Shown in pieces: positions 1 through 64,000 of a stretch of DNA of 64,000 bases. Each line of letters begins with the position of its first letter. Position 1 is the first letter of the stretch. Source of the stretch: Oscillospiraceae bacterium (lineage in GTDB: Bacteria > Bacillota > Clostridia > UBA1381 > UBA9506); contig SVJJ01000004.1 in the NCBI GenBank assembly GCA_015069045.1, forward strand, positions 1 through 64,000. Reading direction: 5' to 3'. The notes under the pieces are model-generated. The model ran no database searches. It had not been told where the DNA came from and saw only the letters and a program-made list of their open reading frames with translations. A program made the translations under genes and the position numbers.

Positions 1-1152
1 AAAAAATGTATTGCCATGTTACTTGCAGGCGGTCAGGGAAGCCGGCTGGGAGCTCTGACACGGCATGTGGCCAAGCCTGCGGTACATTTTGGAGGTAAAT
101 ACAGAATTATTGATTTTACCTTATCAAATTGTGTTAATTCTGGTATTGATACAGTGGGCGTGTTAACCCAATATAAGCCCCTGGAGTTAAACGATTATAT
201 CGGTAACGGCCAACCATGGGGGCTGGATCGAAACCGAGGTGGCGTTCATATTTTACAGCCCTATACTAAAATTAATTCCAAGTCATGGTATGAGGGGACA
301 GCCAATGCTATTTTTCAAAACTTAGCCTTTATTGAACGATATAGACCGGATTATGTTCTTATTTTGTCCGGAGACCATATTTATCGTATGGATTACAGTG
401 TCTTGGTGGCCTATCATGAGGAGCAGGATGCAGACTGCACCATTGCGGTTATTGATGTACCTCCCTCCGAGGCCAGCCGGTTTGGCATTATGAACACAGA
501 CGAACATGGTCAAATTGTAGAATTTGAAGAAAAACCCAAAAAGCCAAAGAGCACAAAGGCATCCATGGGTGTGTATGTTTTTAGTCGGGACATGTTGAAA
601 AAATACTTAACAAAGGATAACGAACTTGAAAAATCGGCTCATGATTTTGGAAAAAATATTATTCCGGCTATGCTTCAGGATAAAAAACGACTTTTTGCTT
701 GGGAATTTCATGGATATTGGAAGGATGTAGGTACCACAGACAGCTTATGGGAAGCCAATATGGATTTGCTGAATCCGGACTGTGACTTATATGTAGGTGG
801 AGATGATTTGCGTATTTATGCAAGAAATGAGAATAATCCGCCCACTTTTGTTGCTGAGGATGCTGTTTTAAAGGACTCGATTATAACCAAGGGGTGTTGC
901 ATCAGTGGTGATATTACCTCATCCGTCATATCCGGCGGTTGTGTGGTAGAGTCGGGGGCACAGGTTACACACGCCGTTCTTTTACCGGGTGTTCGGGTGG
1001 CATCAGGTGCTCTGGTGCAATATGCCATTGTAGGACAAAATACTCATATTGAAGCAGGTGCTTCGGTAGGAGAGGTACCCAATAATTTAGAACACCCACA
1101 CATTACTGTTATAGGGGAAAGAAAGAAAATAGCGGGAAAAACCGCATCATAG
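1..1152 (+). CDS. glgC: Glucose-1-phosphate adenylyltransferase, catalytic subunit (5' end outside window)
   Basis: Makes ADP-glucose from ATP and glucose-1-phosphate, the first committed step of bacterial glycogen synthesis. The frame is open from base 1 (KKCIAM before the first ATG at 16), so the true start lies upstream and the gene is 5'-partial. Counting from that ATG, the nucleotide-binding GGQGSRLG sits at residues 5-12, the conserved lysine and FGGKYR region at 20-30, GTANAIFQN near 94-102 and [10 protein letters not shown] at 118-127. The last ~90 residues look like the left-handed beta-helix typical of GlgC. It is followed after 13 bases by glgD, the usual clostridial catalytic/regulatory pair. 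Family identification is secure. Confidence 0.96.
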
Positions 1153-1165
1153 GGAGGCGAAGTAC

Positions 1166-2278
1166 ATGAATATGATGGGCATTGTTTTCTCGAATATATA
1201 CGATGAACAGCTGGGGGAAATCACCAGCCGTCGTACATTGGCCTCCTTACCCTTTGGTGGTCGCTATCGGTTGGTAGATTTTGTTTTGTCCAATATGGTT
1301 AACGCAAACATTACCAATGTAGGTGTTATTACCAAACAAAATTATCAATCTCTCATGGATCATTTGGGGAGCGGAAAGGAATGGGATTTAGACAGAAAAG
1401 TAGACGGACTGTTTATTTTACCGCCCTTTGGCTCAGGACAAAAAAGCATATATCGGGGTAGACTTGAAGCGCTGTGGGGCACCAGACGGTTTCTGGAGAG
1501 GTCTAATGAGGAATATGTCCTATTGGCAGATACACATATTATTTGCAACATGGATTACCAAGATATGTTAAAAGAACATGTGCAATCTGGTGCGGATATT
1601 AGTATTATTACCAAGCGGGAAAACATAACTGGCCGTGATGATGCCCGTGATTTAATAGTACGCTCCGGTTTGGATGGCAGGGTTAAGGAAGTGTTGATGC
1701 ATTACGGCGTGCCCGGAGTGGAAGACTGTGGCATTGGCATGTATATTCTGAAACGAACTTTCCTGCTGACACTCCTGCAGGAAGCACATTCTTATCATTT
1801 AGTGGATTTTGAACGGGAAATTTTGCAGGCAAAATGTAATCTTATTAACATTCACTCCATTCACTTTCATGGCCAAACCCTGTGCGTTGATAGTATAGGA
1901 CGCTATTTTAATGCCAATATGGCCTTGCTTAATGCGCAAGTTCGTGAGGAAATCTTTTTTTCTCATGGTCCTATCTATACCAAAATTTTAGACGAAGTGC
2001 CTACTCGATATGCAACCGGTTGCAAGGTCACAAACAGTTTACTTGCCGATGGGTGTACCATTAGAGGATGTGTGGAGAATTCTATTTTGTTTCGTGGCGT
2101 GAAGGTGGGCTCCGGTGCTAAGATTAAAAATTGTATTTTAATGCAGGATACAAAGATTGAGGATAATGTAGAATTACATTATACGATTTGTGATAAGGAT
2201 GTAACGATTACAAAAGGTCGATTGTTAGTTGGTGCTCCTGGCCATCAAATTGTAATTGCTAAAAATAAAGTTGTGTAA
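1166..2278 (+). CDS. glgD: GlgD subunit of ADP-glucose pyrophosphorylase
   Basis: Second subunit of the heteromeric ADP-glucose pyrophosphorylase of Bacillota; in studied relatives it has little catalysis of its own and modulates GlgC. The protein (370 aa) keeps the nucleotidyltransferase fold (LPFGGRYRLVDFVLSN near residues 28-43; a C-terminal hexapeptide-rich region from ~280). It lacks the glycine-rich GGxGxRL loop seen in GlgC: the equivalent stretch reads GEITSRRTLA. The [10 protein letters not shown] site is replaced by LADTHIICNMDY. These losses are the family hallmarks. The ATG is preceded by GGGAGG at good spacing, 13 bases after the glgC stop. Confidence 0.95.
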   Translation: MNMMGIVFSNIYDEQLGEITSRRTLASLPFGGRYRLVDFVLSNMVNANITNVGVITKQNYQSLMDHLGSGKEWDLDRKVDGLFILPPFGSGQKSIYRGRLEALWGTRRFLERSNEEYVLLADTHIICNMDYQDMLKEHVQSGADISIITKRENITGRDDARDLIVRSGLDGRVKEVLMHYGVPGVEDCGIGMYILKRTFLLTLLQEAHSYHLVDFEREILQAKCNLINIHSIHFHGQTLCVDSIGRYFNANMALLNAQVREEIFFSHGPIYTKILDEVPTRYATGCKVTNSLLADGCTIRGCVENSILFRGVKVGSGAKIKNCILMQDTKIEDNVELHYTICDKDVTITKGRLLVGAPGHQIVIAKNKVV

Positions 2279-2300
2279 CAACAAAAGGAGGAAATAGTCA

Positions 2301-3722
2301 TTGAAAATTTTACTTGCGGCGGCTGAGGGCGCACCCTATGTTAAAATAGGCGGCTTAGGAGATGTGCTGTATGGATTGCCGAAAGAACTGGCATCCCGAG
2401 ATGTAGAGGTGGCTGTTGTGCTCCCCCTTTACAAGAGGGTACAAGAACAGTGGGGCGATGCCCTTACCTATGTATGTCATTTTAATGTGCCCCTGGCATG
2501 GCGGCGAGTTTACTGCGGTGTTTTTCAGCACGCCCAAGGCAATGTGACCTATTATTTTATCGACAATGAATATTATTTTGCTCGGGACCATGTTTACGGC
2601 AATTATGATGATGGTGAAAGATTTAGTTTTTTTAGTAAAGCCGTTTTGGAAATGTTATCCTATATTGATTATATGCCGGACATCATTCATGCTCATGATT
2701 GGCAGTGTGCCTTAATCCCCTTGTTTTTTAAAGCATTTTATCAGCAAATTTCCGCTTACGCCAACCTGAAAACTATGTTTACCATACATAACATAGAATA
2801 TCAGGGCAAGGCACCCCACTCTTTTTTGGAGGAAGTGTTAGGCATTAGTCAAAACTATCTGTCGGATATTTCCTTTGGCGGAGAGCTGAATTTTATGTTT
2901 TCGGCCATTTGTTTGGCTGACAAGGTAACAACTGTTTCTGAAACCTATGCCCAGGAACTGAAAACAGCCTATTATGGTGGTGCTCTCAGTTCTGTTTTAG
3001 AGGGCATTTCCTACAAATTTTGCGGTATCACCAACGGCATTGATACACAACTCTTTAATCCCCATACGGATTCCAACTTATTTCACCGTTATGATGTAAA
3101 AATAATGGCGGGCAAAAAAATTGGCAAGCGTAGGCTGCGGGACCAATTAGGTCTAATTCAGGATGAGGAGGTTCCTGTTGTGGCAATGATTAGTCGACTG
3201 GTACCTCACAAGGGGCTGGATTTAGTGGCTCATGTGCGTCATGAACTCATGGAGCGGCGTATTCAACTGGTTGTGCTGGGTACAGGGGATAGTGTTTATG
3301 AAGATATGTTTTCAGAACTAGCCTACCAATATCCCGGCCGAGTTAGCGCCAATATTCGGTATGATAATGAGTTGGCATCCAAGATTTACGCTGCTGCCGA
3401 CCTATTTTTAATGCCCTCTAAAAGCGAACCCTGTGGTTTGAGTCAAATGATTGCCATGGCCTATGGTGCTTTGCCTATTGTGCGGGAAACCGGTGGTTTA
3501 AAGGATACAGTATGGCCCATTGACCCTAACACGGGAACAGGTCGTGGTTTTACCTTTAAAAGCTATAATGCCCATGACATGTTAGATGCCGTAGATAGAG
3601 CTTTGTATTTCTTTTATGAGAAAAAGCCTGCATACAAGAAGGTGGTTCGACTTAACATGGAAACGGATTTCAGTTGGAAACAGTCAGCAGGTCAATATTT
3701 GGCCATTTATCATTCTATGTAG
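2301..3722 (+). CDS. glgA: Glycogen synthase (ADP-glucose-dependent, GT5)
   Basis: Transfers glucose from ADP-glucose to the non-reducing end of an alpha-1,4-glucan. The 473-residue protein has the full family length, with the KIGGLGDV ADP-glucose-binding motif at residues 15-22, HAHDWQCALIP near 130, TIHNIEYQG near 160, TNGID near 245 and the GT-B retaining-transferase motif SKSEPCGLSQ near 374-383. Translation starts at TTG 2301, nine bases after AAGGAGG, so this is a non-ATG start. It lies 22 bases behind glgD and is probably co-transcribed with it. Confidence 0.96.
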   Translation: MKILLAAAEGAPYVKIGGLGDVLYGLPKELASRDVEVAVVLPLYKRVQEQWGDALTYVCHFNVPLAWRRVYCGVFQHAQGNVTYYFIDNEYYFARDHVYGNYDDGERFSFFSKAVLEMLSYIDYMPDIIHAHDWQCALIPLFFKAFYQQISAYANLKTMFTIHNIEYQGKAPHSFLEEVLGISQNYLSDISFGGELNFMFSAICLADKVTTVSETYAQELKTAYYGGALSSVLEGISYKFCGITNGIDTQLFNPHTDSNLFHRYDVKIMAGKKIGKRRLRDQLGLIQDEEVPVVAMISRLVPHKGLDLVAHVRHELMERRIQLVVLGTGDSVYEDMFSELAYQYPGRVSANIRYDNELASKIYAAADLFLMPSKSEPCGLSQMIAMAYGALPIVRETGGLKDTVWPIDPNTGTGRGFTFKSYNAHDMLDAVDRALYFFYEKKPAYKKVVRLNMETDFSWKQSAGQYLAIYHSM

Positions 3723-3754
3723 CATAGTTGTTTTGTGAGTGTCAACTGCGTTTG

Positions 3755-3784
3755 TTTACCCGTGGATTAACGCGGCAATATAAT
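3755..3784 (+). promoter_or_regulatory. Possible sigma-A promoter ahead of glgP
   Basis: TTTACC (3755-3760), an 18-base spacer and TATAAT (3779-3784) lie in the 92-base glgA-glgP gap, about 30 bases upstream of the glgP start. This would allow the degradation genes to be transcribed separately from the synthesis genes. Support is the motif match only. Confidence 0.4.
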
Positions 3785-3814
3785 TTTTGCGGGTAGAAAG
3801 GTCATGGAGACAAT

Positions 3815-6247
3815 ATGACAGAATGGGATACAAATCTATTAAAAACAAATATTTCAAAATGTATTTTGCGGCGGTTTGGTTGTGAACCATCGGGTGCTAC
3901 ACAAATTCAATTTTATAGGGCGGTTTGCGAGGTCATAGGCGATATACTTTCAGAAAAACGAAGTTCCTTTGCATCGGCATGTAAACAACAGGATGCCAAA
4001 CAGGTATACTATATGTCCATGGAATTTTTAACTGGCCCTTCCTTGCAGAATCATGCCTACCATTTGGGCATTATAGAGTCACTTAAAACAGTTTTGTCTG
4101 AATTTAATATTTCCTTTGAAGCCCTTTGTGCCATGGAGCCGGATGCAGGCTTGGGGAATGGGGGATTAGGCAGGTTAGCTTCTTGTTATTTAGATGCCCT
4201 AACAACGGGCAATTATCCTTGCACCGGCTTTTCTATTCGATATGAGTTTGGTATTTTCAAACAGAAAATTGTGGATGGATGGCAAATGGAATTTCCGGAT
4301 AACTGGCTGGAACGGGGGGGTGTGTGGTTGATTCCCCGACATGAGGACGAGGTTCATGTCCATTTTGGTGGTCATGTTGCAGAGCATTGGGAAGAAGGCA
4401 GAATTAAAATTTCTTATCATGATGCAACTACGGTGGTAGCCGTACCCTATGATATGTTTATTTCCGGCTATCGTAGTGAGGCGGTTAATCGTTTGGTGCT
4501 GTGGAGTGCCAAGTCAGAGGATAGCCTGGATATGGAATTGTTTTCTCGGGGGGAATATGTCAAGGCGATGGAGGCAAATTCTATGGCTGAGGCCATTTCT
4601 AAAGTGTTGTATCCGGCTGATGACCATTATCGGGGGAAGGAGTTGCGATTAAAGCAACAGTATTTATTGGTAAGCGCTTCCGTTCAAAGCATTTTAAAGG
4701 ATTTTTTAAAGGAACACCGTGACATTCATCAGTTGCCGGAGAAGGTGGCAATTCATATTAATGACACGCATCCTTCCTTATGTGTGCCGGAACTTATGCG
4801 GATTTTGCTTGACGAGATGGGGCTTGCTTGGGAGGAGGCCTGGGACCTGACGAGCCGTACCCTAAGCTATACCAATCATACCATCATGAGTGAGGCGTTA
4901 GAGGTTTGGCCAATCTCCCTGTTTTCCGCTTTATTACCCAGAATATACCAAATTGTTTGCGAAATTGACCGTCGCTTTCTTTTAATTCTGCATGAAAAAT
5001 ATGGAGGCGACACGGGTAAAATTAACTATATGAAAATTATAGAGCAAGACAGAGTGAAAATGGCAAATCTCTGTTTGGCTTGTTGTCATAAGGTAAATGG
5101 TGTTTCGGCTTTGCATACAAAAATTTTAAAAGAAGATGTATTTCGGGACTTTCACAATATTATGCCAAACAAGTTCCTTAATGTGACCAATGGAATTGCT
5201 TACAGACGATGGTTATGCCAGGCAAACCCGGAGTTAACCGCCTTCTTGCGGGAATTAATCGGGGATGATTTTTTACGAGATGCACAGGCTTTATCTCAGT
5301 TAAAAGCCTTCGAGCAGGATGACCAGGTTCTTTCTGCCTTGGAAAAGATTAAGCTTAAAAATAAACTGCGGCTTGTTTCTTATATAGAGGAGCACAACGG
5401 CATTCATGTGGACCCGGCCTCTTTGTTTGATGTGCAGATTAAGAGATTGCATGAATATAAAAGACAGCTTTTAAATGCATTGCACGTTTTATCCTTATAT
5501 CATAGTTTGTTGGAACATCCGGAACAAACTTTTCAGCCACGCACTTTTATTTTTGGGGCAAAGGCTTCCCCCGGGTATGTCATGGCTAAGGAAATTATCC
5601 GGTTTATTAACTGTCTTGCGAAAGAGGTGAACACAAATCCCCTTACTCGCGACAGGTTAAAGGTTATTTTTCTTGAGGACTATCGAGTTTCCTTAGCAGA
5701 GCTTATTATCCCGGCGACTGAAATATCGGAGCAGATATCTGTGGCGGGGAAGGAAGCTTCCGGAACAGGAAACATGAAACTGATGATTAATGGTGCTGTT
5801 ACCTTGGGAACTTTAGATGGGGCCAATGTGGAAATAAAAGAAGCAGTAGGGCCAGATAATATGTTTCTTTTTGGTATGACGGTGGAACAGGCCCGGGAGA
5901 GACAAAGACTTGGGTACAGTCCACGAAAGATTTTAGAGCAAGACCCTTTAGTCCGGCAGGCTATTCAATATATGCAACAGGGTGTAGGGGGCATAGATTT
6001 TTCTAATTTGGTTCATGCTCTAACCGATGAAGGACGGGATACCTTTATGACCCTGGCAGACTTTTCTGATTACTGCCGTGCTCAAAGTATGGTGCAGGCG
6101 GTGTATGGTGACCGACGTCGATTTAACCGCATGTCACTGTATAATATTGCAGGTGCAGGTATTTTTTCAGCTGACCGCAGTGTTGCGGAATATAGTGAAA
6201 ATATTTGGCATATTCATCCGGTTATGAAGGGCAGGGAGCAAGGATGA
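3815..6247 (+). CDS. glgP: Glycogen/starch phosphorylase (GT35)
   Basis: Phosphorolyses alpha-1,4-glucan to glucose-1-phosphate using pyridoxal phosphate. At 810 residues it is full length for the family. Recognisable blocks are VYYMSMEFLTGPSLQNH near 68, DAGLGNGGLGRLASCYLD near 109, the IHINDTHPSL block near 312, VQIKRLHEYKRQ near 541 and the PLP-lysine block EASGTGNMKLMINGA near 648-662. It sits 92 bases after glgA with a possible promoter of its own. Its stop codon overlaps the start of the following GH13 gene (ATGA), suggesting translational coupling of two glycogen-degrading enzymes. Confidence 0.96.
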   Translation: MTEWDTNLLKTNISKCILRRFGCEPSGATQIQFYRAVCEVIGDILSEKRSSFASACKQQDAKQVYYMSMEFLTGPSLQNHAYHLGIIESLKTVLSEFNISFEALCAMEPDAGLGNGGLGRLASCYLDALTTGNYPCTGFSIRYEFGIFKQKIVDGWQMEFPDNWLERGGVWLIPRHEDEVHVHFGGHVAEHWEEGRIKISYHDATTVVAVPYDMFISGYRSEAVNRLVLWSAKSEDSLDMELFSRGEYVKAMEANSMAEAISKVLYPADDHYRGKELRLKQQYLLVSASVQSILKDFLKEHRDIHQLPEKVAIHINDTHPSLCVPELMRILLDEMGLAWEEAWDLTSRTLSYTNHTIMSEALEVWPISLFSALLPRIYQIVCEIDRRFLLILHEKYGGDTGKINYMKIIEQDRVKMANLCLACCHKVNGVSALHTKILKEDVFRDFHNIMPNKFLNVTNGIAYRRWLCQANPELTAFLRELIGDDFLRDAQALSQLKAFEQDDQVLSALEKIKLKNKLRLVSYIEEHNGIHVDPASLFDVQIKRLHEYKRQLLNALHVLSLYHSLLEHPEQTFQPRTFIFGAKASPGYVMAKEIIRFINCLAKEVNTNPLTRDRLKVIFLEDYRVSLAELIIPATEISEQISVAGKEASGTGNMKLMINGAVTLGTLDGANVEIKEAVGPDNMFLFGMTVEQARERQRLGYSPRKILEQDPLVRQAIQYMQQGVGGIDFSNLVHALTDEGRDTFMTLADFSDYCRAQSMVQAVYGDRRRFNRMSLYNIAGAGIFSADRSVAEYSENIWHIHPVMKGREQG

Positions 6248-8085
6248 GCATTATATTTGATAGTCGAAGCAGGCAGTGCAAGGAACCCTTTGGGTGCGTG
6301 CGAGCAGGGGAATGGATGTCAATATCTATCTATATAAAGGACGTGGCAGAAAGTCACGTCCTTTTCCTGCTTGCAAAGGATGGGCAGGCCTATGAAACCT
6401 ATAGCATGACAAAAGGGGAAAGGGTTGAGGAATATCAGGTTTACCATGTAGCCGTTCAAATGAAAGAGGCCGGGCTGTATTTTTATAGTTTTTGTATCGG
6501 ATTTCCTGATGGTGAATGGCATATTTTGCGGGATGCCTGGAACCGTCCCTGTTATACCGGGGGACAGCCATGGCAGGTGACCTGTTACCATACCGAATGG
6601 GAAGCGCCTACCGCCTTTTATGGCAAGACTATGTATCAAATTTTGCCTGACCGTTTTTATGGATTGGGTCAATGCGATGTAAAAAATAAGCTTACACCTT
6701 TCTATGTTCATCAAGATCTAACAGAGTTACCCGTTTACCAACCTAATCAGGAGGGAAAAATTTTAAACAATGACTTTTATGGCGGAAATTTAGCTGGCAT
6801 TAAGGCAAAATTATCGTATTTACACAATTTAGGTGTAAGAATTTTATATCTTAATCCTATTTTTTTGGCCTATTCCAATCATCGATATGATACGGCGGAT
6901 TATATGGAAATAGACCCCATGCTGGGTACACAGGAGGACTTCATTAGTCTCTGCGAGGAGGCTCATAGTTTAGGCATTAAGATTATATTAGATGGTGTAT
7001 TTTCTCATACCGGTAGCGACAGCCGATACTTTGATAAAAAAAATCGATTTGGGGGCGGTGCCTACCATGACCCTCAATCTGTTTACAGGAGTTGGTATGA
7101 GTTTCAATCCTATCCTCATGCATATACCGCTTGGTGGGGCATAGATACTCTTCCTTGTGTTTGTGAAGAAAATCCGGACTTTATGAAATATATTTTATAT
7201 GATGAAAACAGTGTGGTCAGGCATTGGCTTAACCTTGGTGCTGATGGTTGGCGGTTAGATGTGGCCGATGAATTGCCGGACGGATTTTTACAAGCCCTAT
7301 ATACCGTCGTTAAGGAAACGAAAAAAGAAAGCTTAGTTATTGGAGAGGTGTGGGAGGATGCTTCCAATAAAATCAGCTATGGTAAGCGCCGTCCTTATTT
7401 ACAAGGCGCATGTTTAGACAGTGTGATGAACTATGTGTGGCGGGAGGCAATTATCGGATTTGTCCGGGGCGATATAAAAGGATGCGATTTTCACGAAAGA
7501 ATCATGACCCTATGGGAGCATTATCCCTCATGGTCAATTCATTCTATGATGAACATACTTTCTACCCACGACACACCCCGCATTTTAACCGCCCTATCTC
7601 CTAAAGATTTACCGGCAACAAAAGAGGAAAGATCGATATGCAGGTTGTGGGGTGATGAACGCATGGTTGCCAAAAACAGATTGTCAGCGGCGGTTTTTCT
7701 CCAATTTACATTGCCGGGCTGCCCTACCATTTATTATGGTGACGAAATTGGCATGGAAGGTTATGAAGACCCTTTTAATCGATGTTATATGGGCGATATG
7801 GAAGGGGATAAGGATATTCGGGAATTATATGTAAGCTTGGCTCGTTTAAGAAACGAAAGTCGGACGCTTCAGCAAGGACAGCTATGCCATGGTTTTTTTG
7901 AGGAGAGTGTTTATGGTTTTTATCGCGTGGGTGAGGATGAAACTATTTTGTGCCTTGTGAATGTGGGAGCAACTGCCGCCACCTATTATAGACAGGGCAA
8001 AGTGCTATATACCCACAATGCCCGGTACAACCAAGGAGAATTGTTTTTGCTACCTTATGGTTCCGCTGTTGTGAGAATATTTTAA
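6244..8085 (+). CDS. GH13 alpha-glycosidase (neopullulanase/cyclomaltodextrinase-like)
   Basis: An alpha-amylase-superfamily hydrolase of 613 residues acting on alpha-glucans, probably cytoplasmic since no signal peptide is seen. All four GH13 signature regions are present: I DGVFSH near 249, II GWRLDVADE near 333-341 with the nucleophile Asp, III GEVWED near 366 with the acid/base Glu, and IV THDTPR near 440. The N-terminal ~115 residues look like the beta-sandwich domain of neopullulanase-type enzymes. The start is the ATG overlapping the glgP stop; a longer frame from 6205 would sit inside glgP and is less likely. Role inferred from context: hydrolysing limit dextrins or branch points left by GlgP. 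Exact specificity is not readable. Confidence 0.88.
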   Translation: MSIIFDSRSRQCKEPFGCVRAGEWMSISIYIKDVAESHVLFLLAKDGQAYETYSMTKGERVEEYQVYHVAVQMKEAGLYFYSFCIGFPDGEWHILRDAWNRPCYTGGQPWQVTCYHTEWEAPTAFYGKTMYQILPDRFYGLGQCDVKNKLTPFYVHQDLTELPVYQPNQEGKILNNDFYGGNLAGIKAKLSYLHNLGVRILYLNPIFLAYSNHRYDTADYMEIDPMLGTQEDFISLCEEAHSLGIKIILDGVFSHTGSDSRYFDKKNRFGGGAYHDPQSVYRSWYEFQSYPHAYTAWWGIDTLPCVCEENPDFMKYILYDENSVVRHWLNLGADGWRLDVADELPDGFLQALYTVVKETKKESLVIGEVWEDASNKISYGKRRPYLQGACLDSVMNYVWREAIIGFVRGDIKGCDFHERIMTLWEHYPSWSIHSMMNILSTHDTPRILTALSPKDLPATKEERSICRLWGDERMVAKNRLSAAVFLQFTLPGCPTIYYGDEIGMEGYEDPFNRCYMGDMEGDKDIRELYVSLARLRNESRTLQQGQLCHGFFEESVYGFYRVGEDETILCLVNVGATAATYYRQGKVLYTHNARYNQGELFLLPYGSAVVRIF

Positions 8086-8119
8086 AGAAAAATGGGTGTC
8101 ACAAATCAGCATGATTTTG

Positions 8120-8128
8120 CATACAATA
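8120..8128 (+). promoter_or_regulatory. Mother-cell sporulation -10-like element upstream of yunB
   Basis: CATACAATA lies 29 bases before the yunB start and fits the -10 consensus of sigma-E or sigma-K promoters (CATACAAT; CATAnnnTA). An AC pair about 17 bases upstream could be part of a sigma-K -35. The -35 is weak, so assignment between the two factors is open. Confidence 0.35.
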
Positions 8129-8157
8129 GGGTATAAGGCCAAGGGGAGGAATGGATT

Positions 8158-8862
8158 ATGCGTTTGGGCTCAAAGAGACGGATATACATCCGCAGTAATT
8201 GGGTAAATCAAAAGAGAATATCCATTTTTTTGTTTTTGAGCCTAATTGTTGCTATTGGTATAGCCGGATTGTTATATTTTTTGCGTATTGTTCATCCTCT
8301 TTTATTTGCACAAGCAGAAAATAAGACAAAAATACTGGCAGAACAAGCCGTTCATCAATCCATACGGAGCATTTTTCAAAATAAGGATTATACGAATTTT
8401 ATGACCCTATCTACATTGGAGGACGGAACGATTAGTGCAGCAACTGCTGACATGGCTGAGGTCAACCGCCTAAAGGCTGAGGTGGCGTTGGAAATTCAAC
8501 AACAAATTGATGCTCTTGACGGTACGGTTATTTCGATTCCCTTAGGCAGTGTCATCGGGTTACCTTTTTTGTCTGGTTTAGGGCCAGAGCTTCCTGTTGC
8601 GTTAAAGCCCTATGGTCATGTTTTGGTGGATTTCTCCAGCAAGTTTACCGAGGCCGGCATTAATCAAACCCATTTAGAAATTAGCCTTATGGCCACTTGT
8701 TATATGGATTTTGTATTGCCGGGCAGACGTGTTGCAGCGGAGATTAAAACCGAAATGCCTGTGGTACAGACCATTATTGTTGGGGAAATACCAGATAATT
8801 ATGTTAATATAGATCGTATGGGAGAGGACTACGAGGATGATGTTTTAGATATTATTGGTTGA
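8158..8862 (+). CDS. yunB: Sporulation protein YunB
   Basis: A 234-residue membrane-anchored protein of the YunB family, made in the mother cell during sporulation in Bacillus; molecular activity is unknown. It has a basic N-terminus, one membrane segment near residues 22-44, then a region with AENKTKILAEQAVHQSI, the conserved block IPLGSVIGLPFLSGLGPELPV (start and end residues I126 to V146 approximately) and the terminal VVQTIIVGEIPDNYVN-type motif, all typical of the family. RBS GGGGAGG precedes the ATG. It stands alone before a terminator shared with gpr on the opposite strand, so two sporulation genes converge here. Confidence 0.9.
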   Translation: MRLGSKRRIYIRSNWVNQKRISIFLFLSLIVAIGIAGLLYFLRIVHPLLFAQAENKTKILAEQAVHQSIRSIFQNKDYTNFMTLSTLEDGTISAATADMAEVNRLKAEVALEIQQQIDALDGTVISIPLGSVIGLPFLSGLGPELPVALKPYGHVLVDFSSKFTEAGINQTHLEISLMATCYMDFVLPGRRVAAEIKTEMPVVQTIIVGEIPDNYVNIDRMGEDYEDDVLDIIG

Positions 8863-8890
8863 CATTGTAGCAGACTATATTAAAAGATAA

Positions 8891-8920
8891 AAAGGAGCTG
8901 TGTACAACAGCTCCTTTTTG
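8891..8920. terminator. Bidirectional terminator between yunB and gpr
   Basis: A 12-bp perfect stem (8891-8902 with 8908-8919) around a 5-base loop, A-rich on the left and T-rich on the right, serves the two convergent genes. Confidence 0.9.
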
Positions 8921-8923
8921 CTT

Positions 8924-9886
8924 TTACGAGGTATAAGCTTCAATATCCTGAAAGGTAATATCCTTGTGTAATGAAAAATTAATGCCGTTTGCTACCACTT
9001 TGGCTACACGATCTATGAGAATATCAACCTCCTTGGGGGTAACAATAAATCCGTTTAAGGTTTCCGGCAGAGCCTCCTTTAGTAGCCGATATTGCTCGTC
9101 GCGGTCTAATTGGGTTAATGCTTCATATAGTTTACTGTCTTTCTTAATTTTCTCCGTATCTGTTGCCATTTGTAAAGTGTCCGTTGTAATGGTTGCAGCA
9201 TCAATAACGGTGGGAACACCTATGGCAATAACAGGTACACCTAAACTGCTTTTGTCTAAAGCCTTACGATTATTTCCTACCCCAGCACCCGGACTAATAC
9301 CGGTATCGCATAACTGAATGGTGGTGCTGATTCTATCCATGCTGCGAGCCGCCAAGGCATCCACCACCACAACGGCATCCGGTTTAATGGTATTTGTAAC
9401 ACCACGTATCACCTCTCCGGTTTCCATACCGGTAATACCCAGTACCCCCGGTGAGATAGCACAAACAGAACGAATGCCCTCATCAATTTCTTCTGGAATA
9501 TATTGGAGTAAGTGGCGCGTGACCATTAAGCGGGATACAACCTTAGGTCCTAAGGAATCAGGTGTGATGTTCCAATTTCCTAAGCCAACGACTAATATGT
9601 TACTTTTTTTATTTAAGGAAAGAAGGGCAGAAAGTTCTTGGGCAACGGTGTAACACAGGGCCTCGTAATCTTTCCCTTCGGCAATATTAATGTTGGGAAA
9701 TTCAATGGTGATATAGTTGCCGATGGGTTTTCCCATTTGTGTCTGTGCACGTAGGCTTTCTATTTTGACACGTGAAATATGTGCCCCGCCTTTTTCCTCC
9801 TGCTTTACAGTAACACCGGAAAGTTCTGTGGCAGCTTCCATTAACATTTCGTGTCTTTCAAGGGCTAAATCGGTTCGTATTTGCAT
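8924..9886 (-). CDS. gpr: Germination protease GPR (spore SASP endopeptidase)
   Basis: Aspartic-type spore protease (family A25) that degrades small acid-soluble spore proteins during germination. The 320-residue protein carries the conserved blocks IRTDLALE (residues 3-10), VVGLGNWNITPDSLGPK near 101-117, VTRHLL, SPGVLGITGMETG and DALAARSMDRISTTIQLCDTGISPG. In Bacillus the zymogen is cleaved after the Glu equivalent to residue 10 here, so the propeptide is only about 10 residues, shorter than in Bacillus. RBS AGGAG stands 10 bases upstream. A forespore-type promoter is visible at 9917-9946. Confidence 0.95.
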   Translation of the reverse strand: MQIRTDLALERHEMLMEAATELSGVTVKQEEKGGAHISRVKIESLRAQTQMGKPIGNYITIEFPNINIAEGKDYEALCYTVAQELSALLSLNKKSNILVVGLGNWNITPDSLGPKVVSRLMVTRHLLQYIPEEIDEGIRSVCAISPGVLGITGMETGEVIRGVTNTIKPDAVVVVDALAARSMDRISTTIQLCDTGISPGAGVGNNRKALDKSSLGVPVIAIGVPTVIDAATITTDTLQMATDTEKIKKDSKLYEALTQLDRDEQYRLLKEALPETLNGFIVTPKEVDILIDRVAKVVANGINFSLHKDITFQDIEAYTS

Positions 9887-9916
9887 AGGGATAACGCTCC
9901 TGTTAATTTTTTCTAT

Positions 9917-9946
9917 TAGTATGAGAAAAAAATTTTAAATTATGTG
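9917..9946 (-). promoter_or_regulatory. Candidate sigma-G promoter of gpr
   Basis: On the minus strand, CACATA (9946-9941), a 17-base spacer and CATACTA (9923-9917) match the sigma-G pattern of a GnATR-like -35 and a CATnnTA -10. gpr is a classical sigma-G gene in Bacillus, which supports the reading. Not tested beyond motif match. Confidence 0.45.
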
Positions 9947-10015
9947 GAACTTTATTAAAAAGATGGCGTCTACATAGTATAACAATAAACAATACATATA
10001 GCGGAGGAAATGATT

Positions 10016-11020
10016 ATGAAACAAAGAAAAGGAACAAAAATTCTGGCAACCCTGCTTGCTGTATCCCTTTTAGCATGTTGCAGCGTATGGGCAGACAATG
10101 CACCCATGCTCATTGCAACGATGGACACAGCAACAACTGAACCCTTGCCTATGCCATCTTACACTGCATCGGCGGGCATAATTTCTGAGAAAACAGATGA
10201 GTACATTGTTCTTGGTGAAACCATGGAAGAGCAAAAGCAATTTAACCTGAGTGCAAACACGGTTATTATTAAGGCAGATGGTACACCTGCTTCCCTGGAG
10301 GATTGTCAGGAGAATGTACAGGTAACTGTATATCATGCTATGGCAACCACCATGAGCATTCCGCCTCAAAGTGCAGCTAAGGTTGTTGTGCTGATGGATG
10401 AGGAAACCACCATGCTTCCTCTTTATGGCGAAGTGGCTTCTGTAACAGAGGGGGAAAAGGCTCTTGAAATTTTAACAGCTGATGGTTCCTACATGTTCTA
10501 TGGCACAGAGGAAACAGAGGTTGTTCCCTATAAAACAAGAAACATTGTTACACTGGCAGACATTCAGGAAGGTAGTCGCATTTTAGCTTGGGCAGAGGTT
10601 ATGACTATGAGCTTGCCCGCCCAGGTAGCACCTGTAAAAATCATGCTGTTGCCGGATGCTGAAGAAGCGTCTACACCTGTTGCCGGCATTACCATCGATG
10701 GAGAAATTTTAGAAAATGCTGTTATTGAATCAGTTGGGGAAATCGTTATGTTGCCGCTTCGTGCAGTGAGCGAAAAGCTAGGTTATATCGTTACCTGGAA
10801 TGGTGAAACAAGAAGCATTGACCTCTCTAAGGAAGGCGAAAGCACAGTGATTACCTTAGGTGACAATAAGGTGGGTATGGCCAGAGCCAATATTTTAGAG
10901 CAACCACCGGTTTTAATTGGTGACCTAACCTATGTTCCGGCAACCTTCTTTAACACCTTGTTGGATGCAGACAACGCTGTTTCTGTGATAGGTACCGCAA
11001 GCGTTGTTATTACCCGCTAA
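10016..11020 (+). CDS. Secreted protein with C-terminal copper-amine-oxidase-like stalk domain
   Basis: A 334-residue exported protein. The first ~27 residues form a signal peptide ending LLAVSLLACCSVWADN; LLAC could be a lipobox. The middle region (about 45-210) is a beta-rich repeat-like stretch (ASAGIISEKTDEYIVLGE; GEVASVTEGEKALEIL) reminiscent of small stress-domain repeats. The last ~115 residues match the stalk domain often labelled copper amine oxidase N-terminal domain (VMLPLRAVSEKLGYIVTWN). That domain is usually a cell-surface module, and no oxidase domain is present. The second ATG (10016) is chosen because GGAGG at 10003-10007 is 8 bases away, against 2 bases for the ATG at 10010. 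Confidence 0.75.
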   Translation: MKQRKGTKILATLLAVSLLACCSVWADNAPMLIATMDTATTEPLPMPSYTASAGIISEKTDEYIVLGETMEEQKQFNLSANTVIIKADGTPASLEDCQENVQVTVYHAMATTMSIPPQSAAKVVVLMDEETTMLPLYGEVASVTEGEKALEILTADGSYMFYGTEETEVVPYKTRNIVTLADIQEGSRILAWAEVMTMSLPAQVAPVKIMLLPDAEEASTPVAGITIDGEILENAVIESVGEIVMLPLRAVSEKLGYIVTWNGETRSIDLSKEGESTVITLGDNKVGMARANILEQPPVLIGDLTYVPATFFNTLLDADNAVSVIGTASVVITR

Positions 11021-11038
11021 TATTATAACGCCACATGG

Positions 11039-11081
11039 AAAGAGGCCGTAGAAAAACAATTTGTTTTTCTACGGCCTCTTT
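11039..11081. terminator. Strong bidirectional terminator
   Basis: A 21-bp perfect inverted repeat (11039-11059 / 11061-11081) with A-tract and T-tract flanks, between the secreted-protein gene and the convergent yigZ. Confidence 0.9.
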
Positions 11082-11103
11082 ATGCCATAATTTCTGTTTT
11101 TTG

Positions 11104-11742
11104 TTAATTTGCTTTCGCAACCAATGGCCGGTATTCGTTACCAAGAATTTGACATTGACCACGACCACCGGTGGTTTCGATGATTTTTTTCTGCAAGGCA
11201 TCTACTTGCGTAGTCCGCACGTAGAGCATGACAGAAACGGCCTGACCAAAATTTGATTTTTCTATGGTTAACCCCTCTTGTTCCAATAAATATTGCAAAC
11301 GGCCATATAGTTCATAGGTCACGTCAATTTGTAACAATGTACAATCGGTCATAAGGGCAATAGTGCCGGCATCAATACCTAATTTGGCACTTTTGGAGTA
11401 AGCACGAACGAGGCCTCCTGTCCCTAATAAAATACCGCCAAAATAGCGGGTTACGACCAGGACTATGTTGGTTAATTCCTCTTGCTTTATAACCTCCATC
11501 ATAGGCATACCGGCGGTACCGCCAGGCTCGCCATCATCGGAAAAACGGGCGATATTATTATCCCGAATCATGTAGGCATAAACATGGTGTTTGGCATCGG
11601 GGTACATTTTGCGTATTTCTTGAATAAACGCCAGGGCTTCCTCTTCCGTTTCCACAGGACGAACAGATGCGATAAAGCGGGATTTTTTTTCTACGTATTC
11701 TGCCCGACCGGCCTGCTTAATGGTTCTATAATCGTTTTTCAT
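11104..11742 (-). CDS. yigZ: YigZ/IMPACT family protein
   Basis: A 212-residue member of the UPF0029/IMPACT family (YvyE in Bacillus, YigZ in E. coli). The N-terminal IMPACT domain shows EYVEKKSRFIASVRPVETEEEA, DAKHHVYAY and the FSDDGEPGGTAGMPM and TRYFGGILLGTGGLVRAYS signatures. The C-terminal ~75 residues form the DUF1949 ferredoxin-like domain. Biochemical role is not established; links to translation regulation come from eukaryotic IMPACT. Its start overlaps the hflX stop by 4 bases, indicating coupled translation. Confidence 0.93.
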   Translation of the reverse strand: MKNDYRTIKQAGRAEYVEKKSRFIASVRPVETEEEALAFIQEIRKMYPDAKHHVYAYMIRDNNIARFSDDGEPGGTAGMPMMEVIKQEELTNIVLVVTRYFGGILLGTGGLVRAYSKSAKLGIDAGTIALMTDCTLLQIDVTYELYGRLQYLLEQEGLTIEKSNFGQAVSVMLYVRTTQVDALQKKIIETTGGRGQCQILGNEYRPLVAKAN

Positions 11743-13028
11743 GGGGTATCACCCTCTATCAGGTAGGACTTAAATTGGTTATAGGCCTTGGCATCTAACA
11801 AAACCTTTACCAATGTACCATCGGATTCATAATTTTCCTGGACAATTGCGTGTTTTTCATGTAGCTCAGAGAGAATGGAGCCCTGCGCATAGGGAATTTT
11901 TAAGGTCACTACTTTCTTTTTTCCGGGGGCTACATCACCAATAGCGGCAAGTAACTCATCAAACCCCATACCTGTTTTAGCGCTAATGGCAACAATATGA
12001 TTAACATCGGGCAATGATGCGGGCAAATCATTTTCGGAGGGTGTTTGGTCTGCCTTGTTAAAGGCTAACACCACAGGTTTATCTCCGGCTCCCAGTTCGT
12101 TTACAATACGACTGACAACCTGAATATGTTGCGCGAATTCAGGGTTGGAGCCATCAGCCACATGGAGAATAACATCGGCCAAGGTTATTTCTTCTAAGGT
12201 GGATTTAAAGGCCTCAATTAAATGGTGAGGAAGCTTACGAATAAAACCAACGGTGTCAATTAACAAAATATTGCGCCCATCCTCTAATGTAAAACCACGG
12301 ACAGTCGGGTCTAAAGTGGCAAACAACTTATCTTCGGCATATACGTCGGCGCCGGTTAGCGCATTTAATAAGGTAGATTTTCCTGCGTTTGTATAGCCTG
12401 CCAAGGCCACAGTAACAGCTCCTTCATTTTTTCTGCCGGCGCGAAGCAGTTCTCTGTGTTTTCTAACCTCGCTTAGCTCCTCCTGGAGATGGTGAATCCG
12501 CCTTCTGATATGTCGTCTGTCTGTTTCCAAACGGGTTTCACCGGGACCACGGGTGCCAATTCCGGCGCCCAAACGGGAAAGCTGTGAGCCAATGCCCATA
12601 AGGCGTGGCAACATATAACGCAATTGTGCCAGCTCGACCTGAATTTTACCTTCACGACTTAAGGCATGGCGGGCAAAAATATCCAAAATCAGCATGCTGC
12701 GGTCAATAACCCGCAATCCTAAAATTTTTTCTAAATTTTTCAGCTGAATAGGGGAAAGCTCGCTATCAAAGATAACCATATCTGCTTGCAAACTTTCACA
12801 GGCAAGGCGCAGCTCTTCTACCTTTCCTTCTCCTAAGAATGTAGCATTTTCAGGGGAGGGACGGTTTTGTATTAAGGTACCCACCACAACGGCGCCGGCC
12901 GTATCGGCTAAGCGTTCCAGTTCGTTAATGGACTCTTCCGTAGTGTCTTGCAGCGGATCACCGCTACCTGTATGCACACCGGCCAAAATAGCCTGTTGTT
13001 GTTTTTCCTTCAATTCTGTTAAAGACAT
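11739..13028 (-). CDS. hflX: GTPase HflX
   Basis: Ribosome-associated GTPase that rescues and splits stalled ribosomes under stress in studied bacteria. The 429-residue protein begins MSLTELKEKQQQ, has the HflX N-terminal domain (ENATFLGEGKVEEL, LSPIQLKNLEK), the glycine-rich linker GIGSQLSRLGAGIGTRGPGE, and G motifs GYTNAGKST near 210, DTVGFIRKLPHHLI and NKAD. A longer frame begins at 13085, but only the ATG at 13028 has an AAAGGAG site 6 bases upstream. The longer version would also run into the upstream flavoprotein gene. Confidence 0.95.
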   Translation of the reverse strand: MSLTELKEKQQQAILAGVHTGSGDPLQDTTEESINELERLADTAGAVVVGTLIQNRPSPENATFLGEGKVEELRLACESLQADMVIFDSELSPIQLKNLEKILGLRVIDRSMLILDIFARHALSREGKIQVELAQLRYMLPRLMGIGSQLSRLGAGIGTRGPGETRLETDRRHIRRRIHHLQEELSEVRKHRELLRAGRKNEGAVTVALAGYTNAGKSTLLNALTGADVYAEDKLFATLDPTVRGFTLEDGRNILLIDTVGFIRKLPHHLIEAFKSTLEEITLADVILHVADGSNPEFAQHIQVVSRIVNELGAGDKPVVLAFNKADQTPSENDLPASLPDVNHIVAISAKTGMGFDELLAAIGDVAPGKKKVVTLKIPYAQGSILSELHEKHAIVQENYESDGTLVKVLLDAKAYNQFKSYLIEGDTP

Positions 13029-13068
13029 AGCATACTCCTTTTGCGGACAATGTGGATATGATAACGTT

Positions 13069-14328
13069 TCAATTCCTGTTCCCATAGGTGGCTTGGGCAG
13101 CGCTTTGGCCAGCTAAATAGCCGGTAGAGAAGGCAATTTGTAGATTATAACCACCTGTATAGGCATCTACATCAATCACCTCGCCGGCAAAATATAACCC
13201 CTGCACCAGGCGAGATTCCATAGTTTTGGGATAAATCTCCTTTGTAACAACGCCTCCTGCGGTGATAATGGCTTCGGCAATGGGGCGGGGCTTATCTGCG
13301 GTCAGGGGTAGACATTTTAATAGTTGTACCAATCGCTGCCGCTCCGACCGTGTAATTTCGTTTACCTTTTTTCGTGGGTCTATTCCGGAGAGTCGTACAA
13401 CGACAGGAATTAATTTTTTTGGTAATAAATTATTCAAACTATTAATGAAATCCTTATTAATTTCGGCAGAAAAATCCCGCAAAATACGACTATCTAATTG
13501 ACTTTCGGATAGAGCAGGTTTCAGGTCAATGTGAATTCGATATTGGTTGTGAGCGAAATCACGCATGTGTGCGCTGGCCGAAAGAACCAATGGGCCGGAT
13601 AAACCAAAATGGGTAAACATAAGTTCACCGGTTTCTTCATATAGTATGGTATTGTTTTGATCAAGAGCTTTTAAGTTTACATTTTTCAGGGAGAGTCCCA
13701 TGGAATCCTGTGGCCAACGTTCCTTTGTTTCTATAGGTACCAAGGAGGGTTTTGGAGGTGTTATGGTATGTCCGGCTTGTTGCGCAAAAATATATCCATC
13801 CCCATCAGAGCCCGTTTGCGGATAGCTTTTGCCACCGGTAGCCACAACGACACAAGGAGCTTCTACCACTTTTCCGTTTGCAAGTGTAACACCATGAATC
13901 CTATTATCTTTGAGCAAAAGCCCTTTTACGCGGCTTTGTAAACAGATGGCATTACCTGCATAGGTGCCCAAGACCCGAACCACATCGGCCGATTTATCAC
14001 TAACAGGAAAAACACGACCGCCTCGTTCGACCTTTGTTTCTACACCACTTTTACGCAAAAAATCTCGCAAATCTTCATTATTAAAAGCGGAAAAAGCACT
14101 GTATAAAAAGCGACCATCTGTAGGCAGCTGTTTCATAAACTCTGCCATATCTACGCCGTTGGTTACATTACAACGGCCTTTTCCGGTAATAAGTAGCTTT
14201 TTGCCAATCTTATCATTTTTTTCAAGTAGCATTGTTTTTGCACCTAAGGCAGAGGCTGTCCCGGCAGCCATGAGCCCAGCAGGACCGCCGCCGATTACAA
14301 TTACATCTGTGTACATATCATCACTCAT
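13069..14328 (-). CDS. BaiN/YhiN (HI0933) family flavoprotein
   Basis: An FAD-dependent NAD(P)-linked oxidoreductase of the HI0933/YhiN/BaiN family, 419 residues. Visible are the dinucleotide fold VIVIGGGPAGLMAAGTAS at residues 10-27, LLEKNDKIGKKLLITGKGRCNVTN near 34-57, VVATGGKSYPQTGSDGDGY in the middle and the C-terminal FAD contact GLYFAGEVIDVDAYTGGYNLQ. Physiological substrate is not known for most members, and the bile-acid role of BaiN should not be transferred. A second in-frame ATG lies 12 bases downstream (14316) and neither start has a strong ribosome site. A 40-base gap separates it from hflX. Confidence 0.88.
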   Translation of the reverse strand: MSDDMYTDVIVIGGGPAGLMAAGTASALGAKTMLLEKNDKIGKKLLITGKGRCNVTNGVDMAEFMKQLPTDGRFLYSAFSAFNNEDLRDFLRKSGVETKVERGGRVFPVSDKSADVVRVLGTYAGNAICLQSRVKGLLLKDNRIHGVTLANGKVVEAPCVVVATGGKSYPQTGSDGDGYIFAQQAGHTITPPKPSLVPIETKERWPQDSMGLSLKNVNLKALDQNNTILYEETGELMFTHFGLSGPLVLSASAHMRDFAHNQYRIHIDLKPALSESQLDSRILRDFSAEINKDFINSLNNLLPKKLIPVVVRLSGIDPRKKVNEITRSERQRLVQLLKCLPLTADKPRPIAEAIITAGGVVTKEIYPKTMESRLVQGLYFAGEVIDVDAYTGGYNLQIAFSTGYLAGQSAAQATYGNRN

Positions 14329-14469
14329 TTTGCTAAAATTTCTCTATATATGTAGTATAGCAGACTCCTCGTATTTTATCAATATTAAGGAATTTAAAGA
14401 AAACAAGAGATAAGTAAAGAAAAATATAGATAACAAGCTATAATTTCAAAATTTGACATCACATAATAT

Positions 14470-14498
14470 TTGCCAAAAAGGGAAATATTGAGTAATAT
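14470..14498 (+). promoter_or_regulatory. Sigma-A promoter of groESL
   Basis: TTGCCA (14470-14475), 17 bases, TAATAT (14493-14498). The predicted transcription start falls just before or in the CIRCE operator, as is usual for HrcA-regulated chaperone operons. Confidence 0.75.
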
Positions 14499-14508
14499 AT
14501 ACAATAGA

Positions 14509-14535
14509 TTAGCACTCAACAAAAGAGAGTGCTAA
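14509..14535 (+). promoter_or_regulatory. CIRCE operator (HrcA binding site)
   Basis: A perfect TTAGCACTC-N9-GAGTGCTAA inverted repeat, the classical HrcA repressor site, in the leader of groES. It predicts heat-shock derepression of the groES-groEL operon. hrcA itself is not in the window. Confidence 0.97.
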
Positions 14536-14563
14536 CAAAATGAAAATATTATATGTAACATAA

Positions 14564-14863
<300 letters not shown>

Positions 14864-14867
14864 TTAA

Positions 14868-16511
<1,644 letters not shown>

Positions 16512-16530
16512 ACAATGCAATAATATTAAG

Positions 16531-16566
16531 AAAAGGCTTCTGTGCGCCATCGCATAGAAGCCTTTT
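16531..16566 (+). terminator. groESL terminator
   Basis: A 16-bp stem (one G-T pair) from AAAAGGCTTC with its complement, followed by a T run, 20 bases after the groEL stop. Confidence 0.9.
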
Positions 16567-16608
16567 TTGACACAATTATTAATAATTCATAAAATTTTAT
16601 CAGTTTTG

Positions 16609-16637
16609 TTGATTTCTTGGTATTTATCCTATATAAT
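16609..16637 (+). promoter_or_regulatory. Sigma-A promoter of the CrtO-like/PAP2/zinc-ribbon operon
   Basis: TTGATT (16609-16614), 17-base spacer, TATAAT (16632-16637), about 90 bases upstream of the first gene of the operon. Confidence 0.65.
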
Positions 16638-16728
16638 TAATCATGTATTCTTGTACTAAGGGTACAGCTGTTTGCATATATTTAGGCATCGACTACTGGG
16701 ATTTTAATTAAGAAGGAGAGTTCCGGTC

Positions 16729-17247
16729 GTGAATTTTATAAGATGTTTATTAGTGTTAGGGATTCTGAGTTTTTTATTTTTTGTTTTGGGAAGAGTTTTG
16801 CCCAAAACATGGTTTCGTTACGATAGCTTTCTCTTTAAAGAATATGCCTTTGAGCAGAATGGACGGATATATGATTGTTTGACCATACGCCGCTGGAAAA
16901 ATAAATTGCCGGACATGAGTCGCATATTTCCCCGACATATGCCGGCTAAACGGTTACAGCCCTGTATGGGGCAGGAGCAAGTGGAGCGGTTCATTCAAGA
17001 AACCTGTGTGGCAGAGTGGATTCATTGGTTGTTAGCTCTTTGTGGATTTATCTGTCTATATGTGTGGAATGGCATAGGAGGGGTGGTTGTATCTCTACTA
17101 TATGCGCTGGGAAATATTCCTTTTATTTTAGTGCAGCGATATAATCGACCGAAACTCCTTCGCCTGTATCAACGTATAAAAAGTAAAAAAGATCATGTAC
17201 AAACACCGATTGCGGAGCTTGAACTGCAATATGAAGCAAAAATATGA
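16729..17247 (+). CDS. CrtO-like membrane acyltransferase family protein
   Basis: A 172-residue integral membrane protein starting at GTG, with AAGGAGAG 8-9 bases upstream. Membrane segments are near residues 3-20 and 95-130. The central block FEQNGRIYDCLTIRRWKNK followed by LPDMSRIFP and PAKRL (about 42-75) resembles the family named after staphylococcal glycosyl-4,4'-diaponeurosporenoate acyltransferase CrtO. No carotenoid genes are nearby, so the staphyloxanthin role is unlikely to transfer. It overlaps or abuts a PAP2-family phosphatase, which suggests a joint role in lipid or undecaprenyl metabolism (inference). Confidence 0.6.
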   Translation: MNFIRCLLVLGILSFLFFVLGRVLPKTWFRYDSFLFKEYAFEQNGRIYDCLTIRRWKNKLPDMSRIFPRHMPAKRLQPCMGQEQVERFIQETCVAEWIHWLLALCGFICLYVWNGIGGVVVSLLYALGNIPFILVQRYNRPKLLRLYQRIKSKKDHVQTPIAELELQYEAKI

Positions 17248-17261
17248 GGGTATGTAATTCT

Positions 17262-17978
17262 ATGGTAAACTACAAGGATTTTCGGTTACAAAAATTAAAT
17301 ACAGATGAATTTAATCATTTAAAGTATCTATTTTATTGGCCTTTGTATGGTTTATTTTTTATAGGACTTGAACGGCTGTGGTTGCGTGAGAGTTATTTCC
17401 CCATACATTGTTTTTTAGATGATTATATTCCCTTTTGTGAATATTTTTTATTTCCTTATTTATTTTGGTTTGTTTTTTTAATTGGGTTCATGATATATGG
17501 ATTATTGTGGGATGTTAAGGCCTATACTTGCATGATGAAGTTCATTATGTTGACCTACACGGCCACGATTATCATATATATACTGTTTCCCAATTGTCAG
17601 GAATTACGACCGCAGGTTTTTCCGCGGGAGAATAGTTTAACGGACTTTATGAGGCATTACTATGTTTTTGATACCAATACTAATGTATGCCCCTCCATTC
17701 ATGTCATTGGGTCTGTGGCGGTCTTGCTTTCTGCATGGCACAGTCAGCATTTCAGAACACCATTTTGGCGCGTGATATTTACTGTGGCAGCAATTTTAAT
17801 TTCCCTCTCCACAGTTTTTTTAAAGCAACACTCTGTGTTGGATATTTTGGCAGCTGTTCCTGTTTGCGTAGTTGGGTATCTCTTTTCCTTTCGGGAGGCA
17901 TCTCGCAGCATTTTGCATACTAGGAGCAAGGTTTGCCATTCACAAGATTTAACGGAAGAAACAAAGATTGGTTTTTAA
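17262..17978 (+). CDS. PAP2-superfamily membrane phosphatase
   Basis: A polytopic membrane protein of 238 residues with about six hydrophobic segments. Motif C2 appears as CPSIHVIGSVAV and motif C3 as STVFLKQHSVLDILAAV, giving the two catalytic-type histidines of the PAP2 family. The first PAP2 motif (KxxxxxxRP) is not obvious, although RPQVFPRE is present before C2. The start is placed at the ATG 17262, which has GAGGG 11 bases upstream; the frame also contains an ATG at 17244 overlapping the previous stop. Likely substrates are lipid phosphates or pyrophosphates, not determined. Confidence 0.8.
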   Translation: MVNYKDFRLQKLNTDEFNHLKYLFYWPLYGLFFIGLERLWLRESYFPIHCFLDDYIPFCEYFLFPYLFWFVFLIGFMIYGLLWDVKAYTCMMKFIMLTYTATIIIYILFPNCQELRPQVFPRENSLTDFMRHYYVFDTNTNVCPSIHVIGSVAVLLSAWHSQHFRTPFWRVIFTVAAILISLSTVFLKQHSVLDILAAVPVCVVGYLFSFREASRSILHTRSKVCHSQDLTEETKIGF

Positions 17979-17991
17979 AAGGAGTCAGATT

Positions 17992-18405
17992 ATGCAGTTA
18001 TGGTTGGAACGTATCAAGTGGCGGTTGACAACAATGATGCAAGGACGATACGGCAACGATGTACTTTCTATAGACCTTTGGAAAATGGCATTATTTTTTT
18101 GGATTATATCACTTTTTGTGTTCAGGAAAATTTTTTCTGTCTTATATCTAATATGTATGGCCATCGTTTTGTATCGCATGTATTCACGAAATATAGTTAA
18201 ACGACGGAAGGAATTGGAGTTTTATCTGGGTTTTAGAAAAAAGCCTCTTGCCTATATTAATTTAAAAAAACGAATATGGCGGGACAGAAAAACCCATCGG
18301 TATTTTCGTTGTGCCTGTGGCACCATGTTGCGTGTGCCTAAGGGGAAGGGAAAAATAAATATTCACTGTCAAAACTGTGACAGACATATGATTAAGAGAA
18401 CATAA
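17992..18405 (+). CDS. Small membrane protein with C-terminal zinc ribbon
   Basis: A 137-residue protein with a hydrophobic region near 30-60 and a cytoplasmic C-terminal zinc-ribbon-like module: FRCACGTMLRVPKGKGKI then CQNCDRH. It has two cysteine pairs, the first an unusual CxC, the second CxxC. A basic GKGK loop separates them, as in other clostridial zinc-ribbon membrane proteins of unknown function. The ATG at 17992 has AAAGGAG at good spacing; a TTG at 17968 in the same frame would overlap the upstream gene. Last gene of the three-gene operon, followed by a terminator. Confidence 0.7.
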   Translation: MQLWLERIKWRLTTMMQGRYGNDVLSIDLWKMALFFWIISLFVFRKIFSVLYLICMAIVLYRMYSRNIVKRRKELEFYLGFRKKPLAYINLKKRIWRDRKTHRYFRCACGTMLRVPKGKGKINIHCQNCDRHMIKRT

Positions 18406-18441
18406 AAAATGGTTGCACATATTACATGTGCAACCATTTTT
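18405..18441. terminator. Bidirectional terminator
   Basis: A 16-bp perfect stem (18405-18420 / 18426-18441), loop ATTAC, with A and T tracts. It separates the zinc-ribbon operon from the convergent decarboxylase operon. Confidence 0.92.
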
Positions 18442-18468
18442 TATTGTGAATAGAATTGTATTTGGAGT

Positions 18469-19878
18469 TTATATAGGATGTGTCATTTCTTCCATATTCA
18501 TCAAGTCTTTATCCAACTTATATTTTTCAGCTTGCCGTTGCTGAAAGAACTTCACAGCTACCTGGTCAAAGAGGGCATAGGATAAAACATCTTCATCCTG
18601 CTCAATATACTCTTTAATATTTTCCCGCAGGGCGGTAAGCTCCGGTTTAATTTGGTCAGCAGGACGGCAGGTAATTCGAGGCTCGTCACCGATGATTTTT
18701 TTAGCAAAAACTTCGTCAATGGGAACAGGGGTTTTACCATATTCGCCCTTGACAATACCCTTGGTTTCCTTGGTGACCATTTTATAACGCTCACCCATAA
18801 TGACATTTAGTACAGCTTGTGTACCAACAATTTGGCTGGTGGGCGTTACCAACGGCACATAACCTAAGTCTGCGCGAACACGGGGCACTTCTTTGAGTAC
18901 TTCCTCTAACTTATCTTCCTTGCCCTGCTGCTTGAGTTGAGATACGAGGTTAGACAACATGCCACCGGGAACTTGATAAAGCAGGGTGTTAATATCAACG
19001 CCCAGCATCTTGGGATTTAGCAAGCCACTGGATAAATATTCCTCCCGCAGAGGACGGAAATAATCGGCAATTTCAGAGAGTTTGGAAAGGTTTAAGCCTG
19101 TATCATAAGGTGTACCCTGCAGTGTGGCAACAAGGGGCTCTGTAGCAGGCTGAGAAGTACCTAAAGCCATAGGGGAAATAGCACAGTCTACCACATCTAC
19201 ACCTGCTTCAATTGCCTTTAAATAAGTCATAGAGGCAACGCCACTTGTGTAATGCGTGTGGAGTTGAATGGGTATTTTTACTGTTTCCTTCATGGCTTTA
19301 ACTAAATCATAGGCTACATATGGTAAGAGTAGACCTGCCATATCCTTAATGCAGATAGAGTCAGCACCACGCTCTTCCAACTCCTTAGCCAATTTTACAA
19401 AGGAATCGATGGTGTGCACATCGCTAATGGTGTAGCAAACAACGGCTTGCACATGCCCTTTTTCCTTTTGACAAGCCTTAATAGCACATTCCAGATTACG
19501 TACATCGTTTAATGCGTCAAAGATACGGATAATATCAATACCATTGGCTAATGACTTTTGTACAAAATATTCCACCACATCATCGGCATAATTTTTGTAA
19601 CCCAAAATATTTTGACCGCGAAACAGCATCTGCAGTTTTGTGTTTTTAGCACGGTCGCGGATTTGACGTAACCGTTCCCATGGATCCTCGTTCAAAAACC
19701 GAAGGCAAGCATCAAAGGTAGCGCCTCCCCATGCCTCTAAAGAGTGGTAGCCAATTTGATCCATTTTTTCAACAATAGGTAAAATATCTGCCGTTGTCAT
19801 GCGGGTGGCAATCAGAGATTGGTGTGCATCACGGAGAACCGTTTCCGTTATTTTAACCGGTTTTGTATTCGTAGACAT
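18469..19878 (-). CDS. oadA: Oxaloacetate decarboxylase alpha subunit / transcarboxylase 5S-like carboxyltransferase
   Basis: Transfers a carboxyl group between oxaloacetate/pyruvate and biotin. The 469-residue protein begins with the metal-aldolase-like TIM barrel (KITETVLRDAHQSLIATRMTT), contains EAWGGATFDACLRFLNEDPWERL, the RGQN motif (FRGQNILGY), SICIKDMAG and the metal-binding HTHYTSG, then the post-barrel conserved domain (TPTSQIVGTQAV). It ends without an attached biotin domain; that is a separate gene upstream. The start MSTNTKPVK at 19878 has AAAGGA 7 bases upstream; the frame extends to 19929 without a ribosome site. Last gene of a five-gene minus-strand operon. Confidence 0.9.
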   Translation of the reverse strand: MSTNTKPVKITETVLRDAHQSLIATRMTTADILPIVEKMDQIGYHSLEAWGGATFDACLRFLNEDPWERLRQIRDRAKNTKLQMLFRGQNILGYKNYADDVVEYFVQKSLANGIDIIRIFDALNDVRNLECAIKACQKEKGHVQAVVCYTISDVHTIDSFVKLAKELEERGADSICIKDMAGLLLPYVAYDLVKAMKETVKIPIQLHTHYTSGVASMTYLKAIEAGVDVVDCAISPMALGTSQPATEPLVATLQGTPYDTGLNLSKLSEIADYFRPLREEYLSSGLLNPKMLGVDINTLLYQVPGGMLSNLVSQLKQQGKEDKLEEVLKEVPRVRADLGYVPLVTPTSQIVGTQAVLNVIMGERYKMVTKETKGIVKGEYGKTPVPIDEVFAKKIIGDEPRITCRPADQIKPELTALRENIKEYIEQDEDVLSYALFDQVAVKFFQQRQAEKYKLDKDLMNMEEMTHPI

Positions 19879-19931
19879 ATTTATTTCCTTTCTGCGGCAC
19901 TCTGTTTGATGGTCCGCTTGTTTATTCATTT

Positions 19932-21164
19932 TTACAATACTTTGGCCATTGCCAGGAATACGCCGGCTGCCACGGCAGAACCAATAACACCGGCTACATT
20001 AGGACCCATGGCATGCATTAAGAGAAAATTGGTAGGGTCTGCCTCCCGCCCAACGGTTTGGGAAACGCGAGCAGCCATTGGGACGGCGGAAACACCCGCA
20101 GAACCAATCAGGGGATTTACTTTGCCGCCGGTTACAAGATACATCAGCTTTCCTAACAGAAGGCCACCAACGGTACTTAAACAGAATGCGATTAACCCTA
20201 GTAGAATAATAAATAAGGTTTCCGGTTGCAGGAATGTGTCAGCTGATGCAGTTGCACCAACGGTTATACCCAAAAAGATGGTTACAATGTTCATTAACTC
20301 ATTTTGAATAGTCTTGGATAACCGATCAGCCACGCCGCTTTCCTTAATTAGGTTACCTAACATGAGGCAGCCTACTAAAGGAACAGCATCAGGTACAATT
20401 AAAGCGACAACAATGGTTACGATAATGGGAAATATCAAACGTTCTAATTTGCTGACGGGGCGGAGTTGCTCCATTTTAACACTGCGTTCCTTTTTAGTTG
20501 TCAGTGCTCTCATAATAGGTGGCTGAATAATGGGAATTAATGCCATGTATGAATAGGCTGCAATGGCGATGGCAGGTAACAGCCTGGGTGCCAACGTTTT
20601 GGTCACTAAAATAGCTGTGGGACCGTCAGCACCGCCAATAATACCGATGCTCATAGCTTCGTAAATGTTAAAGCCTAATAGCAAGGCACCGAAGAAGGCT
20701 ATGAAGACACCTAACTGAGCAGCGGCACCTAAAAGCAAGCTTTTTGGATTTGCAATAAGGGGAGAAAAGTCGGTCATGGCACCAATGCCCAAGAAAATCA
20801 AAGAGGGATAAATGCCCAACTTAACACCCAAGTATAACAGGTCAAGCAGACCGCCTTCGTGAAGAATTTTTCCAAAATCCATTACAAAATGCTCTTCGCC
20901 ATGCCCTACAAATAATGCATTATGCATAATATTTGCCATGGGCAGGTTCGAAAGTAGCATACCAAAGGCAATGGGTAAAAGCAGTAAAGGTTCAAATTCT
21001 TTTCCGATTGCCAAATAAATTAACACACAGGAGATAGCCAGCATAATAATAGTTCCAAAATCCACACCTGCAAAAGCTAATGGCGTTTCTGCCGTTGCTG
21101 CAAAAATTTTTGCCAAACCGGTGCTTTGGATAAAGCTGGTAATTCCTTCAATTAAAAAATCCAA
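19932..21164 (-). CDS. oadB: Na+-translocating decarboxylase, beta subunit
   Basis: Integral membrane subunit that decarboxylates carboxybiotin and pumps Na+ outward (OadB/MmdB/GcdB family). About 410 residues with many membrane segments. Conserved pieces include [23 protein letters not shown], the [30 protein letters not shown] region, [13 protein letters not shown] (with the Asp implicated in Na+ translocation) and the terminal [19 protein letters not shown]. The start is placed at TTG 21164, 8 bases after GGAAAGGG. The GTG at 21173 in the same frame would have no spacing from that site. The 53-base gap to oadA contains the unused 5' extension of that frame. Confidence 0.93.
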
Positions 21165-21189
21165 TAAAATCACCCTTTCCGGCAGAGCC

Positions 21190-21618
21190 CTAGTTCATGG
21201 TTACCAGTACATCTCCGTTGTTAACAGCAGCGCCCTGGGAAACATTTACAGAGGCAATGGTGCCGTCTTGCGGTGCGACAATTTCATTTTCCATTTTCAT
21301 TGCTTCTAAAACAACAACTGCATCTCCGGCCTTTACATTATCTCCGGCTTTCGTGTTAATGCGTAAGATAGTACCGGGCATAGGTGCTGTAATGGTAATG
21401 GAGCCTTGCGCACCGGCGGGAGCAGTGGGTGTAGCGGGAGCGGGTGTAGCGGGAGCAGGAGCAGCGGGAGCAGGAGCAGCGGGAGCAGGAGCCGCTGGAG
21501 CCGCCGAAGCCGCTGGAGCCGCCGGTGCTGTATATGTTACAGGCGCCTGAGCACCACCGATTTCCTCAACATCTACTTCGTAAGATTTACCATTGACATT
21601 TATCATAAATTTTCTCAT
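21190..21618 (-). CDS. Biotin carboxyl carrier subunit
   Basis: A 142-residue biotinyl protein carrying the carboxyl group between the transferase subunits and the membrane pump. The N-terminal ~25 residues ([21 protein letters not shown]) are typical of transcarboxylase 1.3S/MmdC-type carriers. A flexible Ala-Pro-rich linker spans about 28-66, and the biotinyl domain holds EAMKMEN with the biotin-accepting Lys near residue 108. The linker DNA is a run of GC-rich near-repeats. Operon position is between the gamma-like and beta subunits. Confidence 0.95.
21407..21535. repeat. GC-rich internal repeat encoding the Ala/Pro linker
   Basis: Tandem near-repeats of GGAGCAGCGGGAGCAG type in the biotin carrier gene encode alternating Ala/Pro. 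They are also open in the antisense frame, which explains long spurious antisense frames here. Likely to vary in copy number by slippage. Confidence 0.7.
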
Positions 21619-21649
21619 GGATATATCCTCCTTTTATTTTTGTTCTTGT

Positions 21650-21991
21650 TTATACAATTAGATTATCCCGACGAGCAGTGCGATTCCAAATAGGTGTAGC
21701 AGCATCTACTCTGCGGTAAGACCTAATTCGTAAGCTGCTTGCCGGTTGATTAAGGCTGGCTGCTATGGCCGCGGTTAAAACGGCAATGATCTCACTATCC
21801 TCTGTTGTAACAGACGGAGCAGGCGTTGTTACAGGACTTGCAACAGTGGGTGTTGCCATGACAGGTTCTTTTTTTGCGGTAAAAAATATTCGTAGCAGTT
21901 CAAGTATGCCCCATACAATGGCCAGCACAAGAAATACAATACAAATTCCAATCACGGCGATAACCGTGCCTTGCATCAATACATGATTCAT
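21650..21991 (-). CDS. OadG-family small subunit of the Na+-pump decarboxylase
   Basis: A 113-residue single-span protein of the OadG/MmdD family that assembles the membrane complex. One membrane helix lies at about residues 8-35 (GTVIAVIGICIVFLVLAIVWGI), then a Pro/Thr/Val-rich linker, then a C-terminal segment EIIAVLTAAIAASLN followed by RIRSYRRVDAATPIWNRTARRDNL, typical of the delta-type subunit. It lies between the carboxyltransferase gene and the biotin carrier gene. Confidence 0.85.
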   Translation of the reverse strand: MNHVLMQGTVIAVIGICIVFLVLAIVWGILELLRIFFTAKKEPVMATPTVASPVTTPAPSVTTEDSEIIAVLTAAIAASLNQPASSLRIRSYRRVDAATPIWNRTARRDNLIV

Positions 21992-22008
21992 TCCACTTCA
22001 TCCTTTCC

Positions 22009-23529
22009 TTACAGTGGCATGGTGCCGTGTTTTTTAGCAGGTAACACTTCACGTTTTCCTGCCAACATTAACAAAGCGGCAATCACGCGAGGTCTGGTAG
22101 AATCTGGCTCAATAACATCGTCTACATAGCCATGCTTGGCGGCCTCAAAGGGATTAGCAAAGGTTTTCTTAAAATTCTCTATGAATTCGCCACGTGCACG
22201 AATCGGGTCCTCGGCAGTTTGCATTTCTTTTCTGTAAATAATATTTGCGGCGCCATCAGCATGCATAACACCAATTTGTGCGGTAGGCCATGCGTAGGTC
22301 ATATCAGCACCAATATGCTTACTACCCATGGCAATATAAGCACTACCATAGGCTTTTCGCAAAATCACATTAATTTTTGGAACAGTTGCTTCTGCAAAGG
22401 CATAGGCCATGGCTGCAGTTTTTCGCGCTAGTCCTTGACGTTCCTGGGCCACGCTGGCTACATAACCATCCGTGTCGGTCAAGGAAAGTAAGGGAATGTT
22501 AAAACTATCACAAAAACGAATAAAACGAGTTGCTTTTTCAGCTGCAGCGCAGTCAACCAGACCGCCTTCTGCCGCCTGGTTGGCAACAAAGCCAACAGTT
22601 GTTCCATTCATTCGTGCCAACACAGTTACCATATTTTTTGCATAAAAAGGCATAATTTCAAACATAGAACCTAAGTCTGCAATTTCACTTATAACGGTCT
22701 TTACATCATAGCTTGTATCGTCATTATCGAGCATGATAGTAGAAAGGACGGGGGAAATTCTATTAATATCATCTGTTTCCAGAATCGGTGCATCCTCTAA
22801 ATTGTTAGCGGGGAGATAAGAGAGTAAGGTTTTCACAGCCGCAAGTAAACTTTCGTCGTTCTCACAAACAATATGGCAGTTACCGTTTTCCTCAGCATTA
22901 GCCATAGCGCCGCCTAAAGTTTTTGCATCCATATCTTCACCGGTTGTACCCTTAATAGCAGACGGAGAAGAAAGATACAAGCTGGAGGCTTCCTTTGTCA
23001 TTAAAATAAAATCAGCTAAACCGGCTGCCGCTGCAGCACCCCCTGCACATGGTCCCATGATCGCGGCAAGCTGAGGAACAACACCGGAGGCTGAAACAGT
23101 TTTCTGCATAATTAAACCCATAGCAGCTAATGCGTCGCTTCCTTCTTGTATTCTGGCACCGCCGGAATCTAACATTGAAACAATCGGTGCACCTGTTTTA
23201 ACTGCAAGGTCAATCACTTTAGCAATTTTGTTTCCGTGAATTTGGCCAACAGAACCCCCCATTACTGTAAAATCCTGAGCATAGGCAAACACAGGACGCA
23301 TATCCACTGTACCATAACCACAAATCACACCGTCGCAGGGTGCCGTGGTGCCAGCAAAGGCATCCAGTTCTATAAAACTACCTTCATCGAAAAGCAAGTT
23401 TATTCTTTCGCGTGCCGTCAATTTGCCGGCATCGTGTTGTTTGGCTATTTTTTCGGTACCGCCGCCTTGGGCAATTTCATTGCGGCGAACCTGCAAGTCA
23501 GCCAATTTGTTGTTTGTATTGGTACTCAT
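22009..23529 (-). CDS. Carboxyltransferase subunit (MmdA/transcarboxylase 12S-like)
   Basis: A 506-residue crotonase-fold carboxyltransferase that moves a carboxyl group between an acyl-CoA and biotin. Recognisable are GGTEKIAKQHDAGKLTARERI near 23-43, AQDFTVMGGSVGQIHGNKI, the oxyanion-hole block LDSGGARIQEG, IMGPCAGGAAAAAGLADF, and in the C-terminal half EATVPKINVILRKAYGSAY with KHIGADMTYAWPTAQIGVM. Relative to the methylmalonyl/propionyl class, the GPDVIK acyl-CoA loop reads SPSAIKGTTGE and the GxxQE loop reads ASVAQERQGLAR, so the acyl-CoA specificity is uncertain. It is the first gene of the operon, with AGGAGG near the ATG. Confidence 0.85.
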   Translation of the reverse strand: MSTNTNNKLADLQVRRNEIAQGGGTEKIAKQHDAGKLTARERINLLFDEGSFIELDAFAGTTAPCDGVICGYGTVDMRPVFAYAQDFTVMGGSVGQIHGNKIAKVIDLAVKTGAPIVSMLDSGGARIQEGSDALAAMGLIMQKTVSASGVVPQLAAIMGPCAGGAAAAAGLADFILMTKEASSLYLSSPSAIKGTTGEDMDAKTLGGAMANAEENGNCHIVCENDESLLAAVKTLLSYLPANNLEDAPILETDDINRISPVLSTIMLDNDDTSYDVKTVISEIADLGSMFEIMPFYAKNMVTVLARMNGTTVGFVANQAAEGGLVDCAAAEKATRFIRFCDSFNIPLLSLTDTDGYVASVAQERQGLARKTAAMAYAFAEATVPKINVILRKAYGSAYIAMGSKHIGADMTYAWPTAQIGVMHADGAANIIYRKEMQTAEDPIRARGEFIENFKKTFANPFEAAKHGYVDDVIEPDSTRPRVIAALLMLAGKREVLPAKKHGTMPL

Positions 23530-23577
23530 CTAAAACCTCCTAAGAAAATACTATACAACTATGAGAACAAAAGTAGA

Positions 23578-23601
23578 GCAAAGGACATGGGCATCCTTTG
23601 C
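23578..23601. promoter_or_regulatory. Palindrome in the leader of the decarboxylase operon
   Basis: GCAAAGGA (23578-23585) and its exact complement TCCTTTGC (23594-23601) around an 8-base centre, about 50 bases upstream of the first gene of the minus-strand operon and behind copA. It could be a repressor site or a weak hairpin; no T run follows on either strand. Confidence 0.3.
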
Positions 23602-23675
23602 AAAACAATCGAATTTTCTCCATTTATCATTATATCAAAAACTTAACTAAGAAACAAGCATTATTTGGAAATTAT

Positions 23676-25898
23676 TTAAGATTTTTTAGAAAAAAATCTT
23701 GTAATTCGCAGTGAATTTGTTACAACACACAAAGAGGATAATGCCATCATTATACCGGCTAATGCAGGCGATAGGAGAATGCCTACAGGGGAAAGAACGC
23801 CGGCAGCCAGGGGAATGCCGATGGTATTATAGAAAAAGGCCCAAAACAGATTTTCACGAATGATCTTCATGGTAAAACGTGAGAGTGCCACAGCATCGGT
23901 AAAGGCCAATAAGTCATTACGCATTAATAAAACACCTGCTACCTCAGCCGCGACATCAGTGCCACCGTACACGCAGACGCCAACACGGGCAGCAGCTAAA
24001 GCCGGTGCATCGTTAATGCCGTCCCCAACCATTGCCACCACACATCCCTTTTCCTTTAACCGCTCCACCTCAGCCGCTTTGCCTTCCGGCAAAATCTCGG
24101 CAAGCACATGGTGAATACCTGATTCTTTTGCAATTTGCTTGGCAGCGGTTTTGTTATCACCTGTTATCATAACAGATTCAATTTGCATGGAGGACAGTTG
24201 AGCCACTGCTTGTGTGGATGTGGCTTTCATGGTATCGGAAAAACCAATCAAACCGGCAGCTTGGTCATTAACAGCGATATAGATTACAGCCATGCCTTCT
24301 GGTTTTTCGGGGAATGTTTGGCAATTAATGCCGTTTTCTACCATAAAACGATGGGTACCCACTACAACACGATGTTGATTGACTGTGGCTGCTACACCCC
24401 TGCCGGCTTGCGTTGTCACAGAGTCGGGGAGGGGTACAGGTATGTTTTTTTCTGTTGTATACTGTAACAATGCCTTGGCAATTGGGTGCACACTACCATG
24501 CTCTGCTGATGCGCAAAGGGGTAGCCAATCAGCCCTGTTGTGTCCCTCAACATCCAAAATGGTGGCGATGCGTAGTTTCCCCTCCGTAATAGTACCGGTT
24601 TTATCAAAAACGGCGGTGTCTACATGAGCCAGTTCTTCTATAACGTGACCCCCGCGAAATAAAATGCCTAATTTAGCACCACGACCGGATGCAACCATAA
24701 CAGCAATGGGTGTAGCAAGTCCCAATGAGCAGGGGCATGCCACCACTAAAACCGATACAAATATTTGCAACACAAATCCTGCTTCTTTTCCTAGTATAGC
24801 CCAAACAATGGCGGATATTACGGCAATAGCCAAAACAGCAGGCACAAAATAAGCAGAAATTTTGTCAGCCAGTCGGGCAATGGGTGCTTTTTTTTGCTGC
24901 GCATCTGCTACAAGGCGCATAATTTGTGCCGCTGTTGTGGCGCCACCAGCCCCGGTAGTGCGAATTTTCAGGAAACCATCTTGTAAAATGGTACCCCCGG
25001 AAACAATACTATTTTTACCTTTATATACAGGTAAACTCTCTCCGGTGAGCATGGACTCATCCACATCACCTTCTCCTTCTTCTACAATGCCGTCCACTGC
25101 AATTTTTTCACCGGCAGCACATAGAACAAGCTCATCCATTAATACCTGTGCGCTGTCAACAGTTGTAGGTTCACCATCGCGGAGCACAGTACATGTACGG
25201 GGAATCAGTCTTGCCAGGGAGGCAATAGCATCCTTGGCACGGTTTTTACTTTTTTCCTCTAAATATTTACCTAATAAAATTAAAGCTAAAACGACCGCTG
25301 CTGATTCAAAATATAGGGAATGGGCCATTTTTGGTTGACCTATAAGGACCAAAATGGTGTTATATAAACTATATATAAAGGCAGAACCAGTTCCTAATGC
25401 AACTAAAGAATCCATGTTTGGATGCATAGAAAATAAACGTTTTACACCGCTGATCAAAAATCGTCTTCCTACCCATAAAACGGGTAAGGTCAGTATAAGC
25501 TGAGACAAGCAAAATCCCATTGGGCTATGGTGTATATCGATGAAAGAGGGTAGAGGTAAAGGGAATAGTAACATATGGGACATGCCGATGTACATAACAA
25601 GAGCACCAAAGATTAACCCGATTACAACATCAATAGGACGGTAATCCAAAGTTGTTTGAACAGTTGTTTCATCATTTTTTATTAAAGTGGCGGTAAAACC
25701 AAGTTTTTTTAACTGGGAAATTACGTGCTGGGGTTTTAGGTTCGCATCACCGACAACCTCGCTGGAGCCGAGAGCCAAGTTAATAGAAACCGATGTAACA
25801 TTCGGCAGGGCACGCAAAGTTTTTTCAGCAGAGGCTGCGCATGCAGCACAACGCATACCGTCGATTTTAAATTGATAGGAAATCTCCTTTGTATTCAT
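23676..25898 (-). CDS. copA: Cu+-exporting P1B-type ATPase
   Basis: Exports monovalent copper across the cytoplasmic membrane. The 740-residue protein has one N-terminal heavy-metal-associated domain (GMRCAACAAS near 13-22), an eight-helix P1B arrangement, the transmembrane metal motif ACPCSLG near 387-393, phosphorylation site DKTGTITEG near 430, an HP motif (HGSVHPIAKAL) and the hinge GDGINDAPALA near 622. CPC plus the terminal MALSSLCVVTNSLR-type helix point to the Cu+ subgroup. RBS AAAGGAAG is 8 bases from the ATG. A 14-bp-arm palindrome lies at its promoter (25965-25998). Confidence 0.95.
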   Translation of the reverse strand: MNTKEISYQFKIDGMRCAACAASAEKTLRALPNVTSVSINLALGSSEVVGDANLKPQHVISQLKKLGFTATLIKNDETTVQTTLDYRPIDVVIGLIFGALVMYIGMSHMLLFPLPLPSFIDIHHSPMGFCLSQLILTLPVLWVGRRFLISGVKRLFSMHPNMDSLVALGTGSAFIYSLYNTILVLIGQPKMAHSLYFESAAVVLALILLGKYLEEKSKNRAKDAIASLARLIPRTCTVLRDGEPTTVDSAQVLMDELVLCAAGEKIAVDGIVEEGEGDVDESMLTGESLPVYKGKNSIVSGGTILQDGFLKIRTTGAGGATTAAQIMRLVADAQQKKAPIARLADKISAYFVPAVLAIAVISAIVWAILGKEAGFVLQIFVSVLVVACPCSLGLATPIAVMVASGRGAKLGILFRGGHVIEELAHVDTAVFDKTGTITEGKLRIATILDVEGHNRADWLPLCASAEHGSVHPIAKALLQYTTEKNIPVPLPDSVTTQAGRGVAATVNQHRVVVGTHRFMVENGINCQTFPEKPEGMAVIYIAVNDQAAGLIGFSDTMKATSTQAVAQLSSMQIESVMITGDNKTAAKQIAKESGIHHVLAEILPEGKAAEVERLKEKGCVVAMVGDGINDAPALAAARVGVCVYGGTDVAAEVAGVLLMRNDLLAFTDAVALSRFTMKIIRENLFWAFFYNTIGIPLAAGVLSPVGILLSPALAGIMMALSSLCVVTNSLRITRFFSKKS

Positions 25899-25958
25899 TG
25901 TAATACTTCCTTTTCTTCTATTCCAGTATATGTTTTTTTTTTGATAATTTTCTGCCTC

Positions 25959-25998
25959 ATTATATTATCCAATGTTAGTCTAGGCTAACATTGGATAA
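25959..25998 (-). promoter_or_regulatory. Candidate copA promoter with large operator palindrome
   Basis: A 14-bp perfect inverted repeat (25965-25978 / 25985-25998, 6-base centre) directly abuts a TATAAT -10 on the minus strand (25964-25959) and covers the -35 region, about 60 bases upstream of copA. No T run follows on either strand, so an operator is a better reading than a terminator. The regulator is not in the window. Confidence 0.5.
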
Positions 25999-26035
25999 AC
26001 AAAAAGCGATGAGCATCATTCCCATCGCTTTTTGT
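25999..26035 (-). terminator. Terminator of the DUF1858 gene
   Basis: A 13-bp perfect stem (25999-26011 / 26023-26035) immediately downstream of the stop of the minus-strand DUF1858 gene; the minus strand continues ...TTTTTGT within the stem. Confidence 0.75.
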
Positions 26036-26037
26036 TC

Positions 26038-26247
26038 TTATTCGTTTTCAGCCAAAAACGCATTAATGCGTTCTACCAATGCATCAGGGTCTTCGCCATG
26101 TACAGCGCAGGCCTCAGCAATAGATTCTCCGCTGGCTGAGGGACAACCTAAACAATGCATGCCAATTTCAAAAAAGAACTGTGCTGTTCCGTCATGCATT
26201 TTTAAAACATCCATAATGATAGTGTCCTTTGTTACTTGTTTTGCCAT
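26038..26247 (-). CDS. DUF1858 redox-disulfide domain protein
   Basis: A 69-residue single-domain protein of the DUF1858 family (hybrid-cluster-protein-associated redox disulfide domain). It shows VTKDTIIMDVLKMHDGTAQFFFEIGMHCLGCPSA (residues ~5-38, described here by key pieces KDTIIMDVL and MHCLGCPSA), with the conserved CLGC pair. Family members are thought to be small redox or metal-handling proteins; function here is not established. It stands alone with its own ribosome site (AGGAGG) between copA and the HAD gene. Confidence 0.85.
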   Translation of the reverse strand: MAKQVTKDTIIMDVLKMHDGTAQFFFEIGMHCLGCPSASGESIAEACAVHGEDPDALVERINAFLAENE

Positions 26248-26339
26248 TATATTGCCTCCTTAAGATTAAATAAAATAACCATTTGCCTATCAGGATATCC
26301 ACACAGGCGAAGGGTATTATTAACAGAGTTTATGATTTA

Positions 26340-27380
26340 TTAAGATTCCAAAAGATCTAATATACTATGCAAAATGTAATCTGCTTTTTCGGTTTCAAAC
26401 ACCTTGCGTGACTTATCCCCACCAGCACCGGTTAAAACAGCTAAAAAATCACAGCCGGCTCGTTTGGCGGCATACAAATCACAAAGAGCATCCCCAATGA
26501 CCAAAGTTTTGCTACAAGGAGTAGCTTGATAATGGCCGTATACCAGTTCGTCATCAGTATAGCGGTTGCCAAAAACACCTTTTAAAAAAGTGTAAGGGTG
26601 TGGCTTGTTTAGAGGCTCATCATACCCCTCTTTTTTCATGTTTTTCTGAGCAACCGTAACCTCTTGATACGTTATGATAGCATCAGGTGCAAAAGCATCT
26701 AAAACGCCCCAGCGTTTTAGGGGTGTTGTGGCTTCGTTCCAGGGCCGACCGGAACCGATACCAAGCCGTTTTGATTGCCCCAAGTTGCGGAGCAGGGATA
26801 ACAATGGCTCTTTCTCCACCAAAGGCTCTTCACGGAAACTTAGACCTTCTTTGCCCAATTGCATATTGGGATGATTCCAATAGTGAGGGAATTGGTCGTT
26901 CCCTACAAACCATTCTTGAAAACATAGCTGCACCTTTTTCCACAAACCGCCTAAATGAGCGCTTTCGGTCTCTGACAGGTGGGCTTTGTGGGTCAGGTCG
27001 GCAGATAGTGTCTGAAACGTGTTTGCGGCAGTATTAGGGAGTTCATACAATTTTGCAGCAATTTCGTTAAAATTTGTTGTTTTGTGTATAAGAGATGTAC
27101 TCACAACAATCCAAGCCAAATCCCAATTGTTGTTTAAACCCCGATTTTTCATAGCCTGAATGAGTGTATCCTTGGCAAAAATCAAAGAACGAATTGCCTT
27201 GACCTTCTTGGTTAAACAAACAGGGTCAATATCCTCTGTGCCAAAATACAACCGACTATGCAACATTTCCCAAACAGTCAGCGCAGCTGTATCCCAATAA
27301 ATTTCCTCACTTGTAATAACACCATCCATGTCCAACAAAATGGTGTCATATTGATTTAAGAACTCTTTCATTCCATACAC
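26340..27380 (-). CDS. HAD-superfamily phosphatase-like protein, third gene of His-like operon
   Basis: A 346-residue HAD hydrolase. Motif I is LLDMDGVITS near residues 15-24 with the nucleophile Asp and the acid/base Asp. An unusually long cap (about 25-190) follows, then motif II/III-like GSGRPW and motif IV GDALCDLYAAKRAGCDF near 291-307. The start is GTG 27380 or ATG 27371; neither has a good ribosome site, so translational coupling to the preceding gene (stop 3 bases away) is likely. Context with HisB-like and HisD-like genes suggests phosphatase action on their shared intermediate (inference). Confidence 0.75.
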   Translation of the reverse strand: MYGMKEFLNQYDTILLDMDGVITSEEIYWDTAALTVWEMLHSRLYFGTEDIDPVCLTKKVKAIRSLIFAKDTLIQAMKNRGLNNNWDLAWIVVSTSLIHKTTNFNEIAAKLYELPNTAANTFQTLSADLTHKAHLSETESAHLGGLWKKVQLCFQEWFVGNDQFPHYWNHPNMQLGKEGLSFREEPLVEKEPLLSLLRNLGQSKRLGIGSGRPWNEATTPLKRWGVLDAFAPDAIITYQEVTVAQKNMKKEGYDEPLNKPHPYTFLKGVFGNRYTDDELVYGHYQATPCSKTLVIGDALCDLYAAKRAGCDFLAVLTGAGGDKSRKVFETEKADYILHSILDLLES

Positions 27381-27383
27381 TCA

Positions 27384-28010
27384 CTATTCAATGGTAAAAG
27401 TAACGGCCCCTGCCACACCGGCAGAGAGATTTTTGCGTGATGGGTCTAAATAAAAGGCACGACCTAGGGCTATGCCAAAAGAACGGAACACAGCCTCCCA
27501 TATATGGTGGCCATTTACACCTTTTTCAATATCAATATGTAAGGTGCAAAGAGCGCCCTGACAAAAACCTTCCAAAAAGGTCAATAAATCCTCACTTAAC
27601 ACATTTTCAGTTTCAGCGGGTAATTGGATTTTATCGTAGGTGATATCGCAGTAAGCTCTTTCTTCAAAGCTTACCGCACAAAGAGCCTTGGCCTCATCAA
27701 TAATACCAATGCCATCACCATAACCGGTGGCACCGTCTGCCTTATTGTCCCAAATATAGGTGCGGCAAGCTTTGCCGAAGGTAATGCCCAAATCCTCATA
27801 TATAACATGCTGTAGTGTAAAATCTGCCAGATTCATTTCAATTTCAATGGTTATTCCGCTACGCCAGGCAATATGCTCTAACATGTGGGAGAAAAAAGGC
27901 GCATGAGTTTTTAACTTAGTGCGGTAATCGGTGGCAAGACCGGAAGCATCTAAACGAACGGTCATAGCAGATTCTGAGGTTTTTCTTGTAACAGAAACAT
28001 TGTTTTTCAT
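27384..28010 (-). CDS. Divergent imidazoleglycerol-phosphate dehydratase family protein
   Basis: A 208-residue protein with the IGPD (HisB dehydratase) two-repeat layout: FFSHMLEHIA near 39-48, HVIYEDLGI at 68-76, GYGDGIGIIDEAKA near 96-109 and HHIWEAVFRSFG at 168-179. In canonical IGPD the first motif is HHxxED; here the second His is Val69. The central HFF histidine aligns with Thr144, and the terminal STKG reads SAGVAG. These positions are metal or phosphate contacts in known enzymes, so ordinary histidine biosynthesis activity is doubtful. It overlaps the HisD-like gene by 4 bases (ATGA) and has AAAGGAG 9 bases upstream. Confidence 0.7.
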   Translation of the reverse strand: MKNNVSVTRKTSESAMTVRLDASGLATDYRTKLKTHAPFFSHMLEHIAWRSGITIEIEMNLADFTLQHVIYEDLGITFGKACRTYIWDNKADGATGYGDGIGIIDEAKALCAVSFEERAYCDITYDKIQLPAETENVLSEDLLTFLEGFCQGALCTLHIDIEKGVNGHHIWEAVFRSFGIALGRAFYLDPSRKNLSAGVAGAVTFTIE

Positions 28011-29308
28011 TTTTCAGTGCTCCTTTCCTCAACAGCTAACGCGTGGGCATCAAAGCCCTCTACACGGGCAATTTTCGAGGCATATTTGCGAACATTTACA
28101 AATCCTTCCCGACTGGCATAGCCAACGGACGAACGCTTTAAAAAGTCCATAACAGATACAGAGGAATAAGTTTTGGCAAAACCGCCTGTAGGTAAGATGG
28201 CATTGGGTCCCAATACAAAATTGCATAAGGTGACCGGTGTGTAGTCCCCCAACAGAATTTCTCCTGCATTTTTAATTTTTTCCAAAACAGCAAAGGGGTC
28301 TTTGGTCATAACCTCCATATGCTCCGGAGCATATTCGTTAACAAAATCAATGGATTCCTCTAAACTTTCAGTTAAAATCACACCGCCATAGGTTTCAAAA
28401 TTTGTGCGAATAAAGTCCTGACGTTTTTCGGAGAGTTTTGGCAACTGCTTTTCGATAATAGGCAAAACCTTATCTACAAGCTGGCGGGAATGGGTAACTA
28501 AAAGAGCAGCAGAATCGGGACCATGCTCAGCTTCAATCATTACATCCAGCGCCACTTTCTCAGGGTCGGCATGCTCATCGGCCAAAATAATAACCTCGCT
28601 AGGTCCTGCTGGCAGTCCACTGTCAATTTGACCTGCCAGCACGCGCTTGGCAGCCGTGGCATAGGAATTACCCGGGCCAATAATTTTATGGCATTTAGGA
28701 ATGGTATCAGTGCCGTAGGCTACAGCAGCCACGGCTTGAATGCCACCAACCTTGTAAATCTCTGTAATACCAATAATTTTAGCTGTAGCTAAAATAGCAT
28801 CATCACATCCACCTTCTTCATTTGGTGGGGTCACAACACAAATTTTAGGTACACCAGCAACTAGAGCCGGGATTCCCAACATCAGCAAAACAGAAGGAAA
28901 ACTTCCTTTGCCGCGAGGAACATATAAGCAAACATCAGTAATGGGTGTTGTTTTTTCGCCTACCATCAATCCGGCATCTACATTAGTAAACCAAAGTTCT
29001 TCAGGCATTTGTTTTTCATGAAAATTGCGAATGTTTTTAGCGGCATAGGCGATAGCATCCCGGGTTTCGGCATCTAAACGGTTATATCCTGCTTCGATTT
29101 CTTCAGCCGTTACACGCAAGGTCTCTTTTTTAAGGGTGACACCATCAAACTTAGCGGTGTATTGTAAAACAGCCTCGTCGCCATGGGCTTTAATATCAGC
29201 AGCTATTTCACGGGCTAATTCCATCTGACGGCTAATATCTTGTTCGGCACGCTTTATAACAAACTCCTTTTCCTCTTGTGTCATATCCTTAAGAACTCGA
29301 ATTTTCAT
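28007..29308 (-). CDS. HisD-family dehydrogenase, divergent at the zinc site
   Basis: A 433-residue member of the histidinol dehydrogenase family: GPGNSYATAAKRVLAG, LPAGPSEVIILAD, AEHGPDSA (259-266 region), YAPEHMEVM with the catalytic Glu329-His330 pair, and FDAHALAV (His422). Aligned by eye to E. coli HisD, zinc ligand Gln259 is Glu259 and zinc ligand Asp360 is Asn363. Substrate-contact His367 is Ala370. His262 and His419 equivalents are kept. Such changes recall HisD-family enzymes with other substrates, for example sulfopropanediol dehydrogenases. It is the first gene of the operon, with GGAAAGGA upstream and no T-box leader. Confidence 0.75.
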   Translation of the reverse strand: MKIRVLKDMTQEEKEFVIKRAEQDISRQMELAREIAADIKAHGDEAVLQYTAKFDGVTLKKETLRVTAEEIEAGYNRLDAETRDAIAYAAKNIRNFHEKQMPEELWFTNVDAGLMVGEKTTPITDVCLYVPRGKGSFPSVLLMLGIPALVAGVPKICVVTPPNEEGGCDDAILATAKIIGITEIYKVGGIQAVAAVAYGTDTIPKCHKIIGPGNSYATAAKRVLAGQIDSGLPAGPSEVIILADEHADPEKVALDVMIEAEHGPDSAALLVTHSRQLVDKVLPIIEKQLPKLSEKRQDFIRTNFETYGGVILTESLEESIDFVNEYAPEHMEVMTKDPFAVLEKIKNAGEILLGDYTPVTLCNFVLGPNAILPTGGFAKTYSSVSVMDFLKRSSVGYASREGFVNVRKYASKIARVEGFDAHALAVEERSTEK

Positions 29309-29523
29309 ATGGCTAAATCCTTTCCCAGTGTGGTTTTATTTACATTAATTATTGTGATTTGCATAATATGTTTTATTCTATCATACCCAGAGAATAATTG
29401 CAAGACATCTAACATAAATTTAATTGAAAACCTTTTAAATTTCCTTCTACATTCAAAAAATGTGTGAAATCTGTCAATTTTGTTAAGATATTATGTAAAC
29501 TTATATTTTTTTTAAAAAAATAG

Positions 29524-29629
29524 TTATTCACATAATCAACAGGGTTATTCACAAGTTTTTTTGTTGTAAAACAGTTTTTTTCGTTAGTTATCAACATTAT
29601 CAACAGGTTATTAACAGTTTTTATTAACA
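29524..29629 (+). other. Array of DnaA-box-like 9-mers in an AT-rich gap
   Basis: Seven same-strand 9-mers within 106 bases resemble the DnaA box TTATCCACA: TTATTCACA at 29524 and 29545, TAATCAACA at 29533, TTATCAACA at 29588 and 29597, TTATTAACA at 29608 and 29621. Four of the seven differ from consensus at one position, the others at two. A very AT-rich run (about 29480-29523) precedes them. The gap lies between divergent genes (minus to the left, plus to the right). It could be an origin, a DnaA-titrating site or a regulatory cluster; dnaA is not adjacent. Confidence 0.5.
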
Positions 29630-29639
29630 AAACATTTGT

Positions 29640-29684
29640 TTGATATGGTTTTATAAAAGCCCTTTAATACTGTATTCGTATTAA
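29640..29684 (+). promoter_or_regulatory. Promoter with overlapping palindrome upstream of YkvI-family gene
   Basis: TTGATA (29640-29645), 17 bases, TTTAAT (29663-29668). A 7-bp inverted repeat TTAATAC / GTATTAA (29664-29670 / 29678-29684) overlaps the -10, a common position for a repressor operator. Confidence 0.45.
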
Positions 29685-29724
29685 GTTTACATAAAAAATA
29701 ATTATAGGAAAGCAGGGTAAAATT

Positions 29725-30753
29725 TTGGAGAAAAAAGCAAAAAGTTTGTTAAAAATTAGTGCCATATATTTGGGTACGGTCTTAGGGGCGGGTTTTGCTT
29801 CCGGTCAAGAGCTTTTGCTGTTTTTTGTACGGTTTTCACGGCGGGGTTTGTTGGGCTGTCTGTTGGCAGGAGTACTCTTTTGTGTTTTAGGTGCATTGAT
29901 TTTAGGACGTGCCCAGGACCTATCATTAAAAACACCAAGAAAATATTTAGAAACCATATTTTCCAGCCGTTGGGCATGGTTTATTTCAATAACCATGGAA
30001 CTTTTTTTATGTGTCAGTTTTTGCGTTATGCTATCGGGCACAGGTGCCTTTTTTACAGAAAGATTTTCCTTACCTGCCTATGTAGGCATTCTCATAACAG
30101 ATTGTTTATGTTTGTTCGTTTTTTTATATGATGTAAAAGGTTTGGCGGCTTTAAATCTGTTATTAACCCCCTTTATGCTTTTGGGCACGCTTTATGTTTG
30201 TGTATCTGCCTTTTTGGGAAACGCGACTATGACTTGGCTACCACAACTCAATAGTGGGGGACGATTCTTCCCTTATGCTTTGTTTTATGTAGGGTATAAT
30301 CTCTTAACAGCAACAGCAGTTTTAGTGCCTGTTGGTGCATTGGCACCCAATAAAAAAACAGCCATGGCCGGCGGCGTTTTAGGTGGTGCAGCACTTACTT
30401 TTATGGCGTTTATTTGCTGTTTAGCTATGTTTTATGAAGAGGGTGTTTGGCACAGCCCTATGCCAATGCTTCTTTTGTCTAAACAAGGGGGTGTGTTAGC
30501 GTATTATATCTATTCATCGGTCATATACATGGCTATGTTGACTACCGCTGTTTCATCCGGATTTTCTATTTTGCAAAGTCTGCATGAAATTGGACTACCA
30601 AGCCGGCTGACGGCAGTTGCAATCTGCCTGGTGGCTTTGCCATTATCCTTTGTAGAATTTTCTGTTTTAATGGCTCATACATATGTGTTTTTTGGCGTTA
30701 TAGGTGTTTTGCTGATGGGCGGTATTTTATGGGATTGGTATCGTTCTTATTAA
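29725..30753 (+). CDS. YkvI-family membrane protein (APC-superfamily transporter-like)
   Basis: A 342-residue polytopic protein with about ten membrane segments. The N-terminus KISAIYLGTVLGAGFASGQELL carries the GAGFASGQE signature of the YkvI family, related to amino-acid/polyamine/organocation transporters; substrates are unknown. Other features are a glycine-rich helix AGGVLGGAALTF and a long C-terminal helix. Translation starts at TTG 29725 with an AGCAGGG site. The gene is monocistronic and divergent from the HisD-like operon, with the DnaA-box-like array between them. Confidence 0.82.
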   Translation: MEKKAKSLLKISAIYLGTVLGAGFASGQELLLFFVRFSRRGLLGCLLAGVLFCVLGALILGRAQDLSLKTPRKYLETIFSSRWAWFISITMELFLCVSFCVMLSGTGAFFTERFSLPAYVGILITDCLCLFVFLYDVKGLAALNLLLTPFMLLGTLYVCVSAFLGNATMTWLPQLNSGGRFFPYALFYVGYNLLTATAVLVPVGALAPNKKTAMAGGVLGGAALTFMAFICCLAMFYEEGVWHSPMPMLLLSKQGGVLAYYIYSSVIYMAMLTTAVSSGFSILQSLHEIGLPSRLTAVAICLVALPLSFVEFSVLMAHTYVFFGVIGVLLMGGILWDWYRSY

Positions 30754-30832
30754 TACATACTTAAAAAACAAAGGAAAAAAGAGAAAAATGGTGATAAATT
30801 AAAAAAATAAAGGAAAATGGCAAAATATTAAC

Positions 30833-30861
30833 TTGAAAAAAAATCGGGAAAGAGGTAATAT
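30833..30861 (+). promoter_or_regulatory. Promoter of tRNA-Pro(UGG)
   Basis: TTGAAA (30833-30838), 17-base spacer, TAATAT (30856-30861), 15 bases before the tRNA 5' end. Confidence 0.75.
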
Positions 30862-30876
30862 ATTGTATGTGTCTTT

Positions 30877-30952
30877 CGGGGTGTAGCGCAGTTGGTAGCG
30901 CGCCTGCTTTGGGAGCAGGATGCCGCAGGTTCAAGTCCTGTCACTCCGACCA
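30877..30952 (+). tRNA. tRNA-Pro (anticodon UGG)
   Basis: A 76-nt cloverleaf with encoded CCA: acceptor CGGGGTG/CACTCCG, D stem GCGC/GCGC, anticodon arm CCTGC-TTTGGGA-GCAGG giving UGG, and T arm GCAGG-TTCAAGT-CCTGT. The acceptor stem has a G4-U69 wobble. The 3' strand would pair perfectly with the 5' strand of the other tRNA-Pro gene at 38816-38892. It marks the left edge of the accessory segment. Confidence 0.97.
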
Positions 30953-30957
30953 CGTCG

Positions 30958-30984
30958 CGGCGAGCCTTTTGGTTCGCCGTTTTT
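30958..30984 (+). terminator. Terminator after tRNA-Pro(UGG)
   Basis: A 9-bp stem (30958-30966 / 30971-30979, one G-T pair), TTTT loop and a T run, five bases after the CCA end. Confidence 0.85.
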
Positions 30985-31298
30985 CATTGAAAACGGCTTT
31001 ACATTGCCGGCTGCCGCTCCTTTTTCCAAAAAAGCGTTTGGCTTTTGGGGAGCCCTGCACCTTTGGTGCTTTTTGTGCAAAACTAGGTAACGACCACATG
31101 TATTCCACAGTTAGAAAAATTTATGAGAAAGGCTACGATATGGATTTGTGCCATATTGTAGCTTTTTTGTATGTTTCCTTAACAAAAATTTAGTATGACT
31201 ATTTAATTTTGAAAATTGCACTTTGGGAAAATTTTTTGTGATACAATACAGCCGCTGAAGAGAGGAGGATATTTTTAATTAAAAAGAAAGGAGAAAAC
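30985..31298. other. Intergenic stretch without a gene
   Basis: Between the tRNA terminator and the toxin gene. It holds a second terminator hairpin (31132-31168) and an extended -10 (TGATACAAT, 31238-31246 approximately) that could start the toxin transcript. A frame covering the tRNA and this region is not a gene. Confidence 0.5.
31132..31168 (+). terminator. Intrinsic terminator
   Basis: A 12-bp stem (31132-31143 / 31151-31162, one G-T pair), 7-base loop and six T's. No gene on the plus strand directly upstream explains it, so it may be the relic of a lost gene. Confidence 0.75.
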
Positions 31299-32735
31299 AT
31301 GAACAAAATTTTACTTGAGAACAAAATGAAAACTCTTGAGCGGCTGGTGTTGCAGGATATTGTTGAAAGCTATGGCATGCAAAGGGCTTCTGAAAAGAAC
31401 TACGATGTACTGATGACAAAACTGATCGATAGGGTGACTCAGTTTTATGAAGATCTGGGGCATGGAGAGACCTCTGCAGAGAGATTGAGTCGATACGGAG
31501 AGCGGGCAGGGATTTATGAAAAACAGTGGCAGTTACAGCTTGATGAGGCTGCAAAGGTAAGTGTGCGCCAAATCATTCAAAAGCTGCCGAAAGAAAAGCT
31601 TTCAAAAAGCACACAGTGGGAGGTGATTCAGGCGGTGCGCCCGGTGCTGAAACAGAGAATGGAAGTGCTTTCTAACCTGCATTCAGCATTAGCTTTACAA
31701 AAGCAGAACTATATGCTATTATGGGATTATGAGGATGCAGGGTTTTCCCACTATTGTATTTTAACAGAGGGCGAAAATTGTGATGACTGCAACAGTTTAG
31801 AGGGTCAGGTTTTTCCCATTAGTGAAGCGCGGGTAGGAGAAAATTTTGCACCGATGCATCCTAACTGCAACTGTCGAGTTGGCGTTTTAGATGATGCAGG
31901 GCAAGTGGCTTACGTCATCTGTGAGGGCAAGGCAGAAAAGAAGGAAGAAGAAACAAACTGGTACGATGCCTTTTTGCGAATGCCAAAGGATGCTAGGGGA
32001 CTGTTTTTAGCTTTTGCCCGTGCGCAGAGTGAACGATTGGGTCGGAATGACATTGCCGGCTTTTTGGATTGGCTGACTATGGGGATAGTCAGCGGCACTT
32101 GGCAGGGTTATCAGGATAGGTATCAGGAACTGCTCAACGATCCAACACTCTATAATGCTGTAAACTACTTAACAAGCGGTTTTGCAGATACTGTTAAAGG
32201 CGCCATAACCCCTGAAGAACCTCTTTCTCTTCAGCACTGGCTGGATTCTTTAGGAGTTATTTCGACTGTTTTTGGGGCATATCAGATGGGGAAACGTAGT
32301 GGTAGCTCATATAAAACAGGGGCAAAAGTTACTCGATTTAGAGATAATATTGAAGAAGGTCTGGAGCAAACGCAAAAAATTAATTATTCCGGCATAACTC
32401 AAAAAGGAACATCCAAAATCCCATGGGATAGTTGGCGAAATTATGAGAAAGTGACGAAAAATGGCCAGGTATACGCTAAGGTCGGAAATAGGCTATATTC
32501 GGAACATGCTGTTAATCGAATGCAACCTAGCGGAAATCGCTTTGGACCGAATATTACTCAAGGTTATGGAATAGATTATGGCAGAAGCATCGCTCCGCGG
32601 TATGTGGAAGATATTATTAACAGTACAAAGGGTATTTTCCAGCCTGAAACAGGAAACTATGTTCACCATTTTGGAACGGTTAAAGTAATTGTTAATCAAC
32701 AAGGTGCTGTCGTTACAATTATGACTTATCAATAA
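31299..32735 (+). CDS. Phage minor-head-like protein fused to a C-terminal toxin-like domain
   Basis: A 478-residue protein. Residues ~1-200 resemble phage minor head proteins (Mu gpF/SPP1 gp7 type): a helical N-terminus, then ENCDDCNSLEGQVFPISEAR (CxxC near 162-165) and APMHPNCNCRVGVLDD (near 184-199). The middle is a linker with GKRSGSS. The last ~80 residues (YSEHAVNRMQPSG, RYVEDIINSTKGIF, HHFGTVKVIVNQQGAVVTIMTY) look like a small BECR-type RNase toxin (EHA.RM plus a terminal beta-strand pattern). No phage genes flank it. A small gene 26 bases downstream is a probable immunity gene. RBS AAAGGAG precedes the ATG. Confidence 0.65.
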   Translation: MNKILLENKMKTLERLVLQDIVESYGMQRASEKNYDVLMTKLIDRVTQFYEDLGHGETSAERLSRYGERAGIYEKQWQLQLDEAAKVSVRQIIQKLPKEKLSKSTQWEVIQAVRPVLKQRMEVLSNLHSALALQKQNYMLLWDYEDAGFSHYCILTEGENCDDCNSLEGQVFPISEARVGENFAPMHPNCNCRVGVLDDAGQVAYVICEGKAEKKEEETNWYDAFLRMPKDARGLFLAFARAQSERLGRNDIAGFLDWLTMGIVSGTWQGYQDRYQELLNDPTLYNAVNYLTSGFADTVKGAITPEEPLSLQHWLDSLGVISTVFGAYQMGKRSGSSYKTGAKVTRFRDNIEEGLEQTQKINYSGITQKGTSKIPWDSWRNYEKVTKNGQVYAKVGNRLYSEHAVNRMQPSGNRFGPNITQGYGIDYGRSIAPRYVEDIINSTKGIFQPETGNYVHHFGTVKVIVNQQGAVVTIMTYQ

Positions 32736-32761
32736 CTATTTAGGTAATTAAGGAGAAGGAT

Positions 32762-33046
32762 ATGAATTCTATAAACGAATTAATAGTTTTATGCGAAAAA
32801 TTTAAGGAAAATGCTTTTGAGATTGAAGAATTTCAAAGCAAACTAGGAGAGATTCTTCTGCCGGATATGTGCAAATATACATTGGAAAAAGCACAACATA
32901 ATGGACACAATGATTTAGAAGAAATAATTTATTGCTATAGTAAGGAAACCGGAAAAATATATGCTGATAAAGTGGCAGAAGAGTTGATTCAAGCGGCGAA
33001 AGCAGAACAGAAACGGTTGGAAAATTATAAACCATATCAAGAATAA
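32762..33046 (+). CDS. Small acidic protein, candidate immunity protein
   Basis: A 94-residue helical protein rich in Glu and Lys (NSINELIVLCEKFKENAFEI; AEELIQAAKAEQKRLENY). It has no signal peptide or membrane segment. It follows the toxin-like fusion gene by 26 bases with a good AAGGAGAAGG site, the standard toxin-immunity arrangement. I do not recognise the family. Its last 10 bases overlap the 3' end of a degraded minus-strand gene. Confidence 0.55.
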   Translation: MNSINELIVLCEKFKENAFEIEEFQSKLGEILLPDMCKYTLEKAQHNGHNDLEEIIYCYSKETGKIYADKVAEELIQAAKAEQKRLENYKPYQE

Positions 33047-33428
33047 AATGCATTCACGTCAAGGTCACTCAAAAGATAGCGCACAGGATGATTCTTTATG
33101 GCTATGTCAAGCAACATGTCTATTTCATCTTCTTTCCAATGTTCAACATCAAGCAACTGGCGAATGAGATTATATGCGTGGTTTCAAAACTTTTGCTTGC
33201 GTCAAGAGAAATGATTAAATCAAGTCGCTTTCCCCTGTTTTCATCATAATTTTTTTGCGCATCTTCTTGTACTTGTTCTTTTTTACACTCATAATGAATG
33301 TTTTCAAGAGCTTCGTTTGAAGCGGTTCTTATGATAATAGCTTTTACTAAATTATCAAGCGTGGAGCCTTCTGTATAATCAGCTGGAGCGAAGTACTTTA
33401 TTCGATTTTTAGTAATCAAAAACGACAA
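33037..33428 (-). pseudogene. Frameshifted gene fragment of unknown family
   Basis: The minus strand reads TTG-initiated residues through NRGKRLDLIISLDASKSFE, then this frame runs into a short unrelated tail. A -1/+1 shift at about 33178-33185 restores a sensible continuation (HAYNLIRQLLDVEHWKEDE, IDMLLDIAIKNHPVRYLLSD, LDVNAFYS then stop at 33037). No ribosome site is seen at the TTG and a stop lies just upstream, so the 5' part is probably lost. Charged, helical, cytoplasmic-looking; family not recognised. A sequencing error at the shift cannot be excluded. Confidence 0.6.
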
Positions 33429-33443
33429 ATTCTTTTAAAACTC

Positions 33444-33472
33444 TTGACAATTAAAACAATAAATGTAATAAT
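33444..33472 (+). promoter_or_regulatory. Promoter of the lysine-riboswitch transcript
   Basis: Perfect TTGACA (33444-33449), 17-base spacer and AATAAT (33467-33472) with an upstream TGT that could act as an extended -10. About 40 bases ahead of the riboswitch. Confidence 0.6.
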
Positions 33473-33511
33473 ATAATTAATTTAATATTTGTTCGTAAAC
33501 TATGGAATTAT

Positions 33512-33675
33512 AATAGGTAGAGGTGCGGGCTTTAAGAGTAGCAAAACTTAATGATGGGCATCAGAGTTTTGTAAAAGGAAAGGTCGCCGAAATGTGTGTG
33601 CTGTCCGGGCACCCATGTTGGGATGCAGTAGAATATGTTGCATACTGTCACTTTTGTGGAGCGCTATCGTGATTA
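33512..33675 (+). promoter_or_regulatory. Lysine riboswitch (L-box)
   Basis: The conserved L-box pieces occur in order: GGTAGAGGTGCG, TTAAGAGTAG, GGAAAGGTCGCCGAA, GGGCACCCATGTTGGG, ATACTGTCAC and GTGGAGCGCTATC, with the closing helix P1 between GGTAG and CTATC. A terminator hairpin follows at 33709-33747. High lysine should favour termination. The downstream genes encode an amino-acid ABC transporter, which marks it as a lysine uptake system. Confidence 0.92.
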
Positions 33676-33708
33676 GTTTTTGACTAAACATTATTTCGTG
33701 ATACAATG

Positions 33709-33747
33709 ACCGCAAACGTTCTATGGTACGTTTGTGGTTTTCTTTTA
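33709..33747 (+). terminator. Riboswitch expression-platform terminator
   Basis: A 10-bp stem (33709-33718 / 33729-33738, one G-T pair) with T-rich tail, between the L-box and the substrate-binding protein gene. A promoter-like TTGACT-16-TACAAT (33680-33707) also lies between aptamer and hairpin. Confidence 0.8.
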
Positions 33748-33810
33748 TTCTTTATGCCATACAAATTTTTCCGAGGTTTGCGTAACAAGTAATACGAAAG
33801 GAAGAGACAA

Positions 33811-34641
33811 ATGAAAAAAATAATTTCACTCATTCTTGTTACCATGATGGCTCTTGGTTTGGTTGCCTGCGGCGGTGCCAATACAGGGAGCGAAGGTACG
33901 GAGAACAATGTTTTAAAGGTTGGTATGGAATGTAACTATGCACCTTATAACTGGTCACAGACAGATGATGCCAATGGTGCCGTTCCCATTCAAAATGTGG
34001 ACAATATGTATACCAACGGCTACGATGTACAGGTTGCAAAGAGTATTGCAGAATCTATGGGCAAGGAACTTCAAATTTATTCTTACGAATGGGATAGTTT
34101 AATTCCGGCTGTTCAATCCGGTAATTTGGATATGATTATTGCCGGTATGAGCCCCACAGATGAGAGAAAGGAAAAAATTGATTTTTCCAATTTATATTAT
34201 GTATCTAACTTGGTTGCCATTACCAAGGAGGATGCTTTAGCAGATGTTACCACCATTGCAGACCTTGATGGTAAGAAAATTGCCGCACAGTCCGGCACCT
34301 CTCATTTAGAGGCTTTAGCGGGTCAAACAACGGCAGAGGTTAGTGAATTAGCTGATTTTTCTACTATGTTGATCGCATTAAGTGCCGGTACTATTGATGG
34401 CTATATTTCTGAAGAGCCTACTGCTATGGCTATTTGCACAGAGGATTCCGGTTATTCTTATATCCCCTTTGTTAACAATGAAACAGGCTTTAATATTCCT
34501 GTAGAAGATTCCAGTATTGCAGTTGGCGTAAAAAAGGGTTCTGAGCTTTTAGCCGATATCAATAGCTATTTAGATACTTTTGGCGAAGATGCTCAAAAGG
34601 CACTCATGGCCGACATGGTAAAAATTGCGCCGGTAGACTGA
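33811..34641 (+). CDS. Amino-acid (probably lysine) ABC transporter substrate-binding lipoprotein
   Basis: A 276-residue extracellular lipoprotein of the family 3 solute-binding class. The signal peptide ends at the lipobox LVAC (Cys20). The mature part has VGMECNYAPYNW, GYDVQVAKSIAESMG, WDSLIPAVQSGNLDMIIAGMSPTDERKEKIDFS and DGKKIAAQSGTSHLEAL, the usual periplasmic-binding folds for polar amino acids. Lysine specificity is inferred from the L-box leader, not from binding residues. It is the first gene of a three-gene operon and is separated from the permease gene by a hairpin that may raise its relative expression. Confidence 0.92.
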   Translation: MKKIISLILVTMMALGLVACGGANTGSEGTENNVLKVGMECNYAPYNWSQTDDANGAVPIQNVDNMYTNGYDVQVAKSIAESMGKELQIYSYEWDSLIPAVQSGNLDMIIAGMSPTDERKEKIDFSNLYYVSNLVAITKEDALADVTTIADLDGKKIAAQSGTSHLEALAGQTTAEVSELADFSTMLIALSAGTIDGYISEEPTAMAICTEDSGYSYIPFVNNETGFNIPVEDSSIAVGVKKGSELLADINSYLDTFGEDAQKALMADMVKIAPVD

Positions 34642-34669
34642 TAGATTATCATATGTTGGAATTGCGATG

Positions 34670-34697
34670 TTTCCCTCCCATCATCCCGGGAGGGAAA
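34670..34697 (+). terminator. Intra-operon hairpin after the binding-protein gene
   Basis: A 10-bp GC-rich stem TTTCCCTCCC / GGGAGGGAAA with an 8-base loop, followed by a T-rich stretch. A second 8-bp hairpin (34720-34741) precedes the permease ribosome site. Probably a partial terminator or mRNA stabiliser giving excess binding protein. Confidence 0.6.
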
Positions 34698-34757
34698 CCT
34701 CTTCTATTTTGACTATGATAATACAGCGAATCTGCTGTATTATCAGAAAGGATCAAC

Positions 34758-35531
34758 ATGATTAATTTTCTTAAGGATGTAGTCAATATATTGATTGAAT
34801 ATAAAGGATATTTCCTTCAAGGTATCGGCTACACAATGCTTATTGCCTTAACAGGTACTATAATCGGTCTTCTAATTGGTCTGATAACCGGTGTTATCAG
34901 AACAATACCAAAGTCAAAAAATTCGTTATTAAATGGGATTTTAAAAGTTGTAAATGCCATTATCGGCATTTATGTAGAGGTGTTTCGCGGAACACCTATG
35001 ATGGTACAGTCCATGGTTATTTTCTGGGGTTATGCCTTTATGAATGATGGACAAACCCTACCTCTTATTCCGGCCGGTATTTTCATTGTTTCTATCAATA
35101 CTGGTGCTTATATGGCAGAAATTGTTCGTGGAGGTATTATCTCCATTGATAAGGGACAGTTTGAAGGTTCTTATTCCATTGGTATGAACCATTTTCAAAC
35201 CATGCTTTATGTGGTTATTCCGCAGGCCATTCGCAATATTTTACCTGCCATCAGCAACGAATTTGTTATTAACATTAAAGACACATCTGTCCTAAATGTA
35301 ATTGGTGTTACAGAACTGTTTTTCTTTACGGCTAAAATATCTAAAATGAATTGGGCTATTTTTGAAACCTATGTGGTTGCTTGTGTAATTTATTTCATTC
35401 TCACTTTTACAATCACAAGGATTCTCCGTTATATCGAACAATGTCTTGACGGTCCTTCTGCCTATTTACTTCACCACTCATCTACATTGCCGGATGAGAG
35501 CTTTGTAGTTAATAAGGAGGAACGGCCATGA
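34758..35531 (+). CDS. Amino-acid ABC transporter permease (HisM/GlnP type)
   Basis: A 257-residue membrane permease with about five membrane segments. The N-terminal block [21 protein letters not shown] and the EAA-loop region ([20 protein letters not shown] then [21 protein letters not shown]) are typical of the HisMQ/GlnP family. RBS AAAGGAT precedes the ATG. It overlaps the ATPase gene by 4 bases. As the only permease of the operon it would form a homodimer. Lysine transport is inferred from the riboswitch. Confidence 0.93.
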
Positions 35532-36262
35532 GTAAAATTATCTCTATTCAGGGATTAAAAAAATCCTTTGGAGAAAATGAAGTGTTAAAGGATATTAATT
35601 TTTCTGTTAATACAGGTGATGTAACATGTATTATTGGTGCCTCCGGTTCCGGTAAGTCGACCATGCTTCGTTGTATTAACCTTTTAGAGGAGCCAACAGA
35701 CGGAGAAATTATTTACAATGACCAAAACATTTTAAAAACCAAAGATATTCCCGCCTATCGTGCTAAGGTCAGCATGGTTTTTCAAAATTTTAATCTTTTT
35801 GATAATATGACCGTTTTAAAAAACTGTACAATTGGCTTAAGACGGGTTTTAAAGATTGATAAGGAAACGGCTAAAAAGGAAGCGATGATGTACCTCGAAA
35901 AGGTTGGTATGCTTCCCTATATCAACGCAAAGCCGAGGCAACTTTCCGGCGGACAAAAACAGCGGGTTGCTATTGCGAGAGCTCTGGCCATGAAACCGGA
36001 TGTCATTTTGTTTGACGAACCAACCTCAGCACTGGATCCACAGATGGTGGGGGAGGTTTTAGAGGTTATTCGGCGATTGGCGAAGGAAGGTCTTACCATG
36101 CTGGTTGTTACCCATGAAATGGCCTTTGCCAGAGATGTTTCCAATCATGTTGTGTTTATGCATAATGGTGTTATTTGTGAAGAGGGGTCTCCCGAGGAAA
36201 TTTTCGGAAATCCTCAAAAAGAGGAAACGAGAGAATTCTTATCCCGCTTCTTAAGAGAATAA
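35528..36262 (+). CDS. Amino-acid ABC transporter ATPase
   Basis: A 244-residue ATP-binding subunit of the GlnQ/HisP family. Walker A is GASGSGKST near 37-45, the Q-loop [16 protein letters not shown], the signature [15 protein letters not shown] near 141-155, Walker [14 protein letters not shown] and the H-loop VTHEMAFA. The start overlaps the permease stop (ATGA), with AAGGAGG upstream. It ends the lysine-type operon, followed by a strong terminator. Confidence 0.96.
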
Positions 36263-36314
36263 AATTACTTTTTAAAACCCTTGAAATTAAACAGAAAAGA
36301 TAAACAATATAATG

Positions 36315-36366
36315 AAAAACACCCTCCTATGGCAGAAGAAAGAAAAAGCCACAGGAGGGTGTTTTT
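36315..36366 (+). terminator. Terminator of the ABC transporter operon
   Basis: A 14-bp perfect stem, AAAAACACCCTCCT at 36315-36328 with its complement at 36353-36366, ending in T's. Confidence 0.85.
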
Positions 36367-36611
36367 ATGTCCGAAAAATCCGGATACATCAAACCCTTGA
36401 GAGGGCAATTGTTCGCCCTAAAGGCTATGCATAGGACAAAGGGAAAGCAAAGAAGTGGGTGGATGACTTTTTTGCATAAAAAAGTCGAAGCAAAGTTTTC
36501 CTTTGCTTCGACGTGGTGCGGGTGTTCTTATAGGATTTATTTACAAATGCCGTAAAATCAAGGGTTTTAGACAGTCATAATAAGCACTTATCCTCTAAAA
36601 ACAAAATATTT
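36367..36611. other. Intergenic stretch; small doubtful reading frame
   Basis: A 62-codon plus-strand frame (36367-36555) starts directly after the T tract with no ribosome site. Its middle is made by a hairpin (36484-36512), so I do not accept it as a gene. Its text (GYIKPLRGQLFALKAMHRTK) looks like a dispersed element. Nothing else is seen. Confidence 0.4.
36478..36512 (-). terminator. Minus-strand terminator downstream of the DUF3800 gene
   Basis: A 12-bp perfect stem (36484-36495 / 36501-36512) with a 5-base centre; on the minus strand it is followed by six T's. It lies about 100 bases beyond the DUF3800 stop. Confidence 0.75.
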
Positions 36612-37289
36612 TCAGAGTTTTTTCTTTAAAAGTGATTTTAAATAATTTTTATTAAAAGCTCTCGGAGAACCAAAAAACTCGGTTTCTGATTTGGAAAACG
36701 TGTTTGTTTTTGCTTTTAGAGAGAGTAATTCCAATGAACACAACAAATCTGCAACTTGGAATAACTTGTAGTCAGCGGGGCGTACTTTTCTGAATTCAAC
36801 ATTTGAATAAAACACATTGAAAACTGTTGTAATTATTTTTGTGAGTTCAACTTGCCCGTTATCGTAATAAATTATGATTTCATCAAATGAATGGAAAAAG
36901 TCTGAATTACTGTTTATTGTGTTCGCGAGATTTCTTGACAGTTTTGATGTCATTGCAATAATATCATCACAATCGTTTTTGTCAACATAGGTACAAATAT
37001 AGTTGAAATCCAATTTTCTTGCAAAGTTAAATAATGCGTGGAAAATGCGTTTTCTTTCTTCCATAAGCATTGTTTTATAGATTTCTTCACGGCGAATAAT
37101 TGGTCCTGTATGTACTGCACTATAATCAAAATTTAAATTGTGTAAATGAAAATCCAATGATTTGATATTTTCGGTTATATCGACATCCTGATTGTGCAAA
37201 ATCATTGTAATCAAATAATAGGGGGCGTGAGGTTTTAATGGACCGAAATCGCCTGATTCGTCAATGAATATACTTAATTTTTTGTTCAT
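36612..37289 (-). CDS. DUF3800 domain protein
   Basis: A 225-residue protein with LSIFIDESGDFG at residues 4-15, the DUF3800 signature. RNase H-like acidic positions are plausible at IIYYDNGQVELTKII and at the C-terminal LFQVADLLCSLELLSLK. Members are predicted nucleases found near mobile elements and some defence loci; function is not established. The start MNKKL at 37289 has AAAAAGGTG upstream; the frame continues to 37388 through a terminator-like hairpin and is not used. It lies beside an IS3-family element inside the tRNA-Pro-bounded segment. Confidence 0.8.
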   Translation of the reverse strand: MNKKLSIFIDESGDFGPLKPHAPYYLITMILHNQDVDITENIKSLDFHLHNLNFDYSAVHTGPIIRREEIYKTMLMEERKRIFHALFNFARKLDFNYICTYVDKNDCDDIIAMTSKLSRNLANTINSNSDFFHSFDEIIIYYDNGQVELTKIITTVFNVFYSNVEFRKVRPADYKLFQVADLLCSLELLSLKAKTNTFSKSETEFFGSPRAFNKNYLKSLLKKKL

Positions 37290-37313
37290 AAGCACACCTT
37301 TTTTCGCTTGTAT

Positions 37314-37339
37314 AAAAAGTGGCGGGGAAATTCCCCGCC
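37314..37339 (-). terminator. Terminator-like hairpin in the DUF3800 leader
   Basis: GGCGGGGAA / TTCCCCGCC stem (37321-37329 / 37331-37339), followed on the minus strand by five T's, 25 bases upstream of the DUF3800 start. Either a relic of a lost upstream gene or an attenuator. Confidence 0.55.
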
Positions 37340-37457
37340 GTTCGGTGGACCAAGACTTTTCAGCCAGCCCAAAGAGCAATATTAACATTGCTCTTATATT
37401 CTATGGTTATTATAACATATTTATTCTCAAAAGTCAATCCTAAACACTTAAAGAACT

Positions 37458-38663
37458 TCAAAATATGGTAAAATATTCTCATAAAAGTAAGGAGGATGTT
37501 TTACTATGCCGAAAAAATACTCTGATGAATTCAAGAAACAGGTTATAGCGTATTATGATAAACAACATTCAATTATACAAACAGCAGAAAAGTATAATGT
37601 TGCAATATCATCTGTAGCCCGTTGGATAAACGATTATACCATACGAGGTTCTTTGGAAGAATCGTTTACTTTGTCTGAATTTAAAACATTGCAGCGGAAA
37701 TATGAAAGAACCCAACATTTGTTAGAGATTATTAAACTCACAAAACTGTTGGATGAGGTGGAACTGCAAAGAAGGTTGCGAATACTTGCAAACTTATATG
37801 AAAAGACCGAACTATACAGTGTTCGCGAATTATGTGAAGCTCTTAATGTTGATAGAGGTACATTCTACAATCATATTTTCAGAGAGGTAGACAGGAGTAA
37901 ATATTTAGAAGAACAATCGCAATTGATGCTTAAAGTTCAGCAAATATTTGAGGATGCACAACAACGATATGGAGCAGCTAAAATTTGTGCAGTATTGGCT
38001 CAAAATGGCATAAATGTCGGAAAACGCCGGGTTAAAAGTATTATGGACGAGCTTGGTCTTGAAAGTGTTCAACGGGGAGCAAAAAACAGCTACAAAAAGG
38101 AACAGGAAAGATTGAAAAGAAATATATTAAACAGAGAATTCAAAGCAGAACGAATGAATGAAAAATGGGTTAGTGATATTACATATTTCAAACTTAAAAA
38201 CTATCCGGTTTATCTTTGTATAATATTAGACTTGTTTTCAAGAAAAGTGGTAGGATATAAAGTTTCGAAAAAGTGTAGCACCAATTTGGTTACTGCAACA
38301 TTTAAGCAAGCATTTGAAAATCGGGGACAACCTCAAGGGTTAATGTTTCATAGTGATAGAGGTGCTCAATATATATCAGATACATTTAGATTATTGCTAC
38401 GGGATTGCGGAGTTACGCAATCTTTTTCGAATTCAGGAAAGCCTTATGACAACGCAGTAATAGAATCGTTCTTTTCTACTTTCAAAAAAGAAGAGGCATA
38501 TAGAAGAAATTATCGTTCGGAAAATGAATTTAAAAAATTAGTTGATGAGTACATAATGTTCTACAACGAAAAGCGTCCGCATAGTACACTGGCTTTCAAA
38601 TCTCCAAACAGATTTGAAGAGGTTTATGGCAAGGTTTAATGAGAATACGTTGTTGATATTTGA
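37458..38663 (+). mobile_element. IS3-family insertion sequence (boundaries approximate)
   Basis: Contains one full transposase gene. The flanks share imperfect inverted sequence: left TCAAAATATGGTAAAATATT and TCTCATAAA, right (complement) TCAAATATCAACAACGTATT and TCTCATTAAA. These are taken as the inner parts of the inverted repeats. Exact outer ends and a target duplication could not be fixed by eye. Base composition is more AT-rich than most neighbouring genes. Confidence 0.6.
37506..38639 (+). CDS. IS3-family transposase, single reading frame
   Basis: A 377-residue DDE transposase. The N-terminal ~55 residues form a helix-turn-helix (MPKKYSDEFKKQVIAYYDK, TAEKYNVAISSVARWIND). A coiled region follows, then HTH_21-like QQRYGAAKICAVLAQNGINV. 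The rve catalytic core has first Asp in KWVSDITYFK (~222), second Asp in MFHSDRGAQYIS (~283) and Glu in AVIESFFSTFKKEE (~319), ending EKRPHSTLAFKSPNRFEE. OrfA and OrfB functions are joined in one frame, so no programmed frameshift is needed. It looks intact. AAGGAGG lies 11 bases upstream. Confidence 0.93.
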   Translation: MPKKYSDEFKKQVIAYYDKQHSIIQTAEKYNVAISSVARWINDYTIRGSLEESFTLSEFKTLQRKYERTQHLLEIIKLTKLLDEVELQRRLRILANLYEKTELYSVRELCEALNVDRGTFYNHIFREVDRSKYLEEQSQLMLKVQQIFEDAQQRYGAAKICAVLAQNGINVGKRRVKSIMDELGLESVQRGAKNSYKKEQERLKRNILNREFKAERMNEKWVSDITYFKLKNYPVYLCIILDLFSRKVVGYKVSKKCSTNLVTATFKQAFENRGQPQGLMFHSDRGAQYISDTFRLLLRDCGVTQSFSNSGKPYDNAVIESFFSTFKKEEAYRRNYRSENEFKKLVDEYIMFYNEKRPHSTLAFKSPNRFEEVYGKV

Positions 38664-38765
38664 CCTCTCGCTAAATTTTTTAATTTCGTTTTTTTGTTTT
38701 TTCAGAAATTTAAATTTTGATCTCAAAAACAGCAAAGCCTGTAATAATGCGGTTTAAAGGATAAT

Positions 38766-38806
38766 AAAAAGTGCTGGTTTTCGAAAAAAAGTTCGAAAAC
38801 CAGCAC
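38766..38806 (-). terminator. Terminator of tRNA-Pro(GGG)
   Basis: A 15-bp perfect stem (38771-38785 / 38792-38806), 6-base loop, and TTTTT on the minus strand, ten bases past the CCA end. Confidence 0.9.
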
Positions 38807-38815
38807 CTAATCAAA

Positions 38816-38892
<77 letters not shown>

Positions 38893-38910
38893 ACTTCTTA
38901 TGACTTACTT

Positions 38911-38939
38911 ATTATACAACAAAAAAAACCATTTGTCAA
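38911..38939 (-). promoter_or_regulatory. Consensus promoter of tRNA-Pro(GGG)
   Basis: On the minus strand TTGACA (38939-38934), 17 bases, TATAAT (38916-38911): a perfect sigma-A promoter 18 bases before the tRNA. Confidence 0.88.
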
Positions 38940-39152
38940 ACAAAATTTTTATTTTCTTTACTTTTTTTATTCTTTACAGTTCATTCATAAATTTGTCATA
39001 TCTACATGTTACAATATTATCTAGCATAAACATGATGGATAGTGTGATGTACCACGGCAGAAATCTAATGCGTGTTCAATATTTTTATACTAATAAAAGA
39101 TATCAGCACGGTGGTTTACAGTGAGCATATTAATTTAACTGGAGGGAATAGG

Positions 39153-40910
39153 ATGAACATACAACTTGCAACAATTAAAGAAAAGGCACAAATGGGGGCT
39201 CAACGTTTTAAAGACCTACCAAAGAAGAAAAAAATTATTATTTCCGCAATTGCAGGTGTTTTAGTCATAGTTCTTGTTTTACAAGTGGCGCTATCCGGCA
39301 GAGAGGTGGCCCAAACCATTAATACTGCCACAGTGGACAGGGGGAATATTTCTGTTGTTATTAGCGGAACAGGAACCATTGCACCTATTGATGAGTATGA
39401 GGTTACCTCTTTGGTGAAAGGTGAAATTTTGCGTGATACCTTTCAAGAGGGTGACTTAGTGGAGAAGGGCGATTTGCTATATCAAATTGATTCCAGTGAT
39501 TTGGAAACTAATTTGGAGAAAGCGCAATTAAATTTGGAAAAAAGTCAACTCTCCTATCAAGATACTATGAATGAATTATCTAAACTGAATGTGGCCAGTA
39601 CATATAGCGGCACCATTACAGAAACCTACGTTAAGGTAGGTGACTCGGTGGGCAAGGGAACCAAAATTGCGGATATTATTAATATGGATATTATGGTGTT
39701 ATCCATTCCTTTCAATGCTACTGAGGCGGAGACGATTCAAATAGGTGATTATGCAGATGTGAATCTGGTTAATTCCTTTTATACGCTAGCCGGTACGGTC
39801 CGTCGTGTATCAAGTGGTAGCTTAATTTCCTCAGAGGGCATAGCTGTGAGAACTGTGGAAATTGAGGTACAAAACCCGGGAGCTATTACCAAAGGTGATA
39901 TGGCAACAGCAACGGTAGGAAATATTGCGTGCAATAGTCCCGGCACTTTTGATTATCAATTAGACACCACCATTACAGCAGAAACAAGTGGCGAAGTTAA
40001 ACAGTTGATTTGTGGAAAAGGGGATAAGGTTTCGGCAGGCCAAGTGGTGGCGGTTTTAACCTCCTCCAGTAGCGCATCTACTCGCATGAATAGCCAAATT
40101 TCTCTTCGTGATTCTCAGCTTTCCATTGAAAACTATAACAAACAATTAGAGGATTATCAAATTACCTCACCTATCTCTGGCACAGTATTAAAAAAGACAT
40201 CTAAAGCCGGGGATACCTTGGATAACAGCAATTCACAGGTGGTTATGGCTGTGATTGCAGACATGTCCACCATTACCTTTGAAATGAGTGTAGATGAGTT
40301 AGATATAAGCAAGATTGAGGTTGGCCAGTCCGTTAGCATTACGGCAGATGCCATTGAAGGCAGGGTATACACCGGGTATGTGGACTATGTGAGCGTGGTG
40401 GGTACAACCCAAAATGGCGTTACCACTTATCCTATCACCATAGTGGTAGATAACCCGGAGGATTTAATTCCCGGCATGAATGTGAGTGCGGAAATTATGG
40501 TTGAATCACGGGAAAATGTACTTCGTGTGCCCATAACAGCCGTTAATAGAGGCAACATTGTATATGTTAAGGATAATGGAAAAACCGTAGAAAAAAAGGA
40601 CGAAACCATGCAACCAGGGCCTGAAGAAAACATGCCTGATGAAAGACCCCAAAGGGGCGATATGCCTAGAGCAAACAATGTCCCTGAAGGTTTTCGGGCT
40701 GTACATGTCGAAACAGGATTAAACGATTCAAATTATATTGAGATTGTATCCGGACTGTCTGAGGGAGATGAGGTATATGTGCCTGTGAATATCTCTACAT
40801 CAGATGATACCATGGCTGCTATGATGGGTGGTATGCCGGGTGGCGGTATGATGGGCGGCGGCATGCCGGGTGGCGGTATGATGGGCGGCGGTATGCCCGG
40901 AGGTAGGTAG
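39153..40910 (+). CDS. MacA-type efflux adaptor (HlyD/RND periplasmic adaptor family)
   Basis: A 585-residue membrane-anchored adaptor for a MacB-type ABC exporter. A basic stretch (PKKKK) precedes one membrane helix (~30-52). Two lipoyl-like halves flank a coiled coil (LETNLEKAQLNLEKSQLSYQ), with SGTITETYVKVGDSVGKG and QITSPISGTVLKKTSKAGD as the biotinyl-lipoyl pieces. Beta-barrel and membrane-proximal domains follow. The tail is a Met-Gly repeat ([19 protein letters not shown]) reminiscent of GroEL tails. The start MNIQL has GGAGGG upstream; the frame extends to 39072 without support. Two genes downstream complete a MacAB-like set. Confidence 0.88.
   Translation: MNIQLATIKEKAQMGAQRFKDLPKKKKIIISAIAGVLVIVLVLQVALSGREVAQTINTATVDRGNISVVISGTGTIAPIDEYEVTSLVKGEILRDTFQEGDLVEKGDLLYQIDSSDLETNLEKAQLNLEKSQLSYQDTMNELSKLNVASTYSGTITETYVKVGDSVGKGTKIADIINMDIMVLSIPFNATEAETIQIGDYADVNLVNSFYTLAGTVRRVSSGSLISSEGIAVRTVEIEVQNPGAITKGDMATATVGNIACNSPGTFDYQLDTTITAETSGEVKQLICGKGDKVSAGQVVAVLTSSSSASTRMNSQISLRDSQLSIENYNKQLEDYQITSPISGTVLKKTSKAGDTLDNSNSQVVMAVIADMSTITFEMSVDELDISKIEVGQSVSITADAIEGRVYTGYVDYVSVVGTTQNGVTTYPITIVVDNPEDLIPGMNVSAEIMVESRENVLRVPITAVNRGNIVYVKDNGKTVEKKDETMQPGPEENMPDERPQRGDMPRANNVPEGFRAVHVETGLNDSNYIEIVSGLSEGDEVYVPVNISTSDDTMAAMMGGMPGGGMMGGGMPGGGMMGGGMPGGR
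40818..40908 (+). repeat. Tandem repeat encoding the Met-Gly tail of the adaptor
   Basis: A ~36-base unit (ATGATGGGCGGCGGCATGCC GGGTGGCGGT, given in two parts) recurs about 2.5 times in frame at the 3' end of the adaptor gene. Confidence 0.75.
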
Positions 40911-40912
40911 GT

Positions 40913-41602
40913 ATGATTGAGCTTTGCGATGTTTATAAAATATATTCCGATGGCGATAGTGAAATCAGAGCCTTAGATGGCGTGAATCTTTTTATTGGTG
41001 AAGGAGAATTTGTGGCTATTGTGGGGCAATCCGGTTCCGGCAAGTCCACCTGTATGAATATTATTGGCTGTTTAGATGTTCCCACCAGCGGAAAATATTA
41101 TATCAACGGTGCAGATGTGAGCACCATGAATGAAATCGAGCTATCTCACCTTCGCAATGTTACCTTGGGGTTCATCTTTCAGCAGTATAATCTCCTGCCT
41201 AAACTGAATTTGCTGGAAAATGTAGAGTTACCTCTCATATATCGAGGTATGCCTCAAAAAATGAGGGAGGAAAAGGCCTCTCTTGCGTTAGAACGGGTTG
41301 GGCTTTTAGACAGAGCTAAAAAAATGCCCTCCCAACTATCCGGAGGTCAGCAACAGCGTGTGTCCATTGCGCGGGCATTGGCGGGAGACCCGAAAGTAAT
41401 TTTGGCGGATGAACCTACCGGTGCTTTAGATAGCAAAACCGGTCGTGATGTTTTGAATTTTATTAAAAAGCTAAATAATGAAGGTACTACCATTGTTCTG
41501 ATTACCCACGATATGTCCATTGCCCAGGAGGCAAAGCGCATTGTACGAATTCAGGACGGAAAAATCATATCGGATGAGTTAAACGGGAGGGAAAATGCAT
41601 GA
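40913..41602 (+). CDS. MacB/LolD-type ABC transporter ATPase
   Basis: A 229-residue ATPase: Walker A GQSGSGKST near 38-46, FIFQQYNLLPKLNLLENVELP (the MacB/LolD Q-loop signature, key part FQQYNLLP), signature LSGGQQQRVSIARAL, Walker B VILADEPTGALDS and H-loop VLITHDMSIA. It starts two bases after the adaptor stop and overlaps the permease gene by 4 bases. The set exports an unknown substrate or senses envelope stress. Confidence 0.95.
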   Translation: MIELCDVYKIYSDGDSEIRALDGVNLFIGEGEFVAIVGQSGSGKSTCMNIIGCLDVPTSGKYYINGADVSTMNEIELSHLRNVTLGFIFQQYNLLPKLNLLENVELPLIYRGMPQKMREEKASLALERVGLLDRAKKMPSQLSGGQQQRVSIARALAGDPKVILADEPTGALDSKTGRDVLNFIKKLNNEGTTIVLITHDMSIAQEAKRIVRIQDGKIISDELNGRENA

Positions 41603-42771
41603 ATATTAAACAATCCTTCTCTTTGGCTTTAAAGAGCTTGAAAACCAGTAAAATGAGATCGTTTTTAACGATGCTTGGTATTATCATCGGTGTGGCAGCG
41701 GTGATTATTCTCACCAGTATGGTGGACAGCATGAAACAAATGATGGTTGATGAGTTTGAAAGCATGGGAACAAACCTTATAACGGTCAACATTATCGGTC
41801 GTGGCGGTAATCGTGTGGTCGAGCCGGAGGATATGCTGGCATTGGTCGAGGAAAAGGAAAGCCTGGCGGCTGTTTCCCCCAACATTACCATTCCGGCCTA
41901 TATAAAAAATGGTAATGAAAATCAATCTACCACCTGCATTGGTACCAGTGAGGCCTATCTTGAGGTGAACAATTTGGAGATAGAAGAGGGACGGTATCTT
42001 TCCTACATAGATGTGGAAAAGCGGCAGAAGACTTGTGTTATTGGTACCTATGTGGCAAACAGTGTCTTTCAAAACGAGAACCCTGTTGGACAAATTCTAA
42101 AGATTAATGGCTACAGCTATACGGTTGTGGGCGTTGCGGCAGAACAGGCCGACAGTTCGGAAGGCGGACAGGATGACCGGGTCTATTTACCCTACACAGT
42201 AGCCCGTACCTTAACCTTTATGTCACGCATTTCCAATTATAGCTTCAGTGCGTCTGATAAAAGCATGGTAGACCAAGGGGTGTCGGACATTAAGGCTGCA
42301 CTTTATAAGGTATATTCAGATGAAGATTATTATAGTGTTACCACCGTGTCTGCTGTTATGGATGTTTTAGATGAACTAACCGGCACATTGACATTAATCT
42401 TGGTGGGAATCGCAGGGATTTCTCTCCTTGTAGGCGGTATTGGCATTATGAACATTATGCTTGTTTCCGTTACGGAACGAACCCGGGAAATTGGTGTGCG
42501 AAAATCCTTGGGCGCCACGCCATGGAACATTCTCAGTCAGTTTGTGGTTGAGGCGGCCACTACCAGTTGCTGCGGGGGCGTTTTGGGAATTGTTTTGGGT
42601 ATTGCTGGGGCCTACATCTTATGTTCTATGATGAATTTACCTACGGTTATTACTCTTGGTTCTGTTTTAATTGCTTTTTCTGTTTCAGCGGCCATAGGTA
42701 TGACGTTTGGATATTTTCCTGCCAAAAAGGCGGCTAAGTTGAACCCAATTGAAGCCCTGCGACATGACTGA
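41599..42771 (+). CDS. MacB/FtsX-type ABC permease
   Basis: A 390-residue permease with one N-terminal membrane helix (LTMLGIIIGVAAVIIL), a large extracytoplasmic MacB_PCD domain (~45-250) and three C-terminal helices of the FtsX domain (ILVGIAGISLLVGGIGIMNI, EIGVRKSLGATPWNIL, IGMTFGYFPAKKAAKLNPIEAL). This is the usual MacB permease half when the ATPase is a separate protein. It overlaps the ATPase stop. Confidence 0.94.
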   Translation: MNIKQSFSLALKSLKTSKMRSFLTMLGIIIGVAAVIILTSMVDSMKQMMVDEFESMGTNLITVNIIGRGGNRVVEPEDMLALVEEKESLAAVSPNITIPAYIKNGNENQSTTCIGTSEAYLEVNNLEIEEGRYLSYIDVEKRQKTCVIGTYVANSVFQNENPVGQILKINGYSYTVVGVAAEQADSSEGGQDDRVYLPYTVARTLTFMSRISNYSFSASDKSMVDQGVSDIKAALYKVYSDEDYYSVTTVSAVMDVLDELTGTLTLILVGIAGISLLVGGIGIMNIMLVSVTERTREIGVRKSLGATPWNILSQFVVEAATTSCCGGVLGIVLGIAGAYILCSMMNLPTVITLGSVLIAFSVSAAIGMTFGYFPAKKAAKLNPIEALRHD

Positions 42772-42799
42772 TAAAAAATGGAAAGGAACGAAACAAAAC

Positions 42800-45058
42800 A
42801 TGAAACGAAACGGATTTAAATTTTTAGCATTAACTCTGTGCTTGCTCATGGTGCCCATAGGCAATGTATCCGCAGTCAGCAATGCAGATATTGCCGGTCT
42901 TTTGGAAGATTTATCCATTATAAATGGTTATCCCGATGGAGAACTGCGATTGGAACAGGCGGTTACCCGAGCAGAGTTTTCAAAGATTGTTGTTGCAGCT
43001 TCACCCTATCGCAATCAGGTAGCTTCCGGCATGGCAATTTCGCCCTTTAGTGATGTAAGCTATAACCATTGGGCAGCTCCCTATGTGAAATTAGCAGTTT
43101 CTAATGGTTTGGTGACAGGGTATCCGGATGCGTCCTTTCGACCTGAACAAACCGTATTGTTAGAGGAAGCCGTTACGGTTATGTTACGGCTTTTGGGCTA
43201 TACAAATGATGATTTTGGGTACTCCTGGCCCTATGGTCAAATAGGCTTGGCACAAAATATTGGCTTGATGGATAATGTGACAGCCAAAGTGGGAACACCC
43301 CTTGTTCGAGGCGATGTTATGCTCCTTGCTTATAACTTGTTAACCTGTTCTCCAAAAGGCAGCAACATAGATTATTTAGAGGGCATTCAGTATAAGTTGG
43401 TGGAGGATATTATTCTTATTGCCACCAATCAGGAGGATAGCTCTGTGCAACCGGGGCGGATTGCTACCTCCGGTGGCAGCTTTAAAATTGAAGATGATTT
43501 CAACAGTTCCTATTTAGGCCAGCGCGGTAATGGTGTTTTAAAAAATGGTGATACTTTAACCGCATTTATTCCCTATGCGCAATCAGCTGAAGAACATGTG
43601 GTATATTCAAAATTAGGCACCACTCTTGTTACCTACCGAAATGGAGACACTACACAGCTAGTTTTAGATGCAAACACCATTGTATACCGGGGTACCCAGC
43701 AAATGACCTACAGCACGGCACAGCAAAATATTGAAATGGGTGACTTGGTTACAGTTCAAAGGGATAGTCGTAATCATATAGAATATATTACACTCCGTGA
43801 TGGACAAATGGAAGGTCCTATAACCGTACGGGATAGCAGTTGGCTTCAGATGCTATCTGTAGATGACAATGCAACGGTTATGCGTAATGGTGAAAAAGTG
43901 TCCTTTTCGGACATTAAGACCTATGACGTTGTGTACTATTCAGCAGATTTAAATATGGTGTTGGAATATAGTAAGAAAGTAACAGGTATTTACGAATCAG
44001 CATCACCCAACAAGGATCAGCTGACAGCGGTGACGATTTCTGGTGTTAGCTATGAGGTTGATTCTGCTGAAGCCTTTAACGCTTTAGCTTCAGGCGGACG
44101 ATACAGTTTTGGTGATACCGTTACAGTTCTTTTAGGTAAAGATGACACCATTGTGGGAATAGCATCCTCAGTTGAAGAAGCTTCTATTGTAGGTTACTTT
44201 TATGAGGCTGGTGTTAAAGAATACGAAAATCAAGCAGGAGACTCTTATTCTAACTACTATGTAACGGTTATTGGTACAGATGGTCAGGCCTTTACCTATG
44301 CGGCAAAACGGGATTATAGCGGCAGCAATGCATTAAACAGCGTGGTCCGTGTGAGTTTTACCGACGGGCTTGCCTCGGTGGCCAGTTACAAACGCCAAGG
44401 TATTTCGGGGGATGTGGATGCAGAAGCACGATATATTGGCAATACTCCAGTAGCCGATTCGGCAACCATTTTAGATGTTGTGCTATGTGGCATTAATGAA
44501 AAGGGAAGCTATGCTACGGTGTTCCTGCAACAGATGGATGATATGGATATAGCCAATAATCAAGTTTTATATTATGAGGTTAATGGGGCAGGCCAAATTA
44601 CAAAGATGATTTTAAATGATGTCACCGGGGAATGCTATGAATATGGTATTATAACCGAGGCAACGAGTCAAAGTGCCGGCATGAGCTCCAAAGGTAGCTA
44701 TACTTACGATGCGGGAGGCAAAACCGGCACTGTATCCGGCTCTACGGTTTATCAAGTAGAGAAGGGACAACCGGTTATGTTACGAATAGCGGGCGGTCGC
44801 GTTGAAACCATAAAGGCTCTTTCTAAACTGGGGGCTAAAATCACAGATATATCAAGCCGCAGTTTAACGGTTGCCGGCGGCAAGGAATATCGACTGTCAG
44901 ATAGCCTGGTTATTTATAAAAAGATTAATTATGACTACATTGTCATGCCTTTATCTGAACTTTCAACTGACACCTACAGCATGACGGCATATTACGACAA
45001 GGCGGCAGACAGAGGCGGACGGATTCGGGTCATTGTGGCTGAGGAAAAAAATAAATAA
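42800..45058 (+). CDS. Secreted S-layer-homology (SLH) domain protein
   Basis: A 752-residue exported surface protein. The signal peptide ends near LLMVPIGNVSAVSN (~30). Two SLH-type repeats follow: SIINGYPDGELRLEQAVTRAEF and FSDVSYNHWAAPYVKLAVSN with GLVTGYPDASFRPEQTV, which bind secondary cell-wall polymer. The remaining ~600 residues are beta-rich with no family I recognise. The start MKRNGFKF at 42800 has GGAAAGGAA upstream; the frame begins earlier inside the permease gene. Placement 28 bases after the MacB permease suggests it is co-expressed or a cargo or partner (inference). Confidence 0.82.
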   Translation: MKRNGFKFLALTLCLLMVPIGNVSAVSNADIAGLLEDLSIINGYPDGELRLEQAVTRAEFSKIVVAASPYRNQVASGMAISPFSDVSYNHWAAPYVKLAVSNGLVTGYPDASFRPEQTVLLEEAVTVMLRLLGYTNDDFGYSWPYGQIGLAQNIGLMDNVTAKVGTPLVRGDVMLLAYNLLTCSPKGSNIDYLEGIQYKLVEDIILIATNQEDSSVQPGRIATSGGSFKIEDDFNSSYLGQRGNGVLKNGDTLTAFIPYAQSAEEHVVYSKLGTTLVTYRNGDTTQLVLDANTIVYRGTQQMTYSTAQQNIEMGDLVTVQRDSRNHIEYITLRDGQMEGPITVRDSSWLQMLSVDDNATVMRNGEKVSFSDIKTYDVVYYSADLNMVLEYSKKVTGIYESASPNKDQLTAVTISGVSYEVDSAEAFNALASGGRYSFGDTVTVLLGKDDTIVGIASSVEEASIVGYFYEAGVKEYENQAGDSYSNYYVTVIGTDGQAFTYAAKRDYSGSNALNSVVRVSFTDGLASVASYKRQGISGDVDAEARYIGNTPVADSATILDVVLCGINEKGSYATVFLQQMDDMDIANNQVLYYEVNGAGQITKMILNDVTGECYEYGIITEATSQSAGMSSKGSYTYDAGGKTGTVSGSTVYQVEKGQPVMLRIAGGRVETIKALSKLGAKITDISSRSLTVAGGKEYRLSDSLVIYKKINYDYIVMPLSELSTDTYSMTAYYDKAADRGGRIRVIVAEEKNK

Positions 45059-45070
45059 AAATCTTTAGTA

Positions 45071-45109
45071 GGAAGGATAGGACATATACATGCCTTATCC
45101 TTCCTTTTT
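45071..45109 (+). terminator. Terminator of the MacAB-SLH operon
   Basis: A 9-bp stem GGAAGGATA / TATCCTTCC (45071-45079 / 45096-45104) with a T run, 12 bases after the stop. Confidence 0.82.
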
Positions 45110-45225
45110 AACTGACTTTGTAAAAAAAGTAAAAATATTTTTTATATTTCTATACATTTAGTGAATTTTGTGGTAAAATAATAAAGACAGATATTGCAGT
45201 TTGACAAAAACGAGGAGGATAAGCC

Positions 45226-46098
45226 TTGTTTGGGTATATAAATATTGATAAGGAAGAATTGAAAGTTCGGGAGTATAACCTGTTTAAGGCACATTATTGC
45301 GGGCTATGTCAAACCATTAAAGAAGAATATGGGTTCCCTGCACGGTATTTTTTGAGCTATGACGCTGTTTTTTTAGCCCTCATGCTGCTATCTGTTTCTG
45401 CAGAGGAGCCAACCTTCGTACCTATACGATGTATGGCTAACCCAATGGTTAAACGCCCCTCGGCACAAAAAAATTCATGCCTTTCCTATGGGGCAGCAGT
45501 CAATGTGCTATTGGTTTGGTTTAAATTAAAGGATGATTGGCAGGATTATCATTCCATTAAAGCCGGTTTGTTGATGCCTTTTATGATAGGCAAAAAAAGA
45601 AAGGCACAAAAGAAATACCCTGGGTTATATCATAGCATTAACATACAACTGCAGGCTTTACAGGCTTTAGAAAAGGCAAGATGCGCCAATCCCGATGAAG
45701 TAGCTGATGTTTTTGGGTCTCTGATAGCCAAGGTTATGGAGGTAGATTTCATTGAAAATACAGAAACACGGCGAATACTTTCTCACATTGGGTATTTAGT
45801 AGGCCGATTCATATATCTGCTGGATGCTTGGGAGGATCGGGCATCTGATGAAAAGAAAAAAGCCTACAATCCTTATCTTTTAGCTCATGAATACAACGAA
45901 GAAGACAGCAAGCTTTCTTTGGAATATACCCTTAGTCAGCTTGGAAACAGTTTGCAGCTTCTTGGGCAGGTGCGTAACAGTTCCATCCTTGAAAATATTA
46001 TTTATTTAGGCCTTAAAAATGCATTGGACCGTGTATTTAGTGGTCGAGAAACCGCAGCGTGCGGTATAAAGGAGAAGAGACATGAAAGACCCTTATGA
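45226..46098 (+). CDS. DUF5685 family protein
   Basis: A 290-residue cytoplasmic helical protein starting [28 protein letters not shown], matching the DUF5685 family of Clostridia. Several conserved Cys occur (HYCGLC near 23-28, RCMANP, NSCLSYG) and an acidic [14 protein letters not shown] motif near 200. The pattern of helices with DxxxD-type motifs recalls polyprenyl synthase folds, but no function is established. It starts at TTG with GAGGAGG. Its 3' end overlaps the DnaJ-domain gene by 17 bases, so the two are tightly coupled. Confidence 0.75.
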
Positions 46099-46678
46099 AG
46101 TACTGGGCGTACCCAAAACGGCCACCCAGGAGGAAATAAAAAAAGCATATAGAAAGCTGGCTAAGCAATACCATCCGGATAATTATGCAAACAATCCTTT
46201 GGCAGACTTGGCGGCAGAAAAATTTAAAGAAATTAATGAAGCCTACGAGTGCCTTTCCGGCAGTTCCCATTCTGGCTATCATCATACCGGCAGTCAGGGA
46301 AGTTCAGCAGGTGGTGCCGGTAATTTTGCTCAAATTCGAAATCTAATTCAAATGAATCGTATTGATGAGGCAGAGCGCTTATTAGACGCACTTCCTAATC
46401 ACGGCGGAGAGTGGTTTTTCTTAAAAGGAACCATTTTTATTCGTCGAGGATGGCATGCACAGGGCCTGAATTTTATTCGCCAGGCGGTTAATTTAGAACC
46501 AAATAATATGGAATATCGATCGGTCCTCAATCAATACATGAACCAAACCCGCCAATATCGTGATATAGGTAATGGCATGGCTGGTGGCAGTGTGAGCCCT
46601 TGTGATTGTTGTCAGGGATTGATTTGCGCCGATTGTTGTTGTGAGTGCATGGGCGGTGACCTGATCAATTGTTGTTAA
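46082..46678 (+). CDS. J-domain protein with cysteine-rich tail
   Basis: A 198-residue protein with a complete N-terminal J domain (residues 1-62, [20 protein letters not shown] with the HPD triad at YHPDNY), a Gly/Ser linker, a TPR-like helical region ([20 protein letters not shown]) and a Cys-rich C-terminus [20 protein letters not shown] ending in CC. It lacks the DnaJ zinc-finger and substrate domains. It likely recruits DnaK to a specific client, perhaps the DUF5685 partner it overlaps (inference). Confidence 0.88.
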
Positions 46679-46694
46679 TAAAGGAGGATACCTC

Positions 46695-47213
46695 ATGGCA
46701 AAACGAATAACCTTCTCGGCGGTTTCCTTGGCACTAACGGTCATTTGTCTTTATGGTGCTTCGTCTCTGCCTACTGGTCGTATTGTTTCTCTTGCATTAT
46801 CCTCTTTGTTTTGTGGTGCCTGTGTGAGTCAGTATGGGGTGCGCTATGGGGTTGTATTGTATATAGGTGCCTCGTTGTTATCCCTGTTGTTAATTCCAAA
46901 ACGGTTGTTTGTTATGCTGTATATTTTATTTGCAGGGTACTATCCTATTGTTAAGCTGTATATTGAAAGATTGGATAAACTGTGGGCTGAATGGATTATT
47001 AAGATTTTGTTTTTTAATGTGGTGTTAGTGGGATTTTATGCATTATGCAGGAGCTTTTTTCTTCCCAATCTCAATCCCTCGCTGTTGGCCCTTGTTATGC
47101 AGTATATGGGTTTGATTGTTTTAGGTTTAGAGCTTATCTTTGTGTTATTTGACTGGTCGCTTAGCTATATGATCGGTTACTATAATCAATTTATAAGGAG
47201 AGTTTTATCATGA
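46695..47213 (+). CDS. Conserved integral membrane protein of unknown function
   Basis: A 172-residue protein with about five membrane segments (ITFSAVSLALTVICLYGASS, GVVLYIGASLLSLLLI, LYILFAGYYPIVKLYIERLD, and two near the C-terminus). The loop KLYIERLDKLWAEWIIKI is the most conserved-looking part. I do not recognise a named family. It follows the J-domain gene by 16 bases with AAGGAGG and overlaps the next lipoprotein gene by 4 bases. Confidence 0.7.
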   Translation: MAKRITFSAVSLALTVICLYGASSLPTGRIVSLALSSLFCGACVSQYGVRYGVVLYIGASLLSLLLIPKRLFVMLYILFAGYYPIVKLYIERLDKLWAEWIIKILFFNVVLVGFYALCRSFFLPNLNPSLLALVMQYMGLIVLGLELIFVLFDWSLSYMIGYYNQFIRRVLS

Positions 47214-47560
47214 GTAAAAAAATTTGTTCTGCACTAATATCTTTGATGTGTGTAATATTGCTCACAGCCTGCAGTTCCGGAATTCCGAAAGGGATTTCCA
47301 ACCCGGATGGTGGTATTATGTCCACCGACCCACCGGCTGTTGCAGGTCGTGTGGTTTCTATTTCTGATGACGAAATTGTGCTAATGGTAGAAAAAGTTAA
47401 ATGGGAGATGGAATTAAGTGATGCAGCCCAGAAGGAAGTGGCTCGATACAAGGAATTGAAAATGCCCATTAAAAAGGGTGGATTTGTTATTGCATATTAC
47501 GAGAATGAAAGCGATGGCGAACGAGAGGTTACTCGCTTGGAGCATTTAAAAGTAAATTAA
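47210..47560 (+). CDS. Small lipoprotein
   Basis: A 116-residue predicted lipoprotein: signal peptide with lipobox LTAC (Cys21), a short Gly/Pro-rich linker and a beta-rich domain AGRVVSISDDEIVLMVEKVK. No family recognised. Start overlaps the membrane-protein stop (ATGA). It sits just upstream of acpS in the same transcription direction. Confidence 0.65.
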   Translation: MSKKICSALISLMCVILLTACSSGIPKGISNPDGGIMSTDPPAVAGRVVSISDDEIVLMVEKVKWEMELSDAAQKEVARYKELKMPIKKGGFVIAYYENESDGEREVTRLEHLKVN

Positions 47561-47577
47561 AGAGAAGTGAGTGCATC

Positions 47578-47976
47578 ATGGTTATCGGGAATGGTATCGA
47601 TATTATTGAAATTAATAGAATTGCTACGGCTATGAAACGTGAGCGTTTTTTAACCAAAAATTTTTCGGTGGCAGAAAATGCTTATTTTGCCAAAAAACAA
47701 TATACACCCTCAGTTGTTGCGGTCAATTTTGCTGCTAAGGAAGCCTTTAGTAAGGCTTTAGGGACCGGCATTTGCGGATTTTCCCTTTGGGAGGTGGAAG
47801 TTCTGCGAGATGAACGGGGCAAGCCTTATTTGCGGCTAAATGGGCATGCAAAAAAAGCTGCAGAAAATGCAAAGGTAACACACTGGCACGTTTCTTTAAG
47901 CCATTCTAGGGATTATGCCATTGCCAATGTAATTGCAGAGCAGGCAGAATGTCCAAAGGGGTGTGAGGAAGCTTGA
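47578..47976 (+). CDS. acpS: Holo-[acyl-carrier-protein] synthase
   Basis: Transfers 4'-phosphopantetheine from CoA to acyl carrier protein, cytoplasmic. The 132-residue protein shows GNGIDIIEINRI (metal-binding Asp) at residues 4-15, NFAAKEAFSKALGTGI near 48-63 (Glu/Lys pair) and HVSLSHSRDYAIANVI at the end. Length is normal. It overlaps the nnr gene by 4 bases, the usual clostridial acpS-nnr pairing. Confidence 0.95.
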   Translation: MVIGNGIDIIEINRIATAMKRERFLTKNFSVAENAYFAKKQYTPSVVAVNFAAKEAFSKALGTGICGFSLWEVEVLRDERGKPYLRLNGHAKKAAENAKVTHWHVSLSHSRDYAIANVIAEQAECPKGCEEA

Positions 47977-49505
47977 AATTGGTTACAGCCATGCAAATGA
48001 AGGCTCTGGAACAAAAGGCCATTGAGGAATATGGTATTGACAGTATGTTACTCATGGAAAATGCTGCTCGCAGCTTTTGTGATATTTTAGAGAGAGAAAC
48101 AGGATCCGTGAAACAGCGAAAGATTTTGGTGTGCTGCGGTCCCGGCAATAATGGGGGCGATGGGTTTGCCATTGGCCGCCATCTTCATAATCGTGGTGCC
48201 CTGGTTACGATCGGTATGGGGTGCGAGGCCTCGCAGTTAAAGGGCGATGCAAGGAAAAACTATGATATTGTGACTCACATGGGTCTTGCGGTTGCAATCC
48301 CTCAAGCCATTGCGGGACAAGAGTTTGATATTGGGATAGATGCCATTTTTGGTACCGGATTTCATGGTGAGCCTCAAGGTGTTTATGCTGAGCTCATTTC
48401 CTGTTTGCAGCGACAGGCTGACTATATTGCTGCGGTGGATATGCCAAGCGGCACATCAGCAGATAGCGGACAGGTTGCCATGTGTTCCGTGGAGGCGCAG
48501 CTTACGGTTACCTTTGGGCTGGCTAAGGTGGGTCAGTTTCTATATCCCGCTAAAGAACAGGTCGGTAAGCTTTATGTAACAGATATTTCCCTTCCTGCCG
48601 AATTAATAAACTCTTATCCTGCTAAGTTCCATACCATGGATCAGGAACTTGCTTCTTTTCTCCCCGAACGAGAAGAAAATACACACAAGGGCAGTTTTGG
48701 TAAAGTGCTTATTTTAGGAGGCAGCTTGGGCATGAGCGGCGCTTGCGCCATGGCGGCCGAGGCAGTTTTACGCTGTGGGGCCGGTATGGTGACGGCAGCT
48801 GTGCCGTCTGCAATTCAAAATGTAATGGCCACTATGCTACGGGAAATGATGACGTTACCCCTGCCAATGGGTGATGAGGGCCTTTCAAAACAGGCTACGG
48901 CCATGGTTACTGATAAGTTGCAAAAACAGGATGTTTTGTTAGCCGGATGCGGCTTGGGAAGAGAGATGGGAACAAGGGATGTTTTTTTATCTGTGGTAGA
49001 GGCCTGCAGTAAACCTATGGTGATAGATGCGGATGGTATAAATTATCTGCAAGGGCATATACATATAATACAAAACAAGGCCCAAACACCGATTTTAACA
49101 CCCCATCTTATGGAGTTTTCCGGTCTTAGCGGATATAGTTTGTCTGAGGTTTTAGCAAATCGGCTGTCTATAGCGGTGAATTTTGCCACAAAGCATCAAA
49201 TTATTTTAGTTTTAAAAAGTGCGGATACAATTGTGGCTCATCCTAATGGTCATGCTTATGTATGTTCGCGCAGCAATTCCGGAATGGCTACAGCCGGCAG
49301 TGGAGATGTGTTGTCCGGCATTATTGCTTCATTATTAGCCCAAGGGATGACCCCTGGCCATGCAGCAAACCTGGGTGTTTACATTCACAGTCAGGCTGGA
49401 TGGTTGGCAAGGGAAAACTTAGGTGCCCATGGAATGTTGGCAAGCGATATGATCGCACAGCTGTCGGCGACCATGATGTGGTTGACAGAGAGTAAGGGCC
49501 AATAG
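47973..49505 (+). CDS. nnr: Bifunctional NAD(P)H-hydrate epimerase/dehydratase
   Basis: Repairs hydrated NAD(P)H. The 510-residue protein fuses an N-terminal epimerase (YjeF_N; CGPGNNGGDGFAIGRHL near 49-65, DAIFGTGFHGEPQG, VDMPSGTSADSG) to a C-terminal ADP-dependent dehydratase of the carbohydrate-kinase fold (HKGSFGKVLILGGSLGMSGA near 234, VIDADGINYL, TPHLMEFSGL, GMATAGSGDVLSGIIAS near 435-451). TTG start at 47973, overlapping acpS. Domains and motifs are complete. Confidence 0.96.
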   Translation: MKLVTAMQMKALEQKAIEEYGIDSMLLMENAARSFCDILERETGSVKQRKILVCCGPGNNGGDGFAIGRHLHNRGALVTIGMGCEASQLKGDARKNYDIVTHMGLAVAIPQAIAGQEFDIGIDAIFGTGFHGEPQGVYAELISCLQRQADYIAAVDMPSGTSADSGQVAMCSVEAQLTVTFGLAKVGQFLYPAKEQVGKLYVTDISLPAELINSYPAKFHTMDQELASFLPEREENTHKGSFGKVLILGGSLGMSGACAMAAEAVLRCGAGMVTAAVPSAIQNVMATMLREMMTLPLPMGDEGLSKQATAMVTDKLQKQDVLLAGCGLGREMGTRDVFLSVVEACSKPMVIDADGINYLQGHIHIIQNKAQTPILTPHLMEFSGLSGYSLSEVLANRLSIAVNFATKHQIILVLKSADTIVAHPNGHAYVCSRSNSGMATAGSGDVLSGIIASLLAQGMTPGHAANLGVYIHSQAGWLARENLGAHGMLASDMIAQLSATMMWLTESKGQ

Positions 49506-49521
49506 GGAAAGGATGAATTGA

Positions 49522-50193
49522 TTGCGGAGCCTATCATCAAGGAAGTTTTACGTCTTAAGCGCAATTATATTCATGCTGATGATAAGTACAGGTTGTGTTC
49601 CTCACCAAATTATGGGGGATGCAGATGTGGATGTATACCAAAAGCTACATAAAAAATATAGCAACATGGCCAGTTACACAGCAACAGTTCAATTTACAGT
49701 TAAGAGTAATAAAACAGATAATACCTATTTGGTTCACCAAAAGGTAAAAAAACCGGACTTAGCTCTTTTTTCTATTGCAGAGCCTGAGGAACTTGCCGGA
49801 TTGGTTACCGTGTATAATGGTCATCAGGTTATTTTACATAGCGGTGATGAGGAGCCATTATCCCTGACAGCAAGTCATGTTATGGATGACACCTTTTTAC
49901 ATAACTTTTTTTCTCTTTATTATCAATCGGAGGAGACAGTTGTTAGTACCCAAGGTGGTGAGCGTGATGGCAGCGCAATATTGCTTAAAACCATGGCGGT
50001 GCCTACAGATGCAGAGCGCCATGCCATTAGCTTATTGTTAGATGCAAAAACGTTAGAACCGAAGATGTTGACTGTTTATGATGTGGGTGGAAACATACGG
50101 ATGATAGCAGAATTTTTGGAGTTTTGTTATAATCCGCCTATAGAGGATGAAGTTTTTACAAGGGAAATACAAATTGAAACACGGAAGGGATAA
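49522..50193 (+). CDS. GerS/YdcC-like lipoprotein (LolA-fold)
   Basis: A 223-residue lipoprotein (lipobox STGC near 22-25) with a LolA-like body: YSNMASYTATVQFTVKSNKT, HQKVKKPDLALFSI, VYNGHQVILH. In Clostridioides difficile the equivalent gene upstream of alr2 is gerS, needed for CwlD-dependent cortex modification and spore germination; in Bacillus the position is ydcC. The order acpS-nnr-gerS-alr-mazEF supports orthology. TTG start with GGGAAAGG 9 bases upstream. Germination role is inferred from synteny and fold. Confidence 0.75.
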   Translation: MRSLSSRKFYVLSAIIFMLMISTGCVPHQIMGDADVDVYQKLHKKYSNMASYTATVQFTVKSNKTDNTYLVHQKVKKPDLALFSIAEPEELAGLVTVYNGHQVILHSGDEEPLSLTASHVMDDTFLHNFFSLYYQSEETVVSTQGGERDGSAILLKTMAVPTDAERHAISLLLDAKTLEPKMLTVYDVGGNIRMIAEFLEFCYNPPIEDEVFTREIQIETRKG

Positions 50194-50197
50194 ACAA

Positions 50198-51364
50198 ATG
50201 AATGTAGAAAAATATCAGGAACGGCTTTGGGCAGAGATTGATTTAGATGCCCTGGTTCACAACTATAAGCAAATCCAAAAGCTAGTGAATCCGCAGACCA
50301 AGATGCTCAGTGTAGTAAAGGCCAATGCCTATGGTCACGGTGCTGTGCAATGTGCAAGGGCATTATGCACAGCAGGAGCGGAAAACCTGGCTGTGGCTTC
50401 CTTAGAGGAGGCATTAGAACTTCGACGGGCTGATATTAATATTTCTATTTTAATTTTAGGTTATGTGCCTTCTTGTGAGGCCGATACGCTGATTCATTAT
50501 AATCTTACAGCTACTGTATATACCACAGAATTTGCTCGTGCCTTGTCTGTAGCTGCCGTGCGGCAAAACAAACAGGCAAGGATTCATATAAAGGTTAATA
50601 CAGGCATGGAGCGCATTGGCTTTGAATGTGAAGAAGTGGAACAAATGCTGGAGGTTTATCACTTGCCCGGTCTTTATACAGAGGGGATTTTTTCTCATTT
50701 GGCATGTGCTGATTGTCCTGATTCTTCTGCCGTGCATACACAGTATCAGCGTTTTATGACGGCGGCGGACAAGTTGAAGGCAGCCGGCGCTCACATTCCT
50801 TTTCGTCATTTGCTAAACAGTGCTGGCATCTTTGATTTTCCTGAATATCAACTTGATATGGTGCGTCCCGGCATCATTTTATATGGCTACTATCCATCTG
50901 CGGCTGTTCGGGAGCGAGGGATAACCTTGCGACCGGTTATGTCTTTAAAAACTCGTGTCATTCACCTGCACCAAATTGCACCGGGTACAGGCGTAAGCTA
51001 TGGTTGGACCTTTACGGCTAAAACACCTATGTTGGTTGCAACAATCCCGGTGGGATATGCCGATGGATATTGTCGTCTTTTGTCAAATCGTGCCCATATG
51101 TTGTCCTGCGGTCAACGGGTACCCGTAATCGGTAAAATTTGTATGGATCAATGTATGATTGATGTTACTTCTGTTCATACTATACATGTGGGCAGTGAAA
51201 TTACCATTATGGGTAAAGGAGGCGAGGCGGCCGTTACAGCAGAGGAACTGGCGCAATTGTCAGAAACTATATCCTATGAAATACTGTGTGCTATCGGAAA
51301 ACGAGTGCCGCGATTGTATTATGAGAACGGCGAGGCCGTTGGTGTACTTAATGGGTTTTCCTGA
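50198..51364 (+). CDS. alr: Alanine racemase
   Basis: PLP enzyme converting L- to D-alanine for peptidoglycan; in spores it also modulates alanine germination. 388 residues: PLP lysine in VVKANAYGHG (Lys41), the second catalytic Tyr in GVSYGWTFTA (~266) and the GKICMDQCMIDV block near 310. The start MNVEKYQ at 50198 has GGAAGGG 7 bases upstream; a longer frame from 50147 lies in gerS. Downstream is the mazEF pair, as in Bacillus. Confidence 0.96.
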   Translation: MNVEKYQERLWAEIDLDALVHNYKQIQKLVNPQTKMLSVVKANAYGHGAVQCARALCTAGAENLAVASLEEALELRRADINISILILGYVPSCEADTLIHYNLTATVYTTEFARALSVAAVRQNKQARIHIKVNTGMERIGFECEEVEQMLEVYHLPGLYTEGIFSHLACADCPDSSAVHTQYQRFMTAADKLKAAGAHIPFRHLLNSAGIFDFPEYQLDMVRPGIILYGYYPSAAVRERGITLRPVMSLKTRVIHLHQIAPGTGVSYGWTFTAKTPMLVATIPVGYADGYCRLLSNRAHMLSCGQRVPVIGKICMDQCMIDVTSVHTIHVGSEITIMGKGGEAAVTAEELAQLSETISYEILCAIGKRVPRLYYENGEAVGVLNGFS

Positions 51365-51462
51365 AACCAATTGGAAAATATTGATGCTTGACTCAGGATA
51401 TAAAAATCTATATAATTAAAAGTGTAATACAAAATAGGCTATTGCACAGTATTTTATGACGA

Positions 51463-51765
51463 ATGGGGGCAATAATTTTGTCGCAGCTGAAAAAAGTGCT
51501 GATAACCGTCCCTGAATTGCTTTTGGAGGAGGTCGACCAGGTTTGCAGCGATGAGAGGTCAAACCGAAGCGAGTTTGTTCGCGAGGCTATGCGCTGTTAT
51601 CTGCAAGAAAAAAGGAAATTGGCACTCAAGGAGCAGCTAAAGCGAGGGTATCAGGAAATGGCGGGCATTAATGTAGACATCGCTGACATGTATTTTGAGT
51701 TGGAAAATGAAGCATTTTCCAAGCATGAGGAAAAATTGGCGGAGTGTGAATCGTGTGGTAGTTAA
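51463..51765 (+). CDS. MazE/NdoAI-type ribbon-helix-helix antitoxin
   Basis: A 100-residue antitoxin. The N-terminal ribbon-helix-helix is [20 protein letters not shown] followed by [16 protein letters not shown] (Lys10 to Leu47). The C-terminal acidic part ([20 protein letters not shown]) should wrap the toxin. ATG 51463 is the first start; TTG 51478, 7-8 bases behind GGGGG, is an alternative giving 95 residues. It overlaps the toxin gene by 11 bases. Position after alr matches ndoAI of Bacillus. Confidence 0.9.
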
Positions 51766-52105
51766 ACGAGGAGATATATTTTATGCGGACTTAAGTCCTG
51801 TGGTTGGTTCGGAGCAGGGTGGGGTACGTCCTATTTTGGTGGTGCAGAACGATATTGGAAACAAGTTCAGCCCCACGGTTATTATTGCAGCGATTACCTC
51901 ACAAATCAATAAGGCAAAGCTTCCGACGCATATAGAAATTGTAGCAGATGATTATGGCCTTTCTAAGGATTCGGTCATTCTACTGGAACAAATCCGTACC
52001 ATCGATAAAAAGAGATTGCGGGAACGGTTGGGTAGATTGGATGAAGAATTGATGGCAAAAGTGAATGAGGCGCTTGTAGTAAGCCTTGGCTTAATTGAAC
52101 TGTAA
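51755..52105 (+). CDS. MazF/EndoA mRNA interferase
   Basis: Sequence-specific endoribonuclease toxin of the MazF/PemK family, 116 residues, the same length as Bacillus EndoA. It reads [20 protein letters not shown] (with the catalytic Arg), then [21 protein letters not shown] (with the Thr), then [19 protein letters not shown] 51755, eight bases behind GGCGGAG, is chosen; the longer frame from 51695 lies inside the antitoxin. A terminator follows at 52180. In Bacillus the target is UACAU; specificity here is not readable. Confidence 0.94.
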
Positions 52106-52179
52106 AGGGTGAGTGAAAATTAGCTGGCCGGAACTGTCTATGTGGATACATAGGCAACAGAAAATAATTGTTTTCATGT

Positions 52180-52216
52180 AAAAAACGCCTGTCGATTATC
52201 TCGACAGGCGTTTTTT
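52180..52216 (+). terminator. Terminator of the alr-mazEF operon
   Basis: A 16-bp perfect stem (52180-52195 / 52201-52216), 5-base loop, T run. Confidence 0.92.
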
Positions 52217-52669
52217 GTATACCGAAAACCACGGAAAAGTCGCGTGGCTTGAAAAAAAGATTAACCGATGAACAATTAGCAGCTTATTATGTATAACAAA
52301 GTGAATTGTTTAGGTGACGTTTTGAAATAGTATAAAGTATTTTCTGAAAAGCCTTCCCCTTGAGGGGAAGGTGGGCTTTGCAAAGCAAAGCTCGGATGAG
52401 GTGTAGAAAATGCACTGTATTTTCGTATTTTATGCCCTGCCGGGCTGGCCTACTTTTGTGCGACAAAAGTAGCAAAAACATGGGGGAGTTTCGATTCTCC
52501 CCCATGCCCCTTAAAACGACACAGGGGTGTTGCCCCTGGACGCCCTTTACATAGAAGAACGATTTGCATAACCCATTTATGGGTAGCAAGTGGCGGCTCT
52601 ATGGCTGGCAGGCCAATAAAAAAGCGCGCTTGAACGCAGCCAGTAGCATTAGGGCTATGCCCGAAAATG
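52217..52669. repeat. Gene-free intergenic region with serial hairpins
   Basis: Palindromes follow one another: CCTTCCCCT/AGGGGAAGG (52352-52371), GCTTTGCAAAGCAAAGC, ACTTTTGT/ACAAAAGT (~52452-52470), GGGGGAG/CTCCCCC around 52483-52505, AGGGGTG/GCCCCT and ACCCAT/ATGGGT. The first, with the following GGATGAGG stretch, resembles intergenic repeats of gut Clostridia. No coding frame has a ribosome site. It fills most of the gap between mazF and ftsZ. Confidence 0.55.
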
Positions 52670-52693
52670 AAAAACCACCCGCTATGCGGGTGG
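52670..52693 (-). terminator. ftsZ terminator
   Basis: CCACCCGC/GCGGGTGG stem with 3-base loop, followed on the minus strand by T's, 22 bases past the ftsZ stop. Confidence 0.85.
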
Positions 52694-52714
52694 ATATTTA
52701 TTTTTTTGACAGTT

Positions 52715-53839
52715 TTAGAATTTTTCCTTCATCCAGGTGGGAATGTCAATACCTGCTTTATCAGGAGAAATAGGATCATCCGTTTTTGGGTACGTCTTTG
52801 CAGCAGCTCCGGCTACCGAACCACCGGAAAAGACAGGAGCTGTGAAAAAACCAGCACTTCTGGCGTCGCGGCTTGTGAGCCCTTCAAAACCGGTAGCGAT
52901 AACTGTAATAACAATTTCATCCTGCAAGGATTCATCTAAAGCAGCACCAAAGATAATGTTAGCATTAGGATCAGCCGCCTCAGTTACTAATTCGGCTGCA
53001 CTATTGATCTCGAACAGACCTAAGTCGCTACCACCGGTAATGTTAATCAAGATACCCCTTGCACCATCGATGGAGGTTTCAAGAAGCGGACTTTGAATGG
53101 CTGCCTTAACAGCCTCCTCTGCACGTTTTTCGCCGGAACCACGACCCACACCCATGTGAGCCACGCCGGTGTTCTTCATAATTTTAACTACATCAGCAAA
53201 ATCCAGGTTAATATATCCGGGGCCGGAAATCAAGTCGGAAATACCTTGAACGCCCTGACGCAATACATCATCTGCCATTTTAAAGGCATCCACCAATGTA
53301 GTATGTTGGTTAGAAATTTGCAACAGTCTGTCATTGGGAATGGTAACCAATGCATCAACAGCATTTTTTAATTCCAAAATACCTTCCTCAGCACGAGCCA
53401 TTCTCTGGCGACCTTCAAAGGCGAAGGGCTTTGTTACAATACCAACGGTTAAAATACCCATTTCCTTTGCAATAGATGCAACCATGGGTGCAGCACCTGT
53501 ACCGGTACCACCGCCCATGCCGGCGGTTACGAATACCATGTCGCTGCCAGCAATGGCTTGTGCCACTTCCTCACGACTTTCCTCAGCTGCTTTTTGGCCG
53601 ACCTCAGGATCGGCACCAGCACCTAAACCCTTAGTTAGTTTTTCGCCAATTTGAATTTTAAGGGGTGCCTGGGACATCATCAGTGCGCGTTTATCTGTGT
53701 TGACAGCTATAAAGTCTACATTTTTTAGACCATAATCAATCATTCTGTTTACTGCGTTGTTGCCGCCTCCGCCTACGCCGATGACCTTAATTTGTTCTAC
53801 TCGGTTGTTGTTTAACGCCTCGTTATCAAATTCAATCAC
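52715..53839 (-). CDS. ftsZ: Cell division protein FtsZ
   Basis: Tubulin-like GTPase forming the Z ring. The 374-residue protein carries the N-terminal [18 protein letters not shown], tubulin signature GGGTGTG at residues 109-115, the T7 loop [11 protein letters not shown], a short linker and the C-terminal peptide [10 protein letters not shown] that binds partners such as FtsA, SepF or EzrA. It is the last gene of the division cluster, 189 bases after sbp, so it may have its own promoter. Confidence 0.98.
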
Positions 53840-54028
53840 CTTATGGTTCCTCCTCTTTTGTACGAAATGAGTGCATTTCGATTGTTTACATAATATGATA
53901 AATCGGGATGCTTACAAACATGCCCGCAGGGTACAAAAGAAAGCATATAGAACTTTTTATGTACACCTAATATTATACTACAATTACTATTATAACATAT
54001 TACAGTATGATTACACAAGTATAAATTT

Positions 54029-54388
54029 TCAATTACAAAACTTTTTTTTAAATTTTGTGCTAAATTCTGCTATATAATGGCGTCGCATGGTAGATAAATT
54101 CGAAAAAAGTCGACTACCCAGAACAATGAGAGCCACTAAATACAAATCTACGTCCAATTTTTTACCCATATAGGTTAAGAGGGCAGCTAAAAGCCCATTG
54201 CAGATAAAACTGGTAATAAAAGTATTAAGGTCAAAGTTTTTGCGAATAGATGCGGAGATGGCACCAAAGACTGAATCAAGAAGTGCTAAAATGACAATGG
54301 CTACATAAGGGGAATAAGCTGTGGGAATGTGATAAGGGAAAACAATTCCCATTAAAATTCCAACAATGGCGCAAGTCCATATAATCAT
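54029..54388 (-). CDS. sbp: Small basic protein Sbp (DUF1290)
   Basis: A 119-residue membrane protein of the Sbp family, with helices near 1-20, 25-45, 58-75 and 78-95 and a basic C-terminus (KFKKKF). The block YSPYVAIVILALLDSVFGAI and the RKNFDLNTFITSFICNGLLA helix are characteristic. In Bacillus it lies between divIB-type genes and ftsZ; function unknown. It overlaps the DUF881 gene by 4 bases. Confidence 0.9.
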   Translation of the reverse strand: MIIWTCAIVGILMGIVFPYHIPTAYSPYVAIVILALLDSVFGAISASIRKNFDLNTFITSFICNGLLAALLTYMGKKLDVDLYLVALIVLGSRLFSNLSTMRRHYIAEFSTKFKKKFCN

Positions 54389-55134
54389 TCCTTTTCCTCC
54401 TTTGCGTTATTTACAGCCACAGCACTGGAAAAGTTAACCATTCCGCTGTATTTAGGAATAATAATCTCTTCATGCTTGGAAATAGAAATAGAAAATCCCC
54501 AAACCTTCAGATTATCTATAACGCCACCATTTAGGTTCATGGCAGCTTCTAACTGGTCGGCTTTTCCAATTGCGCGAATCACATAAGGGGGAGACATTTT
54601 TGTGTCGTTGACTAAAATAGTCGGCCCAACGCACCGCACCGCGCTTGTACTGATAATTCGACTGTCGTTTACAGAAATAGCTTCGGCACCCGCCGCACAA
54701 AGTTCATTAATAACACGGCGTATATCTTCGTCATGTATCAAGGTTTCATTAGAGGATAAAATAGCTTGTGTCGATTTGCGATTATCAATATCGCTCAAGG
54801 TAATGGAGATACCCGGTCCCTTAACATCTACGAACCCTGCCATTATTTCGGCACGCTTTAGTTGTTCAGATAAAAACTTTGAATAGTCACTGTTTTGTTC
54901 GGTATCCTCCCGATATTGAGCAATATCGTTTTGATAAGCCTCTAACTGTTTTTTTAAGTCTTCATTTTGTTCCCGTTCTTTTTTTAAATCTGCCAACAAC
55001 TCATCAACACGCAGGCTCTGTTGTTGCGATTGCGCGTTGTTTACAGTTACACTCTTAAATTGGAGAGAAATTAAAAAGGTTAAAACCAGGACAACAAGCC
55101 CCATAACCAATTGTACTTTATTTTTCTTAATCAC
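54385..55134 (-). CDS. DUF881 (YlxX/YlxW family) protein
   Basis: A 249-residue protein with one N-terminal membrane helix (~10-28), a coiled coil (RVDELLADLKKEREQNED, LKKQLEAYQNDIAQY, about 42-75) and the extracytoplasmic DUF881 domain: MAGFVDVKGPGISITLSD, then NELCAAGAEAISVNDSRI and MNLNGGVIDNLKVWGF. The family travels with divIB and sbp in Bacillota and is thought to assist the division machinery; function is not proved. Start has no adjacent strong competitor. Confidence 0.9.
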   Translation of the reverse strand: MIKKNKVQLVMGLVVLVLTFLISLQFKSVTVNNAQSQQQSLRVDELLADLKKEREQNEDLKKQLEAYQNDIAQYREDTEQNSDYSKFLSEQLKRAEIMAGFVDVKGPGISITLSDIDNRKSTQAILSSNETLIHDEDIRRVINELCAAGAEAISVNDSRIISTSAVRCVGPTILVNDTKMSPPYVIRAIGKADQLEAAMNLNGGVIDNLKVWGFSISISKHEEIIIPKYSGMVNFSSAVAVNNAKEEKE

Positions 55135-55185
55135 AAACGATTATCCCTTCTATATGATATGGCTACCGTAGCGATATTTTATATG

Positions 55186-56106
55186 TTACTGTGTGTCATC
55201 TGCTGTTTTGGCAGGTGTTTCCGTTACTTCTGATGTGTCTGTAGCCGATGGAGCATCATCAGGGACAGATTTTTTAGCGGCATCCGATGCGTTATTTTCC
55301 CCGTCTTCCATTTTAACCTCATCAGCAGGTTCCTCCTCAACAGGCGGTTCTGCAGGCAAAGTGCCATAAACGGCACGAGAAGGAGTCGTCAGGTCAATGT
55401 AGCTGCCATCTATGCGGTTGACCTTAGGTAAAATAGCAGAAAGGACAGAAATTTTATAATCTAGATCTGTTGTTTTTCCAAAAATAATTTTTGTACCATC
55501 AACTAGGTAGGCATAAAAATCTGACAAGTTATCAAAATGACAAGAACGAAACTCCGATAATATACCTTTATCTATAAAAACTTGCACCATTTCTTCTATT
55601 ATATCAAACTTAACCATGTCTTGTACAGATATTTTTTTGCATATTTCAGCGTTTTTTATTTCCAAACCTGTAATATATAGTAAATTATCCTGGGGAGGGT
55701 TGTCAGAAAGTGTTAAAACACGACCTTTTTTGTTGGTTATGGCAAAACCGGTAAGATAAGGCATATACATAACAGGAGAGGTTTCAACGACCTCCAAACA
55801 AATTTTTGACGGTAACTGCCGATGGAGATCAATGGATTCAATTTCGGGTATTTGTAATACGGATTTCTTAATGGCTCTTTTGTTCACCTTAAAAATATTA
55901 ACATCCTGAGGAATGGCGGCCATTTGTATAATCCGTTCTGAAGGAATTAAGTTATTACCAACTACCTCCACGGTTTTAACATGAAACCAAGGCGTGAACA
56001 AACAAATGCTGATTATGGCAATAGCCAGAAGCAACAAAAGGAGTACACGCCTGCGAAAAAGGGCTTGCTTGTGTTTTTTTTGTTTAGCGGTCAGTGTTTT
56101 TCTCAT
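55186..56106 (-). CDS. ftsQ: Division protein FtsQ/DivIB
   Basis: A 306-residue bitopic division protein. A basic cytoplasmic tail (KQKKHKQALFRRRV) precedes the membrane helix (~20-42). The POTRA domain follows (FHVKTVEVVGNNLIPSERII, then MAAIPQDVNIFKVN), then the FtsQ/DivIB beta domain (DGSYIDLTTPSRAVYG). The last ~60 residues are a Glu/Pro/Asp-rich unstructured tail, variable in the family. It lies 15 bases downstream of murA. Confidence 0.9.
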   Translation of the reverse strand: MRKTLTAKQKKHKQALFRRRVLLLLLLAIAIISICLFTPWFHVKTVEVVGNNLIPSERIIQMAAIPQDVNIFKVNKRAIKKSVLQIPEIESIDLHRQLPSKICLEVVETSPVMYMPYLTGFAITNKKGRVLTLSDNPPQDNLLYITGLEIKNAEICKKISVQDMVKFDIIEEMVQVFIDKGILSEFRSCHFDNLSDFYAYLVDGTKIIFGKTTDLDYKISVLSAILPKVNRIDGSYIDLTTPSRAVYGTLPAEPPVEEEPADEVKMEDGENNASDAAKKSVPDDAPSATDTSEVTETPAKTADDTQ

Positions 56107-56121
56107 TGGTAATAGACCTTT

Positions 56122-57375
56122 CTATATTCGATGTATGTCAGCACCCAAACGGGTTAAATTAGTTGTTAAATTATCATATCCTCTATCTATGTAATGTAGA
56201 TTTTCAATTTCTGTGGTTCCCTGTGCACCCAAAGCTGCAATAACCAATGCGGCTCCACCACGCAAATCTGTAGCTTTTACAGTAGCACCATGCAAACCGG
56301 GGACACCGGTGATAGTAGCCTCGTTATTATTAAGTGCAATTGCTGCCCCCATTTTACGAAGTTCCGTTGCCACTTTAAAACGACCGCTAAAGATATTTTC
56401 TCGAATATGGCCAATGCCGTTGGCAGTTGTCAGCAAAGCTAAAAATAAGGACTGTGCATCAGTAGGAAATCCCGGATATGGCTCTGTAACTATAGCCGGT
56501 GGCATGGTTAAACATGAGGGGGCGGCTATATGAATGGTGTGTTCTTTTGCCTCGACTAAACAACCGCATTGAGCAAGGAGAGATAATGCGGGTTCCATAT
56601 GTTCGGATATGACGTTATGTAGTGTAATGTCGCCGCCGGTTGTTGCGGCACAGCACAGATAGGTTATGGCGGCAATGCGATCAGGCATAATAGTGTAATC
56701 TGCTGCATGTAAATGGCTCACACCATGAATTTCAATTCGATTGGTTCCGGCCCCGCAAATGCACGCGCCCATTGCATTTAGAAAACAAGCTAAATCGATA
56801 ATCTCAGGTTCCTTGGCAGCGTTTTCCACAATGGTTATACCTGGAGATAAACAAGAGGTTAGCATGGCATTTTCTGTTGCGCCCACACTGGGAAATGCAA
56901 GATGTATGGTGCCACATTTCATTTTTTTAGAACGTATTAAAATACAATTTTTTTTCTCCTTGATTTTACAGCCTAAATCCTGCAATGCCTTTATATGTAA
57001 GTCAATAGGACGAGGCCCTAGTTCACATCCTCCAGGTAAGGATATTTTAGCTTTGTGTTTACGTGCCACAATAGCACCCATAAAAATGATAGAGGACCGT
57101 AATTGTTGCATTAAATGCTTTGGAATATGGTTTCCTAATCGACTACGAGCATCAACGGTTAAGGTATGACCGGTCCGAGTTACGGAAACACCCAAATATT
57201 TTAGAATTTCAATAGTTGTTGCTACATCCCTAAGGTCAGGGCAGTTATGAATAACACTGACACCATCATCACATAAAATTGATGCGGCAAGTATCGGCAA
57301 AACGGCATTTTTAGCGCCGTGAACGGATAGGTCACCTTTTAAGGGTTTTCCGCCGTTAATCATTAGCCTGCTCAT
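56122..57375 (-). CDS. murA: UDP-N-acetylglucosamine 1-carboxyvinyltransferase
   Basis: First committed peptidoglycan enzyme, target of fosfomycin. The 417-residue protein has GAKNAVLPILAAS (substrate Lys/Asn) near 19-31, SLPGGCELGPRPIDLHI with the fosfomycin-sensitive Cys, the PDRIAAITYLCCAAT block with the catalytic Asp, and YPGFPTDAQ. All key residues are in place, so the enzyme should be active and fosfomycin-sensitive. Location between murG and ftsQ is common in Clostridia. Confidence 0.95.
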   Translation of the reverse strand: MSRLMINGGKPLKGDLSVHGAKNAVLPILAASILCDDGVSVIHNCPDLRDVATTIEILKYLGVSVTRTGHTLTVDARSRLGNHIPKHLMQQLRSSIIFMGAIVARKHKAKISLPGGCELGPRPIDLHIKALQDLGCKIKEKKNCILIRSKKMKCGTIHLAFPSVGATENAMLTSCLSPGITIVENAAKEPEIIDLACFLNAMGACICGAGTNRIEIHGVSHLHAADYTIMPDRIAAITYLCCAATTGGDITLHNVISEHMEPALSLLAQCGCLVEAKEHTIHIAAPSCLTMPPAIVTEPYPGFPTDAQSLFLALLTTANGIGHIRENIFSGRFKVATELRKMGAAIALNNNEATITGVPGLHGATVKATDLRGGAALVIAALGAQGTTEIENLHYIDRGYDNLTTNLTRLGADIHRI

Positions 57376-57489
57376 GTCCTTACACCTCCCGATATTGTGC
57401 GGAACTTGGTTGCTGCGAGTAAGTTCCTTTGATTACAATATCATAGTATGCATGAGAGGATGAATTGCTACAAATTTAGAAAGAGAGTT

Positions 57490-58584
57490 TTACTTTTGAG
57501 AGAGTAGGTTGCGAGCAGCTGCACAAATGCGTTCTGCGCCGTCCACAATGCCAATGGCTTTTGCTTTTTCGCTCATGATGGCAATTTGCGCGGGATTTTG
57601 AATTAATTTATTAATTGTATGATACAAATGGGTGAATGTCAGTTCGCTGTCCTTAATAACAACAGCGGAACCGGCCTGTTCCATACTTTTTGCATTGTGG
57701 GTTTGGTGGTCGTGGGCTACATTAGGGGAGGGAATTAAAATAGCAGGTTTTCCCAGAGCACAAAGCTCGCTAATAGTTAAGGCTCCGGCACGACCAATCA
57801 CAATATCGGCAGCGGCCATGACTAAATCCATATGTTCAATGTAGGGGAGAATATAAAGGTTATCGCCCTTTTTTTTAATTTCCTTACAAACATTTTCGTA
57901 AAATCGTTGGCCGGTTCCCAACATAAGCTGAAATTGATTTATATCAGCGTGATTTAACATGTCAACTATTGCAGTATTGAGAGAAGCTGCACCTAAGCTA
58001 CCTCCAAAAGCAGCTACAAAGGGGCGCTGGTCCAATCCAAGCTGTTTGCGCGCTAAGGCACGGTCGACCGTAAACAGCTGACTGCGAATGGGATTGCCCG
58101 TTAGTACACATTTTTTTGCGTAAGCCGGTTTCAGATAGTTGGTCGTTTCGGGAAAACTAATGCAAATGCGATCGCAAAAGCCGGCTGCCATTTTTACAGT
58201 AACACCGGGAATCACATTTTGTTCGTGAATTACTGTTGGAATTTTTAGTGCATGAGCAGCGTATAAAACAGGTGCGCATACATATCCACCCGTACCAATA
58301 ACAACATCCGGTTCGAATTCTCGTAAAATAGTTTTCGCATGATGAATGGCAACGAGAAATTGCTTTATAACTAAAAAGTTTTTAAATGTCAGTTTTCGAA
58401 TGAGACCGGAGACTTCAATATATTGAATGGGCCAGCCGGCATTGGGAACAAGCCTGCTTTCCAGCCCCTTTTTAGTACCTATGAACATAATTTCAGCTCC
58501 GTCAGCTTGGGCAAAATGACTGGCTACTGCCAGAGCAGGATTAATATGGCCGGCTGTACCGCCGCCGGATAATAAAATTTTCAT
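57490..58584 (-). CDS. murG: UDP-GlcNAc:lipid I N-acetylglucosaminyltransferase
   Basis: Makes lipid II at the inner face of the membrane (GT28). The 364-residue protein begins MKILLSGGGTAGHINPALAV, has GTGGYVCAPVLYAA, HEQNVIPG, GGSLGAASLN near 190 and RAGALTISELCALGKPAILIP for UDP-GlcNAc binding. The chosen ATG 58584 has AAAGGA 9 bases upstream; the frame extends 7 codons further toward ftsW. A 114-base gap to murA may hold a promoter. Confidence 0.96.
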   Translation of the reverse strand: MKILLSGGGTAGHINPALAVASHFAQADGAEIMFIGTKKGLESRLVPNAGWPIQYIEVSGLIRKLTFKNFLVIKQFLVAIHHAKTILREFEPDVVIGTGGYVCAPVLYAAHALKIPTVIHEQNVIPGVTVKMAAGFCDRICISFPETTNYLKPAYAKKCVLTGNPIRSQLFTVDRALARKQLGLDQRPFVAAFGGSLGAASLNTAIVDMLNHADINQFQLMLGTGQRFYENVCKEIKKKGDNLYILPYIEHMDLVMAAADIVIGRAGALTISELCALGKPAILIPSPNVAHDHQTHNAKSMEQAGSAVVIKDSELTFTHLYHTINKLIQNPAQIAIMSEKAKAIGIVDGAERICAAARNLLSQK

Positions 58585-58604
58585 AATATCAAATCCTTTA
58601 CGCA

Positions 58605-59753
58605 CTAAATGGATTTCTTTTCGTATTTGGAGACATTTAAAATGATACCCATAGCCGCCATTAAAAATAACAAAGAGGAACCTCCGGCGGAAAAGAAGGG
58701 TAAGGGAATACCGGTGGTGGGGATGGAAGAGGTAACAACAGCAATGTTCAATACAACCTGCACGCCCACTAACGCAATAATACCGGTGACAAGCAGACTG
58801 CCAAAGGTATCAGGCGCATGAACAGCAATTTTCATGCCCCGCCACAGTAATATTGCAAAAATAACTAATATGGCAATAGCTCCAATTAATCCTAATTCTT
58901 CGCATATAATTGAAAAAATGAAGTCATTTTGCGGCTCAGAAACATAGAGAAATTTTTGTCTGGAATTGCCAAATCCAAGGCCAAACAAGCCTCCGGAACC
59001 GATGGCATATAGAGACTGGATAATCTGCCATCCCGCACCTAAGGCATCGGAAAATGGGTCTGTAAATGTTATCAATCGCTTTAAACGGTAGGGTTCAAGG
59101 ACAACAACCATAATACCGGCGAAGATAGCCGGGATGGAAAGCAAAGCAAAATAGCGGATGCGTGCACCGGCTACAAGTAGCATAATTACCAGGGTCATAC
59201 CAATAATAATACAAATGGAAAAATGCGGCTCTAACAATAAAAGCCCCATAAAAATAAGCATAATTAATAAATAGCGACACAGATATTTAAATTCCTTAAT
59301 TCGCTCCTTTGCTTGGGCTAAACTGGCAGCAAAATAGATGATTAATCCTATTTTTGCTATTTCCGATGGTTGAAAACTTAGACCGCCAAAACCAATCCAA
59401 CGTTTAGCACCTTTAATATCTGTACCAATCAGTAAAACGGCTATTAAAAGAAAAAAACTGACTGCCAAAATAGGAAAGGCGTATTTTTTATATTTCCGAT
59501 AGTCAAAATTAGCCGTAAAGGCCATAGCCACAGCACCTAAGGCGGCCCAGATTAATTGCCTCTTAATAAAGTACAAACCATCATTAAAATAATAGTAGGC
59601 ATAGGGATAACTGGAGGAAAAAACCATTAACAGCCCTAATGCCAGTAAAACAATGACAGTCAACAAAAATCCATAGTCAAAGCCGGTTTTCGCCAGTCTG
59701 CTTTTATTTAGTTGTTTGGTTGCCCCAGGAGTAGGGATAGGCTGCCTAGTCAC
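58605..59753 (-). CDS. ftsW: FtsW/SpoVE-type SEDS glycosyltransferase
   Basis: A polytopic SEDS-family lipid II polymerase of 382 residues, about ten membrane segments. Blocks include LLVFSSSYPYAYYYF, RWIGFGGLSFQPSEIAKIGLIIY (catalytic-type region), GAGWQIIQSLYAIGSGGLFGLG with the large extracytoplasmic loop, and PFFSAGGSSLLFLMAAMGIILN near the end. GTG start with AAAGGATGG about ten bases upstream. Position between mraY and murG identifies it as FtsW; a SpoVE role in sporulation is also possible in this group. Confidence 0.93.
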   Translation of the reverse strand: MTRQPIPTPGATKQLNKSRLAKTGFDYGFLLTVIVLLALGLLMVFSSSYPYAYYYFNDGLYFIKRQLIWAALGAVAMAFTANFDYRKYKKYAFPILAVSFFLLIAVLLIGTDIKGAKRWIGFGGLSFQPSEIAKIGLIIYFAASLAQAKERIKEFKYLCRYLLIMLIFMGLLLLEPHFSICIIIGMTLVIMLLVAGARIRYFALLSIPAIFAGIMVVVLEPYRLKRLITFTDPFSDALGAGWQIIQSLYAIGSGGLFGLGFGNSRQKFLYVSEPQNDFIFSIICEELGLIGAIAILVIFAILLWRGMKIAVHAPDTFGSLLVTGIIALVGVQVVLNIAVVTSSIPTTGIPLPFFSAGGSSLLFLMAAMGIILNVSKYEKKSI

Positions 59754-59772
59754 CGACGGTCACCATCCTTTA

Positions 59773-60744
59773 TTAAAACAAATTTATAACACAAAGATAA
59801 CCTACTATGCATAAAATCAATGTTGCTGCGCAAAACAGCAGTACAATTTTTGTTTCGTTTAAACCACACATTTCGAAATGATGGTGCAGGGGACTCATTT
59901 TGAAAATCCGTTTGCCGGTTAATTTGAAAGAAGTCACCTGCATAATAACAGAAAGGGTTTCTGCCAGATAAACACCGCCTACAATCACTAACACTAGCGG
60001 CATCTTTAGCATGGAAGCTGTTACAGCAATAGCACCACCTAAAAATAACGAACCGGTATCACCCATGAACACCTTGGCAGGGTGCGCATTAAATAAAAGA
60101 AAAGCCAAGCATCCACCAACAACGGCTCCAATAAAAATGCCAATAGGTTCGTTACATATAATAGACATAATGGCAAAGAACAGTCCAACCAAAAGGGTTA
60201 TACCAGCAGCCAAACCATCTAAGCCATCAGTTAAATTTACGCTGTTAACCACGGAAAGTTGCACCAAAATGGTTAAGGGTATAATCCATAACCCAATATC
60301 TACTGTGACAGATATAAAAGGAATGATCAGTTCGCCACTAATGTATCCCATATAATTCATAGATATGGTACTGAGAATGGCGACAAATAGTTGGGCAATA
60401 AACTTTGCTTTGGCAGAAAGACCTAAGTTTCTTTTTTTAACCACCTTAATAAAATCATCGGCGAAACCAACAACACCATAGGCAAAGGCAGTGAGCAGGG
60501 GAATCAGCAGGTCATATCGAAAGCCATAGCGGGTTATCATTACTACAAGGCTTGAACCCAGTGATGCGACGATAAAACCAATTCCGCCCATGGTAGGCGT
60601 GCCGCTTTTTATGCGATGCCAACTGGGTCCTTCTTCCCGAATGCTTTGCCCGAATTTAAGCCGTCGCAAAAAGGGAATTAACAGCGGTGTCATCAACAGA
60701 CATATTATTGTAGATATAGCAAAAGAAATCAAAATTTCGTTCAC
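59773..60744 (-). CDS. mraY: Phospho-N-acetylmuramoyl-pentapeptide transferase
   Basis: Integral membrane enzyme attaching phospho-MurNAc-pentapeptide to undecaprenyl phosphate (lipid I). 323 residues, about ten helices; PTMGGIGFI near 50, the FADDFIKVVKKRN aspartates near 95-107, NSVNLTDGLDGLAAG near 165-180, and the cytoplasmic FKLTGKRIFKMSPLHHHFE (HHH motif) near 272-290. Complete and typical. It is followed by ftsW with 19 bases between; murD, commonly next, is absent. Confidence 0.96.
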   Translation of the reverse strand: MNEILISFAISTIICLLMTPLLIPFLRRLKFGQSIREEGPSWHRIKSGTPTMGGIGFIVASLGSSLVVMITRYGFRYDLLIPLLTAFAYGVVGFADDFIKVVKKRNLGLSAKAKFIAQLFVAILSTISMNYMGYISGELIIPFISVTVDIGLWIIPLTILVQLSVVNSVNLTDGLDGLAAGITLLVGLFFAIMSIICNEPIGIFIGAVVGGCLAFLLFNAHPAKVFMGDTGSLFLGGAIAVTASMLKMPLVLVIVGGVYLAETLSVIMQVTSFKLTGKRIFKMSPLHHHFEMCGLNETKIVLLFCAATLILCIVGYLCVINLF

Positions 60745-60773
60745 AAGCTCAACTCCTTGGTAAAATCACAATT

Positions 60774-62135
60774 CTATTTTGCCCATGTTTTAATTAAATG
60801 TTCGGTTACACGCTCTAATTGCATGGAACGGGAGGCTTTAATTAAAATTGTATCATTAGGCTGAACGAAAACATCTAAAGCTTCTGTTAAAGCGGTTATA
60901 TCTGTAAAGTGGAATGTTGGTATTGCAGTTTGAGCAACTTGGGCGATCCATTTTGCATTTTCTCCAAAGGCAAACAATGCATCCACACCAATGGTAGCCA
61001 CCTGGTTGCCGATCGTGCGATGAGCCTCTTCGGCAAAGACACCTAGCTCCTTCATGTCGCCTAAAACAGCAATTTTACGACCCCTGCGCCCGCAGAGTAC
61101 TTTCAAGGCAGCTTCAACCGAAGCGGGAGCGGCATTGTAGCAATCATTTATAAGGGTCATATCGCCACAACTAATTAGCTGCATCCGTTTATCATTGGGT
61201 ACATAATTACCAAGACCATAGGCAGCTTCCTCCAGGGAAAGACCAAGGCAAAGGGCTGCGGCGCAAGCCAACATGGCATTCGTAACATTATGCTCGCCTT
61301 GTGTCTGTAAACTGACGGATGCTTTTTCCTTGCCCCAGAGAATGGTAAAGGTGACGCCGCTTTCCGAAGATATAATATCAGTTGCCTGCATATCATTTTC
61401 CGGTGTAAGCCCAACGGTTATGACCTTGCCCGGCATTTCATCCTTGTGTGCCTTTAAAATAGGGTCGTCACCATTAATAATCAGGATGCCGCCGGGTTCT
61501 ATATGAGGAAACAGCTCCGCTTTTGCGCGATAAATATTTTCTTGGGAGCCTAACATTTCTATGTGAGATAGTCCAATATTAGTCACAATGCCAATTGTAG
61601 GCGCAGCCATGCGTGCTAAAGTATCAATTTCGTTAAAACCGCTCATGCCCATTTCTGTAATGGCGGCCTGGTGACTATCCTCTAAGCGAAAGAGAGTCAG
61701 CGGCAAACCAATTTCATTATTTAGGTTACCTGCGGTTTTTAAAACGCATAAACGAGTTGAAAGTGCTGCCGCTGTTAATTCTTTTACGGTGGTTTTTCCA
61801 ACACTACCCGTTACGGCAATAAGGGGTATGGAAAATTGCTTGCGATAAAATGCGGCTAAGGCGCCCAATGCATGTCGGGTATCATCAACCATAATAATTG
61901 GCCTATCACCAGGAGTTATTTTTTGCGCAGATAATGAGGCAATACATCCTTTAGCTAAGGCTTGCGGAATAAATGTATGTGCATCGAAATGCTCGCCAAC
62001 TAAAGGGATAAACAAGGCACCGGTCATTATATTTCGAGTATCAGTGCAGATAGATTCAACATATGTGTCCGGATTGCCACACAGCAAGGTACCGTTGGTG
62101 GCTACTACAATGTCCTTAATTTTTAGGGGCTTCAT
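60774..62135 (-). CDS. murF: UDP-N-acetylmuramoyl-tripeptide:D-Ala-D-Ala ligase
   Basis: Adds D-Ala-D-Ala to the UDP-MurNAc-tripeptide. 453 residues with the three Mur-ligase domains: ATP loop AVTGSVGKTTVKELTAA near 111-127, NLNNEIGLPLTLF, ITEMGMSGFNEI, HNVTNAMLACAAA and the C-terminal INDCYNAAPASVEAAL and AVLGDMKELG. It lies 25 bases after murE. Confidence 0.95.
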   Translation of the reverse strand: MKPLKIKDIVVATNGTLLCGNPDTYVESICTDTRNIMTGALFIPLVGEHFDAHTFIPQALAKGCIASLSAQKITPGDRPIIMVDDTRHALGALAAFYRKQFSIPLIAVTGSVGKTTVKELTAAALSTRLCVLKTAGNLNNEIGLPLTLFRLEDSHQAAITEMGMSGFNEIDTLARMAAPTIGIVTNIGLSHIEMLGSQENIYRAKAELFPHIEPGGILIINGDDPILKAHKDEMPGKVITVGLTPENDMQATDIISSESGVTFTILWGKEKASVSLQTQGEHNVTNAMLACAAALCLGLSLEEAAYGLGNYVPNDKRMQLISCGDMTLINDCYNAAPASVEAALKVLCGRRGRKIAVLGDMKELGVFAEEAHRTIGNQVATIGVDALFAFGENAKWIAQVAQTAIPTFHFTDITALTEALDVFVQPNDTILIKASRSMQLERVTEHLIKTWAK

Positions 62136-62160
62136 AGTTTTTCAAGTCCTTCCTGCATGT

Positions 62161-63624
62161 TCAGTTTTTGCAGTTTTCGGGTTCAGCCATAGACGACATA
62201 ATGTCATAAATAATTTCCCGTTCGTCAAAATGTCTCTTTTCCGTACCAATAATTTGATAGGTTTCGTGGCCCTTACCTGCTAAAATAATACTATCACCCG
62301 GTTCTGCCGTTTCAATGGCATAGCGGATGGCGTCGCGTCTGTTTTCTATGACAGTATATGCACAATGGGTTTCCTTCATACCTGACTCAATTTGGCGAAT
62401 AATCGCCATAGGTTCCTCTGTGCGTGGATTATCGGAGGTAATAATACAAAAATCGGAAAGGGTCCCCGCAATTTTACCCATAGTTGGTCGTTTTACCGGA
62501 TCACGGTCGCCACCGCAACCAAAGAGTGTCACAACCCGTCCCTGGGTAAAATCTTTGACTGTTTTAATAATATTATCTAAACCATCAGGCGTATGAGCGT
62601 AATCAATAATGATGGTATAATTCGTGCGTGTGTATACAGTTTCAGCTCGCCCTTTAACACCCTTTGCCACTAAAAGGGCCTCGGTAATTTTGCTGGATGC
62701 AATGCCTAAGGTAATACAGGCCGCCATGGCAGCTAAACCGTTATATATAGAAAATTTCCCCGGGATTCCTAAACGAACGGAGATGTTTTCATTTTCTACA
62801 AGCAGGTCAAATATAACACCCCGGGAGGAAATGCGTGGATTTTTAGCCTGTAAGTCGGAGTTTTCATTAATAGAGTATGATAAAACAGGGCAGACGCAAT
62901 AAGCTGCAATATCTTTGCCGGCCGGGTCATCTGTATTAATGACTGCTTGGTCGCAAACATCAAAAAGCATTTTTTTTGCCATATAATAGTTTTCCATGGT
63001 TTTATGAAAATCCAAATGGTCTTGGGTTAAATTGGTAAAAACAGCAGTAGTAAACTGTATGCCGAAAACACGGCTTAAATACAGGGAGTGGGAGGAGACC
63101 TCCATAATCACATACTCCACACCGGCGTTTACCATATCGTGTAATAACGCATACAACTCCAGGGATTCAGGGGTGGTTCGTTCCGCAGGCAAAACAGCAT
63201 CACCAATCATGTTTGCGTTGGTGCCAATGAGTCCTACAGTTTTGCCGGCAAACTCCAGGATGCTTTTAATCAGGGTCGTTACAGTTGTTTTGCCATTGGT
63301 ACCGGTTACAGCAACGATTTTCAGCTTTTTTTCCGGATGTTCATAAAAATTCGCTGCAATTTGTGCCAAAGCCTTTCGGGTATCTTCTACTGTGAGGCAG
63401 GGCACGGAAAAGGAACCGGAAGGCTCTTGGATTAAAATCGCTGCAGCACCATTTTTTATGGCGCTTTCAATATATAAATGGCCATCGGTTTGATAGCCTT
63501 TAATACAAACAAACAAACTGCCGGGTGTTACACGCCTGGAATCGTAGGCGATGCTTGTTATGTCAATATCTTGTGTAATAGGGCTGAGCAATGCAACACC
63601 CTGTAACAAGCGGCTTAATTTCAT
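62161..63624 (-). CDS. murE: UDP-MurNAc-tripeptide synthetase (meso-DAP type)
   Basis: Adds the third residue of the stem peptide. 487 residues: ATP loop AVTGTNGKTTVTTLI near 108-122, VSSHSLYLSRV, TNLTQDHLDFHKTM, and the substrate-specificity motif DNPRTEEP near 404-411. DNPR marks a meso-diaminopimelate enzyme rather than a lysine type. Complete, with a normal start; next to the PASTA penicillin-binding protein gene upstream. Confidence 0.95.
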   Translation of the reverse strand: MKLSRLLQGVALLSPITQDIDITSIAYDSRRVTPGSLFVCIKGYQTDGHLYIESAIKNGAAAILIQEPSGSFSVPCLTVEDTRKALAQIAANFYEHPEKKLKIVAVTGTNGKTTVTTLIKSILEFAGKTVGLIGTNANMIGDAVLPAERTTPESLELYALLHDMVNAGVEYVIMEVSSHSLYLSRVFGIQFTTAVFTNLTQDHLDFHKTMENYYMAKKMLFDVCDQAVINTDDPAGKDIAAYCVCPVLSYSINENSDLQAKNPRISSRGVIFDLLVENENISVRLGIPGKFSIYNGLAAMAACITLGIASSKITEALLVAKGVKGRAETVYTRTNYTIIIDYAHTPDGLDNIIKTVKDFTQGRVVTLFGCGGDRDPVKRPTMGKIAGTLSDFCIITSDNPRTEEPMAIIRQIESGMKETHCAYTVIENRRDAIRYAIETAEPGDSIILAGKGHETYQIIGTEKRHFDEREIIYDIMSSMAEPENCKN

Positions 63625-63645
63625 TATTTTAACTCCTTTCAGGAT

Positions 63646-64000
63646 TTAATCCACATCTAAATATTTAAATGTAACCTCAATAACGGTGCCTTCCTGAACC
63701 TGTGTTCCGGCGGGAGGCGATTGACCATCAGCAACGATTAAGTTTGAGGAATTTCCCGTAGCACCTGCGCCAGTTACGTTCATGTTGAGCCGTGCCTGAG
63801 AAAGTCGTGCCTGGGCTTCGGACAGGGATAGGTTGGTCACGTCGGGAACGGTTACCATTTGAAATGCATCATCCTCTGTATATAGAATGACAACAGAACC
63901 GGCAGATAGCATAGATCCGGCAACGGGTGTTTGGGTTTTAATAGTTTCACCATTGCCCACAATTTTGTAATTTAAATCTTCGTTTGTTAAATTTTTTGCT
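63646..64000 (-). CDS. Penicillin-binding protein with PASTA domains (3' end only)
   Basis: The C-terminal ~117 residues of a gene that continues past base 64000. Reading on from the window edge gives AKNLTNEDLNYKIVGNGETI, so the frame is open to the edge. Two PASTA-type repeats are seen: one ending TPVAGSMLSAGSVVILYT, the second with VTVPDVTNLSLSEAQARLSQ and DGQSPPAGTQVQEGTVIEVT. Position upstream of murE in the division cluster points to a SpoVD/PBP2-type transpeptidase. Confidence 0.8.
   Translation of the reverse strand, partial: AKNLTNEDLNYKIVGNGETIKTQTPVAGSMLSAGSVVILYTEDDAFQMVTVPDVTNLSLSEAQARLSQARLNMNVTGAGATGNSSNLIVADGQSPPAGTQVQEGTVIEVTFKYLDVD

Follow-up and report, generated by a model that had tools for sequence, protein, structure and literature searches.

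Textbooks present histidine biosynthesis as a single pathway, universal and invariant. Its imidazoleglycerol-phosphate dehydratase (IGPD, HisB) is a known herbicide target, and the active site of IGPD is formed between subunits. In the histidinol dehydrogenase HisD of E. coli, Q259, H262, D360, and H419 are the Zn ligands, E326 and H327 are the catalytic residues, and H367 is an imidazole-side residue (see also PMC11382572). For IGPD, the metal ligands and phosphate contacts were assigned from Arabidopsis IGPD2. One Mn is bound by H47, H74, H169, and E173, and the other by H73, E77, H145, and H170; the phosphate is bound by Q51, H55, R99, R121, K177, S199, and K201 (PMC4509728). A relative of HisD, the sulfopropanediol (R-DHPS) 3-dehydrogenase HpsN, oxidizes the terminal CH2OH of the vicinal diol dihydroxypropanesulfonate to a carboxylate, and its motif ends in His126 (PMC11382572).

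The locus described here was found in a stretch of 64,000 nucleotides from an Oscillospiraceae bacterium (the window). By ORF reading, three genes at 26340-29308 form one operon on the minus strand. They encode a HisD-like protein (HisD', 28007..29308, 433 aa), a HisB-like protein (HisB', 27384..28010, 208 aa), and a HAD phosphatase (26340..27380, 346 aa), which starts with GTG, or with an in-frame ATG at 27371. The ORFs of HisD' and HisB' share 4 bases, and a gap of 3 bases separates HisB' from the HAD gene, just as the initial annotation had described. The order and orientation of the trio are kept in almost every related locus examined, and so the arrangement is not due to chance. A promoter-like site is located 5' of HisD' (29375..29403, minus strand), which is a consensus match only (TTGCAA and TAGAAT, spaced by 17 nt, with an extended -10 TG). 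An Rfam search of the region 5' of the operon found neither a T-box nor any other element.

Several other features were observed in the same window. A lysine riboswitch (33510-33674) precedes a likely amino-acid ABC transporter operon (33811-36262), and a DUF3800-XI RNA (RF02975, 37324-37371) lies within a minus-strand ORF (36612-37388). A MuF (phage Mu F-like) domain protein (478 aa, 31299-33046), with a small ORF just 3', is found beside a tRNA (30877-30949); the two proteins are possibly a MuF-type toxin/immunity pair.

The HisB' protein contains a full-length IGPD domain (PF00475, 105.3 bits; gathering score 27). However, it scores below every NCBIfam HisB equivalog cut-off (best 108.7 bits vs 189), and the variants form a separate clade in the tree (support 98/96). 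Residue analysis of 117 HisB' variants, with two sequences that have Ser at R99 (L260 and L261) tallied apart, showed that E21, H47, H73, E77, D108, R121, H169, H170, and E173 are kept in all of them. These include both catalytic glutamates and six of the eight Mn ligands. The other two ligands are changed in 117/117, H74 to V, L, or I, and H145 to T, V, or A. Among the seven phosphate contacts, only R121 is kept; the other six are replaced (Q51H, H55R, R99G, K177R, S199V, and K201A, with one Cys). In the window protein, the residues V69, T144, G96, R50, R176, and A200 replace metal- or phosphate-binding residues. Two of the replaced positions are variable in true HisB as well: in the canonical clostridial enzymes, position 145 is mostly Glu and position 51 is not Gln. 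Each Mn has thus lost one of its four protein ligands, and the phosphate pocket has been rebuilt with two arginines brought in.

The HisD' protein matches PF00815 (Histidinol_dh, 507 bits) and scores above the TIGR00069 equivalog cut-off (479.5 vs 243.8 bits). The residues S237, H262, E326, H327, E414, and H419 are kept in all full-length HisD' examined. However, all of these sequences carry the changes Q259E, D360N, and H367A (E259, N363, and A370 in the window protein), which affect two Zn ligands and the imidazole-side histidine. In the tree, HisD' forms a tight clade with a very long branch (support 100/100). HisD' is thus predicted to be a histidinol-dehydrogenase-like 4-electron alcohol dehydrogenase of a variant clade. 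Identification of HisD' as HpsN itself was considered and rejected: its loop (xGKGSFPS) has Phe and not His126, and its sequence score is nearer to HisD. The altered metal and substrate residues that the initial annotation had noticed in both proteins are therefore real and fixed across the family, and the HisB and HisD trees place the variants in well-supported separate clades. The lost metal ligands, together with the small host genome, might also suggest decaying remnants of a lost histidine pathway. This explanation is highly improbable, because the HisD' sequences of Clostridia share at least 70% identity, the catalytic residues are invariant, and the ORFs are intact and operonic in many genomes.

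The third protein, which Pfam also assigns to HAD, retains the catalytic residues of the HAD phosphatases (D17, D19, K259, D297, and D301 in 92 aligned rows). Its closest relative is a hypothetical protein of S. aureus (PDB 1qyi, E 8e-43), which matches it along almost its entire length and belongs to the same HAD subfamily. To our knowledge, 1qyi has neither an assigned function nor a connection to his genes. The score of the window protein against the HAD-type histidinol-phosphate phosphatase model (TIGR01656) is 21.7 bits, which is below the cut-off of 84.15. The enzyme is probably an imidazoleglycerol-phosphate (IGP) phosphatase, or else a histidinol-phosphate phosphatase.

The host genome (1.48 Mb, 97.5% complete) was then considered as a whole. 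The initial annotation stated that no other his gene is present. This is correct for the window, but not for the genome: hisZ-hisG-hisH and hisA-hisF-hisIE were located on another contig by searches and flank reading, and a hisC-like gene is found on a third contig. Judged from its gene content, the host has the whole upper histidine pathway as far as IGP. Genome searches identified a single IGPD gene and a single HisD gene, both in this operon; the second, canonical hisB or hisD that had been suggested for searching was not found elsewhere in the genome. Since the upstream genes are present and there is only one hisB and one hisD, the genes of the operon are the sole candidates for the dehydratase and the dehydrogenase.

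The distribution of the two modules was surveyed in 95 genomes of the order, in which the HisB matches fall into two clean score groups. HisB' (105-141 bits) was found in 61 genomes and canonical hisB (202-219 bits) in 22, in one of which (G069) the gene is divided between two contigs. No genome contains both, and 12 contain neither. The split between variant and canonical HisD parallels that of HisB wherever the sequence was read. The HAD gene is present in 54 of the 61 variant genomes, including some in which it lies apart from HisB', and in none of the 22 canonical genomes; 7/61 variant genomes lack it. All of the variant genomes have hisG or hisA/F, and 56 have both. Two of them (G084 and G086) have hisG, while hisA/F was not found, perhaps because of assembly gaps. 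In G086, two copies of the HisD'-HisB'-HAD operon were observed (L154 and L155), in a genome where hisA and hisF were not found.

The gene order follows the same division. In the fully canonical genomes, the operon is arranged as hisZ-G-D-C-B-H-A-F-IE (G055 and G065). In those variant genomes of family f3 whose loci were read, hisZ-G-A are kept together and the variant module is located elsewhere. G002 (genus g8) shares this hisZ-G-A arrangement with the variant genomes and has hisH-F at a separate locus, but its hisC..hisD-hisB cluster is canonical. This layout looks like an exchange of the whole lower module, and it is as expected if the whole module was swapped. Comparative genomics thus gives good support to the replacement of hisB, hisC, and hisD by HisD'-HisB'-HAD at the end of histidine synthesis.

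The initial annotation had proposed a parallel pathway beside histidine synthesis, which acts on a different phosphorylated substrate. This proposal did not hold for the host, where the upstream his genes are present without a canonical hisB or hisD, nor for the order, where the two modules alternate across 83 genomes. A difference from the textbook substrate is still likely. The substrate would probably be a non-phosphorylated imidazole intermediate, and not a phosphorylated compound.

The third canonical gene, hisC, differs between the two groups. Of the canonical genomes, 21/22 have a hisC above the curated cut-off; among the variant genomes, the figure is 12/13 in the family of the window (f1) and 0/48 outside it. 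The difference between the canonical genomes and the variant genomes outside f1 has a Fisher p of 6e-17, although the genome counts are not phylogenetically independent. The hisC-like gene of f1 need not serve histidine synthesis, because G072, which has no hisB, no hisD, and only a weak hisA/F match, also has one. A hidden HisC was sought among the weaker matches of the variant genomes; two of these were classified, and both score best as CobD. The other kind of weak match tested was a general class I aminotransferase.

These data can be read in more than one way. The module may still carry out the usual reactions in their usual sequence: HisB' would dehydrate IGP, an unrecognised aminotransferase would take the place of HisC, the HAD enzyme would dephosphorylate histidinol phosphate, and HisD' would oxidize histidinol. 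The residue changes would then be compensated ones, in a diverged but functionally equivalent module. The same mutual exclusion with the canonical genes would be seen in this case, and the basic residues R50, R176, H46, and R118 of HisB' could hold a phosphate. Moreover, Q259E together with D360N leaves the net charge of the Zn site unchanged in HisD', and most variant genomes of f1 have the hisC-like gene. However, outside f1, 48/48 variant genomes have lost hisC jointly with hisB and hisD. The substitutions fall on the phosphate contacts of HisB and on the Zn and imidazole contacts of HisD, and they are invariant rather than drifting. The ordinary order is quite possible, though less likely than not.

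Alternatively, the operon might be a rebuilt lower half of histidine biosynthesis, in which the phosphate is removed first and the amination comes last. We prefer this second reading, and consider it about evenly balanced between right and wrong. The HAD enzyme would remove the phosphate of IGP to give imidazoleglycerol. HisD' with NAD+ would then oxidize the terminal CH2OH of the triol side chain to a carboxylate, giving imidazoleglycerate; the reaction would be that of HpsN on its vicinal diol, although the HpsN-specific His126 is absent from HisD'. HisB' would eliminate the ring-side hydroxyl by IGPD-type imidazolate chemistry to give imidazolepyruvate, and R50, R176, H46, and R118 would hold the carboxylate where IGPD holds the phosphate. 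As the last step, a general class I aminotransferase might convert imidazolepyruvate to histidine. The HisD' and HisB' steps might also take place in the opposite order, via imidazole-acetol.

Amination at the last step would explain the absence of HisC. The joint loss of hisB, hisC, and hisD, the dedicated phosphatase, the rebuilt phosphate pocket, and the changed Zn and imidazole contacts together suggest that dephosphorylation might come first and amination last. Several observations count against this reading. The hisC-like gene occurs in all but one of the 13 variant genomes of f1, and seven variant genomes have no HAD gene. Also, hisA/F was not found in G084 and G086, no histidine-responsive element was found upstream of the operon, and in Candidatus Formimonas warabiya, which has a canonical hisB too, a HisD'-HisB' pair occurs in a catabolic-looking cluster. 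If the amination-last order is correct, there would be a second natural route from IGP to histidine, which passes through neither HisC, histidinol phosphate, nor histidinol; such a route has, in our estimation, an equal chance of being real or not.

In the complete genome of Candidatus Formimonas warabiya, a HisD'-HisB' pair is located beside a HisB paralogue, a sugar-type binding protein, LarA, GlcD, and GlcF. This organism also has a canonical hisB, within a hisZG-B-H-A-FI operon, and so it is the one case that fits the parallel-pathway idea. It might be argued more generally that the module has nothing to do with histidine and acts on another substrate, perhaps one that resembles a sugar or polyol, and that histidine is made otherwise or taken up. 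The fixed active-site changes would agree with this, as would the setting of the pair in Formimonas and at L227, where its neighbours are a second HisB paralogue, a sugar-type binding protein, and LarA/GlcD/GlcF or SDR/ADH genes. However, 61 variant genomes keep upper-pathway genes without canonical hisB or hisD, and their pathway would reach a dead end at IGP. The variant and canonical modules alternate and do not co-exist. In the trees, the HisD' of Formimonas falls within the variant clade and its HisB' groups with Petroclostridium and relatives; these proteins look like later recruits. A substrate unrelated to histidine is thus an unlikely explanation overall. In hosts with the upper pathway, a role outside histidine synthesis is unlikely, as that pathway would then stop at IGP; in Formimonas, the pair may have such a role.

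The further paralogue, HisB2, was observed in catabolic-looking clusters of Formimonas warabiya and a related MAG (L217, 2820-10763; L227, 100-5949; L273, 6610-10419). Its neighbours are a sugar-type binding protein, LarA, and GlcD/GlcF or SDR/ADH. At L273, MttB-like methyltransferases, a corrinoid protein, and an XdhA-like oxidase are also found beside it.

Homologues of HisB' were also searched beyond the order. A scan of 84,980 species genomes identified 157 relatives, of which 80 were kept. The titles of these 80 name Clostridia and other Bacillota, and one says only 'bacterium'. In most of the loci, HisD' lies directly before HisB' and the HAD gene directly after it; the repeated co-occurrence of the three genes, which the initial annotation had proposed to look for, was thus seen in the neighbourhoods of the homologues. 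Five loci have HisB'-HAD without an adjoining HisD', and the single HisD of the genome is still of the variant type. The complete chromosome of Petroclostridium sp. X23 contains hisB and hisD only as variants. The module is present in dozens of gut and environmental Clostridia that lack the usual last-step histidine genes.

An additional gene was observed at many of these loci. In 55 of the 88 loci compared (such as L175, 7662-8213, and also L180 and L168), the HAD gene or HisB' is followed by a gene for a class I fumarase/tartrate dehydratase beta subunit (PF05683, PRK06842), which stays even where the HAD gene is gone. None of the loci examined showed an adjacent alpha subunit, and the beta subunit is absent from the corresponding place in the window.

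Searches of the open-access literature turned up no account of the HisD'-HisB'-HAD module or of a histidine route without HisC. The GapMind survey reports hisC and hisN gaps in other organisms, and the module is not among them. If the proposed route is true, the histidine pathway would have an alternative end, encoded by a three-gene module across many genera of Clostridia. The auxotrophy predictions would then be corrected for gut bacteria that seem to lack hisC. HisB' would be a dehydratase with a rebuilt di-metal site, which could be compared with IGPD.
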